Origin: Halobellus litoreus
GTDB lineage: Archaea > Halobacteriota > Halobacteria > Halobacteriales > Haloferacaceae
Length of the DNA stretch: 64,000 nt
Direction of reading: 5' to 3'
NCBI RefSeq assembly: GCF_024464595.1
Contig: NZ_JANHAW010000002.1
Span: 1,116,001 to 1,180,000 of the forward strand
In this document: positions 1 through 64,000 of the stretch, piece after piece
Layout: each line of letters opens with the position of its first letter
Numbering within the stretch: position 1 is the first letter of the stretch
The notes under the pieces: generated by a model
The model's database searches: none
Seen by the model: the letters and a program-made list of their open reading frames with translations, nothing else
What the model was told of the DNA's origin: nothing
Made by a program: the position numbers and the translations under genes

Positions 1-1
1 C

Positions 2-421
2 GGCGACCACGGCTGCGAGTATATGACCGGCGGCGTCGTCGCGGTGCTCGGCGACACCGGCCGCAACTTCGCCGCGGGGATGTCCGGCGGCGTCGCGTAC
101 GTCTACGACCCCGACGGCGAGTTCGCGGCGAAGACCAACAAGGGGATGGTGTCGCTGGAGGCGACGCTCGACGACTCGGATCTGCAGATGCTCCGCCGCC
201 TGGTCGAGAACCACGCGGCCTACACCGACAGCGACCGCGCGGCGTGGATGCTCGACGACTGGGGCGAGGTCGTCTCCGACTTCGTGAAGGTGATGCCCGA
301 CGCGTACGCCGAGGTCATCGAAGAACGCGCCCGCGACGACGTCCGGAAGGAACTGCCGCCGGCCGCGACGGCGACGGCCGCCGTCGACGGCGACGCGGTC
401 GCCCAGACCAGCGACGACTGA
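2..421 (+). CDS. gltB: Glutamate synthase large subunit, C-terminal fragment
   Basis: The frame is open from the window edge, so only the last ~139 residues are present. The Gly-rich repeats (GDHGCEYMTGG, VLGDTGRNFAAGMSGG) are typical of the C-terminal GXGXG beta-helix domain of the glutamate synthase alpha subunit. This enzyme transfers the glutamine amide to 2-oxoglutarate to make two glutamates in cytoplasmic nitrogen assimilation. The beta-helix domain is structural and carries no catalytic residues, so activity cannot be judged here. The tail after the domain (Ala/Thr/Asp-rich) is a usual haloarchaeal extension. The start and the amidotransferase and FMN domains lie outside the window. 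Confidence 0.9.
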   Translation, partial: GDHGCEYMTGGVVAVLGDTGRNFAAGMSGGVAYVYDPDGEFAAKTNKGMVSLEATLDDSDLQMLRRLVENHAAYTDSDRAAWMLDDWGEVVSDFVKVMPDAYAEVIEERARDDVRKELPPAATATAAVDGDAVAQTSDD

Positions 422-506
422 TCCGAGACCGGCGCGGGGGTTCGCCTCGATGACTCGACTCCGAGCGCAGCGTTCTTGACTACCGCCTGCAACGCTACGA
501 ACCGAG

Positions 507-1439
507 ATGGTCCGACTGCTGCTGCTGGGCGACCTGCACCTGAGCACCACCGGACCACCGATCCCGCCGGCCGTCCCCGACCTGGAAACACTCGACGTCG
601 ACGCGGTGGTTTCGATCGGCGACGTTATCGACGACAACGCCGATCACGCCGACGGTCCGGAGGCCGGAGCGAGGTACGAGCGCCGCGGGCGGGCGTTCTT
701 CGAGCGGTTGAACGGGCTCGGCGTTCCCGTCCTGGCCGTTCCGGGGAACCACGACCCGATCGCGTGTACGCGCCGGCTCGCCGACGGGCTAGCGAACGTC
801 GACGTGCTCCATCGCGCGGACCAGGACGACGCGTGGGCGGGAACAGCGACGGTCGAAGGAGTGCGTTTCGTCGGCTGGGGGTGCGAACAGTTCGATCTGA
901 CGCCCGCGTTCGCCTACGATGAGTATCCCGGGATCGTCGCCGACCTGGAGACGGCGGCGAGCCCACGGCGGGCCGCGACCCGGACCGCGACCGCGGTCGA
1001 ATCGGTCGTCAGCCGGTTCCTCGACGGCCGGCTGGACGCCGAAGCAGCCGCCGCCGAACTCGGTGTCGAACCGGGCCGTCGATCGACGTGTGCCGACGAA
1101 CTCGAGGCGCTCGCCGATGAGTTTGAAGAACTCAGAGAGCAGCTCGACGGCGGCTCGGCACCGACCGTGCTGCTCGCCCACGAATCGCCGTTCCACGTCG
1201 CGTTCGATTACCACCACGCCGCGGACGACACAGCGGGACAGCTCCACCGGGGGTCCATTCCGATCAAGATGGCCATCGCCGCCGCCGCGCCCGACGTCGT
1301 CTGCTGCGGACATATGCACCGCCGTGGACGGGACGTCGTCGAAACGACTGGGGGTCACGCCGACGTATACAACCCCGGTAGCCCCGGCGCGTCGATCGTC
1401 GAAATCGATGAGACGGGTGCGCTTCGCGTCGTCGACTGA
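507..1439 (+). CDS. Metallophosphoesterase (calcineurin-like)
   Basis: A 310-residue protein with the ordered motifs of the calcineurin-like phosphoesterase fold: GDLHL with D9 and H11, GDVIDD with D39, GNHDP with N81-H82, a later His in LLAHESPFH (about residue 224) and GHMH near residue 268. These residues bind a dinuclear metal centre that hydrolyses phosphomono- or diesters. Between GNHD and the last two motifs lies an insertion of roughly 130 residues with an acidic helical stretch, which probably shapes substrate choice. The substrate cannot be inferred. The gene stands alone between gltB and a divergent-looking pilin-like gene. ATG at 507 is the first start giving the complete N-terminal strand. 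Confidence 0.85.
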   Translation: MVRLLLLGDLHLSTTGPPIPPAVPDLETLDVDAVVSIGDVIDDNADHADGPEAGARYERRGRAFFERLNGLGVPVLAVPGNHDPIACTRRLADGLANVDVLHRADQDDAWAGTATVEGVRFVGWGCEQFDLTPAFAYDEYPGIVADLETAASPRRAATRTATAVESVVSRFLDGRLDAEAAAAELGVEPGRRSTCADELEALADEFEELREQLDGGSAPTVLLAHESPFHVAFDYHHAADDTAGQLHRGSIPIKMAIAAAAPDVVCCGHMHRRGRDVVETTGGHADVYNPGSPGASIVEIDETGALRVVD

Positions 1440-1478
1440 CCGAGACAGGCGTCGGCTGGACGTCGGAGTCGACAGCAG

Positions 1479-1486
1479 TTTTAATT
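1479..1486 (+). promoter_or_regulatory. TATA-like box for the pilin-like gene at 1509
   Basis: The T/A-rich run TTTTAATT sits in GC-rich DNA about 27 bases before the ATG at 1509. This spacing matches a haloarchaeal TATA element with transcription starting at or next to the start codon, and therefore supports 1509 over the upstream GTG at 1485, which would lie inside the box. Confidence 0.5.
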
Positions 1487-1508
1487 GTGTCACCGCGAAT
1501 CCCCAGGT

Positions 1509-2303
1509 ATGCGACGCGATGCCGACCGTTTCCGCCGCGGATCACGCAACGGGACCGACCGTGGGGTGAGCGAGACGATCAGTTTCGTGCTCGTTTTCTC
1601 GCTGGTCATCGCGTCGGTCGGGACCGTCTACGCGGTCGGCGTCTCGGAACTCGAGGCGACCCGCGACGCGGAGCGCGTCGAGAACGCCCAGCGTGCCTTC
1701 GACGTCCTCGCGGACAACGTCCGCGACGTGATCGAGGGCGCGCCGAGCCGCGGGACCGAGGTGAAACTCGCCGACGCGACGGTGCGCTCGGTGGACGACG
1801 CCAGGATGAACGTGACGGTCGATCCGGCCGGGGAGGCGCCGCGGTTCTGGGAGTTCTCGTCGTCGCCGCTCGTCTACGACGCCGCCACCGGCGGGGAGAT
1901 CAGACTCAGCCACGGTGCCGTGGTCCGCGACAGCGACCGGGGCGGCGCGTCGGTCGTTCGCGGGCCGCCGCTGATCGTCGACGACGACCGGGTGCACCTC
2001 ACGCTGCTCAGGCAGGAACACGTCGGCTCCGCCGCGATCGGCGGGTCACAGACCGTCCGCATCCGGACCGCCGGCAGCAGAGCGCGCCGCTTCTACGACG
2101 CGGACGGCGTCGCGCACGACGTTCGGGTGAACGTCACGACTCCCTACACCGACGCGTGGGCGAGACAGTACGAATCGAGCGGGTTCGACTGCACGGAAGC
2201 CAGCGAACCGAGCGCGAACGCCTCCGGGCGGATCTCCTGTTCCGTCTCCGACGTCGACCGGGTGACCGTCGTCTGGATTCGGGTGACGACGTCGTTCGAG
2301 TGA
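1509..2303 (+). CDS. Pilin-like secreted protein, DUF7289-like
   Basis: 264 residues. After a short basic stretch (residues 1-20, several Arg) comes GVSETISFVLVFSLVIA, a single hydrophobic helix with a Glu just after the charged part, the layout of an archaeal type III signal peptide/type IV pilin N-terminus. After processing it would expose an extracellular domain of ~220 residues, mostly beta-strand-like. I place it in the DUF7289-type group from memory of haloarchaeal pilin-like families. It faces the minus-strand pilus operon across a small gene, so it may be an additional (minor) pilin of that machine. A TATA-like run ~27 bases upstream favours this ATG. Confidence 0.7.
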   Translation: MRRDADRFRRGSRNGTDRGVSETISFVLVFSLVIASVGTVYAVGVSELEATRDAERVENAQRAFDVLADNVRDVIEGAPSRGTEVKLADATVRSVDDARMNVTVDPAGEAPRFWEFSSSPLVYDAATGGEIRLSHGAVVRDSDRGGASVVRGPPLIVDDDRVHLTLLRQEHVGSAAIGGSQTVRIRTAGSRARRFYDADGVAHDVRVNVTTPYTDAWARQYESSGFDCTEASEPSANASGRISCSVSDVDRVTVVWIRVTTSFE

Positions 2304-2398
2304 ACGGGCCGAACCTCGTTCGGTGCCGCTCAGACGACACTCAAACGGCGATTTGAGCCTTGCGCGGATATATGTCGGCAGAGAACAAATTCTCGGAT

Positions 2399-2776
2399 AT
2401 GACCCCCAACCGAGCAGCCGGGACGCGCCCGCCGAGTCCGACCGGCCCCGAAGCCCCGGACGAACGAAACGGAGCGGTCCGAAGCGAAGACCTGCACGTC
2501 CGAAGCTACGCCCACGACGTCGGTTACGACCTGGAGATCGAAGTCGTCGACGACGACGGGTCGGTGGCGTTCCGCGACCGGTACTACCTCCAGCCGGGCG
2601 CGGCGAAGAGCGAGGTGAACGTCGTTCCGGACGGCGAGTACGAGGTGCGGGCGGTGCTGGACGGCGATAGCGAGACCGCCCGTCGCTGTCGGATCGGCTC
2701 CGACCTCGCGGAGACGGCAGTCGTCGAGGTGGGGAACGGAATCCTCAGTCTCACCGAAGGACTTCAGTTCCGGTAG
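2399..2776 (+). CDS. Hypothetical acidic protein
   Basis: 125 residues from ATG 2399. Residues 1-30 are Pro/Arg-rich and look disordered; residues ~35-125 form one small beta-sandwich-like domain (alternating hydrophobics in YDLEIEVVDDDG, SEVNVVPDGEYEVRAVL). There is no signal peptide or cofactor motif and I do not recognise the family. Starts at 2360 (TTG) and 2372 (ATG) are in frame, but the run GATATATG at 2367-2374 reads better as a TATA box, about 27 bases before 2399, which suggests a leaderless start there. It lies between the divergent pilin-like gene and the convergent pilus operon; a link to pili is only positional. Confidence 0.6.
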   Translation: MTPNRAAGTRPPSPTGPEAPDERNGAVRSEDLHVRSYAHDVGYDLEIEVVDDDGSVAFRDRYYLQPGAAKSEVNVVPDGEYEVRAVLDGDSETARRCRIGSDLAETAVVEVGNGILSLTEGLQFR

Positions 2777-2819
2777 GTCCGAACGAAGCGACGGTCCGAG
2801 TCCCACCTCGTAATCAGTA

Positions 2820-4316
2820 TCAGTCCAACGCCACCGTCACGTTGTTCTCCGTGACGTGGAGGTAGGTGATGTAGGAGCCGTCCTCGATCGTATCGTAGCG
2901 GAGCACGCCGCCGGAGTCGGCCACGTCGATCCGAGCGGTCCCGCTGTTGCCCGGCCCGTGGTGGACGCGGAGTTTGAAATCCGGCCCGAACATCGCGAGG
3001 TAGTGCCGCGTGAGGATCCGGAGGTTCTGGTCGTCGCCGTAGTCGTAGGTGGTGTTCTCGCCGTCGTCGCCGTCGTGCGCGAACGTCGTCGGGTTCGGAT
3101 CCGGGCCGTCGTCGAGGGCGTCCCAGTCGATCGCGGTGTCCTCGTCGACGCTGCTCGACCCGTAGGTGAGATCCTGCGCAGTGCTCGTGAAGTCGATCTG
3201 AATCACCGGATTACCGTCCTCGCAGGCGAGTTGGACCGGTCCGGAGATCGAAGAGATGTCGTCGTCCGTCCACCGGTGAACCCCCTCCGACGTCGACTCG
3301 TCGTGGTAGTAGACGTCCATCCGCAGGTCCACGTCGTCGGGGCCGTTCTTGCAGTAGTTTCCGATCCCGGTCGGGAGCGCGACGGCCGCCTCGTAGGCTC
3401 TGTCACCCTCCTCGACGTAGAACGAGACGTAGAGGTTGTTAGCCGTGCCGCCGCCGTTTCCGTTGCCGTTCCCGTTCCCGATCTTGATCGAGGTTTCGAA
3501 GTCGGTCACCGAATGGTCCCCAGCGACGCCGCGGACCTGAACGCTCCCGTCCTTCTCGGGGAGCGGGAACGCGCCGACGATGCTCGTGGTTTCGAGGACG
3601 ACCGTCGCGGTCCGTTCGTCGTCGTCGACGGAGACGTTGCCGGTCGTCCGGGTTCGGAAGTAGTCGGCCCAGCCCTCGTAGTACCGGCTGTGGACCGTGA
3701 CGGAGGCGGTCCCGTTTCTGACGGGGTTTTCGTACGGTTCGGCCGTCGCGTCGTAGGTGTCGGACTCGTTGGGGAACACCCGGGTTAACTCGTCGGAGCG
3801 GCGGATCGTCGCCGTCGTGTCGCCGCTCGCGGCGTCCGTCGAACGGATGCGGAGCACGGGCAGCGTCAGCGTCGTCCCGCGGTAGTGGAACTCCGGCGGC
3901 GACACCATCGACGTCCCGCCGTTCCCCTGTCGCCAGACGCCGCCGCCCTGATACGCGACCGTCGTTCCGCTGCGTCGGTACGAGACGGAACCGAGCGAGG
4001 CGTTGTAGATCTCCTCGGTCTCGCCGTCGGTGTAGTTCGCGTGCTCGATCCGGAGCCACCCGCTCTCGGATTCGACGGCGTAGTCACCGTCGCCGCGGCC
4101 GAGGCGGACGGTCTGGACGGAGCCCTCTCCGAGTCCGACGACCGCGGTCCGGGCGTCGAGCATCGTCATCGCGTGCTCGGCTCGGTCGATCGACGTCTGC
4201 TCCTGGACGTCGGCCAGCGCCGACGACCCGAGCCCGACGACCACGCCCGCACCGGTGATCGTCAGCGCCAAGAGTAAGACCAGTCCGATGTTCGACGACT
4301 GCGCGCGATTCGTCAT
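2820..4316 (-). CDS. Large pilin-like surface protein (DUF7289-like)
   Basis: 498 residues. The N-terminus (TNRAQSSNIGLVLLLALTITGAGV) is one hydrophobic helix after a short polar lead, as in archaeal type IV pilin-like proteins, followed by AEHAMTMLDART and a long beta-rich extracellular domain with many N-x-S/T sequons, a Gly-Asn run around residues 275-290, and few charged clusters. It is the last and largest member of the minus-strand operon; its start overlaps the stop of the previous gene by four bases, so it is probably translated by coupling. Likely role: surface-exposed minor or tip pilin. The family name is from memory. Confidence 0.7.
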   Translation of the reverse strand: MTNRAQSSNIGLVLLLALTITGAGVVVGLGSSALADVQEQTSIDRAEHAMTMLDARTAVVGLGEGSVQTVRLGRGDGDYAVESESGWLRIEHANYTDGETEEIYNASLGSVSYRRSGTTVAYQGGGVWRQGNGGTSMVSPPEFHYRGTTLTLPVLRIRSTDAASGDTTATIRRSDELTRVFPNESDTYDATAEPYENPVRNGTASVTVHSRYYEGWADYFRTRTTGNVSVDDDERTATVVLETTSIVGAFPLPEKDGSVQVRGVAGDHSVTDFETSIKIGNGNGNGNGGGTANNLYVSFYVEEGDRAYEAAVALPTGIGNYCKNGPDDVDLRMDVYYHDESTSEGVHRWTDDDISSISGPVQLACEDGNPVIQIDFTSTAQDLTYGSSSVDEDTAIDWDALDDGPDPNPTTFAHDGDDGENTTYDYGDDQNLRILTRHYLAMFGPDFKLRVHHGPGNSGTARIDVADSGGVLRYDTIEDGSYITYLHVTENNVTVALD

Positions 4317-4906
4317 ACTCGTATCCCCCCAGTCGACCGCGACAGCGACAGCCGCCCCGACGGGTCGCCGTCGGCCACGACGAGCGTGTCCGTCCCCCCG
4401 ACTGTGTCGAGTTCGACGACGACCCAGCCGCCGTTCACGGACGTTTCGGTCATCGGTTCGAGCGTCGAGACGGTAAGTGTGACGCTCACGCCGGAGCCCG
4501 CAGACCGGAGGGTGAGTTCGTATCGCCCCGGCTGTGAGCCGGGGGCCGAGAGTTCGGTGACCTCGACGCGGTAGGACTCGCCGGCGACCCGTCGCGGGAG
4601 GTCGACGCCGACGCGGACGCCGGGGTCGGCGGCCGTCCGAGCGAGTCGGTCGGCGTCGTCGATGCCGGCGGCGAGTTGCTCGGCGACGACCGCCAGTTCC
4701 TCGCGGACGACCTGGTCGCGCTGGTTCTCGACGTACGTGCCGGCCCCGATGAGGAGCCCCGAGATCAGGACGGCGGTGATGCTCAACGCGATGACGTAGT
4801 TGACAGTGATCGAGACCGCGCGGTCGGATCCGGGGGCGTCCGCGGCGCGTCCGCGCGTCCGACCGCCGCCGCGTCCGCGGCCCGTCGCCCCCTCGCGCCG
4901 GCTCAT
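4313..4906 (-). CDS. Pilin-like membrane protein (DUF7266-like)
   Basis: 197 residues. A basic Arg/Gly-rich cytoplasmic lead (residues 1-28) precedes AVSITVNYVIALSITAVLISG, a hydrophobic helix that continues into an amphipathic coiled-coil-like helix (QRDQVVREELAVVAEQLAAG), the classical lollipop shape of a pilin or pseudopilin. The C-terminal ~120 residues form a small beta domain. Stop and start codons overlap with both neighbours, so it is made together with them. I infer a minor pilin or pseudopilin of the ATPase/TadC machine encoded upstream. Confidence 0.7.
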   Translation of the reverse strand: MSRREGATGRGRGGGRTRGRAADAPGSDRAVSITVNYVIALSITAVLISGLLIGAGTYVENQRDQVVREELAVVAEQLAAGIDDADRLARTAADPGVRVGVDLPRRVAGESYRVEVTELSAPGSQPGRYELTLRSAGSGVSVTLTVSTLEPMTETSVNGGWVVVELDTVGGTDTLVVADGDPSGRLSLSRSTGGIRV

Positions 4907-5964
4907 TCCGGTCGCACCTCGATTCCGGCCTCGTAGTCGAGATCCGACGTGCGGTAGGTGACCTCGAACGTCGCGGCGTAGATCGCCGGCGTGGCGTACG
5001 GCTCCCCCGAGCCCGGCGTCGAGAGCGCCGCGCCGTTCGCGGCGTCCTCGTCGAGGACCATCGTGTACGTGCCGCCGGCCATATCGCCGTTGACGTACTC
5101 GATTTCGGTGTCGTCGTCGACGTCGATCACGGTCTCCAGTTCGGCGTAGGGCGTCCCGTCGACCGATCCGTTGGAGACGTCGATCGCGACCGTGCCGTCG
5201 GCACCCGGGTCGAACGAGCGGGACGACAGCTCCGTGCCGTCGTCGACGACCCGGATCTCCGCGTCACCGCCGTTCTCGTACACGTAGAGGCTCCGCGTCG
5301 CCCCGTCGGAAGTGACGTTCACGTGGAAGGCGTCGGACGGGCCGGCCGCGAGCGCCGACTCCTCGACAGAAAATCGCATCGAGCGGACGCCCGAGAGTTC
5401 GGCGTCGGCGGCGACGGTCCAGTTCGCGTCGCCGCCGGCGCTGGTGAACTCCCGTGAGGCGTCGTCCTGCCCGATTCGCGTCCCGTTCGTGACGTTCGCC
5501 ACCTCGACCGCCGCGAGGTCGCCGGCGACGGCTCTGTGGTGGCTCGCCAGGCCGTCCCACCGCGCGACCGTCGCGCGGAACGCCGCGTTCAGTTCGGCGT
5601 GGTCGGTGTTGTTCCGGTAGTTCACCGATCGAATGGCCTCCACGCCGGCCGCGCGGGAGTCGGAGACGTACTCGACAGCCGGGGCCGCGTCGACGCCGGC
5701 GTCTCGTGTCGCCAGGTTCCCGGTGTAGATGGCGGTGTTCAGCAGGAGCGCGAGCGCGACGAAGAGCACCGCGAGCGCGAGCGCGCCGACGAGGAGGAGT
5801 TGGCCGCGGTCGCGGTCGGCGGCGGGTCGCACGCGTGAGCGTTGGCCGCGGTCGCGGTCGACGGCACGTCGCACGCGTGAGCGCCGCTCGAATCGGGGGG
5901 CGGTCGCACCCGCGTTTTCGTCGCCGACCGAATCCGAGTCGGCGTGCGATCTCACATCCGCCAT
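4903..5964 (-). CDS. Pilin-like surface protein (DUF7261-like)
   Basis: 353 residues. Residues 1-50 are Arg-rich and contain two near-identical segments (RRAVDRDRGQRSRVR and VRPAADRDRGQLLLV), followed by the hydrophobic helix GALALAVLFVALALLLNTAIYT. The remaining ~270 residues are an acidic beta-rich domain with many N-x-S/T sites, so the protein probably sits with its bulk outside the cell. It overlaps the previous gene by 13 bases and the next by 4. It belongs to the co-translated set of pilin-like proteins of this operon. Confidence 0.7.
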   Translation of the reverse strand: MADVRSHADSDSVGDENAGATAPRFERRSRVRRAVDRDRGQRSRVRPAADRDRGQLLLVGALALAVLFVALALLLNTAIYTGNLATRDAGVDAAPAVEYVSDSRAAGVEAIRSVNYRNNTDHAELNAAFRATVARWDGLASHHRAVAGDLAAVEVANVTNGTRIGQDDASREFTSAGGDANWTVAADAELSGVRSMRFSVEESALAAGPSDAFHVNVTSDGATRSLYVYENGGDAEIRVVDDGTELSSRSFDPGADGTVAIDVSNGSVDGTPYAELETVIDVDDDTEIEYVNGDMAGGTYTMVLDEDAANGAALSTPGSGEPYATPAIYAATFEVTYRTSDLDYEAGIEVRPE

Positions 5965-6536
5965 ACGACGAGCTCCACCTCCACGACCGAGTACAGCGCC
6001 TGGTCGGCGTCCTGGTCGTCGACGACGTACGAGGCGTTTTCGAGCGTCGTCGCCGACGGCGACTCGTCCGGTTCCCGCAGCCGGTCGTCGTCCGAGAGCG
6101 TCACGAGCCGGCGCGCCGTCGAGGCGTGATCGCTCGGGTCGCCGAGGTCGACGACGGGAACCCGCTGTCGATCGCCGTCGTCGTCGACGTAGTACAGCGT
6201 GAGGTCGAAGGCGATCCCCTGTTGGAGGAATGCCCGTTCGAGAACGCCCCCGAACGTCGTCGGCGGCGGGCCGCGGACGTAGCCGTCGCTCGTGGCCCCG
6301 TGCCAGTTACCCGCTGACTCGTTCCAGTACAGGAGCGTCGGCACGAGCGTCCCGTTCTCCTCGGCCGTCGCGAGGACGCCCTCGGCGACGGCCCCCTGCT
6401 GGTTCTCGATGTGCTGACTGGACGTGCTGCCGGTCAGCGGCGTCACGGCCGTCACCTGCAGGGCGAAGACGAGACTGGAGACGAGGATCATCGCGGCGGT
6501 GATCGCCTCCAGCGTGTGGGCCTGGCCGCGGTCCAT
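5952..6536 (-). CDS. Pilin-like membrane protein (DUF7288-like)
   Basis: 194 residues. The N-terminus MDRGQAHTLEAITAAMILV has a Gln-Ala-x-x-x-x-Glu pattern at the head of a single hydrophobic helix, as in class III-type signals, followed by an extracellular acidic domain. The ATG at 6536 overlaps the stop of the preceding gene (ATGA), which decides this start over longer upstream frames. The function is inferred from context: minor pilin of the adjoining assembly machine. Confidence 0.7.
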   Translation of the reverse strand: MDRGQAHTLEAITAAMILVSSLVFALQVTAVTPLTGSTSSQHIENQQGAVAEGVLATAEENGTLVPTLLYWNESAGNWHGATSDGYVRGPPPTTFGGVLERAFLQQGIAFDLTLYYVDDDGDRQRVPVVDLGDPSDHASTARRLVTLSDDDRLREPDESPSATTLENASYVVDDQDADQALYSVVEVELVVWRM

Positions 6537-7135
6537 CACCACACCCTCACGAGCAGCCGGTACGGGTCGCCGTCGATCGAGACGACGCGCCGCGCCGAGG
6601 TGACGGATCGCGTCTCGGGGAGCGGCGGGCCGGCCGTGAGCCGCGTCCCGTCGAGCTGTTCGACACCGCCGCCCGCACCGAGGGTCCTGATCGAAACGTT
6701 GGCGTTTCGCGTCCCATCGAGCGCGAACATCCCCCTCGTCGTCGTCGCGCTCGTGTCGAACCGACACGTCGAGAGCGCGGGTCCGTCGCCCTGCAACTGC
6801 GCGAAGAACCCCTCCGTGCACGTGCTGTTCAACACGTACGGGTCCGCGGGGTCGCCGAGGCGGTCAGCCGCGAGCGACGTCCCGATCCGGTCGGCCGTCT
6901 GCGGCCCCTCCGCGCTCTCGAACGGCGCGAACACCGTGGGGACGAACGCGACGACGAACGCGACGACGAGGAGGAACAGCCCGACGCCGATCGCGAAGTC
7001 GATCGTCGTCTGGGCGCGGTCGTCGCCGCCGTCGCGACCGCGATCGAACGGCGTTCGGGGGATTGAACCATCCGAGATGGCTCCCGTCTCGGCCGTCGCC
7101 GACGGCGACGCGTCCGCCGCGCTCGGCCGGGTCAT
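6536..7135 (-). CDS. Pilin-like membrane protein (DUF7287-like)
   Basis: 199 residues. A ~40-residue polar lead ends in DRAQTTIDFAIGVGLFLLVVAFVVAF, one long hydrophobic helix, followed by a ~130-residue domain with two Cys (in STCTEGF and STCRF) that could form an extracellular disulfide. Start and stop both overlap the neighbours as ATGA, showing tight translational coupling directly after the membrane-platform gene. Likely a minor pilin or pseudopilin. Confidence 0.7.
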   Translation of the reverse strand: MTRPSAADASPSATAETGAISDGSIPRTPFDRGRDGGDDRAQTTIDFAIGVGLFLLVVAFVVAFVPTVFAPFESAEGPQTADRIGTSLAADRLGDPADPYVLNSTCTEGFFAQLQGDGPALSTCRFDTSATTTRGMFALDGTRNANVSIRTLGAGGGVEQLDGTRLTAGPPLPETRSVTSARRVVSIDGDPYRLLVRVW

Positions 7136-9183
7136 CCCACCACCATCCAGACGAACAGCGCGACCGTCTGCAGGACGACGACGAACTTCACCCCCGAGAC
7201 GATGTCGGCGTCGCGGATGTAGCCGCTGATGAACCCCGACAGCGCCGCCTGCAGCGTCACGGCGTGGAAGAACAGCACCGACAGCACGTCGGTGTCGACG
7301 CCGCCGCCGAAGCTCAGTCCCTGCCCGGAGAGTTCGCTGCCGCCCGACGATCCGGCCTGTGCGGACAGCCCGGACATCACGTCGAGGAACTGCGTCTTCA
7401 GGATCGCCATCACGCCGAGCAGCGTCAGGTACGTCATCAGGATGATCGCCACCTGCATCCGGGTGCGGGACTTGCGCTCGCGCTCGATGTCGTCCTGGTT
7501 CTCGGAGGCCTGCGCCGCGGTCGTCAGGACTTCGGTGATCTGGCTGGAGGCCTCCTGGGCCTTCGAGATGAGCTTGACAGTCCGCGCGAGCCGCGGGATG
7601 TGGTACTTGTTGTTGAACTCCACGAGCGCGCTGCGGAGGCTCATCCCGTAGTTCACCTTCGCGTGCATCACCTCGAACTCCTCGGCGAGTTTGCCCGAAG
7701 AGGTCGACGCCACCGTCTCGACCGATTCCAGCAGCGTCTGTCCCGTGTCGTTCGCACTGGAGAGCTTCCGGAGGTTGTCGGAGAGCTTCCCGACGACCGC
7801 GTTCCGCGAGCGGACGTTCCAGGTGTGAAACGCCGCGAGCGGGATACCGACGATGTACACCGGCACGTACCACCAGACGAACGTCCCCCAGACGGGATTG
7901 TCGAGCATCCCCTGCCAGGCCAACGGCGCGGCACCGTTGGCGACCGCGACGGCGAGGAGTGCACCCGCGGCCGGGACCGTCAGCAGCAGGGAAAACAGCG
8001 GGTGATCGCGGAAGAACAGGTGCGGCTGTCGAAGCAGTTGGCCAGTCTTGTATGTCCCCTCCCGCGAGCGGATCCGCTCGAAGATCCGGAACTCGCCGAC
8101 GAAGCTCTCGATCAGCCCCATGTGGATCAGGCCCTCGCGGTTGACCTGTTGGAGTCGGTCGGAACTGTTCGAGGGCTGGAGGTACCCGTCGCCGGGTTCG
8201 TCCTGCTTGACCGTCGAGACGAGCACGAGGAAGGCCACGCCGGTCAGCGGCACCAGCCCGTAGACCGTGGCGTACAGCAGTTGCTCTTGGGCCTGCCCGA
8301 GCATACTCATAATGACGAGGATGATGATGAGAAGCAGCGGGAACAAAGACAGCGTCATATACATCTCGCCGAACAGTTCCAGGGTTTCGAGGACCGTCTC
8401 CTGCTCCTGTTTCGCCGTCCGGAGGTGCTTTTCCTTCTTGTCGTCGAGGAACTGCTCCATATCGCCGCCGGAGTTGACGATCGAGAGCATATCCGTCAGG
8501 AACTGCGAGAGTTCCTCGGAGGGCGTGGTCATCGCCTGATCGCGAATGGCGTTCCGGTAGTCGGTCCCGAAGTACTCCGTCTCGCGGACGATGCTCTGGA
8601 ACTCCTTGGCCACCTCGCCGTAGGTGTCGTCGGCCCGCCCCATCGCCTCTAAGATCTCCAGTTGGTTCAACCCGCCCACCGAGAGCGCGTACATAAACGA
8701 GATAGCGTCGGGCAGCAGCATATTGATCTCGCGCTTCCGGCCGGAGGCCGTCGAGTACGGGACCGCGACGAGACTCCCGAAGCCGAGGCCGAACCCGATC
8801 GCGCCGAAGACGACGCCGGAGACGAGCGTGACCGCCGGGATGGTGAGCGCATTCAGCGCCTCGGCCGTCGCGGCGTCCGGGGTCGGCAGCCCGATGCTGA
8901 TCGCGTCGGGCGAGACGAGACCGAGTTCGAAGATGCCCCAGGCGAGGAGCGTCCCGAGGAGCCAGAGGACGCCGCCGGCGATGACGCCGATCGCGATCGC
9001 CCGTGAGAGGTACAGTTCCACCGTCGCCGACATCCGCGCCTGTTCGAGTTTCGTCCCGACGTCGGCGACGAAGTCGCCGTCCTCGTCGAAGAGGAACTGA
9101 AAGACCGGGTAGAACGCGTCGCCGAGGGCGTCGGTGCTCCGGTCGAGTCCGTCCCCGTCGGCCTCCCCGACGTCCAGGCTCAT
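7132..9183 (-). CDS. Type IV pilus/secretion membrane platform protein (TadC/ArlJ-like, GspF family)
   Basis: 683 residues, a double-length GspF/TadC-type polytopic protein. Two copies of the domain can be seen: one with hydrophobic segments around residues 55-130 and 270-345, and a second around 390-450 and 575-680. Each carries a cytoplasmic helical bundle with conserved GG and FLTDMLSIVNSGGD or LLESVETVAST-type segments. It forms the inner-membrane core to which the ATPase transmits motion for pilus assembly. The gene starts four bases inside the end of the ATPase gene and overlaps the first pilin-like gene, so the three are co-translated. Confidence 0.88.
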   Translation of the reverse strand: MSLDVGEADGDGLDRSTDALGDAFYPVFQFLFDEDGDFVADVGTKLEQARMSATVELYLSRAIAIGVIAGGVLWLLGTLLAWGIFELGLVSPDAISIGLPTPDAATAEALNALTIPAVTLVSGVVFGAIGFGLGFGSLVAVPYSTASGRKREINMLLPDAISFMYALSVGGLNQLEILEAMGRADDTYGEVAKEFQSIVRETEYFGTDYRNAIRDQAMTTPSEELSQFLTDMLSIVNSGGDMEQFLDDKKEKHLRTAKQEQETVLETLELFGEMYMTLSLFPLLLIIILVIMSMLGQAQEQLLYATVYGLVPLTGVAFLVLVSTVKQDEPGDGYLQPSNSSDRLQQVNREGLIHMGLIESFVGEFRIFERIRSREGTYKTGQLLRQPHLFFRDHPLFSLLLTVPAAGALLAVAVANGAAPLAWQGMLDNPVWGTFVWWYVPVYIVGIPLAAFHTWNVRSRNAVVGKLSDNLRKLSSANDTGQTLLESVETVASTSSGKLAEEFEVMHAKVNYGMSLRSALVEFNNKYHIPRLARTVKLISKAQEASSQITEVLTTAAQASENQDDIERERKSRTRMQVAIILMTYLTLLGVMAILKTQFLDVMSGLSAQAGSSGGSELSGQGLSFGGGVDTDVLSVLFFHAVTLQAALSGFISGYIRDADIVSGVKFVVVLQTVALFVWMVVG

Positions 9184-12100
9184 CGGTCCGTCCCCGTCGG
9201 TTCGTCGTCGGGGTCTTCGTCCTCGTCGTCGACCCCCTCGACGTCCCCGAAGTCCCAGGCCTCGTCGGGGTCTGTGTCGTCTGCGGTCTCTCCCTCCGTC
9301 GAGGTGTCTGTGTCGTCCCTGATCTCGGGATCTTCGGATGTGTCAGTCGCGTCTGCGGTCGCGGCGTCCGCCGAGAAGTCGGTCTCGTCTGTGACCTCGG
9401 CGTGCTCGGTCGGTTCGGCCTCTCCAACGGGGTCGCCCTCGGCCGCGTCGTCACTCTCGAACGGCCCATCATCATCGGACGCGTCGTCGCCCTCGAACGC
9501 CTCGTCACTCTCGAACGCGTCCCCTCCGTTCCCCGCCTGCTCCGAATCGTCGGCGGGGTCCTGGCCGCCCCCGGTCGCGATGGCGTCAGTTGCGGGGTCC
9601 CCGCCCTCGCCCGCCGTCGGGTCGTCGTCTTCCGCCGGTTCAGCGCTGCTCGCCGGGTCGTCGTCCGCGGGTTCCAACAGGTCCTCGATTCCGAGTTCCC
9701 CGCCGGAGCCGCCGGCGACCTCCGACTCGTCGCCCCCGTCGCCGCTCCCGGTGTCGGCCTCGAAGGGCGCGTCCCGCCGTTCCGAGCCGTCGCCCAGCGC
9801 GGGGGTGTTAGTGTCGTCGCCGAACGCCGGCGTGTCCGCGTCATCGTCGAGTTCGGGCGTGTCGGTGTCGTCGTCGAGCGCCGGCGTCTCCGACGCGTCG
9901 TCGAGTTCCGGGGCCCCCGTCCGCTCGTCGAGGGCGTCGAGTTCCGGGGCCCCCGTCCGCTCGTCGAGGGCGTCGAGTTCCGGATGTTCCCCGCCGGCGG
10001 CGGTGACGTCCGGCGCGGACTCGACGTCGAGGAGGGCGTCCGCGACGTCGACGTCTTCGAGGTCGCGATAGTCCGGCCACAGCTCCTCCTCGGCGCGGGC
10101 GAGGATTTCCGCACAGAGGTCGCGGATCTCCTCGCCGGGGCTGGGTCGCGGGACCATCTCCTCCTTCTCGGGGTCGACGTTGATCTGCACGGACTCCATC
10201 TCCCGGAGGTCTTCGAGGCTGCGTTCGAGGTCGTCCCGGGCCATCAGCGCGAGGATCGTCTCCTGATCGTTGATGAACGCCTGGAGGGTCGCGGCGACCT
10301 GCGAGTAGGTGTTGAGACCGCGATCGATCAGATACGCCAGTACGACGCGGCGCTTGAACAGTTCCTCGTCGAGTCGCTCCCTGGACCACCCGCGGTCGAA
10401 CCGGACGTCTTCGAGGGTGTTCGACGAGCCCATCTTGAGGAACTCGTCGCCCTCGGCCTGCCACTGGTAGACGTCCTGGACGTTGATCTCGTCGTTCTCG
10501 GCGTCGTAGTGGTTGATTTCTGTCAACGACTTGTTCCGCCGGACCTTGTCACCCTGCACGCGGGTCGAGGTCTGCACCGAGACGAGATCCAGCGCCGTGA
10601 ACATCGTCTTTGAGACGTTAATCGGGTCGGTGGTGAAGCGCTTGAGCACCTCGCCGACGCTGTCGGCGTGGAACGTCGTGTACGTGGTGTGGCCGGTCGA
10701 CATCACCTGGAAGAGCGTCCGCCCCTCCTCGCCGCGAATCTCGCCCATCACGATGTAGTCGGGGCGCTGCCGCAGCGCGGCTTCCAGCAGGTCGAACTCG
10801 TCGACGTCGCCGCGGTCGTCGTCGCTGAACGACGGGCGGGTGACGGAGGCGACCCAGTTGCGCTGTGGCAGTTCGACCTCGCGGGTGTCCTCGATCGAGA
10901 CGATCTTCGAGTTCGAGGGGATGAAGAGCGAGACGGCGTTCAGCGAGGTCGTCTTGCCCGATGCCGTCCCGCCCGCGAAGATGAGGCTCTTGTCGTTCTC
11001 GATGCAGAGCCAGAGAAACGCCATCTCCTCTAAGGAGAAGGTCTTCCAGTTCACGAGGTCGATCGGGGTGAACGGAACGTCCTTGAACTGCCGGATCGTG
11101 TAGTTCGTCCCGTGGTCGGAGACCTCCCGACCGAGAGTCAACTGCGCCCGCGACCCGTCCGGCAGGGTGGCGTCGACCTGCGGTCGGCGCTTCGAGATGC
11201 CCTTGCCCGAGCGCTGGGCGAGTTTGACGACGAAGTCGTCGAGCTCCTCCTCGCCGTGGTAGACGTTCGAGATGATCTGCTCGTAGTCGGAGTGGTAGAC
11301 GAACACCGGCGAGTTGTAGCCGTCGCAGGAGATGTCCTCGACGTTGACGTCGTGTTTGATCCCGTCGATCCGCTCGTAGCCGATGAAGTCCCGGCGGAGG
11401 ACGTACAGGAGTTTCTCGACCTGGTAGTCGTTCAGTTCGGTCGGATCTTCCTCCAGTACCGCCGACTCGGGTCGCGCGGCGATGCCGTCGAGCGAGGGGT
11501 CTTCGGCCGCCCGGTCCGAGGAGGCGAACAGCCCGTCGAGCCGGCCGCCGAGCGATCCCTCGGTCAGGCCCAGCGAGCGCGCCACCGACGCCAGCGAGCG
11601 CTTCGATGAGGAGTCAGTCGGTGCGTCGCCGTCGCTCCCGCCGCCGAAGTCGAGATCCAGATCGAACTGCGAGAGGAGCCCACCCGATTCGGCGGCGTCG
11701 CCGTTCCGGGCGGCGAGCGTCGAGAGCCCCGCCTCCCGCGGGAGATCCGGGACCGCGTAGAGGTTGTAGCGTTCGAGCAGTTCCAGCGACTGCTGCTCGA
11801 TGACCCGCCGGCGCGTGTCGGGGGCGTCGCCGACGACGCTCTCGTCGTCGTACTTGATCGCCGTCCGGAGCTTTCCGGTCAGGAACTCCGCGAGGTCCGC
11901 CTCGATCCGGTTCTGGTGCGGTTCGATCACGTAGTACTTCTTCTCGTTCTCCTTCGTCGAGTGGAAGATGATGACGAACGAGTGCGGTTCGTTGACCCAG
12001 TAGCGCTCGACCTCCCGGAAGTGGGTCTTCTTCTCCATCGGGACCGCCTTCTCGAGGTCGTAGCGGTTGACGACCGTCGTCGCCCCGCGCGCGTCGCTGA

Positions 12101-12989
12101 AGAAGGCGTCCTCGTCGAACTCGGGGTCCACGTCGACCGTCCGCTCGTCGACGATGGCAGCGAGTTCGTCGGCGCGCTGCCCGCCGCGGGCGAGCGCGTT
12201 CTCGACGACGTCGGGATCGAACCCCAACGCTTCCGCGGGGTCGAACCGCTCGATCTCGCCCTCTGCGTCGCGCGGCCGCGACCCGTCCTCCTCGTAGTAG
12301 TACTCGCGCTTGTAGTGCTCCCAGAGCCACACGTCCTTGACGACGGGCGTCGTCTCGGGATCGCAGAACGCCTCGAACTCCGCGGAGATCCGGACGGCTT
12401 CGGCGGCCGCGTCCGTCACTTCCCCGCCGACGTCGACCGGATGGAACCCGAGGTACGCCTCGGGGTCGATGCTCACGTCGTCCCAGTCTTCGCGGGTGGG
12501 CGTCGGAATCTCGACGCCGTCGTCCCAGCGTTCGTTCTCCGCGTCGGAGCCGTCTTCGTACTCTCTGGGGTCGAGGCCGCCGTAGAGCGTCTCGACGTCG
12601 CCCTCGACGCCGTACTCGTCGAGAAAGTCGGCCCAGGTGTACTCGTCGACGGCGACGCGCGGGCCGTCGATGCTCGGTGCTGCGCCCGCGTCGGGATCCG
12701 CCGAATCAGCGCCGTCGGGACCGCCCGAGGCCGCCCCGTGGCGCTGCTCCGAAGCGTCGGTTCCGTCCCCCGTTGCAGGCTGTGCGTCCGATCCCGCCGC
12801 CGGTCGATCCGCGTCGTCGGCCGGTCGGAGCCCCCCAGCCCCGTCCGCCGACGCCTCGCTCGAATCCCCGGCAGCCCGATCGACGGAGTCCCCCTCGAGG
12901 GTCGACGGGGAGTTCTCCCCGTCGCCCTCCAACGCGTCGTCGCCGTCCCGGTCGGGGTCGGCGGCCGACGCGTCGTCGTCGGTTGCCAT
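9180..12989 (-). CDS. Type IV pilus assembly/secretion ATPase with long acidic N- and C-terminal tails
   Basis: 1269 residues; archaeal members of the VirB11/GspE/PilB group are usually ~550-900. Residues ~1-115 are low-complexity and acidic. The body (about 120-985) has the N-terminal domain, then Walker A GGTASGKTTS near residue 670, Walker B in IVMGEIRGEEGR near 745 and the His box STGHTTYTTFHADS. The last ~280 residues are disordered and Asp/Glu-rich, containing a perfect in-frame 12-residue tandem repeat. The ATPase powers assembly of the pilin-like subunits encoded just downstream and is the first gene of the operon. Which pilus type it builds cannot be settled from sequence. Confidence 0.9.
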   Translation of the reverse strand: MATDDDASAADPDRDGDDALEGDGENSPSTLEGDSVDRAAGDSSEASADGAGGLRPADDADRPAAGSDAQPATGDGTDASEQRHGAASGGPDGADSADPDAGAAPSIDGPRVAVDEYTWADFLDEYGVEGDVETLYGGLDPREYEDGSDAENERWDDGVEIPTPTREDWDDVSIDPEAYLGFHPVDVGGEVTDAAAEAVRISAEFEAFCDPETTPVVKDVWLWEHYKREYYYEEDGSRPRDAEGEIERFDPAEALGFDPDVVENALARGGQRADELAAIVDERTVDVDPEFDEDAFFSDARGATTVVNRYDLEKAVPMEKKTHFREVERYWVNEPHSFVIIFHSTKENEKKYYVIEPHQNRIEADLAEFLTGKLRTAIKYDDESVVGDAPDTRRRVIEQQSLELLERYNLYAVPDLPREAGLSTLAARNGDAAESGGLLSQFDLDLDFGGGSDGDAPTDSSSKRSLASVARSLGLTEGSLGGRLDGLFASSDRAAEDPSLDGIAARPESAVLEEDPTELNDYQVEKLLYVLRRDFIGYERIDGIKHDVNVEDISCDGYNSPVFVYHSDYEQIISNVYHGEEELDDFVVKLAQRSGKGISKRRPQVDATLPDGSRAQLTLGREVSDHGTNYTIRQFKDVPFTPIDLVNWKTFSLEEMAFLWLCIENDKSLIFAGGTASGKTTSLNAVSLFIPSNSKIVSIEDTREVELPQRNWVASVTRPSFSDDDRGDVDEFDLLEAALRQRPDYIVMGEIRGEEGRTLFQVMSTGHTTYTTFHADSVGEVLKRFTTDPINVSKTMFTALDLVSVQTSTRVQGDKVRRNKSLTEINHYDAENDEINVQDVYQWQAEGDEFLKMGSSNTLEDVRFDRGWSRERLDEELFKRRVVLAYLIDRGLNTYSQVAATLQAFINDQETILALMARDDLERSLEDLREMESVQINVDPEKEEMVPRPSPGEEIRDLCAEILARAEEELWPDYRDLEDVDVADALLDVESAPDVTAAGGEHPELDALDERTGAPELDALDERTGAPELDDASETPALDDDTDTPELDDDADTPAFGDDTNTPALGDGSERRDAPFEADTGSGDGGDESEVAGGSGGELGIEDLLEPADDDPASSAEPAEDDDPTAGEGGDPATDAIATGGGQDPADDSEQAGNGGDAFESDEAFEGDDASDDDGPFESDDAAEGDPVGEAEPTEHAEVTDETDFSADAATADATDTSEDPEIRDDTDTSTEGETADDTDPDEAWDFGDVEGVDDEDEDPDDEPTGTDR
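9901..9983. repeat. Perfect 36-bp tandem repeat inside the pilus ATPase gene
   Basis: Two identical 36-bp units (9901-9936 and 9937-9972) followed by an 11-bp partial third copy. Each unit encodes 12 residues (PELDALDERTGA), so copy-number change keeps the reading frame. It is placed at the junction of the ATPase body and its acidic tail; the following PALDDDTDTPELDDD series looks like diverged copies. Confidence 0.9.
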
Positions 12990-13101
12990 CGTTCACGCGT
13001 CGTCGGCGCCACGGAAAAAGACTTCTCCCCGATTATCAGAGAAATTATTTCGAGACGCGGCTGAAAAAATGTGGGCTGGTTGTGATTTCCGGTCGTCGTG
13101 G

Positions 13102-13263
13102 CTAGAACAGAAACATCGCGAGGAAGCCGTAGAGGGCCCCGAAGAGGAACATCGCGGCGAAGAGGACGGCGAACCACGTTCGACCGTTCGCTGGGAGGTC
13201 CGGAACCTCGGAGGGATAATACGGCGAGAGGGGATTTGACGGCTTCTCGTCACTTCGTGACAT
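13102..13263 (-). CDS. Small single-helix membrane protein (53 aa)
   Basis: A 53-residue reading frame: a polar Pro-rich head (MSRSDEKPSNPLSPYYPSE), the turn PANGRTW, then a ~23-residue hydrophobic helix rich in Phe, Met and Leu that runs to the last residue. Codon choice is GC-rich like its neighbours, and a hydrophobic helix this clean is unlikely by chance in such DNA. It lies directly upstream of the pilus ATPase gene on the same strand (113 bases apart) and shares its promoter region with the divergent coiled-coil gene. Function unknown; it could be an accessory factor of the pilus system or of the membrane in general. Confidence 0.6.
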   Translation of the reverse strand: MSRSDEKPSNPLSPYYPSEVPDLPANGRTWFAVLFAAMFLFGALYGFLAMFLF

Positions 13264-13394
13264 CACGTCCGAATTTCTCCCGGCAGTGAAATCAAATTTC
13301 CGCCGCCTCGGACCCGACCCGACGCGTCGATATCGCTATCACGAGCGGTATTTTGCCCGGATGTTTTATGTGAACAGTTTCGGTAAGGTGGCCT

Positions 13395-15308
13395 ATGAGC
13401 CACGAATCCGACGCCGATCGAACGACGTCAGTATCGGACGACGAGGTGACCGTCGAGAAGTCGTTCGCCGAGGACGAGTTTCCCGTCCCCGCGATCAAGT
13501 TCCGACTCTCCTCGGCGAGCGACGACCCGACGCACGTCCGCCTCGTCGATCAGATCCCCGAGGACTTCCCGATGGAGGGCGTCGGATTCCACCCCGACTA
13601 CGAGAGCGACAACTGGACCGCGTACAAGGACCACCGCGTGGAGTACGAGCGGACGCTCGACCCCGGCGAGGAGACGACGACGGTGTACGGAATCCGACTG
13701 GAACAGGCCTCGGACGTCGACGGGTTCCTCGGGGAACCGATCCTCGAACGGCCGCCCGCGCCCGAGGAGGGAGAGAGCGAGGAGTCCCCCCGCGACGTCG
13801 AGGACATCCTGGGCACGGACCGGAGCCAACTCGTCCGCGACGCGCTCCAGGGGAACGGCCGCCTCGCGGTCGACGCCGACGTCGAATCGGAGCCGGAAGA
13901 CCCGCTGGCGGACGACGAACCGAGAGTCGCGGAGAGCGAGCCACCGGTCGCCGAATCGGAACCGGTCGAAGGCGAGCACTCGGTCGGCGACGCGATACCG
14001 GAGGACGAGCCGGCATCCGTCACCGACGAGCCAGCAGCAGTCGCCGACGAGCCGAGTGCAACGGACGAGGAACCGGCGGTCGCGCCGGGAGCAGATCCGG
14101 AGGTAGCGGGTGAAGCGGGGACGCCGGAAGAACCCGCCACCGACGACGCGCCCTCGCCGCGGGAACTCGGTGCGGACCTGGCGTCCGCGTCGCGGCGTCG
14201 AGAGGACGACAGGATCGCCGCCGTGACTCCGAACGAGCGCGAGGGTCAGGCCGACGACGTCGACGCCGAAACCGAGCGGGAAGCGGCCGGTGCGGGAGAG
14301 ACCCAGTCGGAAGCGGTTCAGGGCCAAGCGGTCGAAGCGCCCGCGGACGAAACCGAGCCGGAATCGAGCGACGAGGAAGCGGTCGAAGAACACGTCGATG
14401 CACCGGGGGCGGCCACCGAGCAGGGGGCCGGCGCGGAATCGACGCCGGGGCGGGCGGTCGACGACGCCGCGGGCGGACTCGCGGCGACGCTCGCCTCGGA
14501 GATTCGCGCCGGCGAGGTCTCCGAGTCCGACCTCGAAACCCTCCGCGGGGAGCTCGACGCGGGGCTCCCCCGAAGCGCGGACGTCCGGATCCGGCGCGTG
14601 CAGGCGCAGATGGAGGACCTCAACGCGTACGCCGACGCCATCGCGGAGTTCATCGACGAGGAGGGGACGGGCGCGGAACTCGTCGAGCGGCTGGACGCCG
14701 AACTGACGGAGATCAACGAGGAACTCGGCGACCTCCGGGCGTCGGTCGACGCCGCCGACGACGAGCGCGCGGAGCTCCGCGAATCGGTCGAAGCGGTCGA
14801 CAGCGACGTCGACGCCGTCGACGAGCGTCTCGGCGAGGTCGCCGGGCAACTGGTCGACGTCGCCGAGGACGCCGAGGACGCCGCGGCGGGCGTCGACGAA
14901 CTCCACGACCGGGCCGACGGGATCGAAGAACGGCTCGACCGGACGACCGACCGCGTCGACGAGGTCGACTCCGCAGTCCGGGACGTCTCCGCCGACGTGG
15001 ACGACGTCGCGGCCGACGTCGACGACGTGGCCGGCGAGGTCGAGAACGTCGCCTCCGACATAGACGAGACGGGCGCGCACGTCTCCCGACTCGACGAGGA
15101 GATGGGCGACGTCCGCGAGGACATCGCGGCGATCGACGGCGACGTGGTCGACACCCGCGAATCGCTCGAAGCCGAACTCGACGACCTCCGCGCGGAGGTG
15201 TCGGCGCTGTCGGCCGAACTCGATCGGGTCGGCGAGATCGAGCGGGAGATCGAGGAACTCCAGCAGTTCCGCGACCGCCTCAACAGCGCGTTCGGGCCCG
15301 GCGAGTAG
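13395..15308 (+). CDS. Long acidic coiled-coil protein, unknown function
   Basis: 637 residues in three parts. Residues ~15-115 look like a small beta-sandwich (EVTVEKSFAEDEFPVPAIKF, then YERTLDPGEETTTVYGIRLE), reminiscent of an Ig-like or immunoglobulin/fibronectin module. Residues ~120-350 are acidic and disordered, with repeated ESEPV/DEPA words. Residues ~350-637 are a long coiled coil built of heptads (ELDAGL, DVDDVAADVDDVAGEVENV) ending in EIEELQQFRDRLNSAFGPGE. There is no signal peptide or membrane helix, so it is probably cytoplasmic and could be a filamentous scaffold. A TATA-like TTTTATG lies at 13362-13369, 29 bases before the ATG. Confidence 0.75.
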   Translation: MSHESDADRTTSVSDDEVTVEKSFAEDEFPVPAIKFRLSSASDDPTHVRLVDQIPEDFPMEGVGFHPDYESDNWTAYKDHRVEYERTLDPGEETTTVYGIRLEQASDVDGFLGEPILERPPAPEEGESEESPRDVEDILGTDRSQLVRDALQGNGRLAVDADVESEPEDPLADDEPRVAESEPPVAESEPVEGEHSVGDAIPEDEPASVTDEPAAVADEPSATDEEPAVAPGADPEVAGEAGTPEEPATDDAPSPRELGADLASASRRREDDRIAAVTPNEREGQADDVDAETEREAAGAGETQSEAVQGQAVEAPADETEPESSDEEAVEEHVDAPGAATEQGAGAESTPGRAVDDAAGGLAATLASEIRAGEVSESDLETLRGELDAGLPRSADVRIRRVQAQMEDLNAYADAIAEFIDEEGTGAELVERLDAELTEINEELGDLRASVDAADDERAELRESVEAVDSDVDAVDERLGEVAGQLVDVAEDAEDAAAGVDELHDRADGIEERLDRTTDRVDEVDSAVRDVSADVDDVAADVDDVAGEVENVASDIDETGAHVSRLDEEMGDVREDIAAIDGDVVDTRESLEAELDDLRAEVSALSAELDRVGEIEREIEELQQFRDRLNSAFGPGE

Positions 15309-15437
15309 CGGGCACGCCGCCACAGGCCCGCGGTGCGGGGCGGTCTCCCGGAGGACGTCGACCGCGTGCGCTTCGCCCCGGCCGAGCGAGATGGCGGAAG
15401 CGCAACCGGTTTAGCCCGCCGCCGCGTGACTTCGACA

Positions 15438-16388
15438 ATGACTGAGACGGAGGCGATTCGCGTCGCCGTCCCGCGCAAGGGCCGACCCCTGGAAGCCGTT
15501 CTCGAACGCGTCGCCGACGTCGCCGCGCACGCCGCGGGAGGTCGGACGCCGTCCGACGACGCCGATGCCGTCGCAGCCGTGGCCGACGAGATCATCTCGA
15601 CGCTCCGCCACGAGAAGGCGATTACGAAGGGCCGGACCGACCCCGCGGCGGACGTCTACCAGCGGCTCGCGACCTATTCGGATCTCGACGACGACTACGA
15701 ACCGGAGTACACCCTGCTGCGCGACGACCGCCAGGGGATGCCCCGCCGGATCGTCTTCGACAGCCTCACGGTCGACATCGACGGCGTGCCCGTCCAGTTC
15801 GTCGGCCGCGAGGAGCCCTTCCGCGCGCTCCGCACCCACGAGTTCGCCCTCGGCTTCGACAGCGCGGACCTCGTCCTGGAGGAGGTCGTCGAACTCGAAC
15901 CCGAGGGCGTCGGATCCCTCGCAGACGTCAACGCGCGGATCGATCCGATGAACACCGACGTCCGTGTCGTCTCGGGGCTCGGCGACACGGTGTATCACAC
16001 GCTGATGGCGCGACCCGAGATCCTGCCGCCCGGCGCGGACCTCGACCGGGAGTTCGTCGCCGACTACGAGGGCGACCTCTGCATCTCGCCGCGGTACGAG
16101 CGCCTCGTCGAGGCCGTCCTCGGCACGCGGCCGCTGGAGGGCGTCTCCTTCGCCTATCCCGACGACGACCGCGAGGAGGAGGCCGCCATCGCCGACGTCG
16201 GCCTCGGCGTCTACCTGACGATGACCGGATCGACCGCGCGGGAGCACGGCCTGATCCTCGGCGACCACCTCTTCCCCTCGGAGACGGTGCTGATGGAGAA
16301 CATCGCGGAGTCGGCGGAGTTGTCAGGTGCGGAGCGGGTTCGGGAGGCGCTGTCGGATGGGGTGCAGGAAACCGAGATTGCGGTGTAG
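15438..16388 (+). CDS. HisG-like protein (periplasmic-binding-protein-type fold)
   Basis: 316 residues. The N-terminus IRVAVPRKGRP matches the opening strand of ATP phosphoribosyltransferases, and residues ~250-275 (ADVGLGVYLTMTGSTAREHGL) closely resemble the PRPP-binding region of HisG. The middle (residues ~60-200) is divergent, and the protein is longer than true HisG (~285). I therefore read it as a HisG-related paralogue whose substrate is not known, not as the histidine-pathway enzyme; no other his genes are nearby. ATG 15438 is chosen because an upstream in-frame extension would encode an implausible Arg-rich leader. Confidence 0.6.
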   Translation: MTETEAIRVAVPRKGRPLEAVLERVADVAAHAAGGRTPSDDADAVAAVADEIISTLRHEKAITKGRTDPAADVYQRLATYSDLDDDYEPEYTLLRDDRQGMPRRIVFDSLTVDIDGVPVQFVGREEPFRALRTHEFALGFDSADLVLEEVVELEPEGVGSLADVNARIDPMNTDVRVVSGLGDTVYHTLMARPEILPPGADLDREFVADYEGDLCISPRYERLVEAVLGTRPLEGVSFAYPDDDREEEAAIADVGLGVYLTMTGSTAREHGLILGDHLFPSETVLMENIAESAELSGAERVREALSDGVQETEIAV

Positions 16389-16670
16389 TGTGGCGAGTGA
16401 TGTTCTCTATCCACGGTTTTCAGGAAAAATAACGTTTTATTTTTAAACTGGCATATAAAATTGTTTCTCGTCGCACACAGATGGTATTTATACGAGTAGA
16501 TCCCCCGTAATCGGGGGAGAAGACGTTTGAATCCCTGCGTCCTCTACTCAATGTGCTCGGTGCGATCCCTCGTCGTTCGCTACGCTCACTTATGCGGTGA
16601 TCTCCGTGGGAAGTCCGCTGACGGGGCCGAACCGCCGTGATCCCCAAGCATTGGGTCGGGACTGGTCGTT
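16389..16670. other. AT-rich intergenic region with a TATA-like box and hairpins
   Basis: No gene is visible. The stretch opens very AT-rich (AACGTTTTATTTTTAAACTG, 16432-16451). A TATA-like GGTATTTATACG at 16483-16494 is followed by a perfect 6-bp hairpin with TAAT loop (16502-16517). The part near 16570 contains GTTCGCTACGCTCAC, a word often seen in decayed haloarchaeal repeats. It could hold a short non-coding transcript or terminator elements of the two flanking genes, which converge here. Confidence 0.4.
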
Positions 16671-17291
16671 TCAGTACTGGGACTCTGCCACAGCCTGAAT
16701 CGGAAGTTCGACCGGGAAGTCATTCGGATCGAGATCCCCGACGCTACCTGTGTTGAACGAGAAGCCGATCTCGTCCATCGTTTCGCCGACCGGAACGAGA
16801 ATTCGCTCCGGAATCGGATGATCTGGCGCACCGGTCTTACTTTGACTACCTTCGCCTAGACCGACCGTCGGCTCGGAGGGGCCTGGGCTTGGAGTTCCCG
16901 CCCCGGATTCGGCATTGGCGGGATAGTCGGAGAAAATACCCATCCCGTCCGGAATATCCTCATTCTCAATAAATACGTAGACATCCTGAGTACCCTGGTT
17001 GGTAATGTTGAAGATGTCACGGATTATCGTCCGTGCGTCGTCGTTTAGGCCCTCGCCGTTCACTCCTGCAGTATCGTCAATATTGAACTCGATCGTACCG
17101 TTGCTTTCATCCGCATATGCGTTATTCGCTCCATCACTCGGTTGGATTTGGAGGAACGCATCCGAGTCGTCCGCGACACTAACGTTGACTGTCCGCTCCG
17201 CGCTCACACTCGTAAACGCACCAGTACCCATTGCAGCCGCCCCGCCGGCGACGAGCGATCCCATTCCGACCAAGAACTTGCGTCGTTGCAT
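16671..17291 (-). CDS. Secreted DUF1102-like protein with Tat signal
   Basis: 206 residues. MQRRKFLVGMGSLVAGG is a twin-arginine signal, with a probable cleavage near residue 31 (SVSA-ERT). The mature part begins ERTVNVSVADDSDAFLQIQ, a pattern shared with the protein at 18364, and looks beta-rich with Thr/Ser/Pro linker around 130-150. Family recognition (DUF1102, archaeal secreted proteins, perhaps structural surface subunits) is from memory. Its DNA is clearly poorer in GC than neighbouring genes, a sign of acquisition or relaxed selection. It diverges from the regulator/secreted pair across a 461-base intergenic region. Confidence 0.75.
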   Translation of the reverse strand: MQRRKFLVGMGSLVAGGAAAMGTGAFTSVSAERTVNVSVADDSDAFLQIQPSDGANNAYADESNGTIEFNIDDTAGVNGEGLNDDARTIIRDIFNITNQGTQDVYVFIENEDIPDGMGIFSDYPANAESGAGTPSPGPSEPTVGLGEGSQSKTGAPDHPIPERILVPVGETMDEIGFSFNTGSVGDLDPNDFPVELPIQAVAESQY

Positions 17292-17752
17292 TGGTTTGCT
17301 ACCTCGTTGTCACGCACCCGTTCACGGACGTCGACGACTTCCGACGCCGATCCGTCGTCGCCGTCCGCGGGGCGTATTCCAGTACATAGTCGGAACCCCC
17401 TTTGGAATACACCGCCAGCGAAACCCGGAGAGAGCGCTTGTGAAACCCGAATAGGCTCTATTGAGAACCCGCAAGAGCCCTTTGTCGAACCGACTGGGTC
17501 ACTTTACCTCGGCTTAATTCTCGCGCGCCGAATTATCGCGGTAGTGACGAGTGATAGACAGTTTTTACTAGACAATTAAATCGAGAATCGAGCCGTTTTA
17601 CGAAGATAATCACGAAAGCTCCTGAGAGACTAGTCAAATCAATTATACACATAGAAGCGGTCGTAGAGAGCCTTTGCCGGGTTTTCTAGTCTCCATACTA
17701 AAGTGATACTCAGTTGACTCAACAGACGGAATGTGCGTGGGAGGGACGGCAG
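17292..17752. promoter_or_regulatory. Divergent regulatory region between the two DUF1102-like units
   Basis: 461 bases without a gene, AT-rich from ~17510 on. It contains a series of GAA(A)CCC words spaced about 22 bases (17393-17490), and an 8-bp inverted repeat GAGACTAG (17626-17633)/CTAGTCTC (17686-17693) that encloses a TATA-like AATTATAC at 17641-17648. The inverted repeat brackets the likely promoter of the rightward operon and is therefore a candidate operator. Confidence 0.45.
17393..17491. repeat. Degenerate ~22-bp phased direct repeats
   Basis: The word GAACCC or GAAACCC occurs at 17393, 17420, 17442, 17465 and (as GAACCG) 17487, that is every 22-23 bases after the first gap of 27. 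Between words, AGAG and CTNTTG are partly conserved, so these look like degenerate copies of one ~22-bp unit. A spacing of two helical turns suits cooperative protein binding, but decay of an old satellite is equally possible. Confidence 0.5.
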
Positions 17753-18364
17753 ATGGCTGAAGCACAGACGGAGATGAGTAACGCGGTCGACGGCGACGCC
17801 GAGGTGTCTTCGAGGGAGGAAACGGACTTCAGCAGAGACGACGTCTTCGAGGTTCTCAGCAACCAGCGTCGCCGGTATTCGATTCACTATCTCAAGCGAC
17901 GGAACGGGGACCCCGTCGCGGTCTCGGAACTCACCGACTGGGTCGCGAGCTGGGAGAACGGCAAGGACATCGACGCGCTCACCCACCGGGAGCGAAAGCG
18001 CGTGCGGAACGCCCTCCGGCAGTTCCACCTGCCGAAGATGGACGAGTACGGGTTCGTCGAGTACGACTCCCAGCGCGGCATCATCGAACTCACGGAGGCG
18101 GCCTCGGACGCCAACTTCTACGTCGATTCGCTCACCGGCCGGGACATCCCGTGGGGCGTCTACTACCTCGGACTCTCCGCGCTGAGCGTCGTCTGCCTGC
18201 TCGGGATCTGGGCCGGGGTGTACCCCTTTTCGCTGGTGTCGCCGCTGCACTACTGCGTCTTCGTCGTGACGGCGCTGTCGGTGTCGGCCGCGGGGCACGT
18301 CTACGACAACTACTGCCGGATGCGACTCGGCGCGAGAAACCGGCCGCCGGAGGTCGAGGACTGA
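17753..18364 (+). CDS. Winged-helix membrane-anchored regulator (DUF7344-like)
   Basis: 203 residues from ATG 17753. Residues ~25-120 form a winged helix typical of haloarchaeal regulators: DDVFEVLSNQRRRYSIHYLKRR, then VAVSELTDWVAS, RVRNALRQFHLPKMDEYGFVEYD and a wing ending in IELTEAA. Residues ~135-195 hold two hydrophobic helices (VYYLGLSALSVVCLLGIWAG and HYCVFVVTALSVSAAG), so the DNA-binding domain is tethered to the membrane. An in-frame TTG start at 17714 is possible, but ATG 17753 follows the purine-rich GGGAGGGACGG. Its stop overlaps the start of the secreted-protein gene, so it probably controls that pair and the divergent relative. Confidence 0.75.
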   Translation: MAEAQTEMSNAVDGDAEVSSREETDFSRDDVFEVLSNQRRRYSIHYLKRRNGDPVAVSELTDWVASWENGKDIDALTHRERKRVRNALRQFHLPKMDEYGFVEYDSQRGIIELTEAASDANFYVDSLTGRDIPWGVYYLGLSALSVVCLLGIWAGVYPFSLVSPLHYCVFVVTALSVSAAGHVYDNYCRMRLGARNRPPEVED

Positions 18365-18933
18365 TGTTTCCGCGGCGACACGTGTTCCTGGTCGTCGCGC
18401 TCCTCACCGCGACCGCGCTCGCGACGAGCGGCGGCGCGTTCAGTACGACGGCGGCCGATCGAAGCGTCGATATCGAAATCGCCGACGACCGCAACGCGTA
18501 CGTCGGCTTCGAGAAGACGCAGCGCATCGATCGAACCGGCATCGCGAACGCGAGCGCGAATCAATCGAGCGACGGAAATCAGACGACCAACGGGAGCGTA
18601 ACCCAGTCCGGCAGTGCAAACCGCACGACTAACGGGAGCGTAACGCGGGGCAGCGACGGCAACCGGACCGCGAACGTGAGCGTGACGCAACGCGACAGCG
18701 GGACCGATACGCGGGACGTAACGGTCGCGGTGACCAATCAGTTCCCCGCGGGGACCGAACTCGCGAGTGTCGAGCTCACCGCCGACGGATCCTCGGTCGA
18801 TCTGGGGCCGCTCGCGTCCGGCGAGCGCGGGACGCACACCTTCCCGTCCGTGCCCTGCGGCGAGTCGATCCGAGTCGAGGCATCGGGGGGCGGCGTGACC
18901 GTGGATTTCGAGCGGTCGGTCACCTGTCGCTGA
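18364..18933 (+). CDS. Secreted N-glycosylation-rich protein, DUF1102-like
   Basis: 189 residues. A signal peptide (residues 1-30, hydrophobic VFLVVALLTATALA) is followed by GAFSTTAADRSVDIEIADD, which parallels the mature start of the protein at 16671. Residues ~60-115 contain repeated NGSVTQ/NGSVTR/NVSVTQ units with at least seven N-x-S/T sequons, then a C-terminal beta domain with two Cys (PCGES and the penultimate Cys) that may form a disulfide. It is translated by coupling (TGATG) to the membrane regulator. Likely an exported, heavily glycosylated surface protein. Confidence 0.7.
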   Translation: MFPRRHVFLVVALLTATALATSGGAFSTTAADRSVDIEIADDRNAYVGFEKTQRIDRTGIANASANQSSDGNQTTNGSVTQSGSANRTTNGSVTRGSDGNRTANVSVTQRDSGTDTRDVTVAVTNQFPAGTELASVELTADGSSVDLGPLASGERGTHTFPSVPCGESIRVEASGGGVTVDFERSVTCR

Positions 18934-18984
18934 GCGCAGTCCCAAACGGGAGACACATCGCTCGGCCGCCCGCCGCGACTCCGA

Positions 18985-20280
18985 TCAGTCCTCGGCGACC
19001 GGCGTCGCAGGGTCGCCGGCGTCCTCCGACAGCGACTCTTGGACCTGCGTGTACACGAGGACGAGCGCCAGGACGGCCGCGGCCGCCCCGACGGTGAACG
19101 GCGTCTCGAAGCGCCCGAAGTTGTAGAGGAACCCGGCGGCGAGCGGGCCGACCGCGACGCCCAGCCCGAACGCCATCGTGAGCACCGAGAGCGTGCTCCC
19201 CGACTGCCCCTCTCGGGCCAGATCGCCCGCGAGCGCCAGCGACGGCGCGAACACGAGCGCGACTGCGACGCCCTGGAGCAATCGCGCGCCGAGCATCGTC
19301 AGCGGGGCGGCGACGACGCCCTGGGCGAACACCGACGGGATCAGGATGACGAACCCGGCGAGCAGGAACGGGCGACGGCCGTAGGTGTCGCTGGCGTTCC
19401 CGACGGGGATCTGCAGCAGGACGTTCGCGATGACGACGGCCGCGAACTGCACGCTGAACAGGAACGTGCCCTCGTTCAGGCGGGCGCGGATCGGCGCTTC
19501 CAGGGGCGCGAACAGTGCGATCGTCATCGCCATAAAGAACGTGCCGACGCCGAGGATGAACACCGAATCGAACGTCCCCGGCCCGTCGCGTTCGAGGATG
19601 CGGATCGAGAGGTCGTCGCTCGCTTCGGCCTCGACCGCGGGTGGATCGTTCACCAGTGCGTAGACGAGCGCGAAACTCGCCGCCGCGCCCGCGACGGCGA
19701 CGCCGAAGGCGGCGTCGAAGCCCGAGAGCGTGCCGAGCGGCGTGGGATAGGGACCGAACCGGATGACGAGCCCGGCGACGATCGGCCCGAAGCCGAAGCC
19801 GATCAGCCGGAAGGTGTTGAAGACGCCGAAGTTGCCGCCGCGTTCCCTGTCCGACCGCGCGTAGTCGTTGACGAGCGCGACCGTCGCCGGAACGGTGAAC
19901 GCGGCCCCGACGCCCTGGAACCCCCGGGCGACGAGGATCGACCAGTAGTCACGCAGGAAGGGGTAGGCGACGCTCCCGACGGCAAAGAGCACCAGCCCGA
20001 AGAGGACGAACGCCTTGCGCCGTCCCGTCCGGTCGGAGAGGCGGCCGGTGAACGGCTGGCCGAAGCTGTTGAGAAAGCCGAACAGCGACAGCACGAGGCC
20101 GATGAGGAACTCCTCGCCGACGACGAACCCGAAGAGATCGCCCCCGACGAGATCCCCCAGCGACACCTGGCCGCTGGCGATGTAGAGCGGCAGGACGATG
20201 ATGAGAAACGAGTTACCGAGCGCGTCCGCCATCCGGGCGAGGCCGAGCGCGATCACGCGGGGGTCGGTGTCGCGGATCAT
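18985..20280 (-). CDS. MFS transporter
   Basis: 431 residues with about 12 hydrophobic helices and the MFS signature after helix 2 (FTGRLSDRTGRRKAFV), with a related loop in the second half (NASDTYGRRPFLL). This is the drug/sugar-type branch of secondary transporters driven by ion gradients. The C-terminus is a short acidic cytoplasmic tail. The substrate cannot be told. It is a single gene, with convergent genes on the left and topA on the same strand on the right. Confidence 0.85.
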   Translation of the reverse strand: MIRDTDPRVIALGLARMADALGNSFLIIVLPLYIASGQVSLGDLVGGDLFGFVVGEEFLIGLVLSLFGFLNSFGQPFTGRLSDRTGRRKAFVLFGLVLFAVGSVAYPFLRDYWSILVARGFQGVGAAFTVPATVALVNDYARSDRERGGNFGVFNTFRLIGFGFGPIVAGLVIRFGPYPTPLGTLSGFDAAFGVAVAGAAASFALVYALVNDPPAVEAEASDDLSIRILERDGPGTFDSVFILGVGTFFMAMTIALFAPLEAPIRARLNEGTFLFSVQFAAVVIANVLLQIPVGNASDTYGRRPFLLAGFVILIPSVFAQGVVAAPLTMLGARLLQGVAVALVFAPSLALAGDLAREGQSGSTLSVLTMAFGLGVAVGPLAAGFLYNFGRFETPFTVGAAAAVLALVLVYTQVQESLSEDAGDPATPVAED

Positions 20281-20404
20281 CGGAGCGGCTCACACCCGCC
20301 GAGTCGCCGTCGAGCGACGGCCCGTGATACCGACTGCGTCCACATACGACCGAAAAGCGGTTCCGGACGGAAGTCGCTTTCAGTGTTCGGCGGCGGGATC
20401 GACG

Positions 20405-22945
20405 TCAGTCGGCCTTCGCCTGCCACTCCCGGACGGTATCGGGACCGACGCCGTCGACCCGATCGGCGATGGCGTCGGGTTCGGCTTCCTTCAGCGACTG
20501 GACGTTCTCGACGCCGGCGTCCTTCAGTTTCTCCGCAGTCTTCTCGCCGATGCCGCTGACGCTTTCGAGGTCAGACCCGCTGTCGCTCTGTTCGGCCTGG
20601 TACTCGCGGTAGTTGCAGATCGGACAGCCGAGGTCCCACGGCTCGCGGTCCTCGTCGTCGTAGACGATCCGCAGTTTCGGGAGGTCGTGCTCCTCGCAGG
20701 TCTCCTCGGTCACCTCGACGTCGCCCCGGCGCGGCAGCGGGAGCGAGTAGTCGCAGTCGGGATAGCGCGTGCAGCCGACGAGCCGCGAGCCGGAGCGGAG
20801 GCGCTTGATCGCGAGTTCGCCGCCGTGTTCCTCGTGACAGTCGGGACACGGCCCGATCACGAGGTCCTCCTGTTCGTCGGCCTCCTCGGCCTTGCACAGC
20901 GGGCAGCCGTGGACGAACGTCTTCCGCCCCGCGAGCATCTTGACGTGCGCGAGACCGTGCTCCTCGCAGGTCTCCTCCAGCAGGAGCGGCTTGCCGGTCG
21001 ACGGCAGCGGCAGCGTGTACGTGCAGTCCGGATAGGAGTCACAACCGATGAAGTACGAGCCCCGGCGGCTCTTCCTGATCACGAGGTCGCCGCCGCATTC
21101 GGGGCACTCGCCCACCGTCTTGTCGGCCTTCAGCGACTTCTGGAGGTGTTCGCCGACCTCCTGCCCGGACTCCATCAGGCCCTCGAAGACCTCCTCGAGG
21201 ATCTCTCGGGACTCGCCCGTCACCTCCGCTAAGGTGGCGTCCCCGCGGGTGATCGCCTGCATGTCCTGCTCTAACTGCGCCGTCATCTCCTCGCTCACGA
21301 TTCGGTCGGCGAACTCCTCGGAGGCCTCGACGACCGCGCGGGCGAGCCGCGTCGGTCGCGGCGGATCGCTCTCGATGTAGCCGCGGTCGTAGAGCTTCTG
21401 GATGACGTCGTGGCGGGTCGCCTTCGTCCCGATGCCCATCGACTCCATCGTCTCGATGAGCCGCGACTGACCGTAGCGCCGCGGCGGCTGGGTCTGCTTC
21501 GCCTCGTAGCTGGTGTCGGTGACGGCCAGTTCCTCGCCCTCGGAGACGTCGGGAACGAACGATTCGCTGGCGTTGGAGTAGGGGTAGACCGCGTGGTATC
21601 CCGGTTCGACGAGCCGTTTGCCGTTCGCCTTCAGCGAGAGGTCCTCGCCGTCGCCGGCGACGCTCGCGACCACGCGCAGGTGCTCCCAGGTGGCCGACTC
21701 GGCGACGGTCGCGAAGAACCGCCGCACGACGAGTTCGTACACCTCCCACTCGTCCTCCGAGAGGTCCGAGCGGCTCGGCAGTTCGCCGGTCGGGTGGATC
21801 GGCGGGTGATCGGTCGTCTCCTCGTCGCCCGCGGTGGGTTCGATCTCCTCCTGTTCGAGCAGCGAGGAGGCGTCGTCGCCGAAGGTCCGCGTGGCCGAGA
21901 AGGAGTCCAGCAGGTCCCGCGGCTCCAGGTCGTCGGGATAGACCGTGTTGTCCGTCCGCGGATACGTGACGTACCCGGCGGTGTAGAGGTCCTCGGCGAT
22001 GCTCATCGCGCGCTGGGCGGAGTAGCCGAGCGCCCCCGCCGCGCGGATGAACTGCGTCGTGTTGAACGGCGCGGGCGGGTCGTCCGTTCGCGTCCGGCGG
22101 CGGACCGACTCGACGGCCGCCATCGACGCCGCTTCGAGCGTCTCGTAGGCGCGCTCGGCGTCCTCCTCGTTCCAGACGCGCTCGGCCTCGTTGCCGTCCT
22201 CGTCGAGGTAGAAGTACTGCGCCTCGAAGGAGGCGGCGTCCTCGTCGCCGGCGGCGGCCTTTTCGAGGTCCGCGAACAGCTCCCAGTAGTCCTCGGGGTC
22301 GAACGCCTCGATCTCGCGCTCGCGGTCGACGATCAGCTTCAGCGTCGGCCCCTGAACCCGGCCGACGGAGATGAAGTCGTCACCGAGTTGGCGGGCCGAA
22401 AGCGAGAGATAGCGAGTGAGGGCCGCGCCCCACACGAGGTCGACGATCTGTCGGGCTTCCCCGGCCGCCGCGAGGTTGAAGTCGAGTTCGTCCGGGTTCG
22501 CGAAGGCCTCGGTCACCTCGTTTTCGGTGATCGAGGAGAACCGGACGCGGTCGACCGGGACGTCCTCGTTGACCTCGCGGACGAGTTCGTACGCCTCCTT
22601 GCCGATGAGTTCGCCCTCGCGGTCGTAGTCGGTCGCGATGACGACGCGGCCGGCACGGCGGGCGAGCAGTCGGAGCGCCGAGACGATGTTCTCCTGCGTC
22701 GGGTGCTTGTCGATCGGCGCGTCGATGAGTTCGACCGGTTCCACGTCGCGCCAGTCGTTGTACTCCGGGGGGAAGTCGACGCCGACGACGTGGCCCGAGA
22801 GGCCGATACAGCGCTTGCCGCCCCACTTGTAGACGTTGACGCCGTTCTGCCGGTCGGCCTCGGCGGACCCGCCGCTCAGGATGTCGGCGATCCGCCGAGC
22901 GGCGTTGTCCTTCTCGGTGATGATGAGTTCGGGGCCCTGGCTCAT
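20405..22945 (-). CDS. topA: DNA topoisomerase I (type IA) with zinc ribbons and helix-hairpin-helix
   Basis: 846 residues. The Toprim domain is at the N-terminus (ELIITEKDNAARRI, then the acidic TDYDREGELIG near residue 100). The catalytic tyrosine is in YVTYPRTDNT near residue 328. Residues ~610-790 hold three to four C4-type zinc ribbons (CPECGG, GCDSYPDC, CPLC, CPDC, GCTRYPDC, CPIC), and a C-terminal helix-hairpin-helix pair (LESVSGIGEKTAEKL and DRVDGVGPDTVREW) is added. It relaxes negatively supercoiled DNA by single-strand passage. The upstream ATG (22999) would add a leader containing the promoter; a TATA-like TTTAGG lies 28 bases before 22945, so 22945 is preferred. Confidence 0.93.
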   Translation of the reverse strand: MSQGPELIITEKDNAARRIADILSGGSAEADRQNGVNVYKWGGKRCIGLSGHVVGVDFPPEYNDWRDVEPVELIDAPIDKHPTQENIVSALRLLARRAGRVVIATDYDREGELIGKEAYELVREVNEDVPVDRVRFSSITENEVTEAFANPDELDFNLAAAGEARQIVDLVWGAALTRYLSLSARQLGDDFISVGRVQGPTLKLIVDREREIEAFDPEDYWELFADLEKAAAGDEDAASFEAQYFYLDEDGNEAERVWNEEDAERAYETLEAASMAAVESVRRRTRTDDPPAPFNTTQFIRAAGALGYSAQRAMSIAEDLYTAGYVTYPRTDNTVYPDDLEPRDLLDSFSATRTFGDDASSLLEQEEIEPTAGDEETTDHPPIHPTGELPSRSDLSEDEWEVYELVVRRFFATVAESATWEHLRVVASVAGDGEDLSLKANGKRLVEPGYHAVYPYSNASESFVPDVSEGEELAVTDTSYEAKQTQPPRRYGQSRLIETMESMGIGTKATRHDVIQKLYDRGYIESDPPRPTRLARAVVEASEEFADRIVSEEMTAQLEQDMQAITRGDATLAEVTGESREILEEVFEGLMESGQEVGEHLQKSLKADKTVGECPECGGDLVIRKSRRGSYFIGCDSYPDCTYTLPLPSTGKPLLLEETCEEHGLAHVKMLAGRKTFVHGCPLCKAEEADEQEDLVIGPCPDCHEEHGGELAIKRLRSGSRLVGCTRYPDCDYSLPLPRRGDVEVTEETCEEHDLPKLRIVYDDEDREPWDLGCPICNYREYQAEQSDSGSDLESVSGIGEKTAEKLKDAGVENVQSLKEAEPDAIADRVDGVGPDTVREWQAKAD

Positions 22946-22969
22946 TGCGCGGCGATACGCCGGGGGCGG

Positions 22970-22977
22970 GCCTAAAC
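22970..22977 (-). promoter_or_regulatory. TATA-like box of topA
   Basis: On the minus strand GGTTTAGG stands in otherwise GC-rich DNA about 28 bases before the topA ATG. The spacing predicts a leaderless mRNA and decides between the two in-frame ATG codons. Confidence 0.5.
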
Positions 22978-23202
22978 CTTTCGCGCTGGATCCCGACAAA
23001 TCGATGGACAGCGCGCCCGTGCGCGCGAAACTCGTGTGTCACGAGGCGACGCGGACGATCGTGACCGAGCCGATGCAGGCGAGGAACGGGCGACGGTGCG
23101 GGCGACGAGCGAGCCGCAGGGGGCGATTGATCAGTCCGCCCAGTCGGATGAAGTGTCGAGCGGTAACCACTATTAGAAGGCCGGCGGTCGTGGTGGCCTG
23201 CT

Positions 23203-23355
23203 ATGGTGGTCCCAGAACTCGACGCGTGTCCGAACTGCGGGAACACGGACGTGTACTGCTACTCGAACGACGTAGACCTGATAGAGCGCGACATCGAGAA
23301 GTACTGCACCGAGTGCGAGACGACGTTCGACCTCGAAGCGGCGGTATACGGGTGA
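23203..23355 (+). CDS. Small zinc-finger protein (50 aa)
   Basis: 50 residues with two CPxC-type knuckles: CPNCGN (C9, C12) and CTEC (C35, C38), about 22 residues apart, the layout of the one-domain zinc microproteins common in haloarchaea. The linker carries Tyr/Asp/Arg-rich turns (YCYSNDVDLIERDIEKY). A TATA-like ACTATTAGAA at 23168-23177 lies ~30 bases upstream. No function can be assigned; such proteins have been linked to swarming or biofilm phenotypes in Haloferax, which is family-level knowledge only. Confidence 0.75.
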   Translation: MVVPELDACPNCGNTDVYCYSNDVDLIERDIEKYCTECETTFDLEAAVYG

Positions 23356-23404
23356 CTCCATCGGCTCCGCCAGGTGGCGAAGAACGGGCCGCCACCGCTG
23401 GCGA

Positions 23405-24148
23405 TCAGGACCGCTCGTCGGCCGATCGGGACCGGCCGATCGCCCCCGCCAGCGCGAGGAGGTAGCCGAGCCCGTACTGCACGTCGGGATCCCGCGACTG
23501 CCTGAGCAGTCCGACGGCGCCGACGCGCTCCGGCTCCTCGCTCGCCGCCTCGCCGACGCCCGAGAGCAGCGTTTCGAGGCCGTCGCGGACGTCGTCGTCG
23601 CCGGCGGTCTGGGCGACCTCGCCGAGGGCCGAGCCCGTGCCCGCCAGCGAGCGGACCATCTCGTCGTCCAGCGCGCTCGTGAGCAGCGAGAGCACCTCGG
23701 CGACCTCGACGAGTTCTTCGAGCGTCCCGGTCCGCTGGAGGACGAGCAGGGATTCGAGCGCCCCCTGAAGTTCCTCGCCGTTGTCGCCGACAGTCGCGGC
23801 CAGTTCGGCGGTCTCCTCGGTCGCGAGTCCGTCGGCCGACTCCACGAGCACCGACCCCGTGCCCGCCAGCGAGCGGACCATCTCGTCGTCCAGCGCGCTC
23901 TCGCCGAGCGCGAGGACGTCCAGCAGCTCGTTGACCGCGTCGAGGCGGCGGACGAACGACGCGACGGCCTCGGGGTTCTCGGCGATCGCGGTTTCGAGGT
24001 CGTCACCGGCGAGTTCGGACAGCGCGTCCTCGGGCGCCTCGGCCGCCTCGTCGCCGTCGGTCGCGTCGGCCGCATCCGGGGCGTCGGCCGCATCCTCAGT
24101 CGGTGCGTCGGCCGCGGCGACGTCCGCGGCCTGCTCTTCCTCGGACAT
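23405..24148 (-). CDS. DUF1641 domain protein
   Basis: 247 residues, acidic Ala/Glu/Asp-rich lead (1-50), then helical repeats. Two copies of SALDDEMVRSLAGTGS occur 74 residues apart, matched by an exact 44-bp DNA repeat (23634-23677 and 23856-23899). DUF1641 proteins are found beside sulfide:quinone reductase and formate dehydrogenase genes in archaea and bacteria. Here it is the last gene of the TusA-flavoprotein-DUF1641 operon, two bases after the flavoprotein stop, so a helper role in sulfur oxidation or membrane docking is inferred. No cofactor motif is visible. Confidence 0.8.
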   Translation of the reverse strand: MSEEEQAADVAAADAPTEDAADAPDAADATDGDEAAEAPEDALSELAGDDLETAIAENPEAVASFVRRLDAVNELLDVLALGESALDDEMVRSLAGTGSVLVESADGLATEETAELAATVGDNGEELQGALESLLVLQRTGTLEELVEVAEVLSLLTSALDDEMVRSLAGTGSALGEVAQTAGDDDVRDGLETLLSGVGEAASEEPERVGAVGLLRQSRDPDVQYGLGYLLALAGAIGRSRSADERS

Positions 24149-24150
24149 CG

Positions 24151-25296
24151 TCAGAGTAACCCCCGTGCGGTGAGCCAGTAGGACTCGTTGTACGCCAGTT
24201 TCGACCAGTGGAGCTTCTGGGAGGGCGGCGCGGGCGACGGCGGGTTCTCGTAGTCGAACTCGACGAACGACGCCGCGTCCATCCCGGTCTCGATGAAGCA
24301 GAGCGTCTTCCCGTCGTAGGTCGCCGTCGCGGGCCGGCCGCGGATCTCGCTGGCGAGTCGCTGTCCGACGACGCCGGCCTGGTAGTGAGCGACGCTGCCG
24401 GCGTTCGGGACGCCCGTGGCGGCCGTATCGCCGAGGGCGTAGACGTCGTCCGCGGCCTCGGCCTCCAGCGTGTGCTTGTCGACGTCGACCCAGCCATCGT
24501 CGCCGAGACCGGCCTCCGCGATCAGGTCGATACCGCGGTGCGGCGGGATCGAGACGAGGAGGTCGTAGTCAAGCTCCGAGCCCTCCATCGACGTGATCGT
24601 TTGCGACGTGGGATCGACCGATTCGGCGTTGAAGAACGTCTCGACGTTGATGTCGCGCTCGTCCATAATCGGCCGGGCCCACTCGGCGATGTGGGGGTTC
24701 CCGTGGACGCGCTGGATCGGGTAGGTGTACGTGATGTCGACGTCGTCGCGAAGGCCGCGCTCCCGGAACCAGTCGTCGGCCATAAACACGAATTCGAGCG
24801 GGGCCGCCGGGCACATGTGCGGCGTGCCGACGACGCTCAACACGAGTTCGCCCTCGGTGAACGAGAGCAGTTCTTCGCGGAGCGCCTCCGACCCCGCCTC
24901 GCTGTAGTAGTCGTGTCCGGCCTCCGCAAGTCCCGGGACCTCCTCGGGCGCGAGCGTCGACCCCGTCGCGAGCACGAGGTGGTCGTAGTCGACCGGTTCG
25001 TCGCCCTCGTGATACCGGAGTTGCTTGGCGTCGGTGTCGATGTCGGTGACGCGGTCGATCCGCACGTCGACGGCGTCGTCGACGAGGCTCCGGAGCCGGC
25101 GCCGGCCGTCGTCGGGCTCGCGCTGCCCGAACGGGACGTACAGCCACACCGGTTTGTAGACGTGATCCGGGTCGTCGTTGACGAGCGTGACCTGGATCTC
25201 ACCGGCCTCGAGCTCCGGTTCGAGTCGGTCCGCGAGGTCGTTCGCGAGTACCGTGCCGCCGGTCCCGCCGCCGACGATGACGATTTCTTCGGTCAT
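24151..25296 (-). CDS. Sulfide:quinone-oxidoreductase-like flavoprotein
   Basis: 381 residues. The N-terminal IVIVGGGTGGTVLAND is an FAD-binding Rossmann motif, and AADDVYALGDTAATG near residue 285 is the second FAD contact of this superfamily. Cys162 (in TPHMCPAAP) and Cys333 (in TLCFIETG) match the two redox Cys shared by sulfide:quinone reductases and flavocytochrome c sulfide dehydrogenases; the third Cys of classical SQR is missing. The C-terminus has hydrophobic/aromatic residues suitable for membrane contact. With TusA and DUF1641 in the same operon, transfer of sulfide electrons to quinone or handling of a protein-bound persulfide is likely. It overlaps tusA by four bases. Confidence 0.82.
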   Translation of the reverse strand: MTEEIVIVGGGTGGTVLANDLADRLEPELEAGEIQVTLVNDDPDHVYKPVWLYVPFGQREPDDGRRRLRSLVDDAVDVRIDRVTDIDTDAKQLRYHEGDEPVDYDHLVLATGSTLAPEEVPGLAEAGHDYYSEAGSEALREELLSFTEGELVLSVVGTPHMCPAAPLEFVFMADDWFRERGLRDDVDITYTYPIQRVHGNPHIAEWARPIMDERDINVETFFNAESVDPTSQTITSMEGSELDYDLLVSIPPHRGIDLIAEAGLGDDGWVDVDKHTLEAEAADDVYALGDTAATGVPNAGSVAHYQAGVVGQRLASEIRGRPATATYDGKTLCFIETGMDAASFVEFDYENPPSPAPPSQKLHWSKLAYNESYWLTARGLL

Positions 25297-25535
25297 GATT
25301 TCTCCACGTAGAAGCCGTAGTAGTCGTCGTGCTCTTCGACCGCGAGCAGTTCGTTGCCGGCCTCCTCGGCCCACTCGGGGACGTCGGTGCGCGACTGCTC
25401 GTTGTCGCTCAAGAGAAGCACCACGGTACCGGCGTCGACGCCGCGGATCTTGCCGATCAGGTCCATCAGCGGTCCGGGACAGGCCGCGCCGCGGGCGTCC
25501 ACCGTCTCGTCGGCCTCGATCTGTGATTCACTCAT
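25293..25535 (-). CDS. tusA: TusA-family sulfurtransferase
   Basis: 80 residues. DARGAACPGPLMDL places the reactive Cys19 in the CPxP motif of TusA/SirA/YeeD proteins, which carry sulfur as a persulfide. The rest is the short alpha/beta sandwich of the family. It is the first gene of a three-gene minus-strand operon with an SQR-like flavoprotein and DUF1641, so it may accept or deliver sulfane sulfur in that route; a role in tRNA thiolation is the alternative. ATG 25535 is chosen because the longer frame includes the promoter (AATACTAATAGG at 25562-25573). Confidence 0.88.
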   Translation of the reverse strand: MSESQIEADETVDARGAACPGPLMDLIGKIRGVDAGTVVLLLSDNEQSRTDVPEWAEEAGNELLAVEEHDDYYGFYVEKS

Positions 25536-25659
25536 AGCTGTGTCTGAATATCCGATCCCCTCCCTATTAGTATTGTGCAGCAATTCCAAAGTTATGATAA
25601 CCGACAGAAGGGGAGGGTAGAACCGCCGATGGCGCCGGAGCGCCGCTCGCCATCGCCGC

Positions 25660-27150
25660 CTATTCGTCGAGGCGCTCTCGCAGCAGCCCGTTCACGTCGC
25701 CGGGGTCGGCGCTGCCGCCGGTCTTCTGCATCACCTGTCCGACCAGGAAGTTGATCGCGCCGCCCTCGCCGGCGTGGTAGTCGTCGACGGCGTCGGGGTT
25801 CTCCTCGATCGCCTCCTTGACGGCGACGGCGACCTCGTCGTCGTCGGCCGTCCCGAGGCCCTCTGCCTCGATGATCGCGTCGGGACCGTCGCCCTCGTCG
25901 AGCATCTTTCGCAGGACGATCTCCTCGGCGTTCTTCGTGGTGATTTCGTCTTCCGCGACGAGTTCGACGAGGCGGGTGAACTCGTCGAGGCGGTCGTCGA
26001 CGTCGGTGATCGCCATATCGCGGTAGTTCAGTTCGCCGAGTAAGTTGTCCGCGACCCACGTCGCCGCCAGGTCGGGGTCGAACTCCTCGGCGACGTCCTC
26101 GAAGAAGTCCGCGACCTCCTTCGTCGAGGTGAGCTTCGACGCCGACTCGGCGTCGAGGCCGTACTCCTCGCGGAAGCGTTCGCGGCGGGCGTCGGGGAGT
26201 TCCGGGATGGGGATCCGCTCCTTCCAGTCGGCGACTTCGAGCGGCGGCAGGTCGGCCTCCCGGAAGTAGCGGTAGTCCTTCTCCTCCTCCTTCGAGCGCA
26301 TCGAGACGGTGATCCCCCGCGACTCGTCCCAGTGGCGCGTCTCCTGTTCGACCGCGCGGCCGCGCTGGACGGCGTTCTTCTGCCGCGTCACCTCGTAGGC
26401 CAGCGCCTGCTCTGCGCCCTTGTGACTGGAGATGTTCTTCACCTCCGTCCGGTTCGCCTGTTCGAGCGCGTCGGTTCCGATCGACCCGTCCTCGCCGACC
26501 TCCTCGGCCGGGACGAGCGAGATGTTGGCGTCGACGCGGAGCGACCCGTCCCGCGTCGAGTCGAAGACGCCGAGGTACTCCAACACCTCTTCGAGTTTCG
26601 CGAGGAAGGCGCGGGTCTCCTGCGGGCTGCGGAAGTCGGGTTCCGTGACGATCTCCATCAGCGGCGTGCCGGCGCGGTTGTAGTCGACGAGCGTGTAGTC
26701 GGCCGTGTCGATGCCGCCGCCGGCGTGCTGGAGGCTCCCGGGGTCCTCTTCGAGGTGGGCGCGCTCGATGTCGATCGCGCGGCGCTCGCCCTCGACGGAG
26801 AGTTCGAGGGTGCCGTCGGCGCAGATCGGCGCGTCGTACTGCGTGATCTGGAAGTTCTTGGGGAGGTCGGGGTAGTAGTAGTTCTTCCGGTGAAACCGAG
26901 TGTGCTCGGCGACGTCGGCGTCGAGCGCCTTGCCCACTTTCACGGCGGCCTCGACGGCCCCCTCGTTCAGGACGGGGAGTGCACCCGGCAGGCCGAGACA
27001 GACCGGACAGGTCCGGCTGTTGGGTTCCTCGTCGTCGGCCGGTTCGGTCGAACACCCACAGAAGATCTTCGTGTCCGTCTCGAGTTGGACGTGGACCTCC
27101 AGCCCGATGACGGTGGCGAGATCGCGCTGGGAGAGCGCTTGCGCGGTCAT
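25660..27150 (-). CDS. gatB: Asp-tRNA(Asn)/Glu-tRNA(Gln) amidotransferase subunit B
   Basis: 496 residues. TVIGLEVHVQLETDTKIFCGCSTE is the family-typical N-terminus; CRTCPVCLGLPG carries the zinc-binding Cys, and YNRAGTPLMEIVTEPD the kinase-site signature. The C-terminal YqeY/GatB tail (residues ~350-496) binds tRNA. The complex converts misacylated Glu-tRNA(Gln) or Asp-tRNA(Asn) to the correct amide. gatA and gatC are not in the window, so they must be elsewhere. A TATA-like CTTTAGCC lies ~28 bases upstream of the ATG. Confidence 0.95.
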   Translation of the reverse strand: MTAQALSQRDLATVIGLEVHVQLETDTKIFCGCSTEPADDEEPNSRTCPVCLGLPGALPVLNEGAVEAAVKVGKALDADVAEHTRFHRKNYYYPDLPKNFQITQYDAPICADGTLELSVEGERRAIDIERAHLEEDPGSLQHAGGGIDTADYTLVDYNRAGTPLMEIVTEPDFRSPQETRAFLAKLEEVLEYLGVFDSTRDGSLRVDANISLVPAEEVGEDGSIGTDALEQANRTEVKNISSHKGAEQALAYEVTRQKNAVQRGRAVEQETRHWDESRGITVSMRSKEEEKDYRYFREADLPPLEVADWKERIPIPELPDARRERFREEYGLDAESASKLTSTKEVADFFEDVAEEFDPDLAATWVADNLLGELNYRDMAITDVDDRLDEFTRLVELVAEDEITTKNAEEIVLRKMLDEGDGPDAIIEAEGLGTADDDEVAVAVKEAIEENPDAVDDYHAGEGGAINFLVGQVMQKTGGSADPGDVNGLLRERLDE

Positions 27151-27294
27151 TACCGCGTGGTTCGACGTAGCGGGGCTAAAGGCTAACGGGACGACGACCC
27201 GGGCGGCGCTATCGCCGTTCCCGAGCGGTCGGTCCCGGCCGATGCGCGGACCGGGAATTTTTTACGCAGTTGCGTTTTCGCTCGCGTAGGAACT

Positions 27295-28581
27295 GTGGAC
27301 TCGAAATCACGACTCCACCCGACGCGACTTGAGCGATTTCTCGACGTCCGGCGGCGGTTGGTCGGAATGGGCCCCTACTACGGGTGGTTCGTCGTCGCCT
27401 CGTGTTTTCTGGGCGGACTGCTGATCTACGGGCTCCTCTACACCTTCAGCGTCTTCTTCGGCCATCTGGTCGACGCGTTCGGGATGTCCCACGCCAACAC
27501 CTCGCTGATTTTCTCCCTCCAGTCGGTGACGATGTACGTCGGCGCAGCGGTGTTCGGGTTCACGCTCGACCGATACGACGTCCGCCGCCTGTTCGCGTTG
27601 GCGTCCGCGCTGATCGTCGGCGGCCTGTTCGGAACGAGCGTCTTCTCCAGTTACCTGGGCGTGCTCGTGTGCTACGGGCTCGCCGTTGGGGCCGGATTCG
27701 GTATCGTGCTGGTCATTTCGTACGTGACGCCCGTGCTCTGGTTCGAGCGCCGGCGCGGTCTCGCGACGGGCATCGCGACCGCCGGTTCTGGCATCGGGAT
27801 GATGGCGATGCCGCCGTTCGCCCGCGTCTTGATCGCGTCGCTGGGCTGGCAGCGCGCGTACATCGCGCTCGCGGCACTGGTGGGCGTCGCACTCCTCGCC
27901 GCGACGGTCGTGATCGCGGGACGGCCCGAGCGAGTAGACGTCGACAGGTCTGTGGAGTTCCGAACGTCCGAGGCGAACGACACGTCACTCTCGGCCCGAG
28001 AGCAGTTGCGCGGGATCCGATCGACGGTCGCTTCCTGGGCCTTCGTCGCGTTCTTCGTGGCGATGCTCGGCGTGTATCTCGTCCCCCTGTCGCTGACGGT
28101 CAACTTCGTCGAGTTCGCCCGGTCGGTGGGGATCAGCCCCCAGGTCGGCGTGTTCGCCATCAGCGTTATCGGCGCGACGAACACGCTCGGGAAGTTCGTC
28201 ACCGGCTATCTCGCCGACAGGCTGCAGACGACACTCGTTCTGGCCGGCAACGCGGTCGCCATCGGGGTGCTGACGCTGCCGATCGCGCTGATCCACGACC
28301 CGGGAGTCGTGCTCGCCGCGTCCGCCCTGTTCGGGTTCGGCTATGCGGGGCTCGGGGCACTGACGACGCCGATGATGGCGGAGCTCTTCGGTGCGCGGAA
28401 TCTGAACGGGCTGTTCGGCGTCGTGTCGATTTCGAGTGCCTTCGCGGGCGCTCTCGGGCCGTACGTCGCGAATCTCTGGTTCGACGCCTTCGGGACATAC
28501 GTCCCCGTCTTCCTCGGGATGGCGCTGGTCAGCGTGCTCTCGGCTGGGCTGTTCGTCCTCGCTCCGCGGGCGGCATCGTAA
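27295..28581 (+). CDS. MFS transporter, OFA/monocarboxylate-like
   Basis: 428 residues with 12 hydrophobic helices. The N-terminus YYGWFVVASCFLGGLLIYGL followed by SVFFGHLVDAFGMSHANTSLIFS is typical of the oxalate:formate antiporter/monocarboxylate branch of the MFS. The substrate is probably an organic anion, but this is only family-based. Start is GTG at 27295, shortly after a TATA-like AATTTTTTACG (27256-27266); an ATG at 27367 would remove the basic cytoplasmic lead and is the alternative. Confidence 0.82.
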   Translation: MDSKSRLHPTRLERFLDVRRRLVGMGPYYGWFVVASCFLGGLLIYGLLYTFSVFFGHLVDAFGMSHANTSLIFSLQSVTMYVGAAVFGFTLDRYDVRRLFALASALIVGGLFGTSVFSSYLGVLVCYGLAVGAGFGIVLVISYVTPVLWFERRRGLATGIATAGSGIGMMAMPPFARVLIASLGWQRAYIALAALVGVALLAATVVIAGRPERVDVDRSVEFRTSEANDTSLSAREQLRGIRSTVASWAFVAFFVAMLGVYLVPLSLTVNFVEFARSVGISPQVGVFAISVIGATNTLGKFVTGYLADRLQTTLVLAGNAVAIGVLTLPIALIHDPGVVLAASALFGFGYAGLGALTTPMMAELFGARNLNGLFGVVSISSAFAGALGPYVANLWFDAFGTYVPVFLGMALVSVLSAGLFVLAPRAAS

Positions 28582-28614
28582 CCTATTCCACCGCCCTCGT
28601 CGACTCACCGTCCG

Positions 28615-29538
28615 ATGAGCCACGCGCTCGCCGACGCCGCCGGGATCGACGTCCGCCGGGGGGTGCAGTTCGCGACGCCCGCGGAGGGTTCCCTCCGCCT
28701 CGATCTCTATCGGCCCGCCTCGAGCGTCGACAGGGACGCCGAATCGGGACCGCGACGGGCCGCCGCCGTCCTCGTGCCCGGTAACGGATGGCGAGGAGTC
28801 GAACGGGGCTCGATGGCCCGCTATGCCCTCGACCTCGCCGAGCGCGGCTACGTCTGCGTCGTCCCGGAGTACCGCGGCAGCGACGCGGCCGCGTTCCCGG
28901 CGGCGCTGCGCGACCTGAAGGCCGCGGTCCGGTGGGTTCGCGCGGCGAGCCAGCAGATCGGCGTCGACCCCGCGCGGATCGGCGCGTTCGGCCACGACGC
29001 CGGCGCACACCTGGCCGTGTTGGCGGCGCTGACGGCCGGCGTAGAGCAGTTCGCTCCTCATCCCGACAGCGTCGACGCGGACGTCGCCAGCGCGAGCGAC
29101 GCGCTCTCGGCGGTCGTCGCCGTCGCGGGGACGTACGTCCTCGAACACCAACCCGAGACCGGCGACCTGGTCGCGTTCCTCGGCGGGGACCGGGAGTCGA
29201 ACCCGGACGCCTGGACGCGGGCGTCGCCGTCGACGTACCTCGGCGCGGACGGAGTGACACGGGAGCGTTCAGTGGACGAAGGGGGACGTCGAGGTTCGAC
29301 GGGCGGAGTGACACGAGGGAGTTCGAGCGATACCGCGCCGCCGATCCTGCTTCTTCACGGCGAGGACGACCCCGTCGTGCCGGCGATGGCCTCGGAGCTG
29401 TTCCACGACCTACTGGAGGAACACGACGTCCCCGCCGACTGCGTCGTCGCCGCCGACGCCGGCCACGACGTCCACGAGAGCCAGCGCGCGTTCACGCTGG
29501 GTTGGACCGAGGGGTTCCTCGATCGGCACCTGCGATGA
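28615..29538 (+). CDS. Alpha/beta hydrolase with Asp in the nucleophile position
   Basis: 307 residues, BD-FAE/acetylesterase-like. The oxyanion region is LVPGNGWRGVERGS, and the nucleophile elbow reads GAFGHDAGAHL, where the usual Ser of GxSxG is Asp. The remaining catalytic residues are in place: Asp in LLLHGEDDPVVP and His in ADAGHDVHESQ. An acidic insert before the C-terminal strand (around residues 205-240) contains two similar DGVTRERS/GGVTRGSS words. With Asp as nucleophile it could form an ester intermediate as dehalogenases do, or be inactive as an esterase. It follows the MFS gene by 33 bases on the same strand. Confidence 0.78.
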   Translation: MSHALADAAGIDVRRGVQFATPAEGSLRLDLYRPASSVDRDAESGPRRAAAVLVPGNGWRGVERGSMARYALDLAERGYVCVVPEYRGSDAAAFPAALRDLKAAVRWVRAASQQIGVDPARIGAFGHDAGAHLAVLAALTAGVEQFAPHPDSVDADVASASDALSAVVAVAGTYVLEHQPETGDLVAFLGGDRESNPDAWTRASPSTYLGADGVTRERSVDEGGRRGSTGGVTRGSSSDTAPPILLLHGEDDPVVPAMASELFHDLLEEHDVPADCVVAADAGHDVHESQRAFTLGWTEGFLDRHLR

Positions 29539-29679
29539 GCGTCGTCCGCGGAGTGTTCGCGGGAGTGACTCGTCCGTGAGGGGGACAGAACCGCAGCGTC
29601 GTCGACGTTTCTCTCAACTATCACTTTACGGGTAGGTGTCTGACGTACGTTTATGTGAACGGAGGCGCCCTATCACCCT

Positions 29680-30153
29680 ATGAGCAACCGCGTGGAGGAA
29701 CTCGAGTCGAAGGTCGCGGAGCTACAGGCCGCGGTCAACGGCCTGACAGAAGAGCTGGTCGAGACGAAAGAGCGAGTCAGGCTCCTCGAAGAGGAGGTCG
29801 AGGTCGACCTCGCCGCGGGCAGCCGCCCGGTCGGCTACGGTAGTTCGGACCCGGCATCGGCGTCGGAGAGCGGTTCGGAGGCGAACGAGGAGCCCGAAAC
29901 GGCGGACGGATCCGAGGCGAGCGACGCGGAGCCCGAGGCCGACGCCACCGGCCCCCTCAGCGAATCGCCGGCGCAGGCGGAGTCGCGTCGCGAGACGTCC
30001 GCGCAGGCCACCGACGACGCGGACTTCATCGACGCCGACGCGGACGAGCAGATCCCGAGCGAGGTCGACTCGCAGGACGACGAGACTAAGGCGGACGAGA
30101 GTGAGGGAGACGACGAGGCGGCGACCGAAGACGACGACATCATCGTCGCGTAA
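29680..30153 (+). CDS. Small coiled-coil acidic protein upstream of smc
   Basis: 157 residues. Residues 1-42 are a clear coiled coil (VEELESKVAELQAAVNGL, then ETKERVRLLEEEVEV), and the rest is an acidic disordered tail rich in Glu/Asp/Ser/Ala ending in DDDIIVA. I associate it with haloarchaeal DUF7518, a family placed before smc, from memory. It precedes smc by 29 bases and is probably co-transcribed, so it may assist the Smc complex, but nothing in its sequence proves that. Confidence 0.7.
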   Translation: MSNRVEELESKVAELQAAVNGLTEELVETKERVRLLEEEVEVDLAAGSRPVGYGSSDPASASESGSEANEEPETADGSEASDAEPEADATGPLSESPAQAESRRETSAQATDDADFIDADADEQIPSEVDSQDDETKADESEGDDEAATEDDDIIVA

Positions 30154-30182
30154 TCGGGCGCTCCGCCCGCCACGAGCAACCT

Positions 30183-33100
30183 ATGCATATCAAAGAGCTC
30201 GTCCTCGACGGTTTCAAAAGCTTCGGGCGGACGACGCGCATCCCGTTCTACGAGGACTTCACGGTCGTCACGGGGCCGAACGGCTCCGGGAAGTCGAACA
30301 TCATCGACGGCGTGCTGTTCGCGCTCGGCCTGGCCCGGACGCGCGGCATCCGCGCCGAGAAACTCACCGATCTGATCTACAACCCCGGTCACGCCGACGG
30401 GAGCGACGACGGCGAGGGCGGAACGGGCGGTCCCAAGGAGGCGACGGTCACGGTCGTCCTCGACAACGGCGACGGGACGCTCGACCGCGCGCAGGTCGTC
30501 AACGCCGCCGGCAGCGACAACGTCGGCGACGTCTCGGAGATCAGCGTCAAGCGCCGGGTCAAGGAGACCGAGGACAACTACTACTCGTATTACTACCTCA
30601 ACGGCCGCGCCTGCAACCTCTCGGACATCCAGGACCTCCTCGCGCAGGCGGGCATCACCCCCGAGGGGTACAACGTCGTGATGCAGGGCGACGTCACCGA
30701 GATCATCAACATGACCGCCTACCAGCGGCGGGGGATCATCGACGAGATCGCCGGCGTCGCCGAGTTCGACGCGAAGAAGGAGGACGCCTTCGAGGAACTC
30801 GACGCCGTCGAGGGGCGGATCGAGGAGGCCGATCTCCGGATCGAGGAGAAAGAGGATCGGCTGGAAAAACTCGAAGACGAACGCGAGACTGCCCTCGAGT
30901 ACCAGTCGCTCCGCGAGGAGCGCGAGGAGTACGAGGGCTACCAGAAGGCGGCGGAGCTCGAAGACAAGCGCGCTGACCTCGAAGCGACCGAGAGGCGGGT
31001 CGAGAAGAAGGAGTCGACCCTCGCCGAACACCGGGAGGAACTGGACCGCCGCGAGGGGCGGGTCACCCGGCTCGAAGACGAACTCGACGACCTGACAAAG
31101 GAGATCGAGCGGAAGGGCGAGGACGAGCAACTTCGGATCAAATCCGAGATCGAGGAGGTCAAAGGCGAGATCGACCGGCTGGAGAACGCGATCGAGGCCG
31201 CCGAGGAGCGGATCGAGGACGCCGAGAGCGAGCGGCGGAACGCGTTCGTCCAGTTGGACCGAAAGCAGGAGGAGATCGACGACCTCGACGAGGAGATCCG
31301 CTCTGTCAAGGTCGAGAAGGCCTCCGTGAAGTCCGACATCGGCTCGCTGGAGACCGACCTCGCGGAGGTGCAGGCCGAGATCGACGACGTCGACACCGAG
31401 TACGACGAACTGAAGGCCGAACTGGGTGAAAAGAAGGAGCGCCTCGAGGAGCTGAAAACCGAGAAGAACGAGCGCCAGCGCGAGAAGGACCGGCTGCTCG
31501 ACGAGACGCGCCGGCGGGCCACCGAGATCTCCGAGGCCGAAGACGAGATCGAGGAACTGCGGCAGACGCTCCCCGACCTGCAGGCCGAGGTCTCGGACCT
31601 CCACTCGGAACTCGACAAGGCCGAGAAGAACGAATCGAAGATCGAGGGGATCGTCGAGGACCTGCGCGCGGAGAAGGCCGACCTGAAGGCTGACCTCGAC
31701 GAGGTCGTCGAGGAGATCCAGTCGAAACAGTCCGAATACGCCACGCTGGAGGCCCGCGCGGGCGACGACGGCGACAACTCCTGGCCGCGGGCGGTCACGA
31801 CGATCCGGAACGCCGGGCTCTCCGGCGTCCACGGCACCGTCGGCGAACTGGGCGCGGTCGACGGCGAGTACGCCAGCGCCTGCGAGACCGCCGCCGGCGG
31901 CCGACTCGCCCACGTCGTGGTCGACGACGACGGCGTCGGCTCCGACTGCATCGACTACCTGAAGTCCCGGAACGCCGGCCGGGCGACGTTCCTCCCGATC
32001 ACGAAGATGGAGGACCGCGGGCTCCCCCGCCTGCCCGACCACCCCGGCGTCGTCGACTTCGCGCGTAACCTGGTCGACTACGACGCCGAGTACGAGTCCG
32101 TCTTCTCGTACGTGCTGGGCTCGACGCTGGTGGTCGAGGATATGGAGACCGCTCGCGACCTGATGGGCGACTACCGGATGGTGACGCTCGACGGCGACCT
32201 AGTCGAGCGCTCCGGCGCGATGACCGGCGGCTCCGGCGGCGGCTCCCGGTACTCCTTCTCGAAGTCCGGCGGCGGCCGACTCGAACGGCTCGCCGAGGAG
32301 ATCGAGGAACTAGAGGACCGACGCCGGAGTCTCCAGGCGGAGATCAGAGAGAAAGACGAGGACATCGAGGACGCCCGGAGCCGCGCCGCCGACGCCCGCG
32401 ACCGGGTCCGCTCGCTCGAATCCGACGTCGAGGACGCCGAGGCCGCCGTCGAAGACGCCGAGCGCGAGATCGAAGACCTGGAATCCGAGATCGAACGGCT
32501 CCGCGAGGAACGGGCCGACGTCGACGAGGAGATGCGGGAGATCGACGCCGAGATCGACGCGGTCGACGAGGAGATCGACGCCGTCCAGGCGGAGATCGAC
32601 GAACTGGAGGGCGAACTCGCCGACTCGAAGATCCCGGAACTGACCGCCGAGGTCGAAGAGATCGAGGCCGAGATCGACGAGAAGGAAGAGCGGATGGACG
32701 ACCTCGACGGTCGGCTCAACGAACTCCAACTCCAGCGGCAGTACGCCGAGGAGACGATCGAGGACCTCGAAGAGACGGTCGAGAGCGCCCAGGAGAAGAA
32801 GGCCGACGCCCGCGACGTCATCAGGGAGAAGCAAGCCGAAATCGAGGACCGGGAGGAGACGCTCGAAGCCAAACGCGAGGCCGTCGAAGCGCTCGAAGAA
32901 GAGCTGAAAGAGCTGAAATCCGAGCGCTCGGACCTGCAGGCGACGCTGCGGGAGGCCAAGAGCGAGCGCGACGAGAAGCGCGACGAGGTCGACAAGATCG
33001 AGTCGAAACTGGAGTCGCTGCGGGACAGCGTCGAACGCCTCTCCTGGGAGATCGACGAGCTCGAGTCGACGGTCGGCGAGTACGATCCCGAGGAGATCCC

Positions 33101-33785
33101 CGACCACGACGAGGTCGAGGCCGAGATCGAACGGCTCACCGAGGAGATGGAGGCGCTCGAACCGGTGAATATGCTCGCGATCGACGAGTACGACGAGGTG
33201 AACGCGGAACTGGAGGATCTCCAGGAGCGCCGCGACGTCCTCGTCGAGGAGCGCGACGCCATCGAGGAGCGGATCGACCGCTTCGAGGCCCAGAAGAAGG
33301 CGACGTTCATGGACGCCTTCGACGCGATCAACGAGAACTTCACCGACATCTTCGAGCGACTCTCCGACGGCACGGGCGAACTCCACCTCGAGAACCCCGA
33401 GGACCCGTTCGAGGAGGGACTGACGATGAAGGCCCAGCCCGGCGACAAGCCGATCCAGCGGCTGAACGCGATGTCGGGCGGGGAGAAGTCCCTGACCGCG
33501 TTGGCGTTCATCTTCGCGATCCAGCGGCACAACCCCGCCCCGTTCTACGCGCTCGACGAGATCGACGCGTTCCTCGACGCCGCCAACGCCGAGCGCGTCG
33601 GCGAGATGGTCGACGACCTCTCGGGGGACGCGCAGTTCGTCGTCGTCTCGCATCGTTCCGCCCTCCTGGAGCGCTCCGAGCGCGCCATCGGCGTGACGAT
33701 GCAGGGCGACAACGTCAGCGCCGTCACCGGGATCCAGTTGGGCGACGACGAGGGCGAGGAGGCGGAGGTGCCCGCGGATGACTGA
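30183..33785 (+). CDS. smc: Chromosome segregation ATPase Smc
   Basis: 1200 residues in the canonical order: N-terminal Walker A GPNGSGKSN (residues ~32-40), a coiled coil to ~540, the hinge at ~545-690 (GVHGTVGELGAVDGEYA... ending near DLVERSGAMTGGSGGG), a returning coiled coil, and the C-terminal head with the signature LNAMSGGEKSLTA (near 1094) and Walker B FYALDEIDAFLDAAN (near 1121). It organises and segregates chromosomes by ATP-driven loop handling. The stop overlaps the start of scpA by eight bases, consistent with a stoichiometric complex. Confidence 0.96.
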   Translation: MHIKELVLDGFKSFGRTTRIPFYEDFTVVTGPNGSGKSNIIDGVLFALGLARTRGIRAEKLTDLIYNPGHADGSDDGEGGTGGPKEATVTVVLDNGDGTLDRAQVVNAAGSDNVGDVSEISVKRRVKETEDNYYSYYYLNGRACNLSDIQDLLAQAGITPEGYNVVMQGDVTEIINMTAYQRRGIIDEIAGVAEFDAKKEDAFEELDAVEGRIEEADLRIEEKEDRLEKLEDERETALEYQSLREEREEYEGYQKAAELEDKRADLEATERRVEKKESTLAEHREELDRREGRVTRLEDELDDLTKEIERKGEDEQLRIKSEIEEVKGEIDRLENAIEAAEERIEDAESERRNAFVQLDRKQEEIDDLDEEIRSVKVEKASVKSDIGSLETDLAEVQAEIDDVDTEYDELKAELGEKKERLEELKTEKNERQREKDRLLDETRRRATEISEAEDEIEELRQTLPDLQAEVSDLHSELDKAEKNESKIEGIVEDLRAEKADLKADLDEVVEEIQSKQSEYATLEARAGDDGDNSWPRAVTTIRNAGLSGVHGTVGELGAVDGEYASACETAAGGRLAHVVVDDDGVGSDCIDYLKSRNAGRATFLPITKMEDRGLPRLPDHPGVVDFARNLVDYDAEYESVFSYVLGSTLVVEDMETARDLMGDYRMVTLDGDLVERSGAMTGGSGGGSRYSFSKSGGGRLERLAEEIEELEDRRRSLQAEIREKDEDIEDARSRAADARDRVRSLESDVEDAEAAVEDAEREIEDLESEIERLREERADVDEEMREIDAEIDAVDEEIDAVQAEIDELEGELADSKIPELTAEVEEIEAEIDEKEERMDDLDGRLNELQLQRQYAEETIEDLEETVESAQEKKADARDVIREKQAEIEDREETLEAKREAVEALEEELKELKSERSDLQATLREAKSERDEKRDEVDKIESKLESLRDSVERLSWEIDELESTVGEYDPEEIPDHDEVEAEIERLTEEMEALEPVNMLAIDEYDEVNAELEDLQERRDVLVEERDAIEERIDRFEAQKKATFMDAFDAINENFTDIFERLSDGTGELHLENPEDPFEEGLTMKAQPGDKPIQRLNAMSGGEKSLTALAFIFAIQRHNPAPFYALDEIDAFLDAANAERVGEMVDDLSGDAQFVVVSHRSALLERSERAIGVTMQGDNVSAVTGIQLGDDEGEEAEVPADD

Positions 33786-34842
33786 CTCCGCCGGGTCGCC
33801 GCCGCGGAGCGAGGTGTTCCCCGACGGCGTCGCGGTCGGCGGAGACGACGAACCCGACGGACGAGACGAACCCGACGACGCCGGCGGCCCGCCGCCGACG
33901 AATGGCTCCGGAAGCGACACGGAGGAGGTCGAGCCGGTCGAACTCCTCGTGCAGTTGGCCGAGGAGGGCGAGATCGATCCCTGGGACGTCGACCTCGTCG
34001 AGGCCACTGACGCCTTCCTCGACGCGCTCGACGAGACGGATCTCCGCACGTCGGGGCGGGCACTGTTCTACGCGGCCGTCCTCCTCCGGATGAAGAGCGA
34101 CGCGCTGTTGGAGCCCGACGAGGAGGAGTCCGAGGACGAACTGGAGCCGTGGGAGGCCGCCCTCGAAGGAGGCGGCCCGATCGCCGAGGGCGGCGCCGAC
34201 GGCGGGGGGGCCGGGCCGGGCTTCGATCCGATCGACACGCTCGAAGCCGAGATGGACCGCCGCCTCGAACGCAAGGACGCCCGCGGATCGCCGGAGACGC
34301 TCGACGAACTCGTCCGGGAACTCCGGGAGGCCGAGCGGCAGTCGTGGTGGAAGCGCCGCCGCGAGTACGACACTTCCGACTCGCCGCGCGGGCACCGCCG
34401 CGGGACGCAGACGCTCGATTACCGCTCGGCCGACGAGTTCAGGGAGGACGACGAACCGACCGCGGCGGACGTGACCGGCACCGCACACACGGAGGACATC
34501 GAGACGTCGATTTCGGCCGTCCGCGACGCGGTCGCCGTCCACTACGACAACGGTCGCGACGAGGTCCTGTTCGCCGAGGTCGCCGAGGCGGCGGCGACGC
34601 CGGTGACGACGTATCTCGCGCTCCTGTTCCTCTCACACCGGAGCGAGGTGCGCCTCCGACAGGACGACCTCTTCGGCGATCTCTGGATCCGCGACCCCGA
34701 CGCGACGTTCGAGGACGACGAAGGGGGGACAGAAGCGGAAGTGGTGGGAACGGAAGCAGAGACAGAAGTAGAAGCGGAGACGGAGGCTGTCGACGAGACG
34801 GCGACGGAAGAGGCCGCCGTCCCGGCCGCTGACGACGACTGA
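33778..34842 (+). CDS. scpA: Segregation and condensation protein A
   Basis: 354 residues, kleisin partner of Smc. After an acidic lead (1-45) comes EPVELLVQLAEEGEIDPWDVDLVEATDAFLDALD, the N-terminal kleisin domain, followed by RALFYAAVLLRMKSDALLEPDEEE. The C-terminal winged helix is around residues 240-310 (ISAVRDAVAVHYDN, FAEVAEAAATPVTTYLALLFLSH). It has a longer than usual acidic linker and tail. It overlaps smc by eight bases. No scpB follows, as is usual in haloarchaea near this locus. Confidence 0.92.
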   Translation: MTDSAGSPPRSEVFPDGVAVGGDDEPDGRDEPDDAGGPPPTNGSGSDTEEVEPVELLVQLAEEGEIDPWDVDLVEATDAFLDALDETDLRTSGRALFYAAVLLRMKSDALLEPDEEESEDELEPWEAALEGGGPIAEGGADGGGAGPGFDPIDTLEAEMDRRLERKDARGSPETLDELVRELREAERQSWWKRRREYDTSDSPRGHRRGTQTLDYRSADEFREDDEPTAADVTGTAHTEDIETSISAVRDAVAVHYDNGRDEVLFAEVAEAAATPVTTYLALLFLSHRSEVRLRQDDLFGDLWIRDPDATFEDDEGGTEAEVVGTEAETEVEAETEAVDETATEEAAVPAADDD

Positions 34843-34959
34843 CTCGTCGAGCAGTGAAGCAGGAGGGCGGATAGGAGGGCTCGTGGTCCCGAACGCGGGT
34901 GAACGGCTCGGAGGGCTCGTGTGCTCCCTCTTTTGCACCAGAAATGTCGATCTGCAGCG

Positions 34960-35553
34960 TCACTCGTGGCCGACGTGCCGCTCCCAGAGGACGCCGTAGA
35001 CGACGGCGAAGGCGGTGATCGAAACGAGGAGACCCACGGTCTCTTCGACCTCGACGCCGACGGCCGCTCCCGCGGCGGCGATACCGTCACCGAGGACGAA
35101 CACCGCGGTTCGGAGCAGTTCGGCGACGGTGTGGTGAATCAGATGGTACGTCACCCCCGAGCCGATTCCGGCGGGATCGGGGAGCATCCCGAGGCTGGCG
35201 ACGACCGCCGTCGCGGTGACGACCGACGCGCCGAGCCAGTAGCTCGCGACGATCCGCGGCGAGGGGTGTTCGACGATCGCCACCACGAGCGCGACCAGTA
35301 GGGGATAGCAGACCACGAGGCCCGCCGCGGCGTTCGGGACGGCGATGCCGGTGAGGGCGACGACGAGCGAACCGACGATATCGAACAGCGAAAACGGGAG
35401 TTCGACGAGGAGCAGTTCCAGTGGGGCTTTCAGAAACTGGTGCGTGACGACGTCGTGAGCGAAGAACAGCCCCTTCTTCAGCAGGAGTTTGATCGTGAGC
35501 GCGACCGAGACGAATCCGAAGGCACCGTACTGTCCGCCGTGACGCCGCAACAT
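34960..35553 (-). CDS. Integral membrane protein, unknown function
   Basis: 197 residues with about five hydrophobic segments (around residues 15-35, 50-80, 80-98, 105-125, 140-190). A His pair (YHLIHHTVAELL) lies in the loop before the last helices. The family is not recognised; there are no transporter signatures. It converges with scpA and stands alone on the minus strand. Confidence 0.65.
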   Translation of the reverse strand: MLRRHGGQYGAFGFVSVALTIKLLLKKGLFFAHDVVTHQFLKAPLELLLVELPFSLFDIVGSLVVALTGIAVPNAAAGLVVCYPLLVALVVAIVEHPSPRIVASYWLGASVVTATAVVASLGMLPDPAGIGSGVTYHLIHHTVAELLRTAVFVLGDGIAAAGAAVGVEVEETVGLLVSITAFAVVYGVLWERHVGHE

Positions 35554-35670
35554 AGTAGCTATGACCGAGGCGACACGAGCAGACTACTTAGAACTTGGAC
35601 ACTTCGAGAGATGCGGACCCGTTCGGAGAGGCCGACTGGTCTCGAAACGCATACTGGCGAAAAACGCCGA

Positions 35671-36531
35671 CTACTCCACGTACTCGCCGATCAGCGGCTC
35701 CAGGTCCGCCTTCGTCGAGTCCGGGATCGCTTCGTCGGGCGTGTTGATCGTCCCCTCCAAGGAGGTGTGACAGTCGCACCCGTGATCCTCGGGGAGCGCG
35801 CGGATCGCCGCCTCGACGGTCTCTTTGATCGCCGTCTCGTTCTTCGCGGCGTTTTCGAGCACCTCCTCCAGCGTGACCTCGCTGTCTTCCTTCCAGACGT
35901 CGTAGTCGGTGACGCCGGTGACCGTCGCGTAGGCCATCTCGGCTTCGCGGGCGAGTTTGGCCTCCGGAATCGTCGTCATCCCGATGACGTCCCAACCCTG
36001 GTCGCGGTAGAACTCGCTCTCGGCGCGGGTGGAGTACTGCGGCCCCTCGATGCAGACGTAGGTGCCGCCGCGGACGACGTCGGCGTCGGTGGCCGATTCC
36101 GCCGCGTCGGCGAGGACCTCGTTGAGTTCCGAGCAGTACGGGTCGGCGAAGGGCTGGTGAACGACGACGTCCTCGTCGAAGAACGTCAGGTCGCGGTGCT
36201 TCGTCCGGTCGTAGATCTGATCCGGAATCACGAGCGTCTGCGGCGGCAAGTCCTCGCGGAGACTACCCACGGCGTTCGAGGCCAGGACGTGCGTGACGCC
36301 CATCTGCTTCAGCGCGAAGACGTTCGCGCGGTAGGGGAGCGTCGTCGGCGATCGCTGGTGGTCGGGACCGTGCCGCGGGACGAAGACGACCTCCCGCCCG
36401 GTGTCACCGAACTCGCCGACCGTGAGCGGCGCGGAGGGCTTCCCGAACGGCGTGTCCACGTCGACTTCGCGCGTGTCCTCCAGCGGCAGGGCGTCGTAGA
36501 TTCCGCTCCCGCCGATGAATCCGATGGTCAT
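35671..36531 (-). CDS. mtnP: S-methyl-5'-thioadenosine phosphorylase
   Basis: 286 residues. GFIGGSGIYDALPLEDTREVDVDTPFGKPS, VFVPRHGPDHQRSPTTLPYRAN, SNAVGSLRE and GGTYVCIEGPQYSTRAE are hallmarks of the trimeric MTAP/PNP family. The enzyme splits methylthioadenosine by phosphorolysis to adenine and methylthioribose-1-phosphate, recycling polyamine/SAM by-products. The C-terminal HGCDCHTSLEGTI includes two close Cys as in archaeal homologues. The ATG at 36531 follows a TATA-like TTTTAGCG at ~25 bases; the longer upstream frame is not supported. Confidence 0.92.
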   Translation of the reverse strand: MTIGFIGGSGIYDALPLEDTREVDVDTPFGKPSAPLTVGEFGDTGREVVFVPRHGPDHQRSPTTLPYRANVFALKQMGVTHVLASNAVGSLREDLPPQTLVIPDQIYDRTKHRDLTFFDEDVVVHQPFADPYCSELNEVLADAAESATDADVVRGGTYVCIEGPQYSTRAESEFYRDQGWDVIGMTTIPEAKLAREAEMAYATVTGVTDYDVWKEDSEVTLEEVLENAAKNETAIKETVEAAIRALPEDHGCDCHTSLEGTINTPDEAIPDSTKADLEPLIGEYVE

Positions 36532-36552
36532 AACCGAGGGTTCGGGCGCGGG

Positions 36553-36562
36553 CGCTAAAACC
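36553..36562 (-). promoter_or_regulatory. TATA-like box of the MTA phosphorylase gene
   Basis: GGTTTTAGCG on the minus strand, about 25 bases before the ATG at 36531, in GC-rich surroundings. The spacing again implies a leaderless or nearly leaderless transcript. Confidence 0.5.
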
Positions 36563-36594
36563 CGTGGGTCTCGTGTCGAGGGGTCAGAAGCAAC

Positions 36595-36804
36595 GTTATA
36601 TACGAAGCCGGGCCCAGACGGGCCGTGATCTGAATCGAGCCCCGCGTCGGGCAGCGGGTGTCCGGCACGTCGACGCGGGACGACGGAGCGGCCGCCAGTC
36701 GGGGCGGGACTGGCGGCCGAGCCGAACGGGTGCCGGCTGTTCGCCATCACCGAAGCTCGCGAGATCAGCGAGCGGAGCGGCAGGCTCTCACGTCGGACGT
36801 GACG
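36595..36804 (+). ncRNA. Candidate structured non-coding RNA with TATA-like box
   Basis: A TATA-like GTTATATACG (36595-36604) is followed, from the expected transcription start near 36628, by a series of perfect hairpins and no coding frame of quality. The strongest is an 11-bp stem GGCCGCCAGTC/GACTGGCGGCC (36690-36700 and 36708-36718, 7-nt loop), enclosed by CCGGCAC/GTGCCGG (36662-36668, 36730-36736). Others are GCTCGC/GCGAGC (36755-36773) and TCACGTC/GACGTGA (36788-36802). A first small stem GGCCC/GGGCC lies at 36611-36624. It has no tRNA, 7S or RNase P signature that I can find. It lies between the divergent MTAP gene and the stop of the minus-strand AEC gene, so it may instead be read as that gene's 3' end. 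Confidence 0.4.
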
Positions 36805-36824
36805 TCTGAGTGCGCCCGTCGGCC

Positions 36825-37781
36825 TCACACCACGACGCCGCTCTGAAGCACCGCGATCAGCACGGTCAGGGTGAGGACCGAGACCATCGTCGTCGCGAAG
36901 ATCGCCGTCGAGACGAACTCGGTGACGGGGACGCCGGCGACCTCGCCGTCGGCGAACTCGCCGACGAGGATGAGCGGCGTCACCGCCGACGGCATCGCGC
37001 CTTCGAGGACGAACGTCCGCGCGACCGCGGGATCGGAAAACCCGACGACGAGGGCGACGCCGATCCCGACGAAGGGCACGAGGATCATCTTCAACCCGAC
37101 GACGCCCGCGACCGCCGACAGGGTCGAGCCGACGTTCGTCCGAGCCAGTTGGATCCCGAGGAGCAGGAGCATCACCGGGATCGCGGAGTCGCCGACGAGC
37201 TGGAGCGTCGACATCACCGTCGAATCCACCGGCGGGACGAGATCGAGCGCCCGGACGACGAGCGCGACGGCGACGGCGTAGATTAGGGGGACGCTGAACA
37301 CCCGACGGACGCCGTCGAGGCGGTTCTCAGCGGTTCCGCGGGAGGCGATGTACACGCCGACAGTCCAGATGAGCACCGCCTGGACCGAGAGGTAGACCAC
37401 GGCGGTCGCCCGTCCGGTCGCGCCGAACGCGAAGTTCGAGACGGGGACGCCGTAGTTGCCCGTGTTGGGGAAGGCCGCGACGAGGACGATAGCCGCGAGC
37501 GCCGTCTCCGAGACGCCGAAGAGCCGACCGGCCGCCTCGGCGACGAGGACCGTGAGGACGTGAAAGAGAAGAATCGCGACCGTGATCCGAGCGAGCGTGG
37601 ACTGCGCGAGGGTCGTCGTGGTGAGGCTGTGAAACACCAGCGCCGGCGCGAGCACGTAGACGACGATCGTGTTGAGCGCGTCCGTCTCGACGTCGCGGAC
37701 CCGCCCGAGCAGGTAGCCGACGCCGCCGACGGCGACGATCGGGAGGATCGCGGTCGCGAAGACGGAGACCAGAGAGACCAC
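36825..37781 (-). CDS. AEC-family transporter
   Basis: 318 residues with about 10 hydrophobic helices. The pattern YVLAPALVFHSLTTT and AFPNTGNYGVPVSNFAFG, with the conserved GNYG(V/L)P, identifies the auxin-efflux-carrier/malonate-permease family (bile-acid/arsenite-like fold). The substrate is unknown. It is monocistronic, downstream of nothing obvious. Confidence 0.85.
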   Translation of the reverse strand: MVSLVSVFATAILPIVAVGGVGYLLGRVRDVETDALNTIVVYVLAPALVFHSLTTTTLAQSTLARITVAILLFHVLTVLVAEAAGRLFGVSETALAAIVLVAAFPNTGNYGVPVSNFAFGATGRATAVVYLSVQAVLIWTVGVYIASRGTAENRLDGVRRVFSVPLIYAVAVALVVRALDLVPPVDSTVMSTLQLVGDSAIPVMLLLLGIQLARTNVGSTLSAVAGVVGLKMILVPFVGIGVALVVGFSDPAVARTFVLEGAMPSAVTPLILVGEFADGEVAGVPVTEFVSTAIFATTMVSVLTLTVLIAVLQSGVVV

Positions 37782-37852
37782 GTCGAGGGAGAGTCGCAGT
37801 CGCTACTCAAACGCTTCGGTCGCCGGACGAGCGACAGCGAAGCCGGCTCGTG

Positions 37853-38566
37853 CTACGCGCCGATGCCGTCGTTTTCGAGCAGTCGCCACGCTTCGCCGTC
37901 GGCCGACTCGACGTAGCCGCGCCGCTCCATCTCGCTCATCACCTCGCCCATCCGATCGGGCTGGGCGATCTCCATCTCGATCCGATCGACCGAGTGGAAC
38001 TCCGAGAGGTAGTGGCGCACGTCCTCGACCTCGAACGTCTCCTCGTCGGCCTTCTCCATCACGCCGGAGACGAGGTCGATCATGTCCTCGATGAAGTTCC
38101 ACGGGTAGACGATCCACGTCCACTCCTCCAGCCGCTCGCCGACGAAGTCCGGTTCGAACTCGCTGGTCTGTAACAGTTGCAGCGTCGCCGTGCACACCTC
38201 GCCCGCCTCGCGGTCGGTCACGTACTCGTAGGCCCGCTCGATCGAGCCGCCGGTATCGGCGATGTCGTCGATGATGAGGACGTCTTTCCCCTCGACGCTC
38301 CCCTCGGGCATCGGGTAGCGGACCTCCGGCTCGCCGGCCTTCTGCGCGGTCCCGACGTAGTGTTCCATCTTCAGACTCGTCAGGTCGTCGAGCCCGAGGA
38401 AGTCGCAGATGCACCGGCCGGCGAACCACCCACCGCGGGCGAGCGCCACGACGACGTCCGGTTCGAACTCGGCGGCCTTCACCTGATCGCTGACGTCGCG
38501 ACAGAGCCCGTAGATGTACTCCCAGTTAGTGATCGTGCAGTTGAACTGATCGGGCAGGTCGCCCAT
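37853..38566 (-). CDS. Phosphoribosyltransferase (Gpt/Hpt type I)
   Basis: 237 residues. VLIIDDIADTGGSIERA (around 93-109) is the PRPP-binding motif, and DVVVALARGGWFAGRCICDFLG the upstream PRPP loop, so this is a type I phosphoribosyltransferase, probably a purine-salvage (hypoxanthine/guanine/xanthine) enzyme. The C-terminal ~75 residues (VEDVRHYLSEFHSVDRIEME...) resemble a small winged-helix-like extension that haloarchaeal members share. A TATA-like GATTAAGG lies ~40 bases before the start. Confidence 0.85.
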   Translation of the reverse strand: MGDLPDQFNCTITNWEYIYGLCRDVSDQVKAAEFEPDVVVALARGGWFAGRCICDFLGLDDLTSLKMEHYVGTAQKAGEPEVRYPMPEGSVEGKDVLIIDDIADTGGSIERAYEYVTDREAGEVCTATLQLLQTSEFEPDFVGERLEEWTWIVYPWNFIEDMIDLVSGVMEKADEETFEVEDVRHYLSEFHSVDRIEMEIAQPDRMGEVMSEMERRGYVESADGEAWRLLENDGIGA

Positions 38567-38984
38567 AGATTTCGGTCACCGTTCGATAGACGGTGTGGCT
38601 GGCTCCTTAATCTATCCGTCTCGGTCGTCGACGACTGCACTGGAGAACGGCCGACAGTGTATTTATCGCACCCTGCAATCGACGGACACAGAGAGCCAGG
38701 GCTCCGGTCACGATCGGAAATCGTTAGCTCTTTCGAGGGACAGACCAGCAGAGGAGGCGTCCGATCGACGGAAGACCGCGCAGGCGGAAACCACTACACT
38801 CGAACAATCAAGTGAGACGAGATACGAACCGGGACGACACGGACGAGCGGGAACTCGATCGAAGGGCCGCCTCGAACGGGCGCTCTCCGGGCGACAGCGG
38901 ACCCACCCGACCGGCTGGGAGACAGTCGTTCGCCGACCGTCTAACCGGCGATCGAATCCGTCTGCCCGGGGAGAGCGATCGACG
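38567..38984. other. Intergenic region upstream of the histidine kinase gene
   Basis: 418 bases with no convincing gene. An in-frame extension of the kinase back to 38595 exists but gives an Arg/Thr-rich leader without any domain. A TATA-like GTATTTATCG at 38657-38666 may drive the kinase transcript with a long 5' leader, and the left end carries the promoter of the phosphoribosyltransferase. Confidence 0.4.
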
Positions 38985-40721
38985 ATGACGGAGCTGTTCG
39001 GGTCGGTTTCGTGGGTCGCCGTCGGATCGCTCACCGCCGGAGCGGCCCTGTGCGTGCTCATCTCGTTCCTCTGGCGGTACCGTGAGAAACCCGGTGCGAG
39101 GTGGTTCATTTTCGCGCTGACCGCGCAATCGCTGTGGTGTCTCACGTACGGCGTCGCGCTGTTCACCGTCGACCCGCAGGTGCGCTTCGCACTCGAAGTG
39201 GCGAGCGTCCTCGCGTTCGTCTGGATCGGGTACTCGTTCCTCGGGTTCGCGCTGGAGTACACCGGTCACGGCGCCGTCAGAAGGTCGCGGTTCTTCGCCG
39301 CGCTCGGAAGCGTACCCGTAGCCGGTACGGCGCTCTTGCTCACGAGCCCCTGGCACACGTTCTTCTGGGAGAACGTCCGGCTCACCCGCGCGTACGGGTC
39401 TGTCGTGCTCGAATACTCCTTCGGGTTCGGCGGATATGCGGTGTCGCTGGTCGGTCTCCTTTACGCCGGCGTCGGCGTCTTTCTCTTGGCCGAAACGATC
39501 CTCAGTTACGGTCCGCTGTACCGGACCGAGGCGGCCGCCGTCGCCGTCAGCACGTTCCCACCGGTCGCCGGAATCGTCGTCTGGCTGGCCGGTCTCGGAG
39601 ACGCGTCGGTGATCCAGTGGGGCACGGTACTGTCGCTGCCGCACGCCGTCCTGGACGCCTACGCGTTCGTGGGCAAGCGGATGTTCGAGACCAGTCCGTC
39701 GACCCGGCGCGTCGCAGACGAGCAAGCGCTCGATGCGTTACCACACCCCGTCGTCGTCCTCGACGGGTCCGGCCGGCTCATCGATTTCAACACGGAGGCT
39801 GAAACCGTCTTCGAGGACGTTGCCGAGACCGCGGTCGGGGGACACGTCAGCGACGTGTTCTCGTTCGACACCGACGAACAGTTCGGTGACGAAGCGAGCT
39901 ATCTGAGCGTCAACGCCGACGAGACACAGCGCGAGTTCGCCGTGCAGGTGTCTCCCCTCAGGGACAGCCGCGACGTCACTGTCGGGTACACTGTCCTGTT
40001 TCTGGACGTCACCGACGAGCGCGAGCGCGAGCAGCGGCTTGAGGTCCTCACGCGCGTTATGCGGCACAACCTCCGGAACAAACTGACCGCGGTGATGGGG
40101 TACGCCACGACCATCGAGGCTGAGACGGACGACGAGCGGATCGAGGGGTTCGCCGAACGGATCGTACACAGCGGCACGGAACTCACGGAAATCGGCGAGA
40201 AAGCCCGGGCGTTCGACCAACTGCAACAGTCGGAGCCGAATTACTCTCTCGTCAGTGTCGAAGACGTGCTGGAGGCCGTCACCGCGGATATCGCCGAGCA
40301 GTTCCCCGGCGCGACGATCGAAGCCGAGATCGATCGCGGGTTCGACGTCCACACCGACGCGGACCACTTGACCCTCGCGCTGGAGAACGTGATCGAGAAC
40401 GCCATCGAACACGCCCGGACGCCGAATCCGACAGTCCGGATCGAGGTTGATCTGGACGACCGAGAGACGCTTCTGATCGACGTCCACGACGAGGGGCCGG
40501 GAATTCCCGAGGCGGAGGTCGACGTGCTCGCGTCGGGATCGGAGACTCGGCTCGATCACGGCAGCGGCATCGGCCTCTGGATCGTCGAGTGGAGCCTGCG
40601 GCGGATCGGCGGCTCGGTGTCGTTCGACCGCTCCGGTGATGGAACGACGGTCCGTCTCTCGGTGCCCGACCGACCCCCGTCGAACGGACCGGTCGACGTC
40701 GAGACGCCGCAGTCGGCGTGA
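38985..40721 (+). CDS. 7TM-PAS sensor histidine kinase
   Basis: 578 residues. Residues ~10-215 hold seven hydrophobic helices of the HisKA_7TM type (WFIFALTAQSLWCLTYG, SYSFLGFALEYTG-like, etc.). A PAS domain follows (~240-345: ALPHPVVVLDGSGRLIDFN...VGYTVLFLDVTDERERE). The H box is VMRHNLRNKLTAVMGYA with the His near residue 361, and the ATPase domain has the N box ENVIENAIEHA and G boxes DEGPGIPE and GSGIGLWIVEW. Typical haloarchaeal sensor kinase; no response regulator is adjacent, so its partner is unknown. Start is chosen at the ATG that begins directly before the first membrane helix. Confidence 0.88.
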   Translation: MTELFGSVSWVAVGSLTAGAALCVLISFLWRYREKPGARWFIFALTAQSLWCLTYGVALFTVDPQVRFALEVASVLAFVWIGYSFLGFALEYTGHGAVRRSRFFAALGSVPVAGTALLLTSPWHTFFWENVRLTRAYGSVVLEYSFGFGGYAVSLVGLLYAGVGVFLLAETILSYGPLYRTEAAAVAVSTFPPVAGIVVWLAGLGDASVIQWGTVLSLPHAVLDAYAFVGKRMFETSPSTRRVADEQALDALPHPVVVLDGSGRLIDFNTEAETVFEDVAETAVGGHVSDVFSFDTDEQFGDEASYLSVNADETQREFAVQVSPLRDSRDVTVGYTVLFLDVTDEREREQRLEVLTRVMRHNLRNKLTAVMGYATTIEAETDDERIEGFAERIVHSGTELTEIGEKARAFDQLQQSEPNYSLVSVEDVLEAVTADIAEQFPGATIEAEIDRGFDVHTDADHLTLALENVIENAIEHARTPNPTVRIEVDLDDRETLLIDVHDEGPGIPEAEVDVLASGSETRLDHGSGIGLWIVEWSLRRIGGSVSFDRSGDGTTVRLSVPDRPPSNGPVDVETPQSA

Positions 40722-40857
40722 GTCCCGAGCGCCCGAGCCGGGGGTCACCCTCCCGCCCGACAGCGCCACCGGCGTCTCCCGCCCGGCGGCTCCGCCGGCG
40801 CGGCTCCGAACCGTTCGGGAGGGGAGACTTTTCACGGGCGACCCCGTGCGCCTGCAT

Positions 40858-41757
40858 ATGGACACCCGACGCGCGCTGCTCGTCGACGCCTTCGCGGCCG
40901 AACCGCTCGCCGGCAACGTCGCCGGCGTCGTGCCCGACGCGTCCGACCTCTCCGGGGAACAGATGCAGGCGGTCGCACGCGAACTCGGCGCCAGCGAGAC
41001 GGCGTTCGTGCGGTCCTCCGACTCCGCGGACCGACGGCTCAGATTCTTCTCACCCGAGCAGGAGATCGACCTCTGCGGGCACGCCACCGTCGCCGCGCAC
41101 GCGCACCTCCACGAGTCCGACGCCATCGGCGCGGGCGAACACACCGTCGAGACGAACGTCGGCGACCTCGCGATCGAGATCGAGGCCGACGGAACCGTCT
41201 GGATGACGCAGGACCACCCGCGGATAGAGCGCGTCGACGTCGACTACGACCGCCTTGGGAGCGCGCTCGGAATCGACCCCGCCGCCCTCCGGGACGTCGG
41301 GGCCGACGCGCCGACCGCGGTCGCCTCGACGGGGCTCCCGTTTCTGATCGTCCCCGTGAACTTCCTGCAGAACCTGGGCGCGGCCGACCCGGACCTCGGC
41401 GCGGTCGAGGCGCTCGCCGACGAGCACGACGCGGCGGGCGTCTACGCGTTCACCTTCGACGCGCTCGACGCCGAGTCGACGCTGCACGCCCGGTCGTTCG
41501 CGCCGCCGGTCGGGATCGCGGAGGACCCGGCGACGGGGACGGCGGCCGGCGCGTGCGGTGCGTACCTCCGCGAGATCGGCGCGTTCGACGACTTTCCCGA
41601 CGAGATGCGCTTCGAGCAGGGGCACTTCCTCGACCGCCCCGGCGAGGTCCGCGTCCGCGTCGCCGGCGACATTCGCGTCGGCGGGCGCGCGGTGACGTCG
41701 CTCGACGGTCGGTTGGCCGTCCCGGCCGAGGAGGAAGACGGAATTCTCGAAGCGTAG
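40858..41757 (+). CDS. PhzF-family isomerase-like protein
   Basis: 299 residues. DTRRALLVDAFAAEPLAGNVAGVVPDA, then ELGASETAFVRS with the conserved Glu of SETAF, and EIDLCGHATVAAHAHL, are diagnostic for PhzF/DapF-fold proteins. The second half contains AEDPATGTAAGACGAYLRE, matching the symmetric half. PhzF enzymes isomerise or epimerise carbon acids without cofactor; the natural substrate here is unknown. The stop lies inside the first unit of a 17-bp tandem repeat, so the last residues ILEA are part of that unit. Confidence 0.85.
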   Translation: MDTRRALLVDAFAAEPLAGNVAGVVPDASDLSGEQMQAVARELGASETAFVRSSDSADRRLRFFSPEQEIDLCGHATVAAHAHLHESDAIGAGEHTVETNVGDLAIEIEADGTVWMTQDHPRIERVDVDYDRLGSALGIDPAALRDVGADAPTAVASTGLPFLIVPVNFLQNLGAADPDLGAVEALADEHDAAGVYAFTFDALDAESTLHARSFAPPVGIAEDPATGTAAGACGAYLREIGAFDDFPDEMRFEQGHFLDRPGEVRVRVAGDIRVGGRAVTSLDGRLAVPAEEEDGILEA

Positions 41758-41861
41758 CGATTCTCGAAGCGTAGCGATTCTCGAAGCGTAGCGATCCTCG
41801 AAGCGTAGCGATCCTCGAAACGTAGCGATCCTCGAAACGTAGCGATCCTCGAAGCGCAGAG
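41743..41861. repeat. 17-bp tandem repeat (seven copies, the last degenerate)
   Basis: Units start at 41743, 41760, 41777, 41794, 41811, 41828 and 41845, with the consensus ATTCTCGAAGCGTAGCG, later ATCCTCGAA(A/G)CGTAGCG. The first unit overlaps the end of the PhzF gene, so the array arose from coding DNA and expanded into the intergenic space. There are no spacers, so it is not a CRISPR array. Confidence 0.93.
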
Positions 41862-41888
41862 CGGTCTGTGAGGCCGCGGCGACCCGCC

Positions 41889-42647
41889 TCAGCCGATGTA
41901 GCGCAGGTCGTCGTCGGTCGGCATTCCCTGCTGTTGACTCTGCATCTCCTGGATCTTCTCTGCGACCTCTTTCATCTCCTCGGCGCGCTCCTCGAGGGAG
42001 TCGTAGCCGACTTCGAAGCCGACGACTTCCTCCAAGACTTCGAGGACGGCCTGGGCGCTCGACGGATCGACGAGGTACCCGCTCGTCTCGCCCATCAGGC
42101 AGGCGGCCGGGAGACCGCGGCGGCCGCCGAGTCCAAGGAGCAGGCCGCTGACGCCGACGATGCCGCCGGCGGGTTCACCCTCGCGGAACTCGACGCCGGC
42201 GTCTTCGAGCGCCTCGATATCCTCGGCGTCGGCGACCGCGCCGAGCACGTCCGGTTCCTCGACGAGTTCGCCCGTCGGAACGCCGCCGAGCGCGTACACC
42301 TCGCCGGCGTCGTACGACTCGGCGACGTCGAGGAAGGTATCGGTGATGTGGTAGTGCCCCGAGTGCGACTGCGCCTGGTGGTCGCCGGTCAGGACGAGGA
42401 GGTCGCGGTCGCCGGCGTCGATGGCGTGGAACTCAGCGCACGCCAGCGAGGCGACGCCCTCGTCGTCGATGCCGACCTGCGGCGGGAACTCGTCGGCGTA
42501 CACGCGAGCGACGAGTTCGGAGTCGAACTCTTCGAGGAGGTGTTCGGCGGCCAACTTGCCGACGTGACCGACGCCGGGGAGGCCCTCCACGAGCGCCGGA
42601 TCGCGGAGCGTCGGCTCTGCGACCGTCTCGATCTCGATGTCTTCCAT
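41889..42647 (-). CDS. Proteasome assembly chaperone family protein (PAC2)
   Basis: 252 residues. VEGLPGVGHVGKLAAEHLLEEFDSELVARVYADEFPPQVGIDDEGV matches the PAC2/PbaB family found in archaea, whose members bind proteasome subunits. The C-terminus is an amphipathic helix rich in Glu, Lys and Gln with a Q-run. It is the last gene of the ribosomal/RNP operon and follows nop10 by four bases; its role in proteasome assembly is family-based. Confidence 0.88.
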   Translation of the reverse strand: MEDIEIETVAEPTLRDPALVEGLPGVGHVGKLAAEHLLEEFDSELVARVYADEFPPQVGIDDEGVASLACAEFHAIDAGDRDLLVLTGDHQAQSHSGHYHITDTFLDVAESYDAGEVYALGGVPTGELVEEPDVLGAVADAEDIEALEDAGVEFREGEPAGGIVGVSGLLLGLGGRRGLPAACLMGETSGYLVDPSSAQAVLEVLEEVVGFEVGYDSLEERAEEMKEVAEKIQEMQSQQQGMPTDDDLRYIG

Positions 42648-42651
42648 ACCC

Positions 42652-42834
42652 TCACTCGCGGACCCGGCGTTTAAGAGCGCGTCGGTACTCGCCGTAGGCG
42701 TCCTCGGGATCGAAGGGCGCGGGCGCGGAGTTCTCGGTCGCCGCGCCGCACGCCGGGCAGGTCGACGACAGCGAGTACACCGGGCGGTCGTGGACGTCGC
42801 GCCAGGCCGAACAGACTCGGATGTCGGATTTCAC
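42652..42834 (-). CDS. nop10: H/ACA RNP protein Nop10
   Basis: 60 residues. CPACGAATENSAPAPFDPEDAYGEYRR is the hallmark C-terminal part that binds Cbf5 in H/ACA pseudouridylation RNPs. The first zinc-ribbon half, normally CxxC, reads VCSAW, so one Cys is missing and the intervening loop is longer, as in other haloarchaea from memory. It sits between aIF2-alpha and the PAC2 protein. Confidence 0.92.
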   Translation of the reverse strand: MKSDIRVCSAWRDVHDRPVYSLSSTCPACGAATENSAPAPFDPEDAYGEYRRALKRRVRE

Positions 42835-42867
42835 GGTCGATTTGGGGTCGTCGCTGGCGGTCCGCCG

Positions 42868-43671
42868 TTACTCGTCGTCTTCGTGCCGTTCGCGGTGGTA
42901 CTCGCCGGTGCCGCCGTCGGCGACGATGGAGTCGCTGGCGCGGCCGGCGGCCGTTTCGAGCGCGTCCTCGGCGGTCTTGTAGTCGGGCGCGCGGACCTGA
43001 ATCCGGTACTCGGGAGCTCCGACGTAGGTGACTTCGAGTTCGATCTCCTCGGGCACCGAGTCGTCGTCGCCCTCGGCGGCCTGAAGGGCCTCCTTGATCC
43101 GGTCGACGCCGTCGCCGGTCGGGCACCGGAGGTCGACGTAGCCCGTGACGTTCACGTACGGGACGGAGACGTTCTCTCTGGCCGTCTGGACGATGGCCTC
43201 GATCGCGTCGTCGTCGAGGTCGACGTCTTCGAGCGCGTCGGTACCGTGGATGGCCGCCGCCTCGAAGCCGTCGTAGAGCGACTCGAACTCGGCGAGCAGC
43301 GCGTTCGCGACCTCCCGGTAACGCTCGTCCGTGAGGTCCTCGCCGAAGGCGACCTCCATCCAGTTGTCGGCCTTCTGCTGGTTCTTCCACTCCTGGATCT
43401 TGTCCTTGCGCTGGTGTTCGTTGACGTCCTTGATCGAGAGATCGATCTGCTGGGAGCTCTCGTCGACGTCGAGCACCTTCGCCACGACGGTCTGTCCCAC
43501 GTTGACGTGGTCGCGGACGTTCTTGATCCAGCCGCTCGCGACCTCGCTGATGTGGCAGAGGCCGCGTTTGTTCTCGTACTCGTCGAGGTCGACGAAGACC
43601 CCGAAGTCCGTGATCTCGTCGACTTCGCCCACGACGAGCTCACCTGTCTCGGGCCAACCGCTGTACTTCAT
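42868..43671 (-). CDS. eif2a: Translation initiation factor aIF2, alpha subunit
   Basis: 267 residues. The S1 domain opens with [25 protein letters not shown] and continues to [19 protein letters not shown]; a helical middle and a C-terminal alpha-beta domain ([27 protein letters not shown]) complete the family pattern. It is the tRNA-contacting subunit of the aIF2 ternary complex. The C-terminus is acidic and short. It follows S27e by 24 bases in the operon. Confidence 0.95.
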
Positions 43672-43695
43672 ATATTGGAACCTCCGAAGGGAGCG

Positions 43696-43881
43696 TTACG
43701 CCTCGGCCGAGCGTCGTTCGACCGTTTCGACGACCTCGCCGTGAATCTCGGCGTCGCCGCCGGTCGGGGTCGCGAGCGTCGTCCCGCAGACGGCGCAGTT
43801 GACGGTCGTCGAGGCCTTGCCGAAGACGACCTGTTCGTTGTCGCAGTCCGGACACTGCACGCGGTAGAAGTTTCCTGCCAT
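43696..43881 (-). CDS. rps27e: 30S ribosomal protein S27e
   Basis: 61 residues with the C4 zinc ribbon CPDC...CAVC (FYRVQCPDCDNEQVVFGKA, then TVNCAVCGTTLATPTGG), exactly as in archaeal S27e. It follows L44e by two bases; the pair is always co-expressed in haloarchaea. Confidence 0.95.
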   Translation of the reverse strand: MAGNFYRVQCPDCDNEQVVFGKASTTVNCAVCGTTLATPTGGDAEIHGEVVETVERRSAEA

Positions 43882-43883
43882 CG

Positions 43884-44165
43884 TTACTCCTGGAACGTGA
43901 GGCGGCCGGCGCGCCATCCTTCTCGCATGTGGGCTTTGCCGCAGTCCGAGCAGATGTACTTCAGGTGCGTCTTCTTCGTGGGCTTGTCGCCACCGGGCAC
44001 CTTCGAGAACTTGCCGGCGTTCCCGATGACCGCCTTGCCGCGGCGCGTCTGTCGCGCGTTCCACTTCATTCCCGTGGAGCGCCCCGTTCGGACCTTCTCG
44101 ACCTCGTGCTCGTGATGCCCGTCACAGTTCGGGCAGTACGTGTTGAACCGGCGTGGCATTTCCAT
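43884..44165 (-). CDS. rpl44e: 50S ribosomal protein L44e
   Basis: 93 residues. [29 protein letters not shown] and [22 protein letters not shown] are the two halves of L44e with its CxxC zinc pairs. Two in-frame ATG codons are close together (44165 and 44159); the first is used. First gene of the translation operon, with a TATA-like GGTTTTAACC ~40 bases upstream. Confidence 0.95.
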
Positions 44166-44198
44166 AGATATCGACCTTGCGCCCAATTCGATAGGGTC

Positions 44199-44208
44199 GG
44201 TTAAAACC
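44199..44208 (-). promoter_or_regulatory. TATA-like box of the L44e-S27e-aIF2-Nop10 operon
   Basis: The minus-strand GGTTTTAACC stands ~35-40 bases before the L44e start, so this operon is expected to have a short 5' leader, unlike many genes here that look leaderless. Confidence 0.45.
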
Positions 44209-44320
44209 CGTTTGGTTCGGATCGACGCCGAAGAAGCGGTCCCGCAGACGGGGTTCCGAACGCCGCCCCCGGCGAACCGTCTCCGAAGCGATTAAGCCCC
44301 GACTGAGCCAACGACGACGT

Positions 44321-44578
44321 ATGAAGAAGGTCATCATCCGCGGGGACCCCGGCATCGGTCGCGGCGCGACCATCGAAGTCGACGGCGAGGAGGTCGTCTG
44401 CTTCTCGATCGACCGACAGAGCGACTACCATGGTGCCGACCGTCCGCAACTGTGGTGCACCGTCGGCACCGAGGACGAGCGCGAGGCGTTCGAGAAGCGG
44501 CAGTTCGTCCCGCACTTCCTGGACGTCGTCGCCGTCGACGCCGAGGCCATAACAGTCATTCAAGCGCGCGCAGCGTAG
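44321..44578 (+). CDS. HAH_0734-like conserved protein
   Basis: 85 residues. MKKVIIRGDPGIGRGATIEVDGEEVVCFSIDRQSDYHGADRPQLWCTVGTEDEREAFEKR is a compact soluble domain that I match, from memory, to the haloarchaeal HAH_0734 family of unknown function. One Cys and no membrane helix. A TATA-like GATTAAGCC about 27 bases upstream supports the start. It diverges from the L44e operon. Confidence 0.75.
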   Translation: MKKVIIRGDPGIGRGATIEVDGEEVVCFSIDRQSDYHGADRPQLWCTVGTEDEREAFEKRQFVPHFLDVVAVDAEAITVIQARAA

Positions 44579-44633
44579 ACGTTCCCGGTTCTTCTCGCGG
44601 TGACCGGTCGACCGAGACAGCGTTCGCTCGCGG

Positions 44634-47120
44634 TCACTCGTCCGACGCCGGCGCGTCGAGCGCCGCGCGGTCGACCGCGTAGATCGTCACGTCGCCGGAG
44701 CGATGGGCGACGTCGATCGCGTCGCTCCCGAACGAGAGCGACCCGTAGCGGGCGCGTTCGCCCGGTCCGACCCAGATGTACTCGACCTCGTACTGGCGGA
44801 GCAACCGCGCGCGCTCGGATGCGTTGCCAGTGTACATCGCGTCGACGTCGCGGACGCGTTCGGCGTAGGCCGCCTGTCCCCGGTAGCCGACCTCGTGTTG
44901 CCAGCCCGCGACCGTCGGGACCCCTGTAAGACTCGACGCGGGATTGGCGTACCAGCTGTACATCACATTCGGACGACCGTCGTTCCCGCCGTCGTACCGC
45001 GACGTGCCGGGCGCTTCGAGCAGCGTGGGCTGTCCTTCGCGCTCGTCGACCCACTCGATCGCCGCCGCGTACTCGGGGTGGTCGGTTTCGACGAACCGCG
45101 TGGCGTCGAGCGTCGGCCCGCCGGCGGCGGCACGGTCGAAGTGACTCCCGACCGCGAGGACTCCGTAGACGCCCGTCGACGCCACCAGCGCGATCACGAG
45201 CGCGACGGTCGCGACGCGACGCCACGGGACGCCGCGGGCCGCCGTCCCGTCGGCGGCGGACGAATCCGACGCCGACAGCGAAGCGGAACCCGAGGCCGCG
45301 ACCCCAGAGAGGAGGTCTGCGAGCGCGACGCCCATCGCCGTCCCCCAGAACACCCACACCTGCGAGTACGTCTTGAACACCGTGTTCATCCGCCCGGGGC
45401 CGGCCTGTTCGTTCACGTACACCAGTTCCACGATGGTGGCGAGGCCCGCGCCGGCGACGACCAGCACGGCCCCGTAGCCGATCGAGTCCGCGGTTCGGAG
45501 CCCCACCCAGGCGAGGAGGAGCAGCGGCACCGACACCGCGAGCGCCGCGAAGCCGATCTGCGTTCCGACGACGGCGACCGCGGCGAGCGCGCCGAGGAGG
45601 AACCACGGCCGCTCGATCCGGATCTGGGCGCAGAGCCACGCGCCGAGGCCGACGACGAACGCGCCGTGGACCAGGAGCAGCGCGCCGAGGCCGCTCCGCA
45701 TCTCCGGGCCGAGGAGTTCGATCGAGCGCTCGCCGCCGCCCGCCGCTGCCCCGAGAAGGAACGGCGAGGCGAGGAGCCCCGCGAGGACGGTCGCGATGGC
45801 AGCGACGAGCAGGGCCGCCGCGACGCGCCCCAGTTCGCGAGTCGCGGCCGACGTCGGCGACGACTCGCTCGGGTCGTCGCGGTCACCGGAACCGCTCGCC
45901 GCCGCTCGGAGCCGCCGGATCGGCCTGGTCCGACGGAGCCGTTCCTGCGCGGGCAGCAGCGTCCGCGGGTCGGCGGGCGCGAACAGCGCCGCCAGCCACC
46001 CGAGCGCGAGCACGCTGGGGAAGCTCCACGTGCTCTGGACGGCCTGCCACGCGGCGAGGACCGGGAGAACGGCGAAGAGCAGCCCGCGTCGCCGCTGAAG
46101 GTCTGACTCGGGAGTCCGGTAGTACGCGTACCCGACCGCCGCGGCGAGCAGCAGCGCCGGCGTACCCATCATGTGCGCGTGGAGGTCGCCGTTGAGCCAC
46201 GCGAAGAGCGGGAACTCGTTTATCGTGCCCGGGATGACCCGCGAGGCGCTCCAGTAGCTGAACGAGCCCGCGCCCGCGAGGATCCGCTCGACGGTGTACC
46301 CGGTCCGCGCGGCGACGAGTTCGGCGGTCCCGCGTCGGAGCGGTTCCGGGAGCGCGAGCAGCGCGAACCGACCGGCGGTGACGAGGTTGCTCGCGAAACC
46401 GACGAAGAAGACGGCGGCCGCGCCGGCGATCCGTCGCCGGGACCGCGGGTCCGAGAGGCGACCCTCGGCGATGGCTCCCGACCTGACGCGGTCGGCGCTC
46501 ACCGCGCCGGCCAACTCGAAGGCGGCGGCGACGAGCGCGGCGAAGAAGCCCGCGAGCGCGAGGTTGTACGCGAACTCGGGGGGCGTGGCCGTCAGCCACG
46601 CAAGCAGCGTCGCGGTCAGGTGGCCGCCGTAGTAGTACTTCACCGGCTCGTTCGCGAACCAGAAGTCCTCCGGCGGGAGGACGGTCGACCGTTCGAGCGT
46701 CTGCAGGAGCCCGAAGTCGAGGAACTTCTCGCCGCCGATGGGATAGACGGCCGGATCGAACGCGCGCACGGCGACGACGAACGCGAATCCGAGGAGGAAC
46801 ACGGCCGCGGCGTCGCCGGCGGCGTCGCGGTCGATGTCGACCGCGAGGCGGACCCGTCCGCGGCGGAGCGCGGCGAGGTCGAGGCCGGCGAGCGCGCTGG
46901 CTGAAAGCAGCGTCAGGGCGCCCGCGGCGAGCGCGAGCGGCCCCCAGGTAACCTGTCCGACCCAGTAGGCGGGGACGCTGAGTACCACGAGCGCCGCGGG
47001 GACGGCGAGCCCCGCGCCGCGGCCCGTGCTCCGGGGGAGGAGTCGGGCCACGAGCGGGAGGCCGAGCGCGAAGAGGGCGAGATAGAGGACCAGCCAGCGG
47101 GCGACGAGGGCGTACTCCAT
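44634..47120 (-). CDS. Large multi-pass membrane protein, DUF2298 (YYY family)
   Basis: 828 residues with ~15 hydrophobic helices separated by long loops. The block YWSASRVIPGTINEFPLFAWLNGDLHAHMMG, with the NEFP and DLHAHM motifs, is the signature of the DUF2298/YYY membrane family, related to GT-C-type lipid-linked sugar transferases. It sits next to a GT2 and a GtrA gene on the opposite strand, so a role in cell-surface glycosylation is inferred. ATG 47120 begins the first membrane helix; an upstream frame reaches 47216 but adds a non-membrane leader. Confidence 0.85.
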   Translation of the reverse strand: MEYALVARWLVLYLALFALGLPLVARLLPRSTGRGAGLAVPAALVVLSVPAYWVGQVTWGPLALAAGALTLLSASALAGLDLAALRRGRVRLAVDIDRDAAGDAAAVFLLGFAFVVAVRAFDPAVYPIGGEKFLDFGLLQTLERSTVLPPEDFWFANEPVKYYYGGHLTATLLAWLTATPPEFAYNLALAGFFAALVAAAFELAGAVSADRVRSGAIAEGRLSDPRSRRRIAGAAAVFFVGFASNLVTAGRFALLALPEPLRRGTAELVAARTGYTVERILAGAGSFSYWSASRVIPGTINEFPLFAWLNGDLHAHMMGTPALLLAAAVGYAYYRTPESDLQRRRGLLFAVLPVLAAWQAVQSTWSFPSVLALGWLAALFAPADPRTLLPAQERLRRTRPIRRLRAAASGSGDRDDPSESSPTSAATRELGRVAAALLVAAIATVLAGLLASPFLLGAAAGGGERSIELLGPEMRSGLGALLLVHGAFVVGLGAWLCAQIRIERPWFLLGALAAVAVVGTQIGFAALAVSVPLLLLAWVGLRTADSIGYGAVLVVAGAGLATIVELVYVNEQAGPGRMNTVFKTYSQVWVFWGTAMGVALADLLSGVAASGSASLSASDSSAADGTAARGVPWRRVATVALVIALVASTGVYGVLAVGSHFDRAAAGGPTLDATRFVETDHPEYAAAIEWVDEREGQPTLLEAPGTSRYDGGNDGRPNVMYSWYANPASSLTGVPTVAGWQHEVGYRGQAAYAERVRDVDAMYTGNASERARLLRQYEVEYIWVGPGERARYGSLSFGSDAIDVAHRSGDVTIYAVDRAALDAPASDE

Positions 47121-47274
47121 TCTCCGTATCGCAGGGACCGAGACGGCGGAACATACGCTTTGTGATGCGGCGGCCGCCAGGGTGAGAGATGCGCGTCCGC
47201 GCTCTATCACCGGCACCGCCCGCGTCCGACCCGTAGCGGTTCGTTTTTCACCCAGAAGCGGGTATCACCGCGTG

Positions 47275-48087
47275 ATGACTCGTTCCGTCGGGATCGTCGT
47301 CCCCGCCTACCGGCCCGACCCCGAGCGTCTCGGCGGCTACCTCCACGCCCTCGACGAGCGCCTCGACCCCACCGTCCTCCGCGTCGAAGTCGACGCGCCC
47401 CGATCGGGTCTCCGTGAGCGACTGGGAGCCCTCCCCGACTGTGTGGACCTGGCGACGGTCGACGCCCGACGCGGAAAGGGCGCGGCGATCACCGCCGGTT
47501 TCGAGGCGCTCGTCGACGACGTCGACGTGCTGGCCTTCGCCGACGCCGACGGCAGCACCCCGGCCGACTCCTTCGCCGCCGTCGTCGACGCGGTCGCGTC
47601 GGGCGAGGTCGACCTCGCGACCGGGTCGCGCCGCCACCCCGAGGCCGACGTCGCCTCGCACCAGACGTTCGCCCGCCGTCGACTCGGCGACGGGTTCGCC
47701 TGGCTCGCGCGGCGGTTTCTCGACGTCCAGCTCTACGATTACCAGTGCGGCGCGAAGGCGCTCACCGCCGAGGCCTGGCGAGAGATCCGCGCGCACCTCT
47801 ACGAGCCGGGGTTCGCCTGGGACATCGAACTGCTCTCGGTCGCCGGGGCGCTCGACTGTCGGATCGGCGAAGTCCCCGTCCGCTGGGAGGACCGCCCCGG
47901 GTCGACCGTTTCGACCGTCGGGACGACCCTGCGACTCGCCCGCGCGCTGGTGACGTCGCGGCACCGCGCACGCCTGCTCCGCGACGACCGCGTCCACGAA
48001 CTGCTCGATGCCCGGAAACCGAACGAACCGTCGCTCGTCGACCGTCTCGCCGCGGCGGAGGCGGCCGAGCCCGCCGAGGCGGACTGA
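47275..48087 (+). CDS. Glycosyltransferase family 2
   Basis: 270 residues. SVGIVVPAYRPDPERLGGYLHALD is the GT2 nucleotide-sugar-binding start, the DxD acids lie in LAFADADGSTPA, and the acceptor loop GSRRHPEADV follows. It resembles dolichyl-phosphate sugar transferases; together with GtrA downstream it likely loads a sugar onto a lipid carrier at the membrane. It starts at ATG 47275 and ends at the base before the gtrA start. Confidence 0.88.
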   Translation: MTRSVGIVVPAYRPDPERLGGYLHALDERLDPTVLRVEVDAPRSGLRERLGALPDCVDLATVDARRGKGAAITAGFEALVDDVDVLAFADADGSTPADSFAAVVDAVASGEVDLATGSRRHPEADVASHQTFARRRLGDGFAWLARRFLDVQLYDYQCGAKALTAEAWREIRAHLYEPGFAWDIELLSVAGALDCRIGEVPVRWEDRPGSTVSTVGTTLRLARALVTSRHRARLLRDDRVHELLDARKPNEPSLVDRLAAAEAAEPAEAD

Positions 48088-48537
48088 ATGGTCCGGGAGA
48101 CGGTCGACGCGCTCGTCTCGGGCGTCCGATTCGGGAAGTTCGTCTCCGTCGGCGCGATCGGCGCCGTCTTCGACGTCACCACGACCACGGCGCTCATCGT
48201 CGGCCTCGGCGTTCTCGGCGAGTACGCGAAACTCGTGGGCGCGGAGGTCGCCATCGTCGTGATGTTCGCGATCAACGAGCGCTGGACGTTCTCCGAACTC
48301 GGCGCGCCGGGCACCCTTCCGACGCTGAAGCGCTTCCTGCGCTCGAACCTGGTTCGCAGCGGCGGCCTCGCCGTCCAGTTCCTGGTCGTGCGCGCGCTCA
48401 GGCAACTCGACCTCTCCGTGGTCGTGCTCGGCTTCGACCTCTGGCAGTTGATCCCGATTCCGATCGCGATCGGCGCGTCGATGTTCCTGAACTACGTCGC
48501 CGAGAGCCTCATCACGTGGCGCGTGACGGGGTCGTGA
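48088..48537 (+). CDS. GtrA-family membrane protein
   Basis: 149 residues with four hydrophobic helices and FVSVGAIGAVFDVTTTTALI plus FAINERWTFSELG, the GtrA pattern. It is thought to flip lipid-linked sugars or act with GT2 enzymes. No gap to the upstream GT2 gene, so the two work as a unit. Confidence 0.9.
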   Translation: MVRETVDALVSGVRFGKFVSVGAIGAVFDVTTTTALIVGLGVLGEYAKLVGAEVAIVVMFAINERWTFSELGAPGTLPTLKRFLRSNLVRSGGLAVQFLVVRALRQLDLSVVVLGFDLWQLIPIPIAIGASMFLNYVAESLITWRVTGS

Positions 48538-48596
48538 GGGCCGGACGAACCCTATGCGACTGCGGGTGAAATTGCCACACTGCGGGCGAAACACAA

Positions 48597-48606
48597 CCCT
48601 TAACCG
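48597..48606 (+). promoter_or_regulatory. TATA-like box of initiator tRNA-Met
   Basis: CCCTTAACCG is centred ~27 bases before the first base of the tRNA, the spacing expected of an archaeal promoter for a tRNA transcribed without a long leader. Confidence 0.5.
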
Positions 48607-48628
48607 TAACCCACGGCTTCGTTTCAGT

Positions 48629-48703
48629 AGCGGGATGGGATAGCCAGGAGATTCCGCCGGGCTCATAACCCGGAGATCGGTAGTTCAAATCTACCTCCCG
48701 CTA
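48629..48703 (+). tRNA. Initiator tRNA-Met (CAT), without intron
   Basis: A 75-base cloverleaf. Acceptor arms AGCGGGA/TCCCGCT, so the first pair is A1:U72, an archaeal initiator hallmark; A is the discriminator base. The anticodon loop CTCATAA is closed by CCGGG/CCCGG, giving the three consecutive G:C pairs of initiator tRNAs. T-arm GGTAGTTCAAATCTACC is complete. CCA is not encoded. It is followed by a partial duplicate of its 3' end (see the repeat at 48683-48845). Confidence 0.95.
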
Positions 48704-48845
48704 CTTCTCCTGAACTTCAACCACCAAATGCTGAGTCCCGTCTGAGCGTTCCCATCGAGTTCGGCATCACAGCGGCAGTGAATTTGAACCGAGGAGCGAA
48801 GCGACTGTGGTTCAAATCTACCTCCCGCTACTTCTCCTGAACTTC
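48683..48845. repeat. att-like direct repeat: 3' end of tRNA-iMet duplicated 127 bases downstream
   Basis: Bases 48683-48718 and 48810-48845 are identical over 36 bases and include the T-arm end, acceptor end and 15 bases beyond the tRNA. Haloarchaeal elements commonly integrate at tRNA 3' ends and leave exactly such a repeat. Only 91 bases separate the two copies and no integrase gene is near, so this looks like the scar of an excised or deleted element. The second copy is also one arm of a 9-bp inverted repeat ATTTGAACC (48782-48790)/GGTTCAAAT (48809-48817). Confidence 0.85.
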
Positions 48846-48886
48846 GACATCGAGAACGGTCGCTCCACCGGCACCGTCTGGCTCAC

Positions 48887-49297
48887 TCAGAAGTCGATCC
48901 GTCCGCCCGAGGAGAGGTCGCGCTCCTCTGAGAGTCCCGGTTCGGCGGCGTCGAACTCGTCGTCGGTGAGGTACACCGCGCCGTCGTCGACGGTCACCTC
49001 GAAGGTGTCGAGGACGGCGCCCTCGCAGGGCCCGAAGTCGCACTGGCCGCTCGACTTCTCGAACGTCGCGCCGTGTTTTTGACAGACGATCTCGCCGTTC
49101 CTGACGAGGGCGCTCGAACCCTTGTCGAGGCGGACGTCCCGCCAGTGCGGGCAGTAGTTCGTGAACGCGACGACGGTGTCGTCGTCGAGCCGAGTGAGGA
49201 GCCCTTCAGTCTTCTCGAAGCCGTCTTTCGCGGTGAATACAACCGTCTCCTGGGCGGTGACCTTCTCGGCCGCGACGATGCGGCGGTCCTCGTCCAT
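48887..49297 (-). CDS. Rieske 2Fe-2S ferredoxin-like protein
   Basis: 136 residues. Cys49 and His51 in NYCPHW and Cys72 and His75 in CQKHGATF form the Rieske CxH...CxxH set that binds a [2Fe-2S] cluster. A later Cys pair (GQCDFGPCEG) replaces the classical Gly/Pro loop disulfide region. It is soluble, with no anchor. It could be an electron carrier to a ring-hydroxylating or nitrite-type enzyme; the partner is not nearby. Confidence 0.88.
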   Translation of the reverse strand: MDEDRRIVAAEKVTAQETVVFTAKDGFEKTEGLLTRLDDDTVVAFTNYCPHWRDVRLDKGSSALVRNGEIVCQKHGATFEKSSGQCDFGPCEGAVLDTFEVTVDDGAVYLTDDEFDAAEPGLSEERDLSSGGRIDF

Positions 49298-49381
49298 AGC
49301 GCGGGTTTGCGGTCGGATAATTCAAGCGTGACGGTTTCCCCCGACGACGAATTTCGGGACGGTCCGGCCGCCATCGCCGGC

Positions 49382-50314
49382 CTACGCGCCGTCGAGCTCG
49401 CCGTCGGACCCGTCGTCCGCGCCCCCGGCGGGCGAAGCGTCGCCGCCGTAGTGCGCCGCCTCGACGCGCTCGTCGTAGAGTCGCTGAAAGAGGGTCGTCA
49501 CCGGGCCGCCGCCGACGTCGATGCCGTCGACCGTCGCCACTGGTCTGACCTCCCAGGTCGTGTTCGTCACGAACGCCTCCCGGGCCCCCCGGAGGTCGTC
49601 GAGCGTGAACGCGCCCTCTCGGACCGGGATTCCCTCGTCGCGGGCGATGTCGAGCACCGCCGCGCGGGTGATTCCCGGGAGCACCGGGCCGTCGAGGCTC
49701 GGCGTGCAGAGGGCCTCCTCGTCGACGAAGAAGAGGTTGCTCGTCGCGCCTTCCGCGAGGTGGCCGTCGCCGTCGAGCATCACCGCCTCGTCGGCGTCGG
49801 AGACACGGAGTTCGAGTCGGGCAAGGATCCCGTTGAGGTAGTTGTGCGTCTTCGCCCGCGAGGGCAGCGCCGCGTCGGGGATCCGCCGCGTCTTCACGGT
49901 CTGGAGCGTCGCCGGGCCGTCCCAGATGGGACCGCTCCCGACGCCGCCGCGCGGCAGCGGCTTCACCTGGACGACGACCGTCGGGTCGACGTCGGGACTG
50001 GGCGTCAGCTTCCCCGGCTGAACGCCGCGGGTGACCGAGAGCTTCACGTAGGCGTCGTCGAGGTCGTTCGCGGCCAGCGTCTCGTCGACGCGTCGCTTCA
50101 GGTCGTCGTCCGAGAGCCCGTGATCGAGCGAGATCGCCGCCGCGGAGCCGGCGAGGCGCTCGGCGTGAGCGTCCCAGCGAAACACGTCGCCGCCGTAGGC
50201 CCGCAGCGTCTCGAACACCGCGTCGCCGTACATAAATCCCCGATCGCGGACGCTCACGGTCGCCGCGTCGGCGGGGACGAGATCGCCGTCGACGTGGTAC
50301 TGGAGATCGCTCAC
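49382..50314 (-). CDS. pabC: Class IV aminotransferase, aminodeoxychorismate lyase-like (PabC)
   Basis: 310 residues. RDRGFMYGDAVFETLRAYGG is the family start, and SRAKTHNYLNGILARLE contains the PLP-binding Lys; EAVMLDGDGHLAEGATSNLFFVD is the other signature. Members include branched-chain aminotransferase and PabC. The C-terminal ~25 residues are Gly/Asp-rich. I favour PabC because haloarchaeal homologues usually sit by pab genes, but those are not visible here, so the exact reaction is open. Confidence 0.82.
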   Translation of the reverse strand: MSDLQYHVDGDLVPADAATVSVRDRGFMYGDAVFETLRAYGGDVFRWDAHAERLAGSAAAISLDHGLSDDDLKRRVDETLAANDLDDAYVKLSVTRGVQPGKLTPSPDVDPTVVVQVKPLPRGGVGSGPIWDGPATLQTVKTRRIPDAALPSRAKTHNYLNGILARLELRVSDADEAVMLDGDGHLAEGATSNLFFVDEEALCTPSLDGPVLPGITRAAVLDIARDEGIPVREGAFTLDDLRGAREAFVTNTTWEVRPVATVDGIDVGGGPVTTLFQRLYDERVEAAHYGGDASPAGGADDGSDGELDGA

Positions 50315-50347
50315 CGGTACGGGCCCTCCCGGTTCGAGACCGCGCGG

Positions 50348-51154
50348 TTACGACTCGTCCCGTGCACGATCGACCCAGCCGGAGACGCGCTTCTCGGAGA
50401 CGTCGATCCCGTCGGCGACTTCCTCGGGGTCGGCCGCTGCGAGGTCCGCGACCGATTCGATGCCGATCGAACCGAGGCGTTCGGCGTACGCGGGGCCGAT
50501 CCCCTTGAGCGTCTCGACCGGTTCGCTCGGTTCCTCGGCGGATTCGGACCCGGCGTCGGCCTCGGTGTCGGAATCGTCCGCAGTGCGGTCCGTCGCGGCT
50601 TCGTCGTCCGCTCTCTCGTCGTCTTCGGGGGCCTCTGTCGGCGCGACGGCTTCGGCCGGTTCCTGCCCCGCCGCCTCGTCGACGAGCGTCTCCGTCGACG
50701 CCGCGGCGTCGGTCTCGGCCGCGGCCGCCTCCTCGGCCGTCTCGACGTCGTCGTCGGGTGCGGGGGAAACCGCCTCGTCGCCCTCGCCGGCCGTTTCGAC
50801 CACTTCGGCCGGCTCTTTGCCCTCCGCCTCGTCGACGAGCGTCTCCGTCGACGCCGCGGCGTCGGTCTCGGCCGCGACGCCCTCCGCCGACGACGCGTCC
50901 GCTTCGTCTTCGTCCGCCTCGCCGTCGTCCCCGGTGTCGGTCGATTCCGTCTCGGCCTCGTCGGTTCCCTTGATCACAGACTCGGTCGACGCGTCGGTCG
51001 CATCCCGGTCGGACTCGCGCTCGACGGACACCGTCCCCTCCGAGCGGCCCGACTCTCCGGGCGTCGTCTCACCCGGCGACGGTTCGGATTCCTCGGCGCG
51101 TTCCCCGCCGACGAGCGAGCGCAGCGACGACAGGATCGTATCGAAGATACTCAT
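50348..51154 (-). CDS. Acidic protein with C-terminal helix-hairpin-helix
   Basis: 268 residues. Residues ~20-210 are acidic and low-complexity with a 17-residue unit (AAETDAAASTETLVDEA) present twice, encoded by an exact 51-bp repeat. The C-terminus TLKGIGPAYAERLGSIGIESVADLAAADPEEVADGI is a helix-hairpin-helix domain as in DNA-binding or repair proteins. A TATA-like GGTTTTTAAATAC lies ~25-35 bases before the ATG, so the transcript should be almost leaderless. Function unknown, probably binds nucleic acid or a protein partner. Confidence 0.78.
   Translation of the reverse strand: MSIFDTILSSLRSLVGGERAEESEPSPGETTPGESGRSEGTVSVERESDRDATDASTESVIKGTDEAETESTDTGDDGEADEDEADASSAEGVAAETDAAASTETLVDEAEGKEPAEVVETAGEGDEAVSPAPDDDVETAEEAAAAETDAAASTETLVDEAAGQEPAEAVAPTEAPEDDERADDEAATDRTADDSDTEADAGSESAEEPSEPVETLKGIGPAYAERLGSIGIESVADLAAADPEEVADGIDVSEKRVSGWVDRARDES
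50673..50876. repeat. 51-bp direct repeat inside the helix-hairpin-helix gene
   Basis: Positions 50673-50723 and 50826-50876 are identical and 153 bases apart; 153 is a multiple of three, so both copies encode the same 17 residues in frame. An internal duplication inside a disordered acidic region, likely neutral. Confidence 0.85.
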
Positions 51155-51177
51155 CGCATCGATGGTATGTCCGTCGA

Positions 51178-51190
51178 GTATTTAAAAACC
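51178..51190 (-). promoter_or_regulatory. TATA-like box of the helix-hairpin-helix gene
   Basis: GGTTTTTAAATAC on the minus strand, about 25-35 bases before the ATG at 51154, is one of the clearest TATA elements in the window. Confidence 0.6.
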
Positions 51191-51322
51191 GGTCCGCGCG
51201 GGGTCGTGATTCGCGAGGACGTATGGGGGCGTCGTCGGCCCGACCCGTCGGTTTCGACATAATCGGGGCGGGGACGTCGTCGGGGCGAGGACGCGGTGGC
51301 GCCCGCGTCGGTGCCTGCACGT

Positions 51323-51787
51323 CTACGCTTCGGCCTCGTCCGCGTCAGCCTCGTCCGCGCTTTCGGACTCGGCGTCGCCCGCGGCCGACCCGGCTTCGAC
51401 GGCCTCCTGGAGTTGGCTCCGCAGTTGCGGCATCGTCCCGGTGAGGTCGCCGACGAGTTCCTCGGCGTCCGCGATGGCGGTCAACAGCTCCTCGACGGAC
51501 TCGATCTCCGCCTCCAGAGAGTCTGGGTCGTCGAAGGCGTCCGCGCGCTGCCCGACGATGAAGGTCTTCTTCGCCTGCCGGAAGTGCTCCTGGGCGTCGT
51601 CGGCGTCGAGCGCCGATCGGAGGGCGTTCAGCACCCCGAGGACGTTGTCGGCCTCGGTCTCCCACACGGCGTCGGGGTCGGGCAACTCGCCCCGCGCGTC
51701 CGCGAGGTGGCTCTCGACCTCCTCGCGCATCTCCGCTGCGGCCTCTCCGAACAGGTCGTCGTCCGCGAGTGTGCTCTGGCTACTCAT
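51323..51787 (-). CDS. DUF5790 family protein
   Basis: 154 residues: helical, STLADDDLFGEAAAEMREEVESHLADARGELP then ADNVLGVLNALRSALDADDAQEHFRQAKKTFIVGQRADAF, matching a haloarchaeal family I know as DUF5790, with an Ala/Glu/Asp tail. Function unknown. A TATA-like GTTTTTAACC (51811-51820) lies ~28 bases before the ATG. Confidence 0.8.
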   Translation of the reverse strand: MSSQSTLADDDLFGEAAAEMREEVESHLADARGELPDPDAVWETEADNVLGVLNALRSALDADDAQEHFRQAKKTFIVGQRADAFDDPDSLEAEIESVEELLTAIADAEELVGDLTGTMPQLRSQLQEAVEAGSAAGDAESESADEADADEAEA

Positions 51788-51871
51788 ACTACTTCGTTCG
51801 TCGGCGGAGGGGTTAAAAACGAGCCCGAAAGTGAAAGTGAAATCCGGCGGTTCGATCGGACTCGTCCGGGA

Positions 51872-52216
51872 TCACTCCTCGACGGCGACGAGTTTCATAC
51901 GGGGGTAGTCGCCCTCCATCTCCATCCGCGTGCGGACGCCGACGTCCGCGTACTCGATCCGCATCTCGACGTCGAGGAATCGGCCCGTCAGTTCGGTGTA
52001 ATCCGCGGACTGCTCGGCCAGTTCCGCCGCGATCCGATCGGTTCGCATCTCGACGTCGACGTCGACGCAGTGAGGTTGGTTCTCGATCGACTCCTCCATC
52101 GCTCGGCCGAGGCTCTCGGCGCTCGTCAGACTGACGGGCGTCCCCGCGAACTGGTGGTAGAGCGACCCGAACTTGATTCCGGCCTCGAAGCACGCCTGTT
52201 CCGCGTCCGTGGGCAT
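51872..52216 (-). CDS. mptD: Archaeal dihydroneopterin aldolase (MptD)
   Basis: 114 residues. EQACFEAGIKFGSLYHQFAGTPVSLTSAESLGRAMEESIENQPHC is the conserved N-terminal half of the COG2098/MptD family, an archaeal enzyme that cleaves 7,8-dihydroneopterin to 6-hydroxymethyl-7,8-dihydropterin in tetrahydrofolate/methanopterin synthesis. It fits with the nearby pabC (p-aminobenzoate), so both may serve the folate route. Single gene. Confidence 0.85.
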   Translation of the reverse strand: MPTDAEQACFEAGIKFGSLYHQFAGTPVSLTSAESLGRAMEESIENQPHCVDVDVEMRTDRIAAELAEQSADYTELTGRFLDVEMRIEYADVGVRTRMEMEGDYPRMKLVAVEE

Positions 52217-52333
52217 ACCCGATCCACGGCGTCCCGGGCGAAAGGAGTGTCGTCAGCGGCGCCGAGATGTCACTCCGGAATCACCGGTGCAAATCGGACG
52301 TTTCTTGGCCTCCCTTCACCGATAGCCGGGTGA

Positions 52334-53122
52334 ATGGACGAGCCGGTTCTCTTGACAGGGGCGGGCGGACGGGTCGGACAGGCCATTCTGCGCCACCTCG
52401 GTGAGCGTTTCGAGTGGCGACTGCTGGACAGGGAACCGCTCTCGAACGCGAAACTCCCCGCCGGCGTCGACGCCGACGACGTGTTCATTTCGGACATCAC
52501 CGACGACGCCACGGTCCGGCACGTCGTCGACGGCTGCCGCGCCGTGATCCACCTCGCGGGCGACCCGCGCCCGGAAGCGCCGTGGGACAGCGTCCTCCAG
52601 AACAACATCGACGGCACGCAGACGATGCTCGAGGCCGCCGTCGACACCGGCGTCGAAAAGTTCGTCTTCGCCTCCTCGAACCACGCCGTCGGCGCGTACG
52701 AGACCGACGCGCGCACGCCGGATATGTACCGCACCGACGACGAGTTCCGCCTCGACGGGACCGAACTGCCGCGACCGAGTAACCTCTACGGCGTGAGCAA
52801 AGCGACCGGCGAGGTGCTGGGCCGCTACTACCACGACCACCACGACCTCTCGGTCGTCAACGTCCGGATCGGCAACCTCACCGAGGGCCATCCGCCGATC
52901 GACTACGAGCGCGGGCAGGCGATGTGGCTCTCCTACCGCGACTGCGCGCATCTCTTCGAGCGCTGTGTGCTGGCCGACTACGACTACGAAATCGTCTACG
53001 GAATCTCCGGTAACGACCGGAGGTACTACTCGATCGAGCGCGCCCGCGAGGTCCTAGGGTACGACCCGCAGGACAACTCCGCGGAGTGGAGCGGCGACGA
53101 GCACGTCGACGGCGACCGCTGA
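52334..53122 (+). CDS. azf: NAD-dependent glucose-6-phosphate dehydrogenase (Azf)
   Basis: 262 residues, extended SDR type. LLTGAGGRVGQAIL is the NAD-binding Gly motif, YGVSKATGEVLGRYY contains the catalytic YxxxK, and FASSNHAVGAYET is the family-typical Ser/Asn/His stretch. The sequence matches what I know of the haloarchaeal Azf enzyme, which oxidises glucose 6-phosphate with NAD and opens the oxidative pentose phosphate pathway in Haloferax. It ends CAAEWSGDEHVDGDR-like with an acidic tail. The last ~118 bases recur in decayed form from 53460 on. Confidence 0.85.
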   Translation: MDEPVLLTGAGGRVGQAILRHLGERFEWRLLDREPLSNAKLPAGVDADDVFISDITDDATVRHVVDGCRAVIHLAGDPRPEAPWDSVLQNNIDGTQTMLEAAVDTGVEKFVFASSNHAVGAYETDARTPDMYRTDDEFRLDGTELPRPSNLYGVSKATGEVLGRYYHDHHDLSVVNVRIGNLTEGHPPIDYERGQAMWLSYRDCAHLFERCVLADYDYEIVYGISGNDRRYYSIERAREVLGYDPQDNSAEWSGDEHVDGDR

Positions 53123-53380
53123 AAACTCGTCTTTTTGTGCGTTTGAGCGGTTCCGACGAACTCGCGGAGAAACGCCCGGTCTCTTTGCTACTTCTTGAGA
53201 AACCACTCCGAGAACGGCCGACGGTGTTATCGTGCAGTTCGAGGGACCGCTCTGCTAACTCGTCCTGTCGGGATGTGAGAGACAGCCGCTTTGCTTCGCT
53301 CGGTTCGAGTCGCCTCGGTCGGTCTCCGTCTGTCGGGGCGTAGGTTTTCGACTCATAGAATCTCCGAAGGGACGGGCGAT
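53123..53380. other. Intergenic sequence between azf and its remnant
   Basis: No gene is visible. A T-run (GTCTTTTTG, 53130-53138) shortly after the azf stop could be its terminator. The rest is of mixed composition, with several in-frame stops, and I see no homology to azf before 53381. Confidence 0.4.
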
Positions 53381-53577
53381 ACCGACGACTCCCGAGAGAT
53401 CGTCTACGGGAGTCCCGCGAGCCTGCGAGCGGGACCTCGCGAGACTCGTCTCGCGGTGTCTCCGGTAACGACCGGAGGTACTACTCGATCGAGCGTGCCC
53501 GCGAGGTCTTGGGATACGACCCGCAGGACAACTCCGCGGAGTGGAGCGGCGACGAGCACGTCGACGGCGACCGCTGA
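53381..53577 (+). pseudogene. Decayed 3' fragment of an azf-like gene with a hairpin insert
   Basis: Bases 53460-53577 repeat the last 118 bases of azf (53005-53122) with only four differences, all synonymous. Upstream, 53381-53409 still matches the preceding azf stretch (TDDSREIVYG against ADYDYEIVYG), but 49 bases at 53410-53458 replace two in azf, a net gain of 47 that shifts the frame. This insert folds into two perfect hairpins: GTCCCGC/GCGGGAC (53412-53435) and CGCGAGA/TCTCGCG (53438-53455). The first ~200 codons of the gene are missing, so it cannot be functional. Confidence 0.85.
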
Positions 53578-53662
53578 GACGGCGATCTCCGGCCGAAAGC
53601 GGGGGCGGTAGCCACGCCCGCAGAATCATCTCCGCCGTCCGTTCGTGTCGTCGCTGGGCCGG

Positions 53663-53950
53663 TCACTCCCCGTCCCAGGCCTCGTGCTCGCGGATCTCTT
53701 CGCGGGCCGCCTCGCAGTCGTCTTCGGACCGCAGTTCGAGCGCGTCGACCACCCGCGAGCGCGTCTGTCGGTCGGCGACGCTCGTGCCGTCGGCCGTCTC
53801 GAACCGGAAGTTCGGGGTCGAGGAGCCGAGGAGGTCCGATCCGCCCGATCCCTCCACGACGGTCGGCAGCACGCCGTTCGCCGCGAGCGCGCCGACGAGT
53901 TCGTCTCTCCCACCGTCGAGGGCGTCCTTGAGGTCGTCTTGGATCACCAT
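53663..53950 (-). CDS. Conserved hypothetical protein (95 aa)
   Basis: 95 residues. MVIQDDLKDALDGGRDELVGALAANGVLPTVVEG, then a small acidic domain, looks soluble and single-domain; two Asp/Glu clusters and no motif. I do not recognise the family. The start at ATG 53950 is the only one in the frame with typical composition. Confidence 0.65.
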   Translation of the reverse strand: MVIQDDLKDALDGGRDELVGALAANGVLPTVVEGSGGSDLLGSSTPNFRFETADGTSVADRQTRSRVVDALELRSEDDCEAAREEIREHEAWDGE

Positions 53951-54104
53951 ATCCGTTCGAGCGTACGCGTCGGAAGTCGTTCAGTTTTTTGACCGGAGCG
54001 GGATGTGACAGCGGGGGCTCGTCGGGCGTGATACTGAGTAGTCTCACTTGTTACAGCCGAGACGGAGAGACGCGCGAAACGCCGGACGATACCGGGGCGC
54101 GGAG

Positions 54105-54308
54105 TCAGTACAGTTCCCGCTCGCGTTCCTCGCGCTCGCGGCGCTTGCGCTCTTCCTCCTGCTGCTCGCGCCGGCCGCGGAGATACCGTCGGACTCCGGG
54201 GATGATCTTGTTCTTCAGATCCAGCGCGAACGAGACGAACCCGTACGCCCAGAAGAAGAACAGGAACGTCACCGCCCCGACGTACGCGACGACGCCCACC
54301 TCGACCAT
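54105..54308 (-). CDS. Small membrane protein at the end of the sugar ABC operon (67 aa)
   Basis: 67 residues. Residues 1-30 (VEVGVVAYVGAVTFLFFFWAYGFVSF) form one hydrophobic helix, residues ~40-67 are a highly charged helix (REQQEEERKRREREERERELY type). Start overlaps the ATPase stop (ATGA), so it is co-translated with the transporter. Possibly a membrane anchor or modulator of the ABC transporter. Confidence 0.7.
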   Translation of the reverse strand: MVEVGVVAYVGAVTFLFFFWAYGFVSFALDLKNKIIPGVRRYLRGRREQQEEERKRREREERERELY

Positions 54309-55495
54309 CAGTCGTCTCCCTCTGCCTCCGCTTCCCCGACGGCGCCCGCGCCGGGAGTCTCGACGAGTCCGTGAACGACGGCGTCGCCCTGGTCGTCGAA
54401 GAGGTGGAGCTTCGAGCGATCCAGCACGACCTCGACGTCCTGTTCCTCCCGGATGTCGCTGTCGGGGCCGACGCTCATCAGGATCTCGCCGGGGTCAGAG
54501 CCCTCTTCCATACTGCCGCCGAGGTCGACGTCTTCGGTCACCAGGTAGACGAAGATCTCGTCGCCCATCGGTTCGAGGACGTCGGAGCGCGTCGGGACGG
54601 GCTGGGTCGGGTGTGCGACCTCGTCGCGCTTGTCGGCGACGTACACGTCTTCGGGCCTGACGCCGAGCGTTACCTCCTGTCCCGGGGTGACGCCGATCGC
54701 CCGGGGGTCGAACTCGACGTCGATGTCGCCGTGGTCGGAACTGAATCCGGAGTCGGTGACGACCCCGGGGATCGTGTTCATCGAGGGGGAGCCGATGAAC
54801 GTCGCCACGAACAGGTTCGCCGGCTCGTTGTAGCACACGAGCGGGGGGTCGATCTGCTGGAGTTCGCCGGTGTCGAGCACCGCGATCCGGTCGGACATCG
54901 TCATCGCCTCCGCCTGGTTGTGCGTGACGTAGATGATCGTCGTGTCGAGCTCCCGGTGGAGCCGCTGGAGTTGCGTCCGCATGTGGACGCGGAGCTTCGC
55001 GTCGAGGTTCGCCAGCGGCTCGTCCATCAGGAACACGTCCGGGTCGCGAACGATCGCCCGTGCGATCGCCACCCGCTGTCGCTGCCCGCCGGACATCTCG
55101 TCGGGCATCCGTTCGAGCATCCCGCCGAGTTCGACGACCTCGGCGGCCTCGTCGACGCGGCGGTCGATCTCCTCCTTCTCGTAGTCGCGGAGCCGAAGCC
55201 CGAAGGAGATGTTCTCGTACACGTCCATGTGCGGGAACAGCGCGATGTTCTGGAACACCATCGAGATCCCGCGGTCCTTCGGCGGGAGGTTCGTCACGTC
55301 CCGCTCTCCGATGCGGACGGTTCCCTCGGAGGGCTTCGTCAGCCCCGCGACCATCTCCATCGTGGTCGATTTCCCGCATCCGGACGGTCCGACGAGACAG
55401 ACGAACTCGCCGTGCCGGATGTCGAGGTTCATATCGTTGACCGCCGTTACGTCGTCGTAGTTCTTGGTAACGTCTTCGAGTTGTACTCGTGCCAT
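54308..55495 (-). CDS. Sugar ABC transporter ATPase (MalK/UgpC type)
   Basis: 395 residues. Walker A GPSGCGKSTT near residue 37, Q loop MVFQNIALFPHMDVYENI, signature MSGGQRQRVAIARA near 132 and Walker B VFLMDEPLANLD, then a C-terminal regulatory/TOBE domain (~240-375). This is the common ATPase of carbohydrate uptake systems. Last catalytic gene of the operon, followed by the small membrane gene. Confidence 0.93.
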   Translation of the reverse strand: MARVQLEDVTKNYDDVTAVNDMNLDIRHGEFVCLVGPSGCGKSTTMEMVAGLTKPSEGTVRIGERDVTNLPPKDRGISMVFQNIALFPHMDVYENISFGLRLRDYEKEEIDRRVDEAAEVVELGGMLERMPDEMSGGQRQRVAIARAIVRDPDVFLMDEPLANLDAKLRVHMRTQLQRLHRELDTTIIYVTHNQAEAMTMSDRIAVLDTGELQQIDPPLVCYNEPANLFVATFIGSPSMNTIPGVVTDSGFSSDHGDIDVEFDPRAIGVTPGQEVTLGVRPEDVYVADKRDEVAHPTQPVPTRSDVLEPMGDEIFVYLVTEDVDLGGSMEEGSDPGEILMSVGPDSDIREEQDVEVVLDRSKLHLFDDQGDAVVHGLVETPGAGAVGEAEAEGDD

Positions 55496-55497
55496 AG

Positions 55498-56451
55498 TTA
55501 CTCCTTGAGCGCTCCGGAGGTGAGTCCGCTAACGATTTTCTCCTGTGCGACCACGACGAGGATGGCGACGGGGATCACCGCGATGATGCTCCCGGCCGCC
55601 ATCACGCCGTAGGTGACCTCGAACTGTCCGGCCCGCTGGAGGCTGAGCAGGCCGCCGACGATCGGCGCCCAGTTCTCCGGCTGACCGTTGTTCATCAGCT
55701 GACTGAAGAAGAACTCGTTGTAGACCGCGATGAACGTGAGAACGCCCGCGGTGGCGACGCCCGGTGCCGACAGCGGCACGATCACTCTGAACAGCGCGCC
55801 CAGGCGGGTCGTGCCCTCGACGCGGGCGGCGTCCTCCAGCCCGTCGGGGATCTGGCCGTAGAAGGTCGTGAGAATGAAGATCGACAGCGGCATAAACAGC
55901 GAGCTGAACGGGAGGATCATCGCCCCCGGCGTGTTGTAGAGGCTCAGCCCGTTCACCACGTTCCCCGTGAACAGCTGGTACAGCGGGACGAAGAACGCCG
56001 CCGGCGGGAAGTAACTGATCGCCAGGATGAGGAGCATCAGCGGTTGGCGGCCGGGGAACGTCAGCCGGCCGAACACGTACCCGGCCAGGCTGGCCAGGAA
56101 CAGGACGACGGCCGTGGTCGACAGCGCCAGCACGATGCTGTTGAGCATGTACCGGAAGAAGTTGATCCGGTCGAACACGTCGAGGAACACGCCGAAGTCG
56201 AGCACGTTGAACTGCGGGAGGACCGCCAGACTGCCGGTGTCGGGAGTCACCGCGAGCACCAAGAGGAAGTAGAAGGGAAAGAGCGTCGTCAGGAGGAAGA
56301 AGATCGTCGCGACGTAGAACATCGCGCGGTAGGCGCGCTGCGGGTCCTTGATCGCCTTGCCGACCCAGCGCTGGAACGGTCCGCGAGTAAGCTCCGGCTC
56401 GTGGCGCTCGGACTGGACGCCGCCGTCGGATCGGGTTCCGTCGTCGCTCAT
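55498..56451 (-). CDS. Sugar ABC transporter permease (MalG type)
   Basis: 317 residues, six hydrophobic helices after a charged lead (1-40), with the EAA loop DGLEDAARVEGTTRLGALFRVIVPLSAPG that contacts the ATPase. ATG 56451 overlaps the stop of the other permease gene (ATGA). Confidence 0.92.
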   Translation of the reverse strand: MSDDGTRSDGGVQSERHEPELTRGPFQRWVGKAIKDPQRAYRAMFYVATIFFLLTTLFPFYFLLVLAVTPDTGSLAVLPQFNVLDFGVFLDVFDRINFFRYMLNSIVLALSTTAVVLFLASLAGYVFGRLTFPGRQPLMLLILAISYFPPAAFFVPLYQLFTGNVVNGLSLYNTPGAMILPFSSLFMPLSIFILTTFYGQIPDGLEDAARVEGTTRLGALFRVIVPLSAPGVATAGVLTFIAVYNEFFFSQLMNNGQPENWAPIVGGLLSLQRAGQFEVTYGVMAAGSIIAVIPVAILVVVAQEKIVSGLTSGALKE

Positions 56452-57455
56452 TGTCCACCTCGCACGTAGCCCACGATGTACACGGAGACGGCCACCGCGA
56501 TGATCGCCGCGGTGATGAAGGCGATCGTCGCCGAGGAGCCGAGCATCCGGTTGTTGAACGTCGTGACCACCAGACAGGACAGCGACGGGACGGTCGTACA
56601 CCCGGCGACCGTCTCGATGAGGCCGTACACCCGCATCGCCTGAATCGTGCGGAACAGCATCGCCACCATCACCGTCGGCAGGATGATCGGGAAGGTGACG
56701 TACTTGAACCGCTGCCAGGCCGACGCGCCGGCGACTTTCGCCACGTCGTAGAGGCCGCGGTCGATCGACTGCATCCCCGCGAGAATCAGGAGCGCCATGA
56801 ACGCCGTCGTCTTCCAGATGTCGGCCACGATGGCGATCATCGTCGCGTCCTGGGCGTTCGCGAGGGGCGTCGTCGACAGCAGGCCCAACTGATTCAGGAG
56901 GGCGGGGTTATCGGAGGTGCCGACCAGGAAGCCGACGTTCGGCTGGAACATCAGGTAGAAGATCATCCCCTGGACGACGATCGGAATCGCCCACGGCAGG
57001 ATGATCGCCACGCGGACCCACCGCCGACCGCGGAACTCCTGGTCGAGCACGAGCGCCTGCACGAATCCGATGATCGTCTCGAAGAACACGCTGATGACGG
57101 TGAAAAGCACCGTCACCGCGAGCGCGCTGTTGAACATCGCCGTCATCGTGAGACTTTCCGGAAGGAACGGCGACGGCAACAGCGCCGTGCGTTCTCCGGT
57201 GATGATAGCCACGTAGTTCCCGATCCCCACGAAGTTCCCGACGCTGGCCTGTCCGAAGCTGTCGGCGAACATCGAGATTCTGAACGTCGACAGCAGCGGC
57301 CAGAACGCGATGACGCCCAGAAGCAGGAACGCGGGGGTCAAGAGGAGATACGCGTACTGGGTCTCCGAGAGGTTTTCCATCCACCCGACTGCGGAGGCGT
57401 ACGGCCCGGACTTACCGCTCGTGGGAGCGTCTCCTGTTCGTTGTTCCGTACTCAT
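56448..57455 (-). CDS. Sugar ABC transporter permease (MalF type)
   Basis: 335 residues with six hydrophobic helices and the EAA loop YDVAKVAGASAWQRFKYVTFPIILPTV. The N-terminus carries a ~35-residue polar lead. Partner of the MalG-type permease, together forming the membrane channel. It follows the binding-protein gene by 59 AT-rich bases, where a weak internal promoter may lie. Confidence 0.92.
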   Translation of the reverse strand: MSTEQRTGDAPTSGKSGPYASAVGWMENLSETQYAYLLLTPAFLLLGVIAFWPLLSTFRISMFADSFGQASVGNFVGIGNYVAIITGERTALLPSPFLPESLTMTAMFNSALAVTVLFTVISVFFETIIGFVQALVLDQEFRGRRWVRVAIILPWAIPIVVQGMIFYLMFQPNVGFLVGTSDNPALLNQLGLLSTTPLANAQDATMIAIVADIWKTTAFMALLILAGMQSIDRGLYDVAKVAGASAWQRFKYVTFPIILPTVMVAMLFRTIQAMRVYGLIETVAGCTTVPSLSCLVVTTFNNRMLGSSATIAFITAAIIAVAVSVYIVGYVRGGQ

Positions 57456-57514
57456 AGTATCGACATTGTACGAAGGTCGATCATTAATAATAAATTATGG
57501 GTGTCGGTGCCCCG

Positions 57515-59023
57515 TTACGCCTGGCTCTCGATCGATTCGAGCGAGGCCTGGAGGTCGGCCATCGCCTCCGAGGACGACTTCTCCTGGCGGAGGGCAGCGT
57601 TGACCTCCGTCGCGATCTGCGTCGACTGCTGCGGCCACACCGGCGTGACCGGGCGCGGCAGTGCGGCCTGGCCGGCGACCTGCAGCGTGTCGACGTACCG
57701 CCCGATGAGTTCGAGCTGTCGCGTCCGCTCGGTGTTGATGAGGTCCGCGATGGGCGGCGTCCACCCGCCGATCTCGAACATCCGAAGGCGAACCTCGTCG
57801 GTCTGCAGCGCGCGGAACAGCTGGACGGCCGCCTGCTTGCGCGCGTCGTTGGCGTTCGGGTTGAGCGTGAGGTGCCACCCGCCGAGCGCCGAGGTGCTGC
57901 CGCCGATGGACTCGTACGGGGAGTCCTCCTGCGAGACCGCGTACGGGATCGGCATCACGCCGAGGTCCTCGCCGAAGGCGTCCTCCGCCCCGTTGATGTT
58001 GATCGAGTACGGCCAGTTACGGTGGGCGACGGCGTTGCCGTTGGTGAAGGGTTCCCGCGAGGGCTCCTCGGTGTACTGGACGACCGCGTCCGGCGAGATG
58101 TCCGCGTACCCCTCGAGCGCCTCGTCGTCGTCCTGGCCGTAGATGAACGTCCGCATCATCCGGACGGCGTTGATGACGTTCTCCTGGTCGACGGTGACCG
58201 GGCGGTCGCCGATCGGGCCGAAGTAGTTCTCGAACTCGCCGAAGTACGACCCGCCGTGCGAGCCCATGAACTCGATGAAGTCACAGCAGGAGAGGCCCTC
58301 GTAGGCGGAGCCCTGCCAGGTGAATCCCATCTGCGTGTCGGTCGCTTCCATCGTCTCTCTGACGACCTGCGAGAACTCCTGCCACGTCATCGGTTCGGTG
58401 GCCCAGGTGTCGAAGTCGGAGTCGGAGTACCCCGCCTCGCGCATCAGGTCCTTCCGGTACTGGATCGTCGGGAAGTCCGCGAACAGCGGGATGCCGAAGA
58501 GGTCCCCGTCGGGACCCTGCGCCGTCGCGACCATATTCTCCAGGTAGTCGTTCATAACCGTGTCCGTGATCGAACTCGGCAGCACCTGGCTGAGGTTCGC
58601 GATCTGCCCCCGCGCGATGAACGGGATCGTCCACCCGTTGTCCATCATCATCACGGTCGGGCGCCCCTGCCCGGCCGAGAGGATCTGCTGGTACTGCGAT
58701 CGCCGGTCGCCCGTCGTGAACGAGCCGGCGAGGAACTCGATGGAGATGTTGTCCGGCAGTCCACCGTCCTCGTGGAGCGTCTGGGAGATCTCGTCGGCGG
58801 CGTTCGCGAAGTTCGAGTCCGCCGCGATCTGGATAGTGACCTCCTCGTCGGAGGTCGCCGTGCTGATCGGGGTCTCGGTCGACCCGCCGTCGCCCCCGCT
58901 GTCACCGCTACCGTCACCGTTGTCGCCGCCCGCACAGCCCGCGAGCCCGACCGCGCCGAGCGCGCCCGTAGCCGCGAGGTACTGTCGTCGGGAGACGCCG
59001 TTCGAAGTGCTGTCTTTAGGCAT
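57515..59023 (-). CDS. Sugar-binding lipoprotein of the ABC transporter (Tat)
   Basis: 502 residues. SRRQYLAATGALGAVGLAGC is a twin-arginine signal with lipobox ending at Cys30, so it is exported folded and lipid-anchored. The mature part starts Asp/Ser/Gly-rich (30-50) and continues as a type I solute-binding fold typical of carbohydrate ABC systems. First gene of the operon, leaderless (TATA-like run 27 bases upstream). Confidence 0.9.
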   Translation of the reverse strand: MPKDSTSNGVSRRQYLAATGALGAVGLAGCAGGDNGDGSGDSGGDGGSTETPISTATSDEEVTIQIAADSNFANAADEISQTLHEDGGLPDNISIEFLAGSFTTGDRRSQYQQILSAGQGRPTVMMMDNGWTIPFIARGQIANLSQVLPSSITDTVMNDYLENMVATAQGPDGDLFGIPLFADFPTIQYRKDLMREAGYSDSDFDTWATEPMTWQEFSQVVRETMEATDTQMGFTWQGSAYEGLSCCDFIEFMGSHGGSYFGEFENYFGPIGDRPVTVDQENVINAVRMMRTFIYGQDDDEALEGYADISPDAVVQYTEEPSREPFTNGNAVAHRNWPYSININGAEDAFGEDLGVMPIPYAVSQEDSPYESIGGSTSALGGWHLTLNPNANDARKQAAVQLFRALQTDEVRLRMFEIGGWTPPIADLINTERTRQLELIGRYVDTLQVAGQAALPRPVTPVWPQQSTQIATEVNAALRQEKSSSEAMADLQASLESIESQA

Positions 59024-59045
59024 CGTCTAGGTATAAGTAACAATG

Positions 59046-59084
59046 ATTAATATACTCATGGGATTTTACAACGGCAGTTGTTAA
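59046..59084 (-). promoter_or_regulatory. Promoter and putative operator of the sugar ABC operon
   Basis: On the minus strand a TATA-like GTATATTAAT (59046-59055) lies ~27 bases before the ATG at 59023. Directly upstream is the near-perfect palindrome TTTACAAC-N4-GTTGTTAA (59065-59084, 7 of 8 arm positions matching). A TrmB-family gene starts 1.3 kb upstream, so this palindrome is a plausible binding site for it. Confidence 0.55.
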
Positions 59085-59307
59085 TAATATGCACCGGCGA
59101 TCGGCAGGCGGTACAGCGTTTCTCCCCGCGAGGGTCGTGGTTCTCGGCTCGAACTTTGACTGTCCGCCAGCACCGACGGTCGAAGACGAGACACGGAGCC
59201 GTCGAAAAGAGAACTTCGGCCGTCCAGATAGCGGCCCGATTACTCGTGTTGTCGCGTGGCACCGGGTCAGTACCGATCCCCCGGGTGCGGCGGGCGTCGG
59301 ACCCGAC

Positions 59308-60354
59308 TCAAACCACGGTGAGCCGGGTTCCCTCGACGTCCTCGATGATCGCGCCCCAGCCGCCGACGCTCACGTGTTCGCCGTCGACGTCGAGGTCGAC
59401 GGTGACCTGGCCGGCGAGTTCGAACCCGCTTGCGGCCTCGGCGTCGAACGGGACGCGAACGTCGGTGATCGTCCCCTCGAGCAGACACTCCTCGCCGGTG
59501 TTCGTGTCGTAGCCCTCGACGCGGAGGCGGACCGGATCCGCCTCCCAGTCGACGTCCCGGAGGTCTCGGACGAGGTGTCGCACGTCGAAGTACTCGATCG
59601 GGTATCCCTCGTCGGCCGCCCGATAGACCCGCTCCCAGGGTTCCCACAGACAGGTGAGGAAGTACCAGTAGAACACGTACGTGTGCGTCCGGTCGTTGAC
59701 GAGCACGCCGTAGCGGTCGTAGGAGTCCGGATGGTGCGCGAAACACGCCCGCCGGCGGTCGGCGAGGGCGACGAACGGGGCGGGGAGGGGTCGGTGGTGG
59801 ACTTCCGTACAGAGCCCTTCGAAGCGGGCCGCGTCCAAGGAGATCTCGTCGCTGGTGTGGACCGAGACGCGGACGGAGACCCCGCGGTCCATCGCGTCTT
59901 TCAGCGCGGGACGCAACTGCTCGAAGTTCTCGATCGTCGTCGAGAGCAGGACCTGGTGGCTGGCGCTCGCGATGAACGACTTCGCCCGGGAGATCACGGT
60001 CTGGAAGCGCGTCACGATGCTCGCGTCGCCGGCCTCCAGTTCCGGCTGCTCCCACCGCTTTTCGACCTCCACGGCGGCGCGTTCCAGCCTGTCCGCCCGC
60101 TCGGTGAGATCCTCCAACACCGTCGAGGGGCTGTGCGCTCGCGCACGCAGCGAGGCCTGCTCGAACGTCTCGATGTACCCGCGGTCCTCCAGCGAACGGA
60201 GCACGTCGTAGATCCGCGGTGCCGGGACGTCGCTGGCGTCGGCGACGTCGGTCGCCGAGGCGGTCCCCAGGTCCAGAAGCGTCACGTACGCGTCCGCCTG
60301 GTACGGCGAGAGCCCCGCCGTTTTCAGGGTCTCGACGAGCGATTCGGTGTCCAT
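59308..60354 (-). CDS. TrmB-family sugar-responsive transcriptional regulator
   Basis: 348 residues. Residues ~5-75 are a TrmB-type winged helix (LKTAGLSPYQADAYVTLLDLGTASATDVADASDVPAPRIYDVLRSLEDRGYIE), a coiled helix follows, and residues ~110-348 form the sugar-sensing C-terminal domain with a terminal beta domain (VRLRVEGYDTNTGEECLLEGTITDV). Located upstream of the sugar ABC operon on the same strand, so it most likely controls it. Confidence 0.9.
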   Translation of the reverse strand: MDTESLVETLKTAGLSPYQADAYVTLLDLGTASATDVADASDVPAPRIYDVLRSLEDRGYIETFEQASLRARAHSPSTVLEDLTERADRLERAAVEVEKRWEQPELEAGDASIVTRFQTVISRAKSFIASASHQVLLSTTIENFEQLRPALKDAMDRGVSVRVSVHTSDEISLDAARFEGLCTEVHHRPLPAPFVALADRRRACFAHHPDSYDRYGVLVNDRTHTYVFYWYFLTCLWEPWERVYRAADEGYPIEYFDVRHLVRDLRDVDWEADPVRLRVEGYDTNTGEECLLEGTITDVRVPFDAEAASGFELAGQVTVDLDVDGEHVSVGGWGAIIEDVEGTRLTVV

Positions 60355-60364
60355 ACGGATGTGG

Positions 60365-60442
60365 GCGTGCGGCGGCGACTAAACGGTGTCGCGTGCGGCG
60401 GTGATTAGACAGCATCGCGTGCGGCGGCAACTGGCCGGTGTC
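60365..60442. repeat. 26-bp tandem repeat (three copies) upstream of the TrmB gene
   Basis: Units 60365-60390, 60391-60416 and 60417-60442 start with the same 11 bases GCGTGCGGCGG and end in GTC or ATC with a variable middle; a fourth partial start GCGTCCGA follows. On the minus strand each unit contains a T/A-poor but TATA-like TTAGTC/CTAATC word, the last one 11 bases before the TrmB start. Confidence 0.8.
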
Positions 60443-60502
60443 GCGTCCGACCGCGTTACCACCCCATCGCGCCCCCGACGATCGGCGGCCGATGCGACCG
60501 CG

Positions 60503-61486
60503 TCAGTCCTTGCCTGGCGCGGGCCAGCGCGGCGTCTTCGGCGCTTCGATCCGCTCGATCTCCGCGTCGGTTAGCGAAACGTCGAGCGCGCCGACGTTCT
60601 CTTCGAGGTGATCGAGTCGCTTCGGGCCGATGATCGGCGCGGTGACGACGTCCTTGTGCAGCAGCCACGCGATGCTGACCTGCGCGGGCGTCGCGTCCTT
60701 CGTCTCGGCGATGTCCCGGATCGCCTCCAGGACGGCCCAGTTCTCTTCGGTGAACCGCTTCGCGGTGTACTCGTCGGTGGCGGCGCGGCCGGACTCGGGC
60801 GCTTCGCCCCGCTCGTACTTGCCGGTCAGGAAGCCGCCCGCCAGCGGCGACCACGGCAGGACCCCGACGCCCTCGGCGGCGCAGGCGGGCAGCACGTTCG
60901 CCTCCTCGTGGCGGTCGACCGCGTTGTACTCCGGTTGCATCGAGACGAAGCGCTCGTAGTTCTCGACGTCGGCGGCGTACAGTGCCCGGGTGAACTTCCA
61001 GGCCGGCATCGTGCTCGCGCCGACGTAGCGAACCACGCCCTCGTCGACGAGGTGATCGAGCGCCGACAGCGTCTCGTGGACGGGCGTGTCGTCGTCCCAG
61101 CGGTGGATCTGATAGAGGTCGATGTAGTCGGTCCCCAGGCGATCCAGCGAAGCCTGCGCCTGGTCGAGGACGTGCTTCCGCGAGAGTCCCGCGCCGTTCG
61201 GCCCCTCGTGCATCCGGTGGTACACCTTCGTCGCCACGACCAACTCCGACCGGTCGTACGACTCGATCGCCCGCCCGACAATCTCCTCGCTCTCGCCCCG
61301 CGAGTAGACGTTGGCTGTGTCCAGGAAGTTGATTCCCAGATCCAGCGCGCGGTCGATGATCTCGCGGGACTCCGCCTCGTCGTCGATCATCCACGGCTCC
61401 CCCGATCCGAAGTTCATACAGCCGAGCGCGAGGCGGGAAACTTCCAGTCCCGTCTCGCCGAGCGTCGTGTACTCCATTTCAGTCAT
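60503..61486 (-). CDS. Aldo/keto reductase
   Basis: 327 residues. The catalytic set of the TIM-barrel AKR family is visible: Asp in FLDTANVYSRGESEEIVG with the Tyr, Lys in VVATKVYH and His in DLYQIHRWDDD. Glycine/loop binding of NADPH is in PIIGPKRLDHLEENV near the C-terminus. Substrate unknown, perhaps an aldose, given the neighbouring sugar transporter. ATG 61486 is the start with the natural N-terminus MTEMEYTTLGETGLEVSRLALGCMNFG. Confidence 0.88.
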   Translation of the reverse strand: MTEMEYTTLGETGLEVSRLALGCMNFGSGEPWMIDDEAESREIIDRALDLGINFLDTANVYSRGESEEIVGRAIESYDRSELVVATKVYHRMHEGPNGAGLSRKHVLDQAQASLDRLGTDYIDLYQIHRWDDDTPVHETLSALDHLVDEGVVRYVGASTMPAWKFTRALYAADVENYERFVSMQPEYNAVDRHEEANVLPACAAEGVGVLPWSPLAGGFLTGKYERGEAPESGRAATDEYTAKRFTEENWAVLEAIRDIAETKDATPAQVSIAWLLHKDVVTAPIIGPKRLDHLEENVGALDVSLTDAEIERIEAPKTPRWPAPGKD

Positions 61487-61710
61487 CGTCTTCGATACCG
61501 GAGCGAGCGGCAAAAAACCACGCTGAGCAGTAGTCACACGGATCCGAGTACACGTTCGGCACGTCTCGGTCGCCCCCGGTGTCGAGTCGGGCGGAAATCG
61601 GCGGCGTTCGCGATAGCGGGAGTTGGAGTGTGACGACGGGACAGCTCACGCCGTCTGTCGGCCGTTCTCGACATCGCAACCTCTTTTTCGGCACATCGAG
61701 GATACTCCGT

Positions 61711-62655
61711 ATGGACCTGACGGATCAGCGCGTCGTCGTGACGGGTGGAGCCGGCCTCATCGGATCACATCTCGCCGAACGGCTCCGCACCGAGAACGAC
61801 GTCGTCGTCGCCGACGACCTCTCGAAGGGGACCAGAGACCGCGTCCCCGACGGCGTCGAGTTCGTCGAGGCCGACCTGACCGATCCGACGGACGTCGAGC
61901 GGGTCGTCACCGCCGACGTCGACGTCGTCTTCCACCTCGCGGCGTACACGGACACGAACTACGACCGGCCGCGGCAGCTGTTCGAGGAGAACTCCGAGAT
62001 GACGTACAACCTCCTCGAACGGATGGACGACGTCGGCGTCGACAACGTCGTCTTCACCTCCTCGTCGACGGTGTACGGCGAGGCCCCGCGGCCGACGCCA
62101 GAGGACTACGCGCCGCTCGAACCGATCTCGATCTACGGCGCGTCGAAGCTCACCGACGAGGCGCTGCTGTCGACCTACGCCCACTCCTACGGGATGACAG
62201 TCTGGTGCTTCCGCTTCGCGAACATCGTCGGGCCTCGGCAACGGGGCAACGTCATCCCGGACTTCATCGAGAAACTGCTCGCAGACCCCGAGACGCTCGA
62301 AATCCTCGGTGACGGTCGACAGGAGAAGTCCTATCTCCACGTCACCGAGTGCGTCGACGCCATCTGTCACGTCGTCGAGCACGCCGACGACGAACTGAAC
62401 ACCTACAACCTGGGGACGCGGACGACCACGTCGGTCAACCGCATCGCCGACATCGTCGCCGACGAACTGGGGCTCGATCCCGAGTACACCTACACCGGCG
62501 GCGATCGCGGGTGGACCGGCGACGTCCCGAAGATGCGGCTCTCCATCGAGAAGCTCTCCGCGCTCGGGTGGGAGCCCACGCAGTCCAGCGACGAAGCCGT
62601 TCGCCGTGCGACGGCGGAGCTCGTCGCGGAACTCCGGTCGGCGCACGGCGAGTGA
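61711..62655 (+). CDS. NAD-dependent epimerase/dehydratase (UDP-glucose 4-epimerase-like)
   Basis: 314 residues, extended SDR. VVVTGGAGLIGSHLAERL is the NAD-binding motif, TSSSTVYGEAP and YGASKLTDEALLS hold the Ser/Tyr/Lys catalytic triad (Ser, and Y-x-x-x-K). Sugar-nucleotide substrates are typical; UDP-glucose/galactose or a related sugar is possible. A TATA-like CTTTTTCG ~27 bases upstream supports the ATG at 61711. Confidence 0.87.
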   Translation: MDLTDQRVVVTGGAGLIGSHLAERLRTENDVVVADDLSKGTRDRVPDGVEFVEADLTDPTDVERVVTADVDVVFHLAAYTDTNYDRPRQLFEENSEMTYNLLERMDDVGVDNVVFTSSSTVYGEAPRPTPEDYAPLEPISIYGASKLTDEALLSTYAHSYGMTVWCFRFANIVGPRQRGNVIPDFIEKLLADPETLEILGDGRQEKSYLHVTECVDAICHVVEHADDELNTYNLGTRTTTSVNRIADIVADELGLDPEYTYTGGDRGWTGDVPKMRLSIEKLSALGWEPTQSSDEAVRRATAELVAELRSAHGE

Positions 62656-62735
62656 CGTCGGGCGCGTCGCCGGTCCGCTCCGACTCGCGGGCGGTGTTGC
62701 GAAGGATTAACATCGAGAGGCGGCTGAGTTAATAT

Positions 62736-63164
62736 ATGACCGTCGTCAGCGTCTCGATGCCCGAAGCGTTGGTCGAACGAATCGACGCCTTCGCCGAGGA
62801 ACACGGTTACACCGGCCGGAGCGAGGTCGTCCGCGAGGCCTCGCGGAACCTCCTCGGGGAGTTCGAGGACAAGCGACTGGAGGAACGGGAGCTTATGGCC
62901 GTCGTGACCGTCGTCTTCGACTACGAGACGACGAACGTCGAAGAGCGGATGATGAAGCTCCGCCACGAGTACGAGTCGCTCGTCGCCTCGAACTTCCACA
63001 GTCACGTCGGCGAGCACCGCTGTATGGAACTGTTCGTGCTCGAAGGTCGTCTCGAAGACATCTCGACGTTCGTCGGGAAGATCCGCGCGACGAAGGACAC
63101 CCTCAGCGTCGACTACTCGGTGATGCCGGTCGACGAGTTCAGCGGCTTCGAGATGGGCGAGTGA
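62736..63164 (+). CDS. nikR: NikR-type nickel-responsive regulator (RHH)
   Basis: 142 residues. Residues 1-45 are a ribbon-helix-helix ([38 protein letters not shown]). The C-terminal ACT-like domain carries all four nickel ligands of E. coli NikR at the same spacing: His77, His88, His90 and Cys96 (in HSHVGEHRC). It represses or activates nickel uptake genes as a tetramer. No nickel transporter is in the window. A TATA-like AAGGATTAAC lies ~28 bases upstream. Confidence 0.92.
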
Positions 63165-63176
63165 GCGGCGCGTCCG

Positions 63177-63674
63177 TCACTCGTCCCGGTCGTTCTCGCC
63201 GTCCAACCGCGCGGTACACCACGGGCAGAAGTCGAGTTCCGGGTCCAGTTCTTTCCCGCAGTTCGGACAGCTCTCCGCGTCGGACTCTCCCGGTGACGCG
63301 GTCCCCATCGTCGCCGTCGCGGTGACGCCCGTACCGTAGTCGTCCCCGTCCTGGTTCACCGCCGTGCCCGCGTCGCGTGACGCCGCCGCTTCCCGTCGCG
63401 CCCGCTGCTGGCGACGACGCGCCAGGACGTACGCGTCGGCGATGCTCGCGACGCCGACGACGAAGACGGGCGCCAGGTCCGCCGGGTCGCTTCCTTCCCC
63501 CGAAAGTAACGCCTGGGCGGCCTCCGGCGGCACAAACAGGTACGACGCGACGACCGCCGCCACGAACCACGCGAGTCCGCGCCGCCAGCGCCGCAGATAA
63601 AAGTGGCCCAGTCCGGTGGCGAGCGTCCCGAGGAGTGCCGCGAGCCACGGCCGCTTCCCCCGCTTCCGGTCCAT
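63177..63674 (-). CDS. Membrane protein with C-terminal zinc ribbon (DUF7575-like)
   Basis: 165 residues. N-terminus with two hydrophobic helices (residues ~8-22 and 30-50) and a third near 70-85, a variable acidic linker, then a zinc ribbon CPNCGKELDPELDFCPWC (residues ~138-155). The family name DUF7575 is from memory. Function unknown. Convergent with nikR. Confidence 0.75.
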   Translation of the reverse strand: MDRKRGKRPWLAALLGTLATGLGHFYLRRWRRGLAWFVAAVVASYLFVPPEAAQALLSGEGSDPADLAPVFVVGVASIADAYVLARRRQQRARREAAASRDAGTAVNQDGDDYGTGVTATATMGTASPGESDAESCPNCGKELDPELDFCPWCTARLDGENDRDE

Positions 63675-63848
63675 ACGCCCACCTTCGGACGCCGCCGATT
63701 AGGTCTTGCGGGTTCGGCTGTCGCTCGTTCCGCGCACCCGACTCCTCCGAGGGTCTCTCAACGACACCCGCGGCGAGGGCGACGTGCCGCGGCGGACGTC
63801 GCCCTCGCCGTTCGCGCCTCAACGGACCTCGCGCATCGCGACTGAGAG

Positions 63849-63992
63849 TTAACGCGGCCGCTCGCAATTCACACAGACAGTACTCTCGACGCTCTCCTTC
63901 GGTACGACCGCGCCACAGCGCCGGCACCGGAACCGACTGTGCGTGTACTGCGTGTGTGATTCGACGGAGGCATTTTCAATATTCCCTGGCAT
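63849..63992 (-). CDS. Small zinc-ribbon protein (47 aa)
   Basis: 47 residues with two Cys pairs, CRRCGAVV and CVNCERPR, a minimal zinc ribbon after a polar head (MPGNIENASVESHTQYTHSRFR). Starts at 63992 next to an A/T-rich stretch. It is a typical haloarchaeal zinc microprotein, of unknown function; the promoter may lie beyond the window edge. Confidence 0.7.
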   Translation of the reverse strand: MPGNIENASVESHTQYTHSRFRCRRCGAVVPKESVESTVCVNCERPR

Positions 63993-64000
63993 AAGGTTCT

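Follow-up and report, generated by a model that had tools for sequence, protein, structure and literature searches.

The junction between an MTA phosphorylase gene and an AEC-type transporter gene in Halobellus litoreus raises the question of whether the bases between the two genes encode an RNA and, if so, what such an RNA would do. An earlier note on the 64,000-nucleotide stretch of DNA analysed here (the window) had proposed a new structured RNA at 36595–36804, with a TATA-like box at the expected distance, several perfect hairpins and no coding frame. It had considered a regulatory role at the MTA phosphorylase gene or a long 3′ end of the AEC gene, and had called for a covariance search among haloarchaea and for compensatory changes. 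The TATA-like box could be located at 36595–36602, the distance to the RNA was right, with the start predicted at 36625, and several strong inverted repeats were confirmed within an anatomy richer than had been described. Folding of the 210 bases of 36595–36804 against 200 dinucleotide shuffles gave z values of −2.38 on the + strand and −3.07 on the − strand (2 and 1 shuffles as good), while the predicted RNA, 36625–36746, gave only −1.57 (13/200 shuffles as good). The excess over the shuffles was modest, and these values refer to a nested fold, in which a pseudoknot cannot be included. When the whole window was scanned against Rfam 15, no family above the gathering cut-off matched the RNA, and nine sub-threshold matches in 36400–37000 (E up to 10) included none that was credible. 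A tRNA gene at 48629–48703 was the sole gathering-level match in the window.

The first DNA search with this stretch gave numerous matches within the own genome and further ones in relatives (21 of 60 genomes, E up to 0.001). A core pattern with up to three mismatches matched 42 times in the own genome, and its reversed control not at all; this comparison, together with the covarying stems described below, excludes a chance origin of the hairpins. The covariance model R1, built from these 42 copies, found 55 matches in the own genome (E up to 0.01) and 21 to 62 matches in each of 12 of the 17 genomes of the genus, 524 in total; no match was found in the other five, two of which are incomplete (68 and 72%). 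The search among haloarchaea that had been called for was productive: in a draw of 146 genomes from the order, R1 matched 98 (E up to 0.001), some of them only weakly, in 38 of 56 genera, with 1 to at least 28 matches per genome and a best E below 1e-8 in 67 of the 98. A second model, R2, made from 91 copies (the 42 and 49 distant ones), matched all 14 named genomes searched, namely Halobellus captivus (50), Halobellus clavatus (51), Halobellus salinus (37), Salinigranum salinum (35), Haloparvum sedimenti (16), Salinibaculum litoreum (12), three species of Halorussus (4, 12 and 20) and five species of Haloferax (3 to 6 each). In a draw from the phylum, to which stricter filters were applied, all 17 matching genomes of 148 belonged to the window's order, and the family is therefore haloarchaeal as far as searched. 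PLSDB contained one matching record, a Halobellus limi plasmid with two places. The predicted RNA was 79–219 nt long (89 of 91 copies), with a median of 115 nt in the own genome and 81 nt among the distant copies. A literature search judged by titles and abstract openings, supplementary tables lying outside it, found no description of the family; single Haloferax copies may be present in sRNA tables, and the RNA is apparently undescribed as a family.

The RNA gene in the window extends over 36595–36746 on the + strand (Table 1); about 55 copies, this one included, are scattered through the genome. Its start codon lies at the distance from the TATA box at which transcription is expected to start in haloarchaea. 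The parts follow each other in the order BRE, TATA box, GRCCA box, start codon, stop codon, about 7 nt, stem 1, loop, stem-2 strand, usually 2 nt, stem 1, loop 3, stem 2 and tail. The conserved region runs from a BRE-like CG about 6 nt 5′ of the TATA box, where the window copy deviates from the family consensus, to an abrupt end after CTGTTCGCCA; the end at 36804 proposed earlier lies too far downstream.

Table 1. Parts of the RNA gene in the window and its neighbouring genes.
Feature	Position	Strand	Observation
TATA box of the RNA gene	36595–36602	+	GTTATATA, family consensus TTTATATA; rich in T and A and constant in position among aligned copies, with the start codon about 30 nt further 3′
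GRCCA promoter box (here GCCCA)	36612–36616	+	Between TATA box and start, about −13 to −9; CA in 42/42 own-genome copies, A in 49/49 distant copies
Predicted transcription start and predicted leaderless two-codon frame GTG ATC TGA	36625–36633	+	Start, one codon and stop in 42/42 own-genome, 49/49 distant and 150/153 Halobellus copies
Stem 1, 5′ strand CCCGCGTCG	36641–36649	+	Partner 36671–36679
Loop 1 of pseudoknot, conserved GCG	36650–36661	+	Column counts
Stem 2 (pseudoknot), 5′ strand CCGGCAC	36662–36668	+	Complement of 36730–36736
Stem 1, 3′ strand CGACGCGGG	36671–36679	+	Pairs with 36641–36649
Variable loop 3	36680–36729	+	In the window copy an 11-bp hairpin, 36690–36700 with 36708–36718, from sequence and fold
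Stem 2 (pseudoknot), 3′ strand GTGCCGG	36730–36736	+	Complement of 36662–36668
Conserved 3′ tail CTGTTCGCCA	36737–36746	+	Strong conservation across 41 own-genome and 48 distant copies (all but L078 and L287), falling to background 3′ of it
Neighbour, MTA phosphorylase gene	35671–36531	−	Divergent from the RNA gene
Neighbour, AEC-type transporter gene	36825–37781	−	Convergent with the RNA gene; name as given in the earlier note

Compensatory changes were found in both stems. In stem 1, 99.3% of 819 cells were paired across the 91 sequences and both sides had changed in 8 of 9 pairs; the covariation score was 0.567, compared to 0.140 when shuffled and at most 0.144 when slid, in an alignment that had been fitted to the model. 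Stem 1 contained 30 G–U cells and no A–C cells, which identifies the + strand as the functional RNA; a long 3′ end of the AEC gene, a gene on the opposite strand, is thereby rejected. Stem 2 was tested by locating the tail motif independently of pairing. It paired at 7/7 positions in 77 of 91 copies and at 6/7 in seven more; among the remaining seven, two (L078, L287) gave no 3′ strand that could be recognised at the position selected, and five paired by eye with the register shifted by one. The per-pair table therefore covers the other 84 copies, in which the first pair was TA 34, GC 31, CG 12 and AT 5 times and was paired in 84/84, against a shuffled mean of 36 and maximum of 49. With five G–U and four A–C cells, stem 2 gave no indication of the strand. 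Two crossing helices, both covarying in the aligned sequences, make an H-type pseudoknot a well-supported assignment, and these stems lend strong support to the idea of a new structured RNA. A longer stem 2 through GCGRNYG and CTGTTCGC was rejected, since these segments are conserved without covariation and so give no extension into loop 1. A reading as an H/ACA or C/D guide RNA was weakened, as the window copy has no Rfam match and no such box was seen by eye in the conserved columns. Loop 3 ranged from 3 to 146 nt across the 91 copies. The 11-bp stem reported earlier is real but sits in this variable loop, which measures only 3–8 nt in 31 of 91 copies. Palindromic MITE-like insertions were seen within loop 3 of one copy (L079) and flush behind the RNA tail of another (L004, genome G009).

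All 91 aligned copies carry RTG-NNN-stop at the predicted start, an arrangement with a frequency of 0.5% in shuffles; the statement that there is no coding frame holds for protein, but GTG ATC TGA lies exactly at the predicted start of the window copy. The third codon was examined in 153 Halobellus copies, those fetched out of the 524, after exclusion of one loose-pattern match on the minus strand (L086) without RTG or promoter. It was TGA in 106, TAG in 31, TAA in 13, TGG in two and TGC in one, the last being followed by TGA. The three stop codons interchange and TGG is avoided, as is G at both last positions (Fisher p 9e-20, from copies that are not independent). The start codon was GTG in 85 and ATG in six of the 91 copies and GTG in 152 of the 153, with an A directly 3′ of it in 145 of the 153. 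The second codon varies, in the distant copies at all three bases, and at the window's own junction two relatives carry ATG CGT TGA and GTG TAC TGA. The spacer from stop to stem was 7 nt in 80 of 91 copies.

Exceptions were seen in Haloferax, where the two-codon frame was missing in 4 of 10 copies inspected: CAG or CAC stands where the stop is expected in L344, L345 and L346, and L340 has ATG TGA only. One own-genome locus, L368, has ATA at the start position. In five Haloferax species, copies are kept at two sites (L325, L327, L328, L329 and L331; L340, L342, L344, L345 and L346), one next to what we take to be a HAD-type phosphatase gene, the other next to a presumed YcaO-type gene. At the second of these, the two-codon frame is missing from four of the five species, with the pseudoknot strands still present. 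The available part of one transcriptome study gives 72% of Haloferax volcanii coding transcripts as leaderless and GUG as the start of only 6–9% of leaderless Haloferax transcripts (PMC4983044). A leaderless start at RTG is predicted from the TATA distance, and it is likely, judging from the codon pattern, that most members of the family have a translated frame, initiated at a weak start codon. The prevalence of GTG despite the rarity of GUG starts, and the nearly constant A after it, suggest that conservation of the motif may in part have a different cause.

By a crude gene caller that relies on codons, all 42 own-genome copies were intergenic. They are followed by a convergent gene in 27 cases and by a codirectional one in 15; over the 91 copies the numbers are 61 and 30; the convergent excess gave a binomial p of 0.088 for the 42 own-genome copies and 0.009 for the 49 distant ones. 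Median gaps to a convergent gene were 53 nt (own genome) and 28 nt (distant), with gaps down to 0, and those to a codirectional gene were 134 and 83 nt, as if room were needed for a promoter. Because the copies are intergenic and have no fixed downstream gene, they can be regarded as standalone RNA genes. A riboswitch or cis leader was rejected, since with a convergent downstream gene in 61 of 91 copies the RNA is not the 5′ leader of a codirectional gene. A role as regulator of MTA phosphorylase fares no better: the RNA is directed away from that gene, which has its own TTTTA box 29 nt 5′ of its ATG (read from the sequence), about 54 other copies lie elsewhere, and the junction copy is present or absent among relatives. 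The MTA phosphorylase/AEC junction contains the RNA in the window's genome and in G006, G007, G009, G011 and G013 and lacks it in G003, G004, G014 and G015; in G005 the neighbour differs. At the G014 junction (L254) a different inverted-repeat element takes the place of the RNA gene. Orthologous copies recur within families, and a comparison of own-genome with distant copies found a single position that agrees in gene, side and strand, at a gene that adjoins L075, L273 and L278 and is presumably dihydroorotase-like. The occupied and empty junctions together with the few shared positions imply that copies are gained and lost, with the RNA itself under continued constraint. Two own-genome copies, L073 (C2:1217 kb) and L085 (C2:1305 kb), share one sequence from the TATA box as far as the stem-2 strand and differ beyond it, including in a compensated stem-2 change; the sequences suggest recombination between copies.

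The promoter of the RNA is shared with a small set of protein genes. A pattern of TATA box, GRCCA and RTG at fixed distance, with up to three mismatches, gave 58 matches in the own genome and 0 for the control. Forty-six were RNA copies, 40 by coordinates and six in addition (L365, L366, L368, L370, L374, L375). The other 12 were not RNA, and nine of them had an open frame of at least 150 codons at RTG. The non-RNA genes with this promoter include those for DUF7382, DUF7283 (followed by DUF7285 and DUF7284), a T2SSE secretion ATPase, DUF7310, a ParA/MinD-like ATPase and DUF7857. The T2SSE ATPase and the DUF7310 protein lie in the DUF7283 neighbourhood, a T2SSF-like protein precedes DUF7283, and the N-terminus of DUF7382 is, in our reading, pilin-like. 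A type IV pilus-like locus (T2SSE ATPase, T2SSF-like membrane protein, DUF7283/7284/7285, DUF7310) and, apart from it, DUF7382 and ParA-like genes have this unusual, predicted leaderless GRCCA promoter in common (L358–L362, own genome, C1:991 kb and C2:814–854 kb; L376–L424), and the GRCCA promoter of DUF7283 and DUF7382, with the box at about −10, is present in many haloarchaeal families. A search of the literature under the DUF names found nothing.

The strict GRCCA box was present upstream of DUF7283 or DUF7382 at 33 of 48 loci in 25 genomes (L399 and L425–L429 left out), and GRCGA could be seen by eye in 8 of the other 15; this variant also occurs in RNA copies (L283, L293). A control anchored on genes flanking RNA copies showed the strict box in 16 of 286 cases, some possibly being the RNA's own promoter. 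Across 146 genomes, DUF7283 and the RNA were both present in 78, RNA only in 20, DUF only in 9 and neither in 39 (Fisher 2e-12, relatedness not removed); at an RNA best E below 1e-8 the corresponding numbers were 59, 8, 28 and 51. The co-occurrence exceeded expectation but was loose, not strict. The GRCCA box near −10 is unlike published haloarchaeal promoters, for which the available part of the transcriptome study gives a BRE of CGAAA, a TATA element of TTWT and a WW −10 element (PMC4983044). Control by CdrS was rejected, its sites lying mostly 41–110 nt upstream of starts in the portions available of two reports (PMC8406309; PMC7439475). A promoter common to the RNA family and the pilus-like genes is well supported by these sequence comparisons.

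The function of the family is put forward as a hypothesis. Tentatively, and at somewhat less than an even chance, we propose a ribosome-docked regulatory RNA with a two-codon frame and a pseudoknot, made with the type IV pilus-like regulon. Because haloarchaeal ribosomes initiate on leaderless mRNA, an RNA starting with a start codon should be entered; a ribosome would bind at the 5′ start codon, as it does with any leaderless mRNA of haloarchaea, make one peptide bond and end translation at the stop codon in third position. The pseudoknot about 7 nt beyond the stop would then sit at the mRNA entry of the ribosome, which may be held or slowly released at the 5′ end of the RNA. In recoding signals, ribosomes are slowed by such an arrangement, but here no recoded frame is kept. 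Most simply read, a ribosome that stays docked or leaves only slowly would itself be the point, and the product that matters would be the RNA carrying a ribosome, not the peptide. The docked ribosome could protect the RNA, be withdrawn from use, or serve as a mark for a partner. Made together with the pilus-like regulon from the same promoter box, the RNA would probably dampen or retune translation during regulon activity. Distinctly more doubtful is the wider proposal of a haloarchaea-wide RNA class in which a ribosome, deliberately loaded and stopped after one peptide bond before the pseudoknot, would be carried in a regulatory particle switched on with a pilus-like transfer or secretion machine. 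If the docking proposal is true, a two-codon leaderless frame before a pseudoknot would be a new way of coupling RNA to the ribosome. Conserved RNA genes that number up to about 60 in a genome, with matches in 38 of the 56 haloarchaeal genera sampled, have apparently gone undescribed as a family, and the common promoter connects them with a pilus-like locus whose function is unknown (DUF7283 and partners), which offers a way into both.

Several known systems offer comparisons. H-type recoding pseudoknots, such as the coronavirus IBV frameshift signal and the murine leukaemia virus readthrough signal, likewise have two stems a few nucleotides past the decoding site, a first stem of about 9–11 bp and a tolerant third loop; the haloarchaeal RNA, in contrast, lies outside a long mRNA, follows a two-codon frame, keeps no downstream frame and is a standalone gene whose copies may number tens. 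Minimal start-stop frames upstream of a gene, like the AUG-UAA element in plant boron transporters, are similarly very short, with loading and stopping a ribosome as the only apparent role, but they control the downstream gene on the same mRNA, whereas the haloarchaeal RNA has no consistent following gene. HDV-like self-cleaving ribozymes have crossing helices, a variable hairpin before the last strand and a nested P3. The RNA shares the crossing helices and the variable hairpin, and an HDV-like ribozyme was nevertheless rejected: only about 2 nt separate the stem-2 5′ strand from stem 1, leaving no nested P3, and the window copy has no Rfam match. In Haloferax volcanii, 42 of 56 detected sRNAs showed ribosome occupancy, most without coding evidence, in the available part of one report (PMC12482152). 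These too are haloarchaeal RNAs without a detected protein, though occupancy is only proposed for the present family; in that part they are not described as one family, and the word ‘pseudoknot’ is absent from its text. Vesicle cargo was also considered for the RNA, and the available part of a Haloferax vesicle study describes enriched ncRNAs without a common motif (PMC10927574).

Other readings of the same features have to be weighed against a docked ribosome. The arrangement of a stop, about 7 nt and an H-type pseudoknot resembles known recoding signals, and the 7-nt spacer falls within the 5–9 nt given for frameshift structures in the available part of a published account (PMC8211752), so the pseudoknot could drive stop readthrough or frameshifting to yield a short peptide from the RNA body. 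This is very unlikely, as the distance from stop to tail shows no fixed phase (38/26/25 in 89 of 91 copies), no frame is open more often than the other two (78/77/78 of 89) and no downstream coding frame is conserved, TGA, TAG and TAA are all used, and loop 3 varies so widely. An unlikely reading of the frame itself is that RTG-NNN-stop is untranslated, an RNA or initiation motif GTGANNTRA that merely reads as start and stop. The near constancy of GTG and of the following A in Halobellus and the Haloferax exceptions fit such a motif, but the third-codon variation tracks stop codons almost exactly, the second codon of distant copies varies at each of its bases, and six of 91 copies have ATG instead of GTG. 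An RNA acting in cis, as antisense or insulator on the 3′ end of a convergent neighbour, would accord with the convergent excess and the gaps down to 0. We give it as little weight as recoding, because the downstream gene is codirectional in 30 of 91 copies, neighbours differ between families apart from the single shared site, and compact packing explains short convergent gaps.

The number of copies invites two further explanations. Tens of copies of a single promoter type, also found before pilus-like genes, could act as a decoy that titrates a factor binding the GRCCA box, with the RNA secondary. That the RNA body covaries, that most promoter matches are RNA copies and that nine of the 12 others begin long open frames make a decoy quite improbable, if slightly less so than recoding. 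A slowly spreading selfish or mobile element with its own promoter and RNA is about as unlikely as an untranslated motif. Copy numbers from 1 to about 60, junctions occupied in one species and empty, though too diverged to show a target-site duplication, in another, the few positions common to different families and the identical 5′ halves of L073 and L085 would suit it. On the other side, the two conserved edges do not form inverted repeats; IMG/VR gave no exact pattern match; the 3′ strand is retained by 41 of the 42 copies, though the finding pattern favours intact copies; and orthologous positions are occupied in several species.
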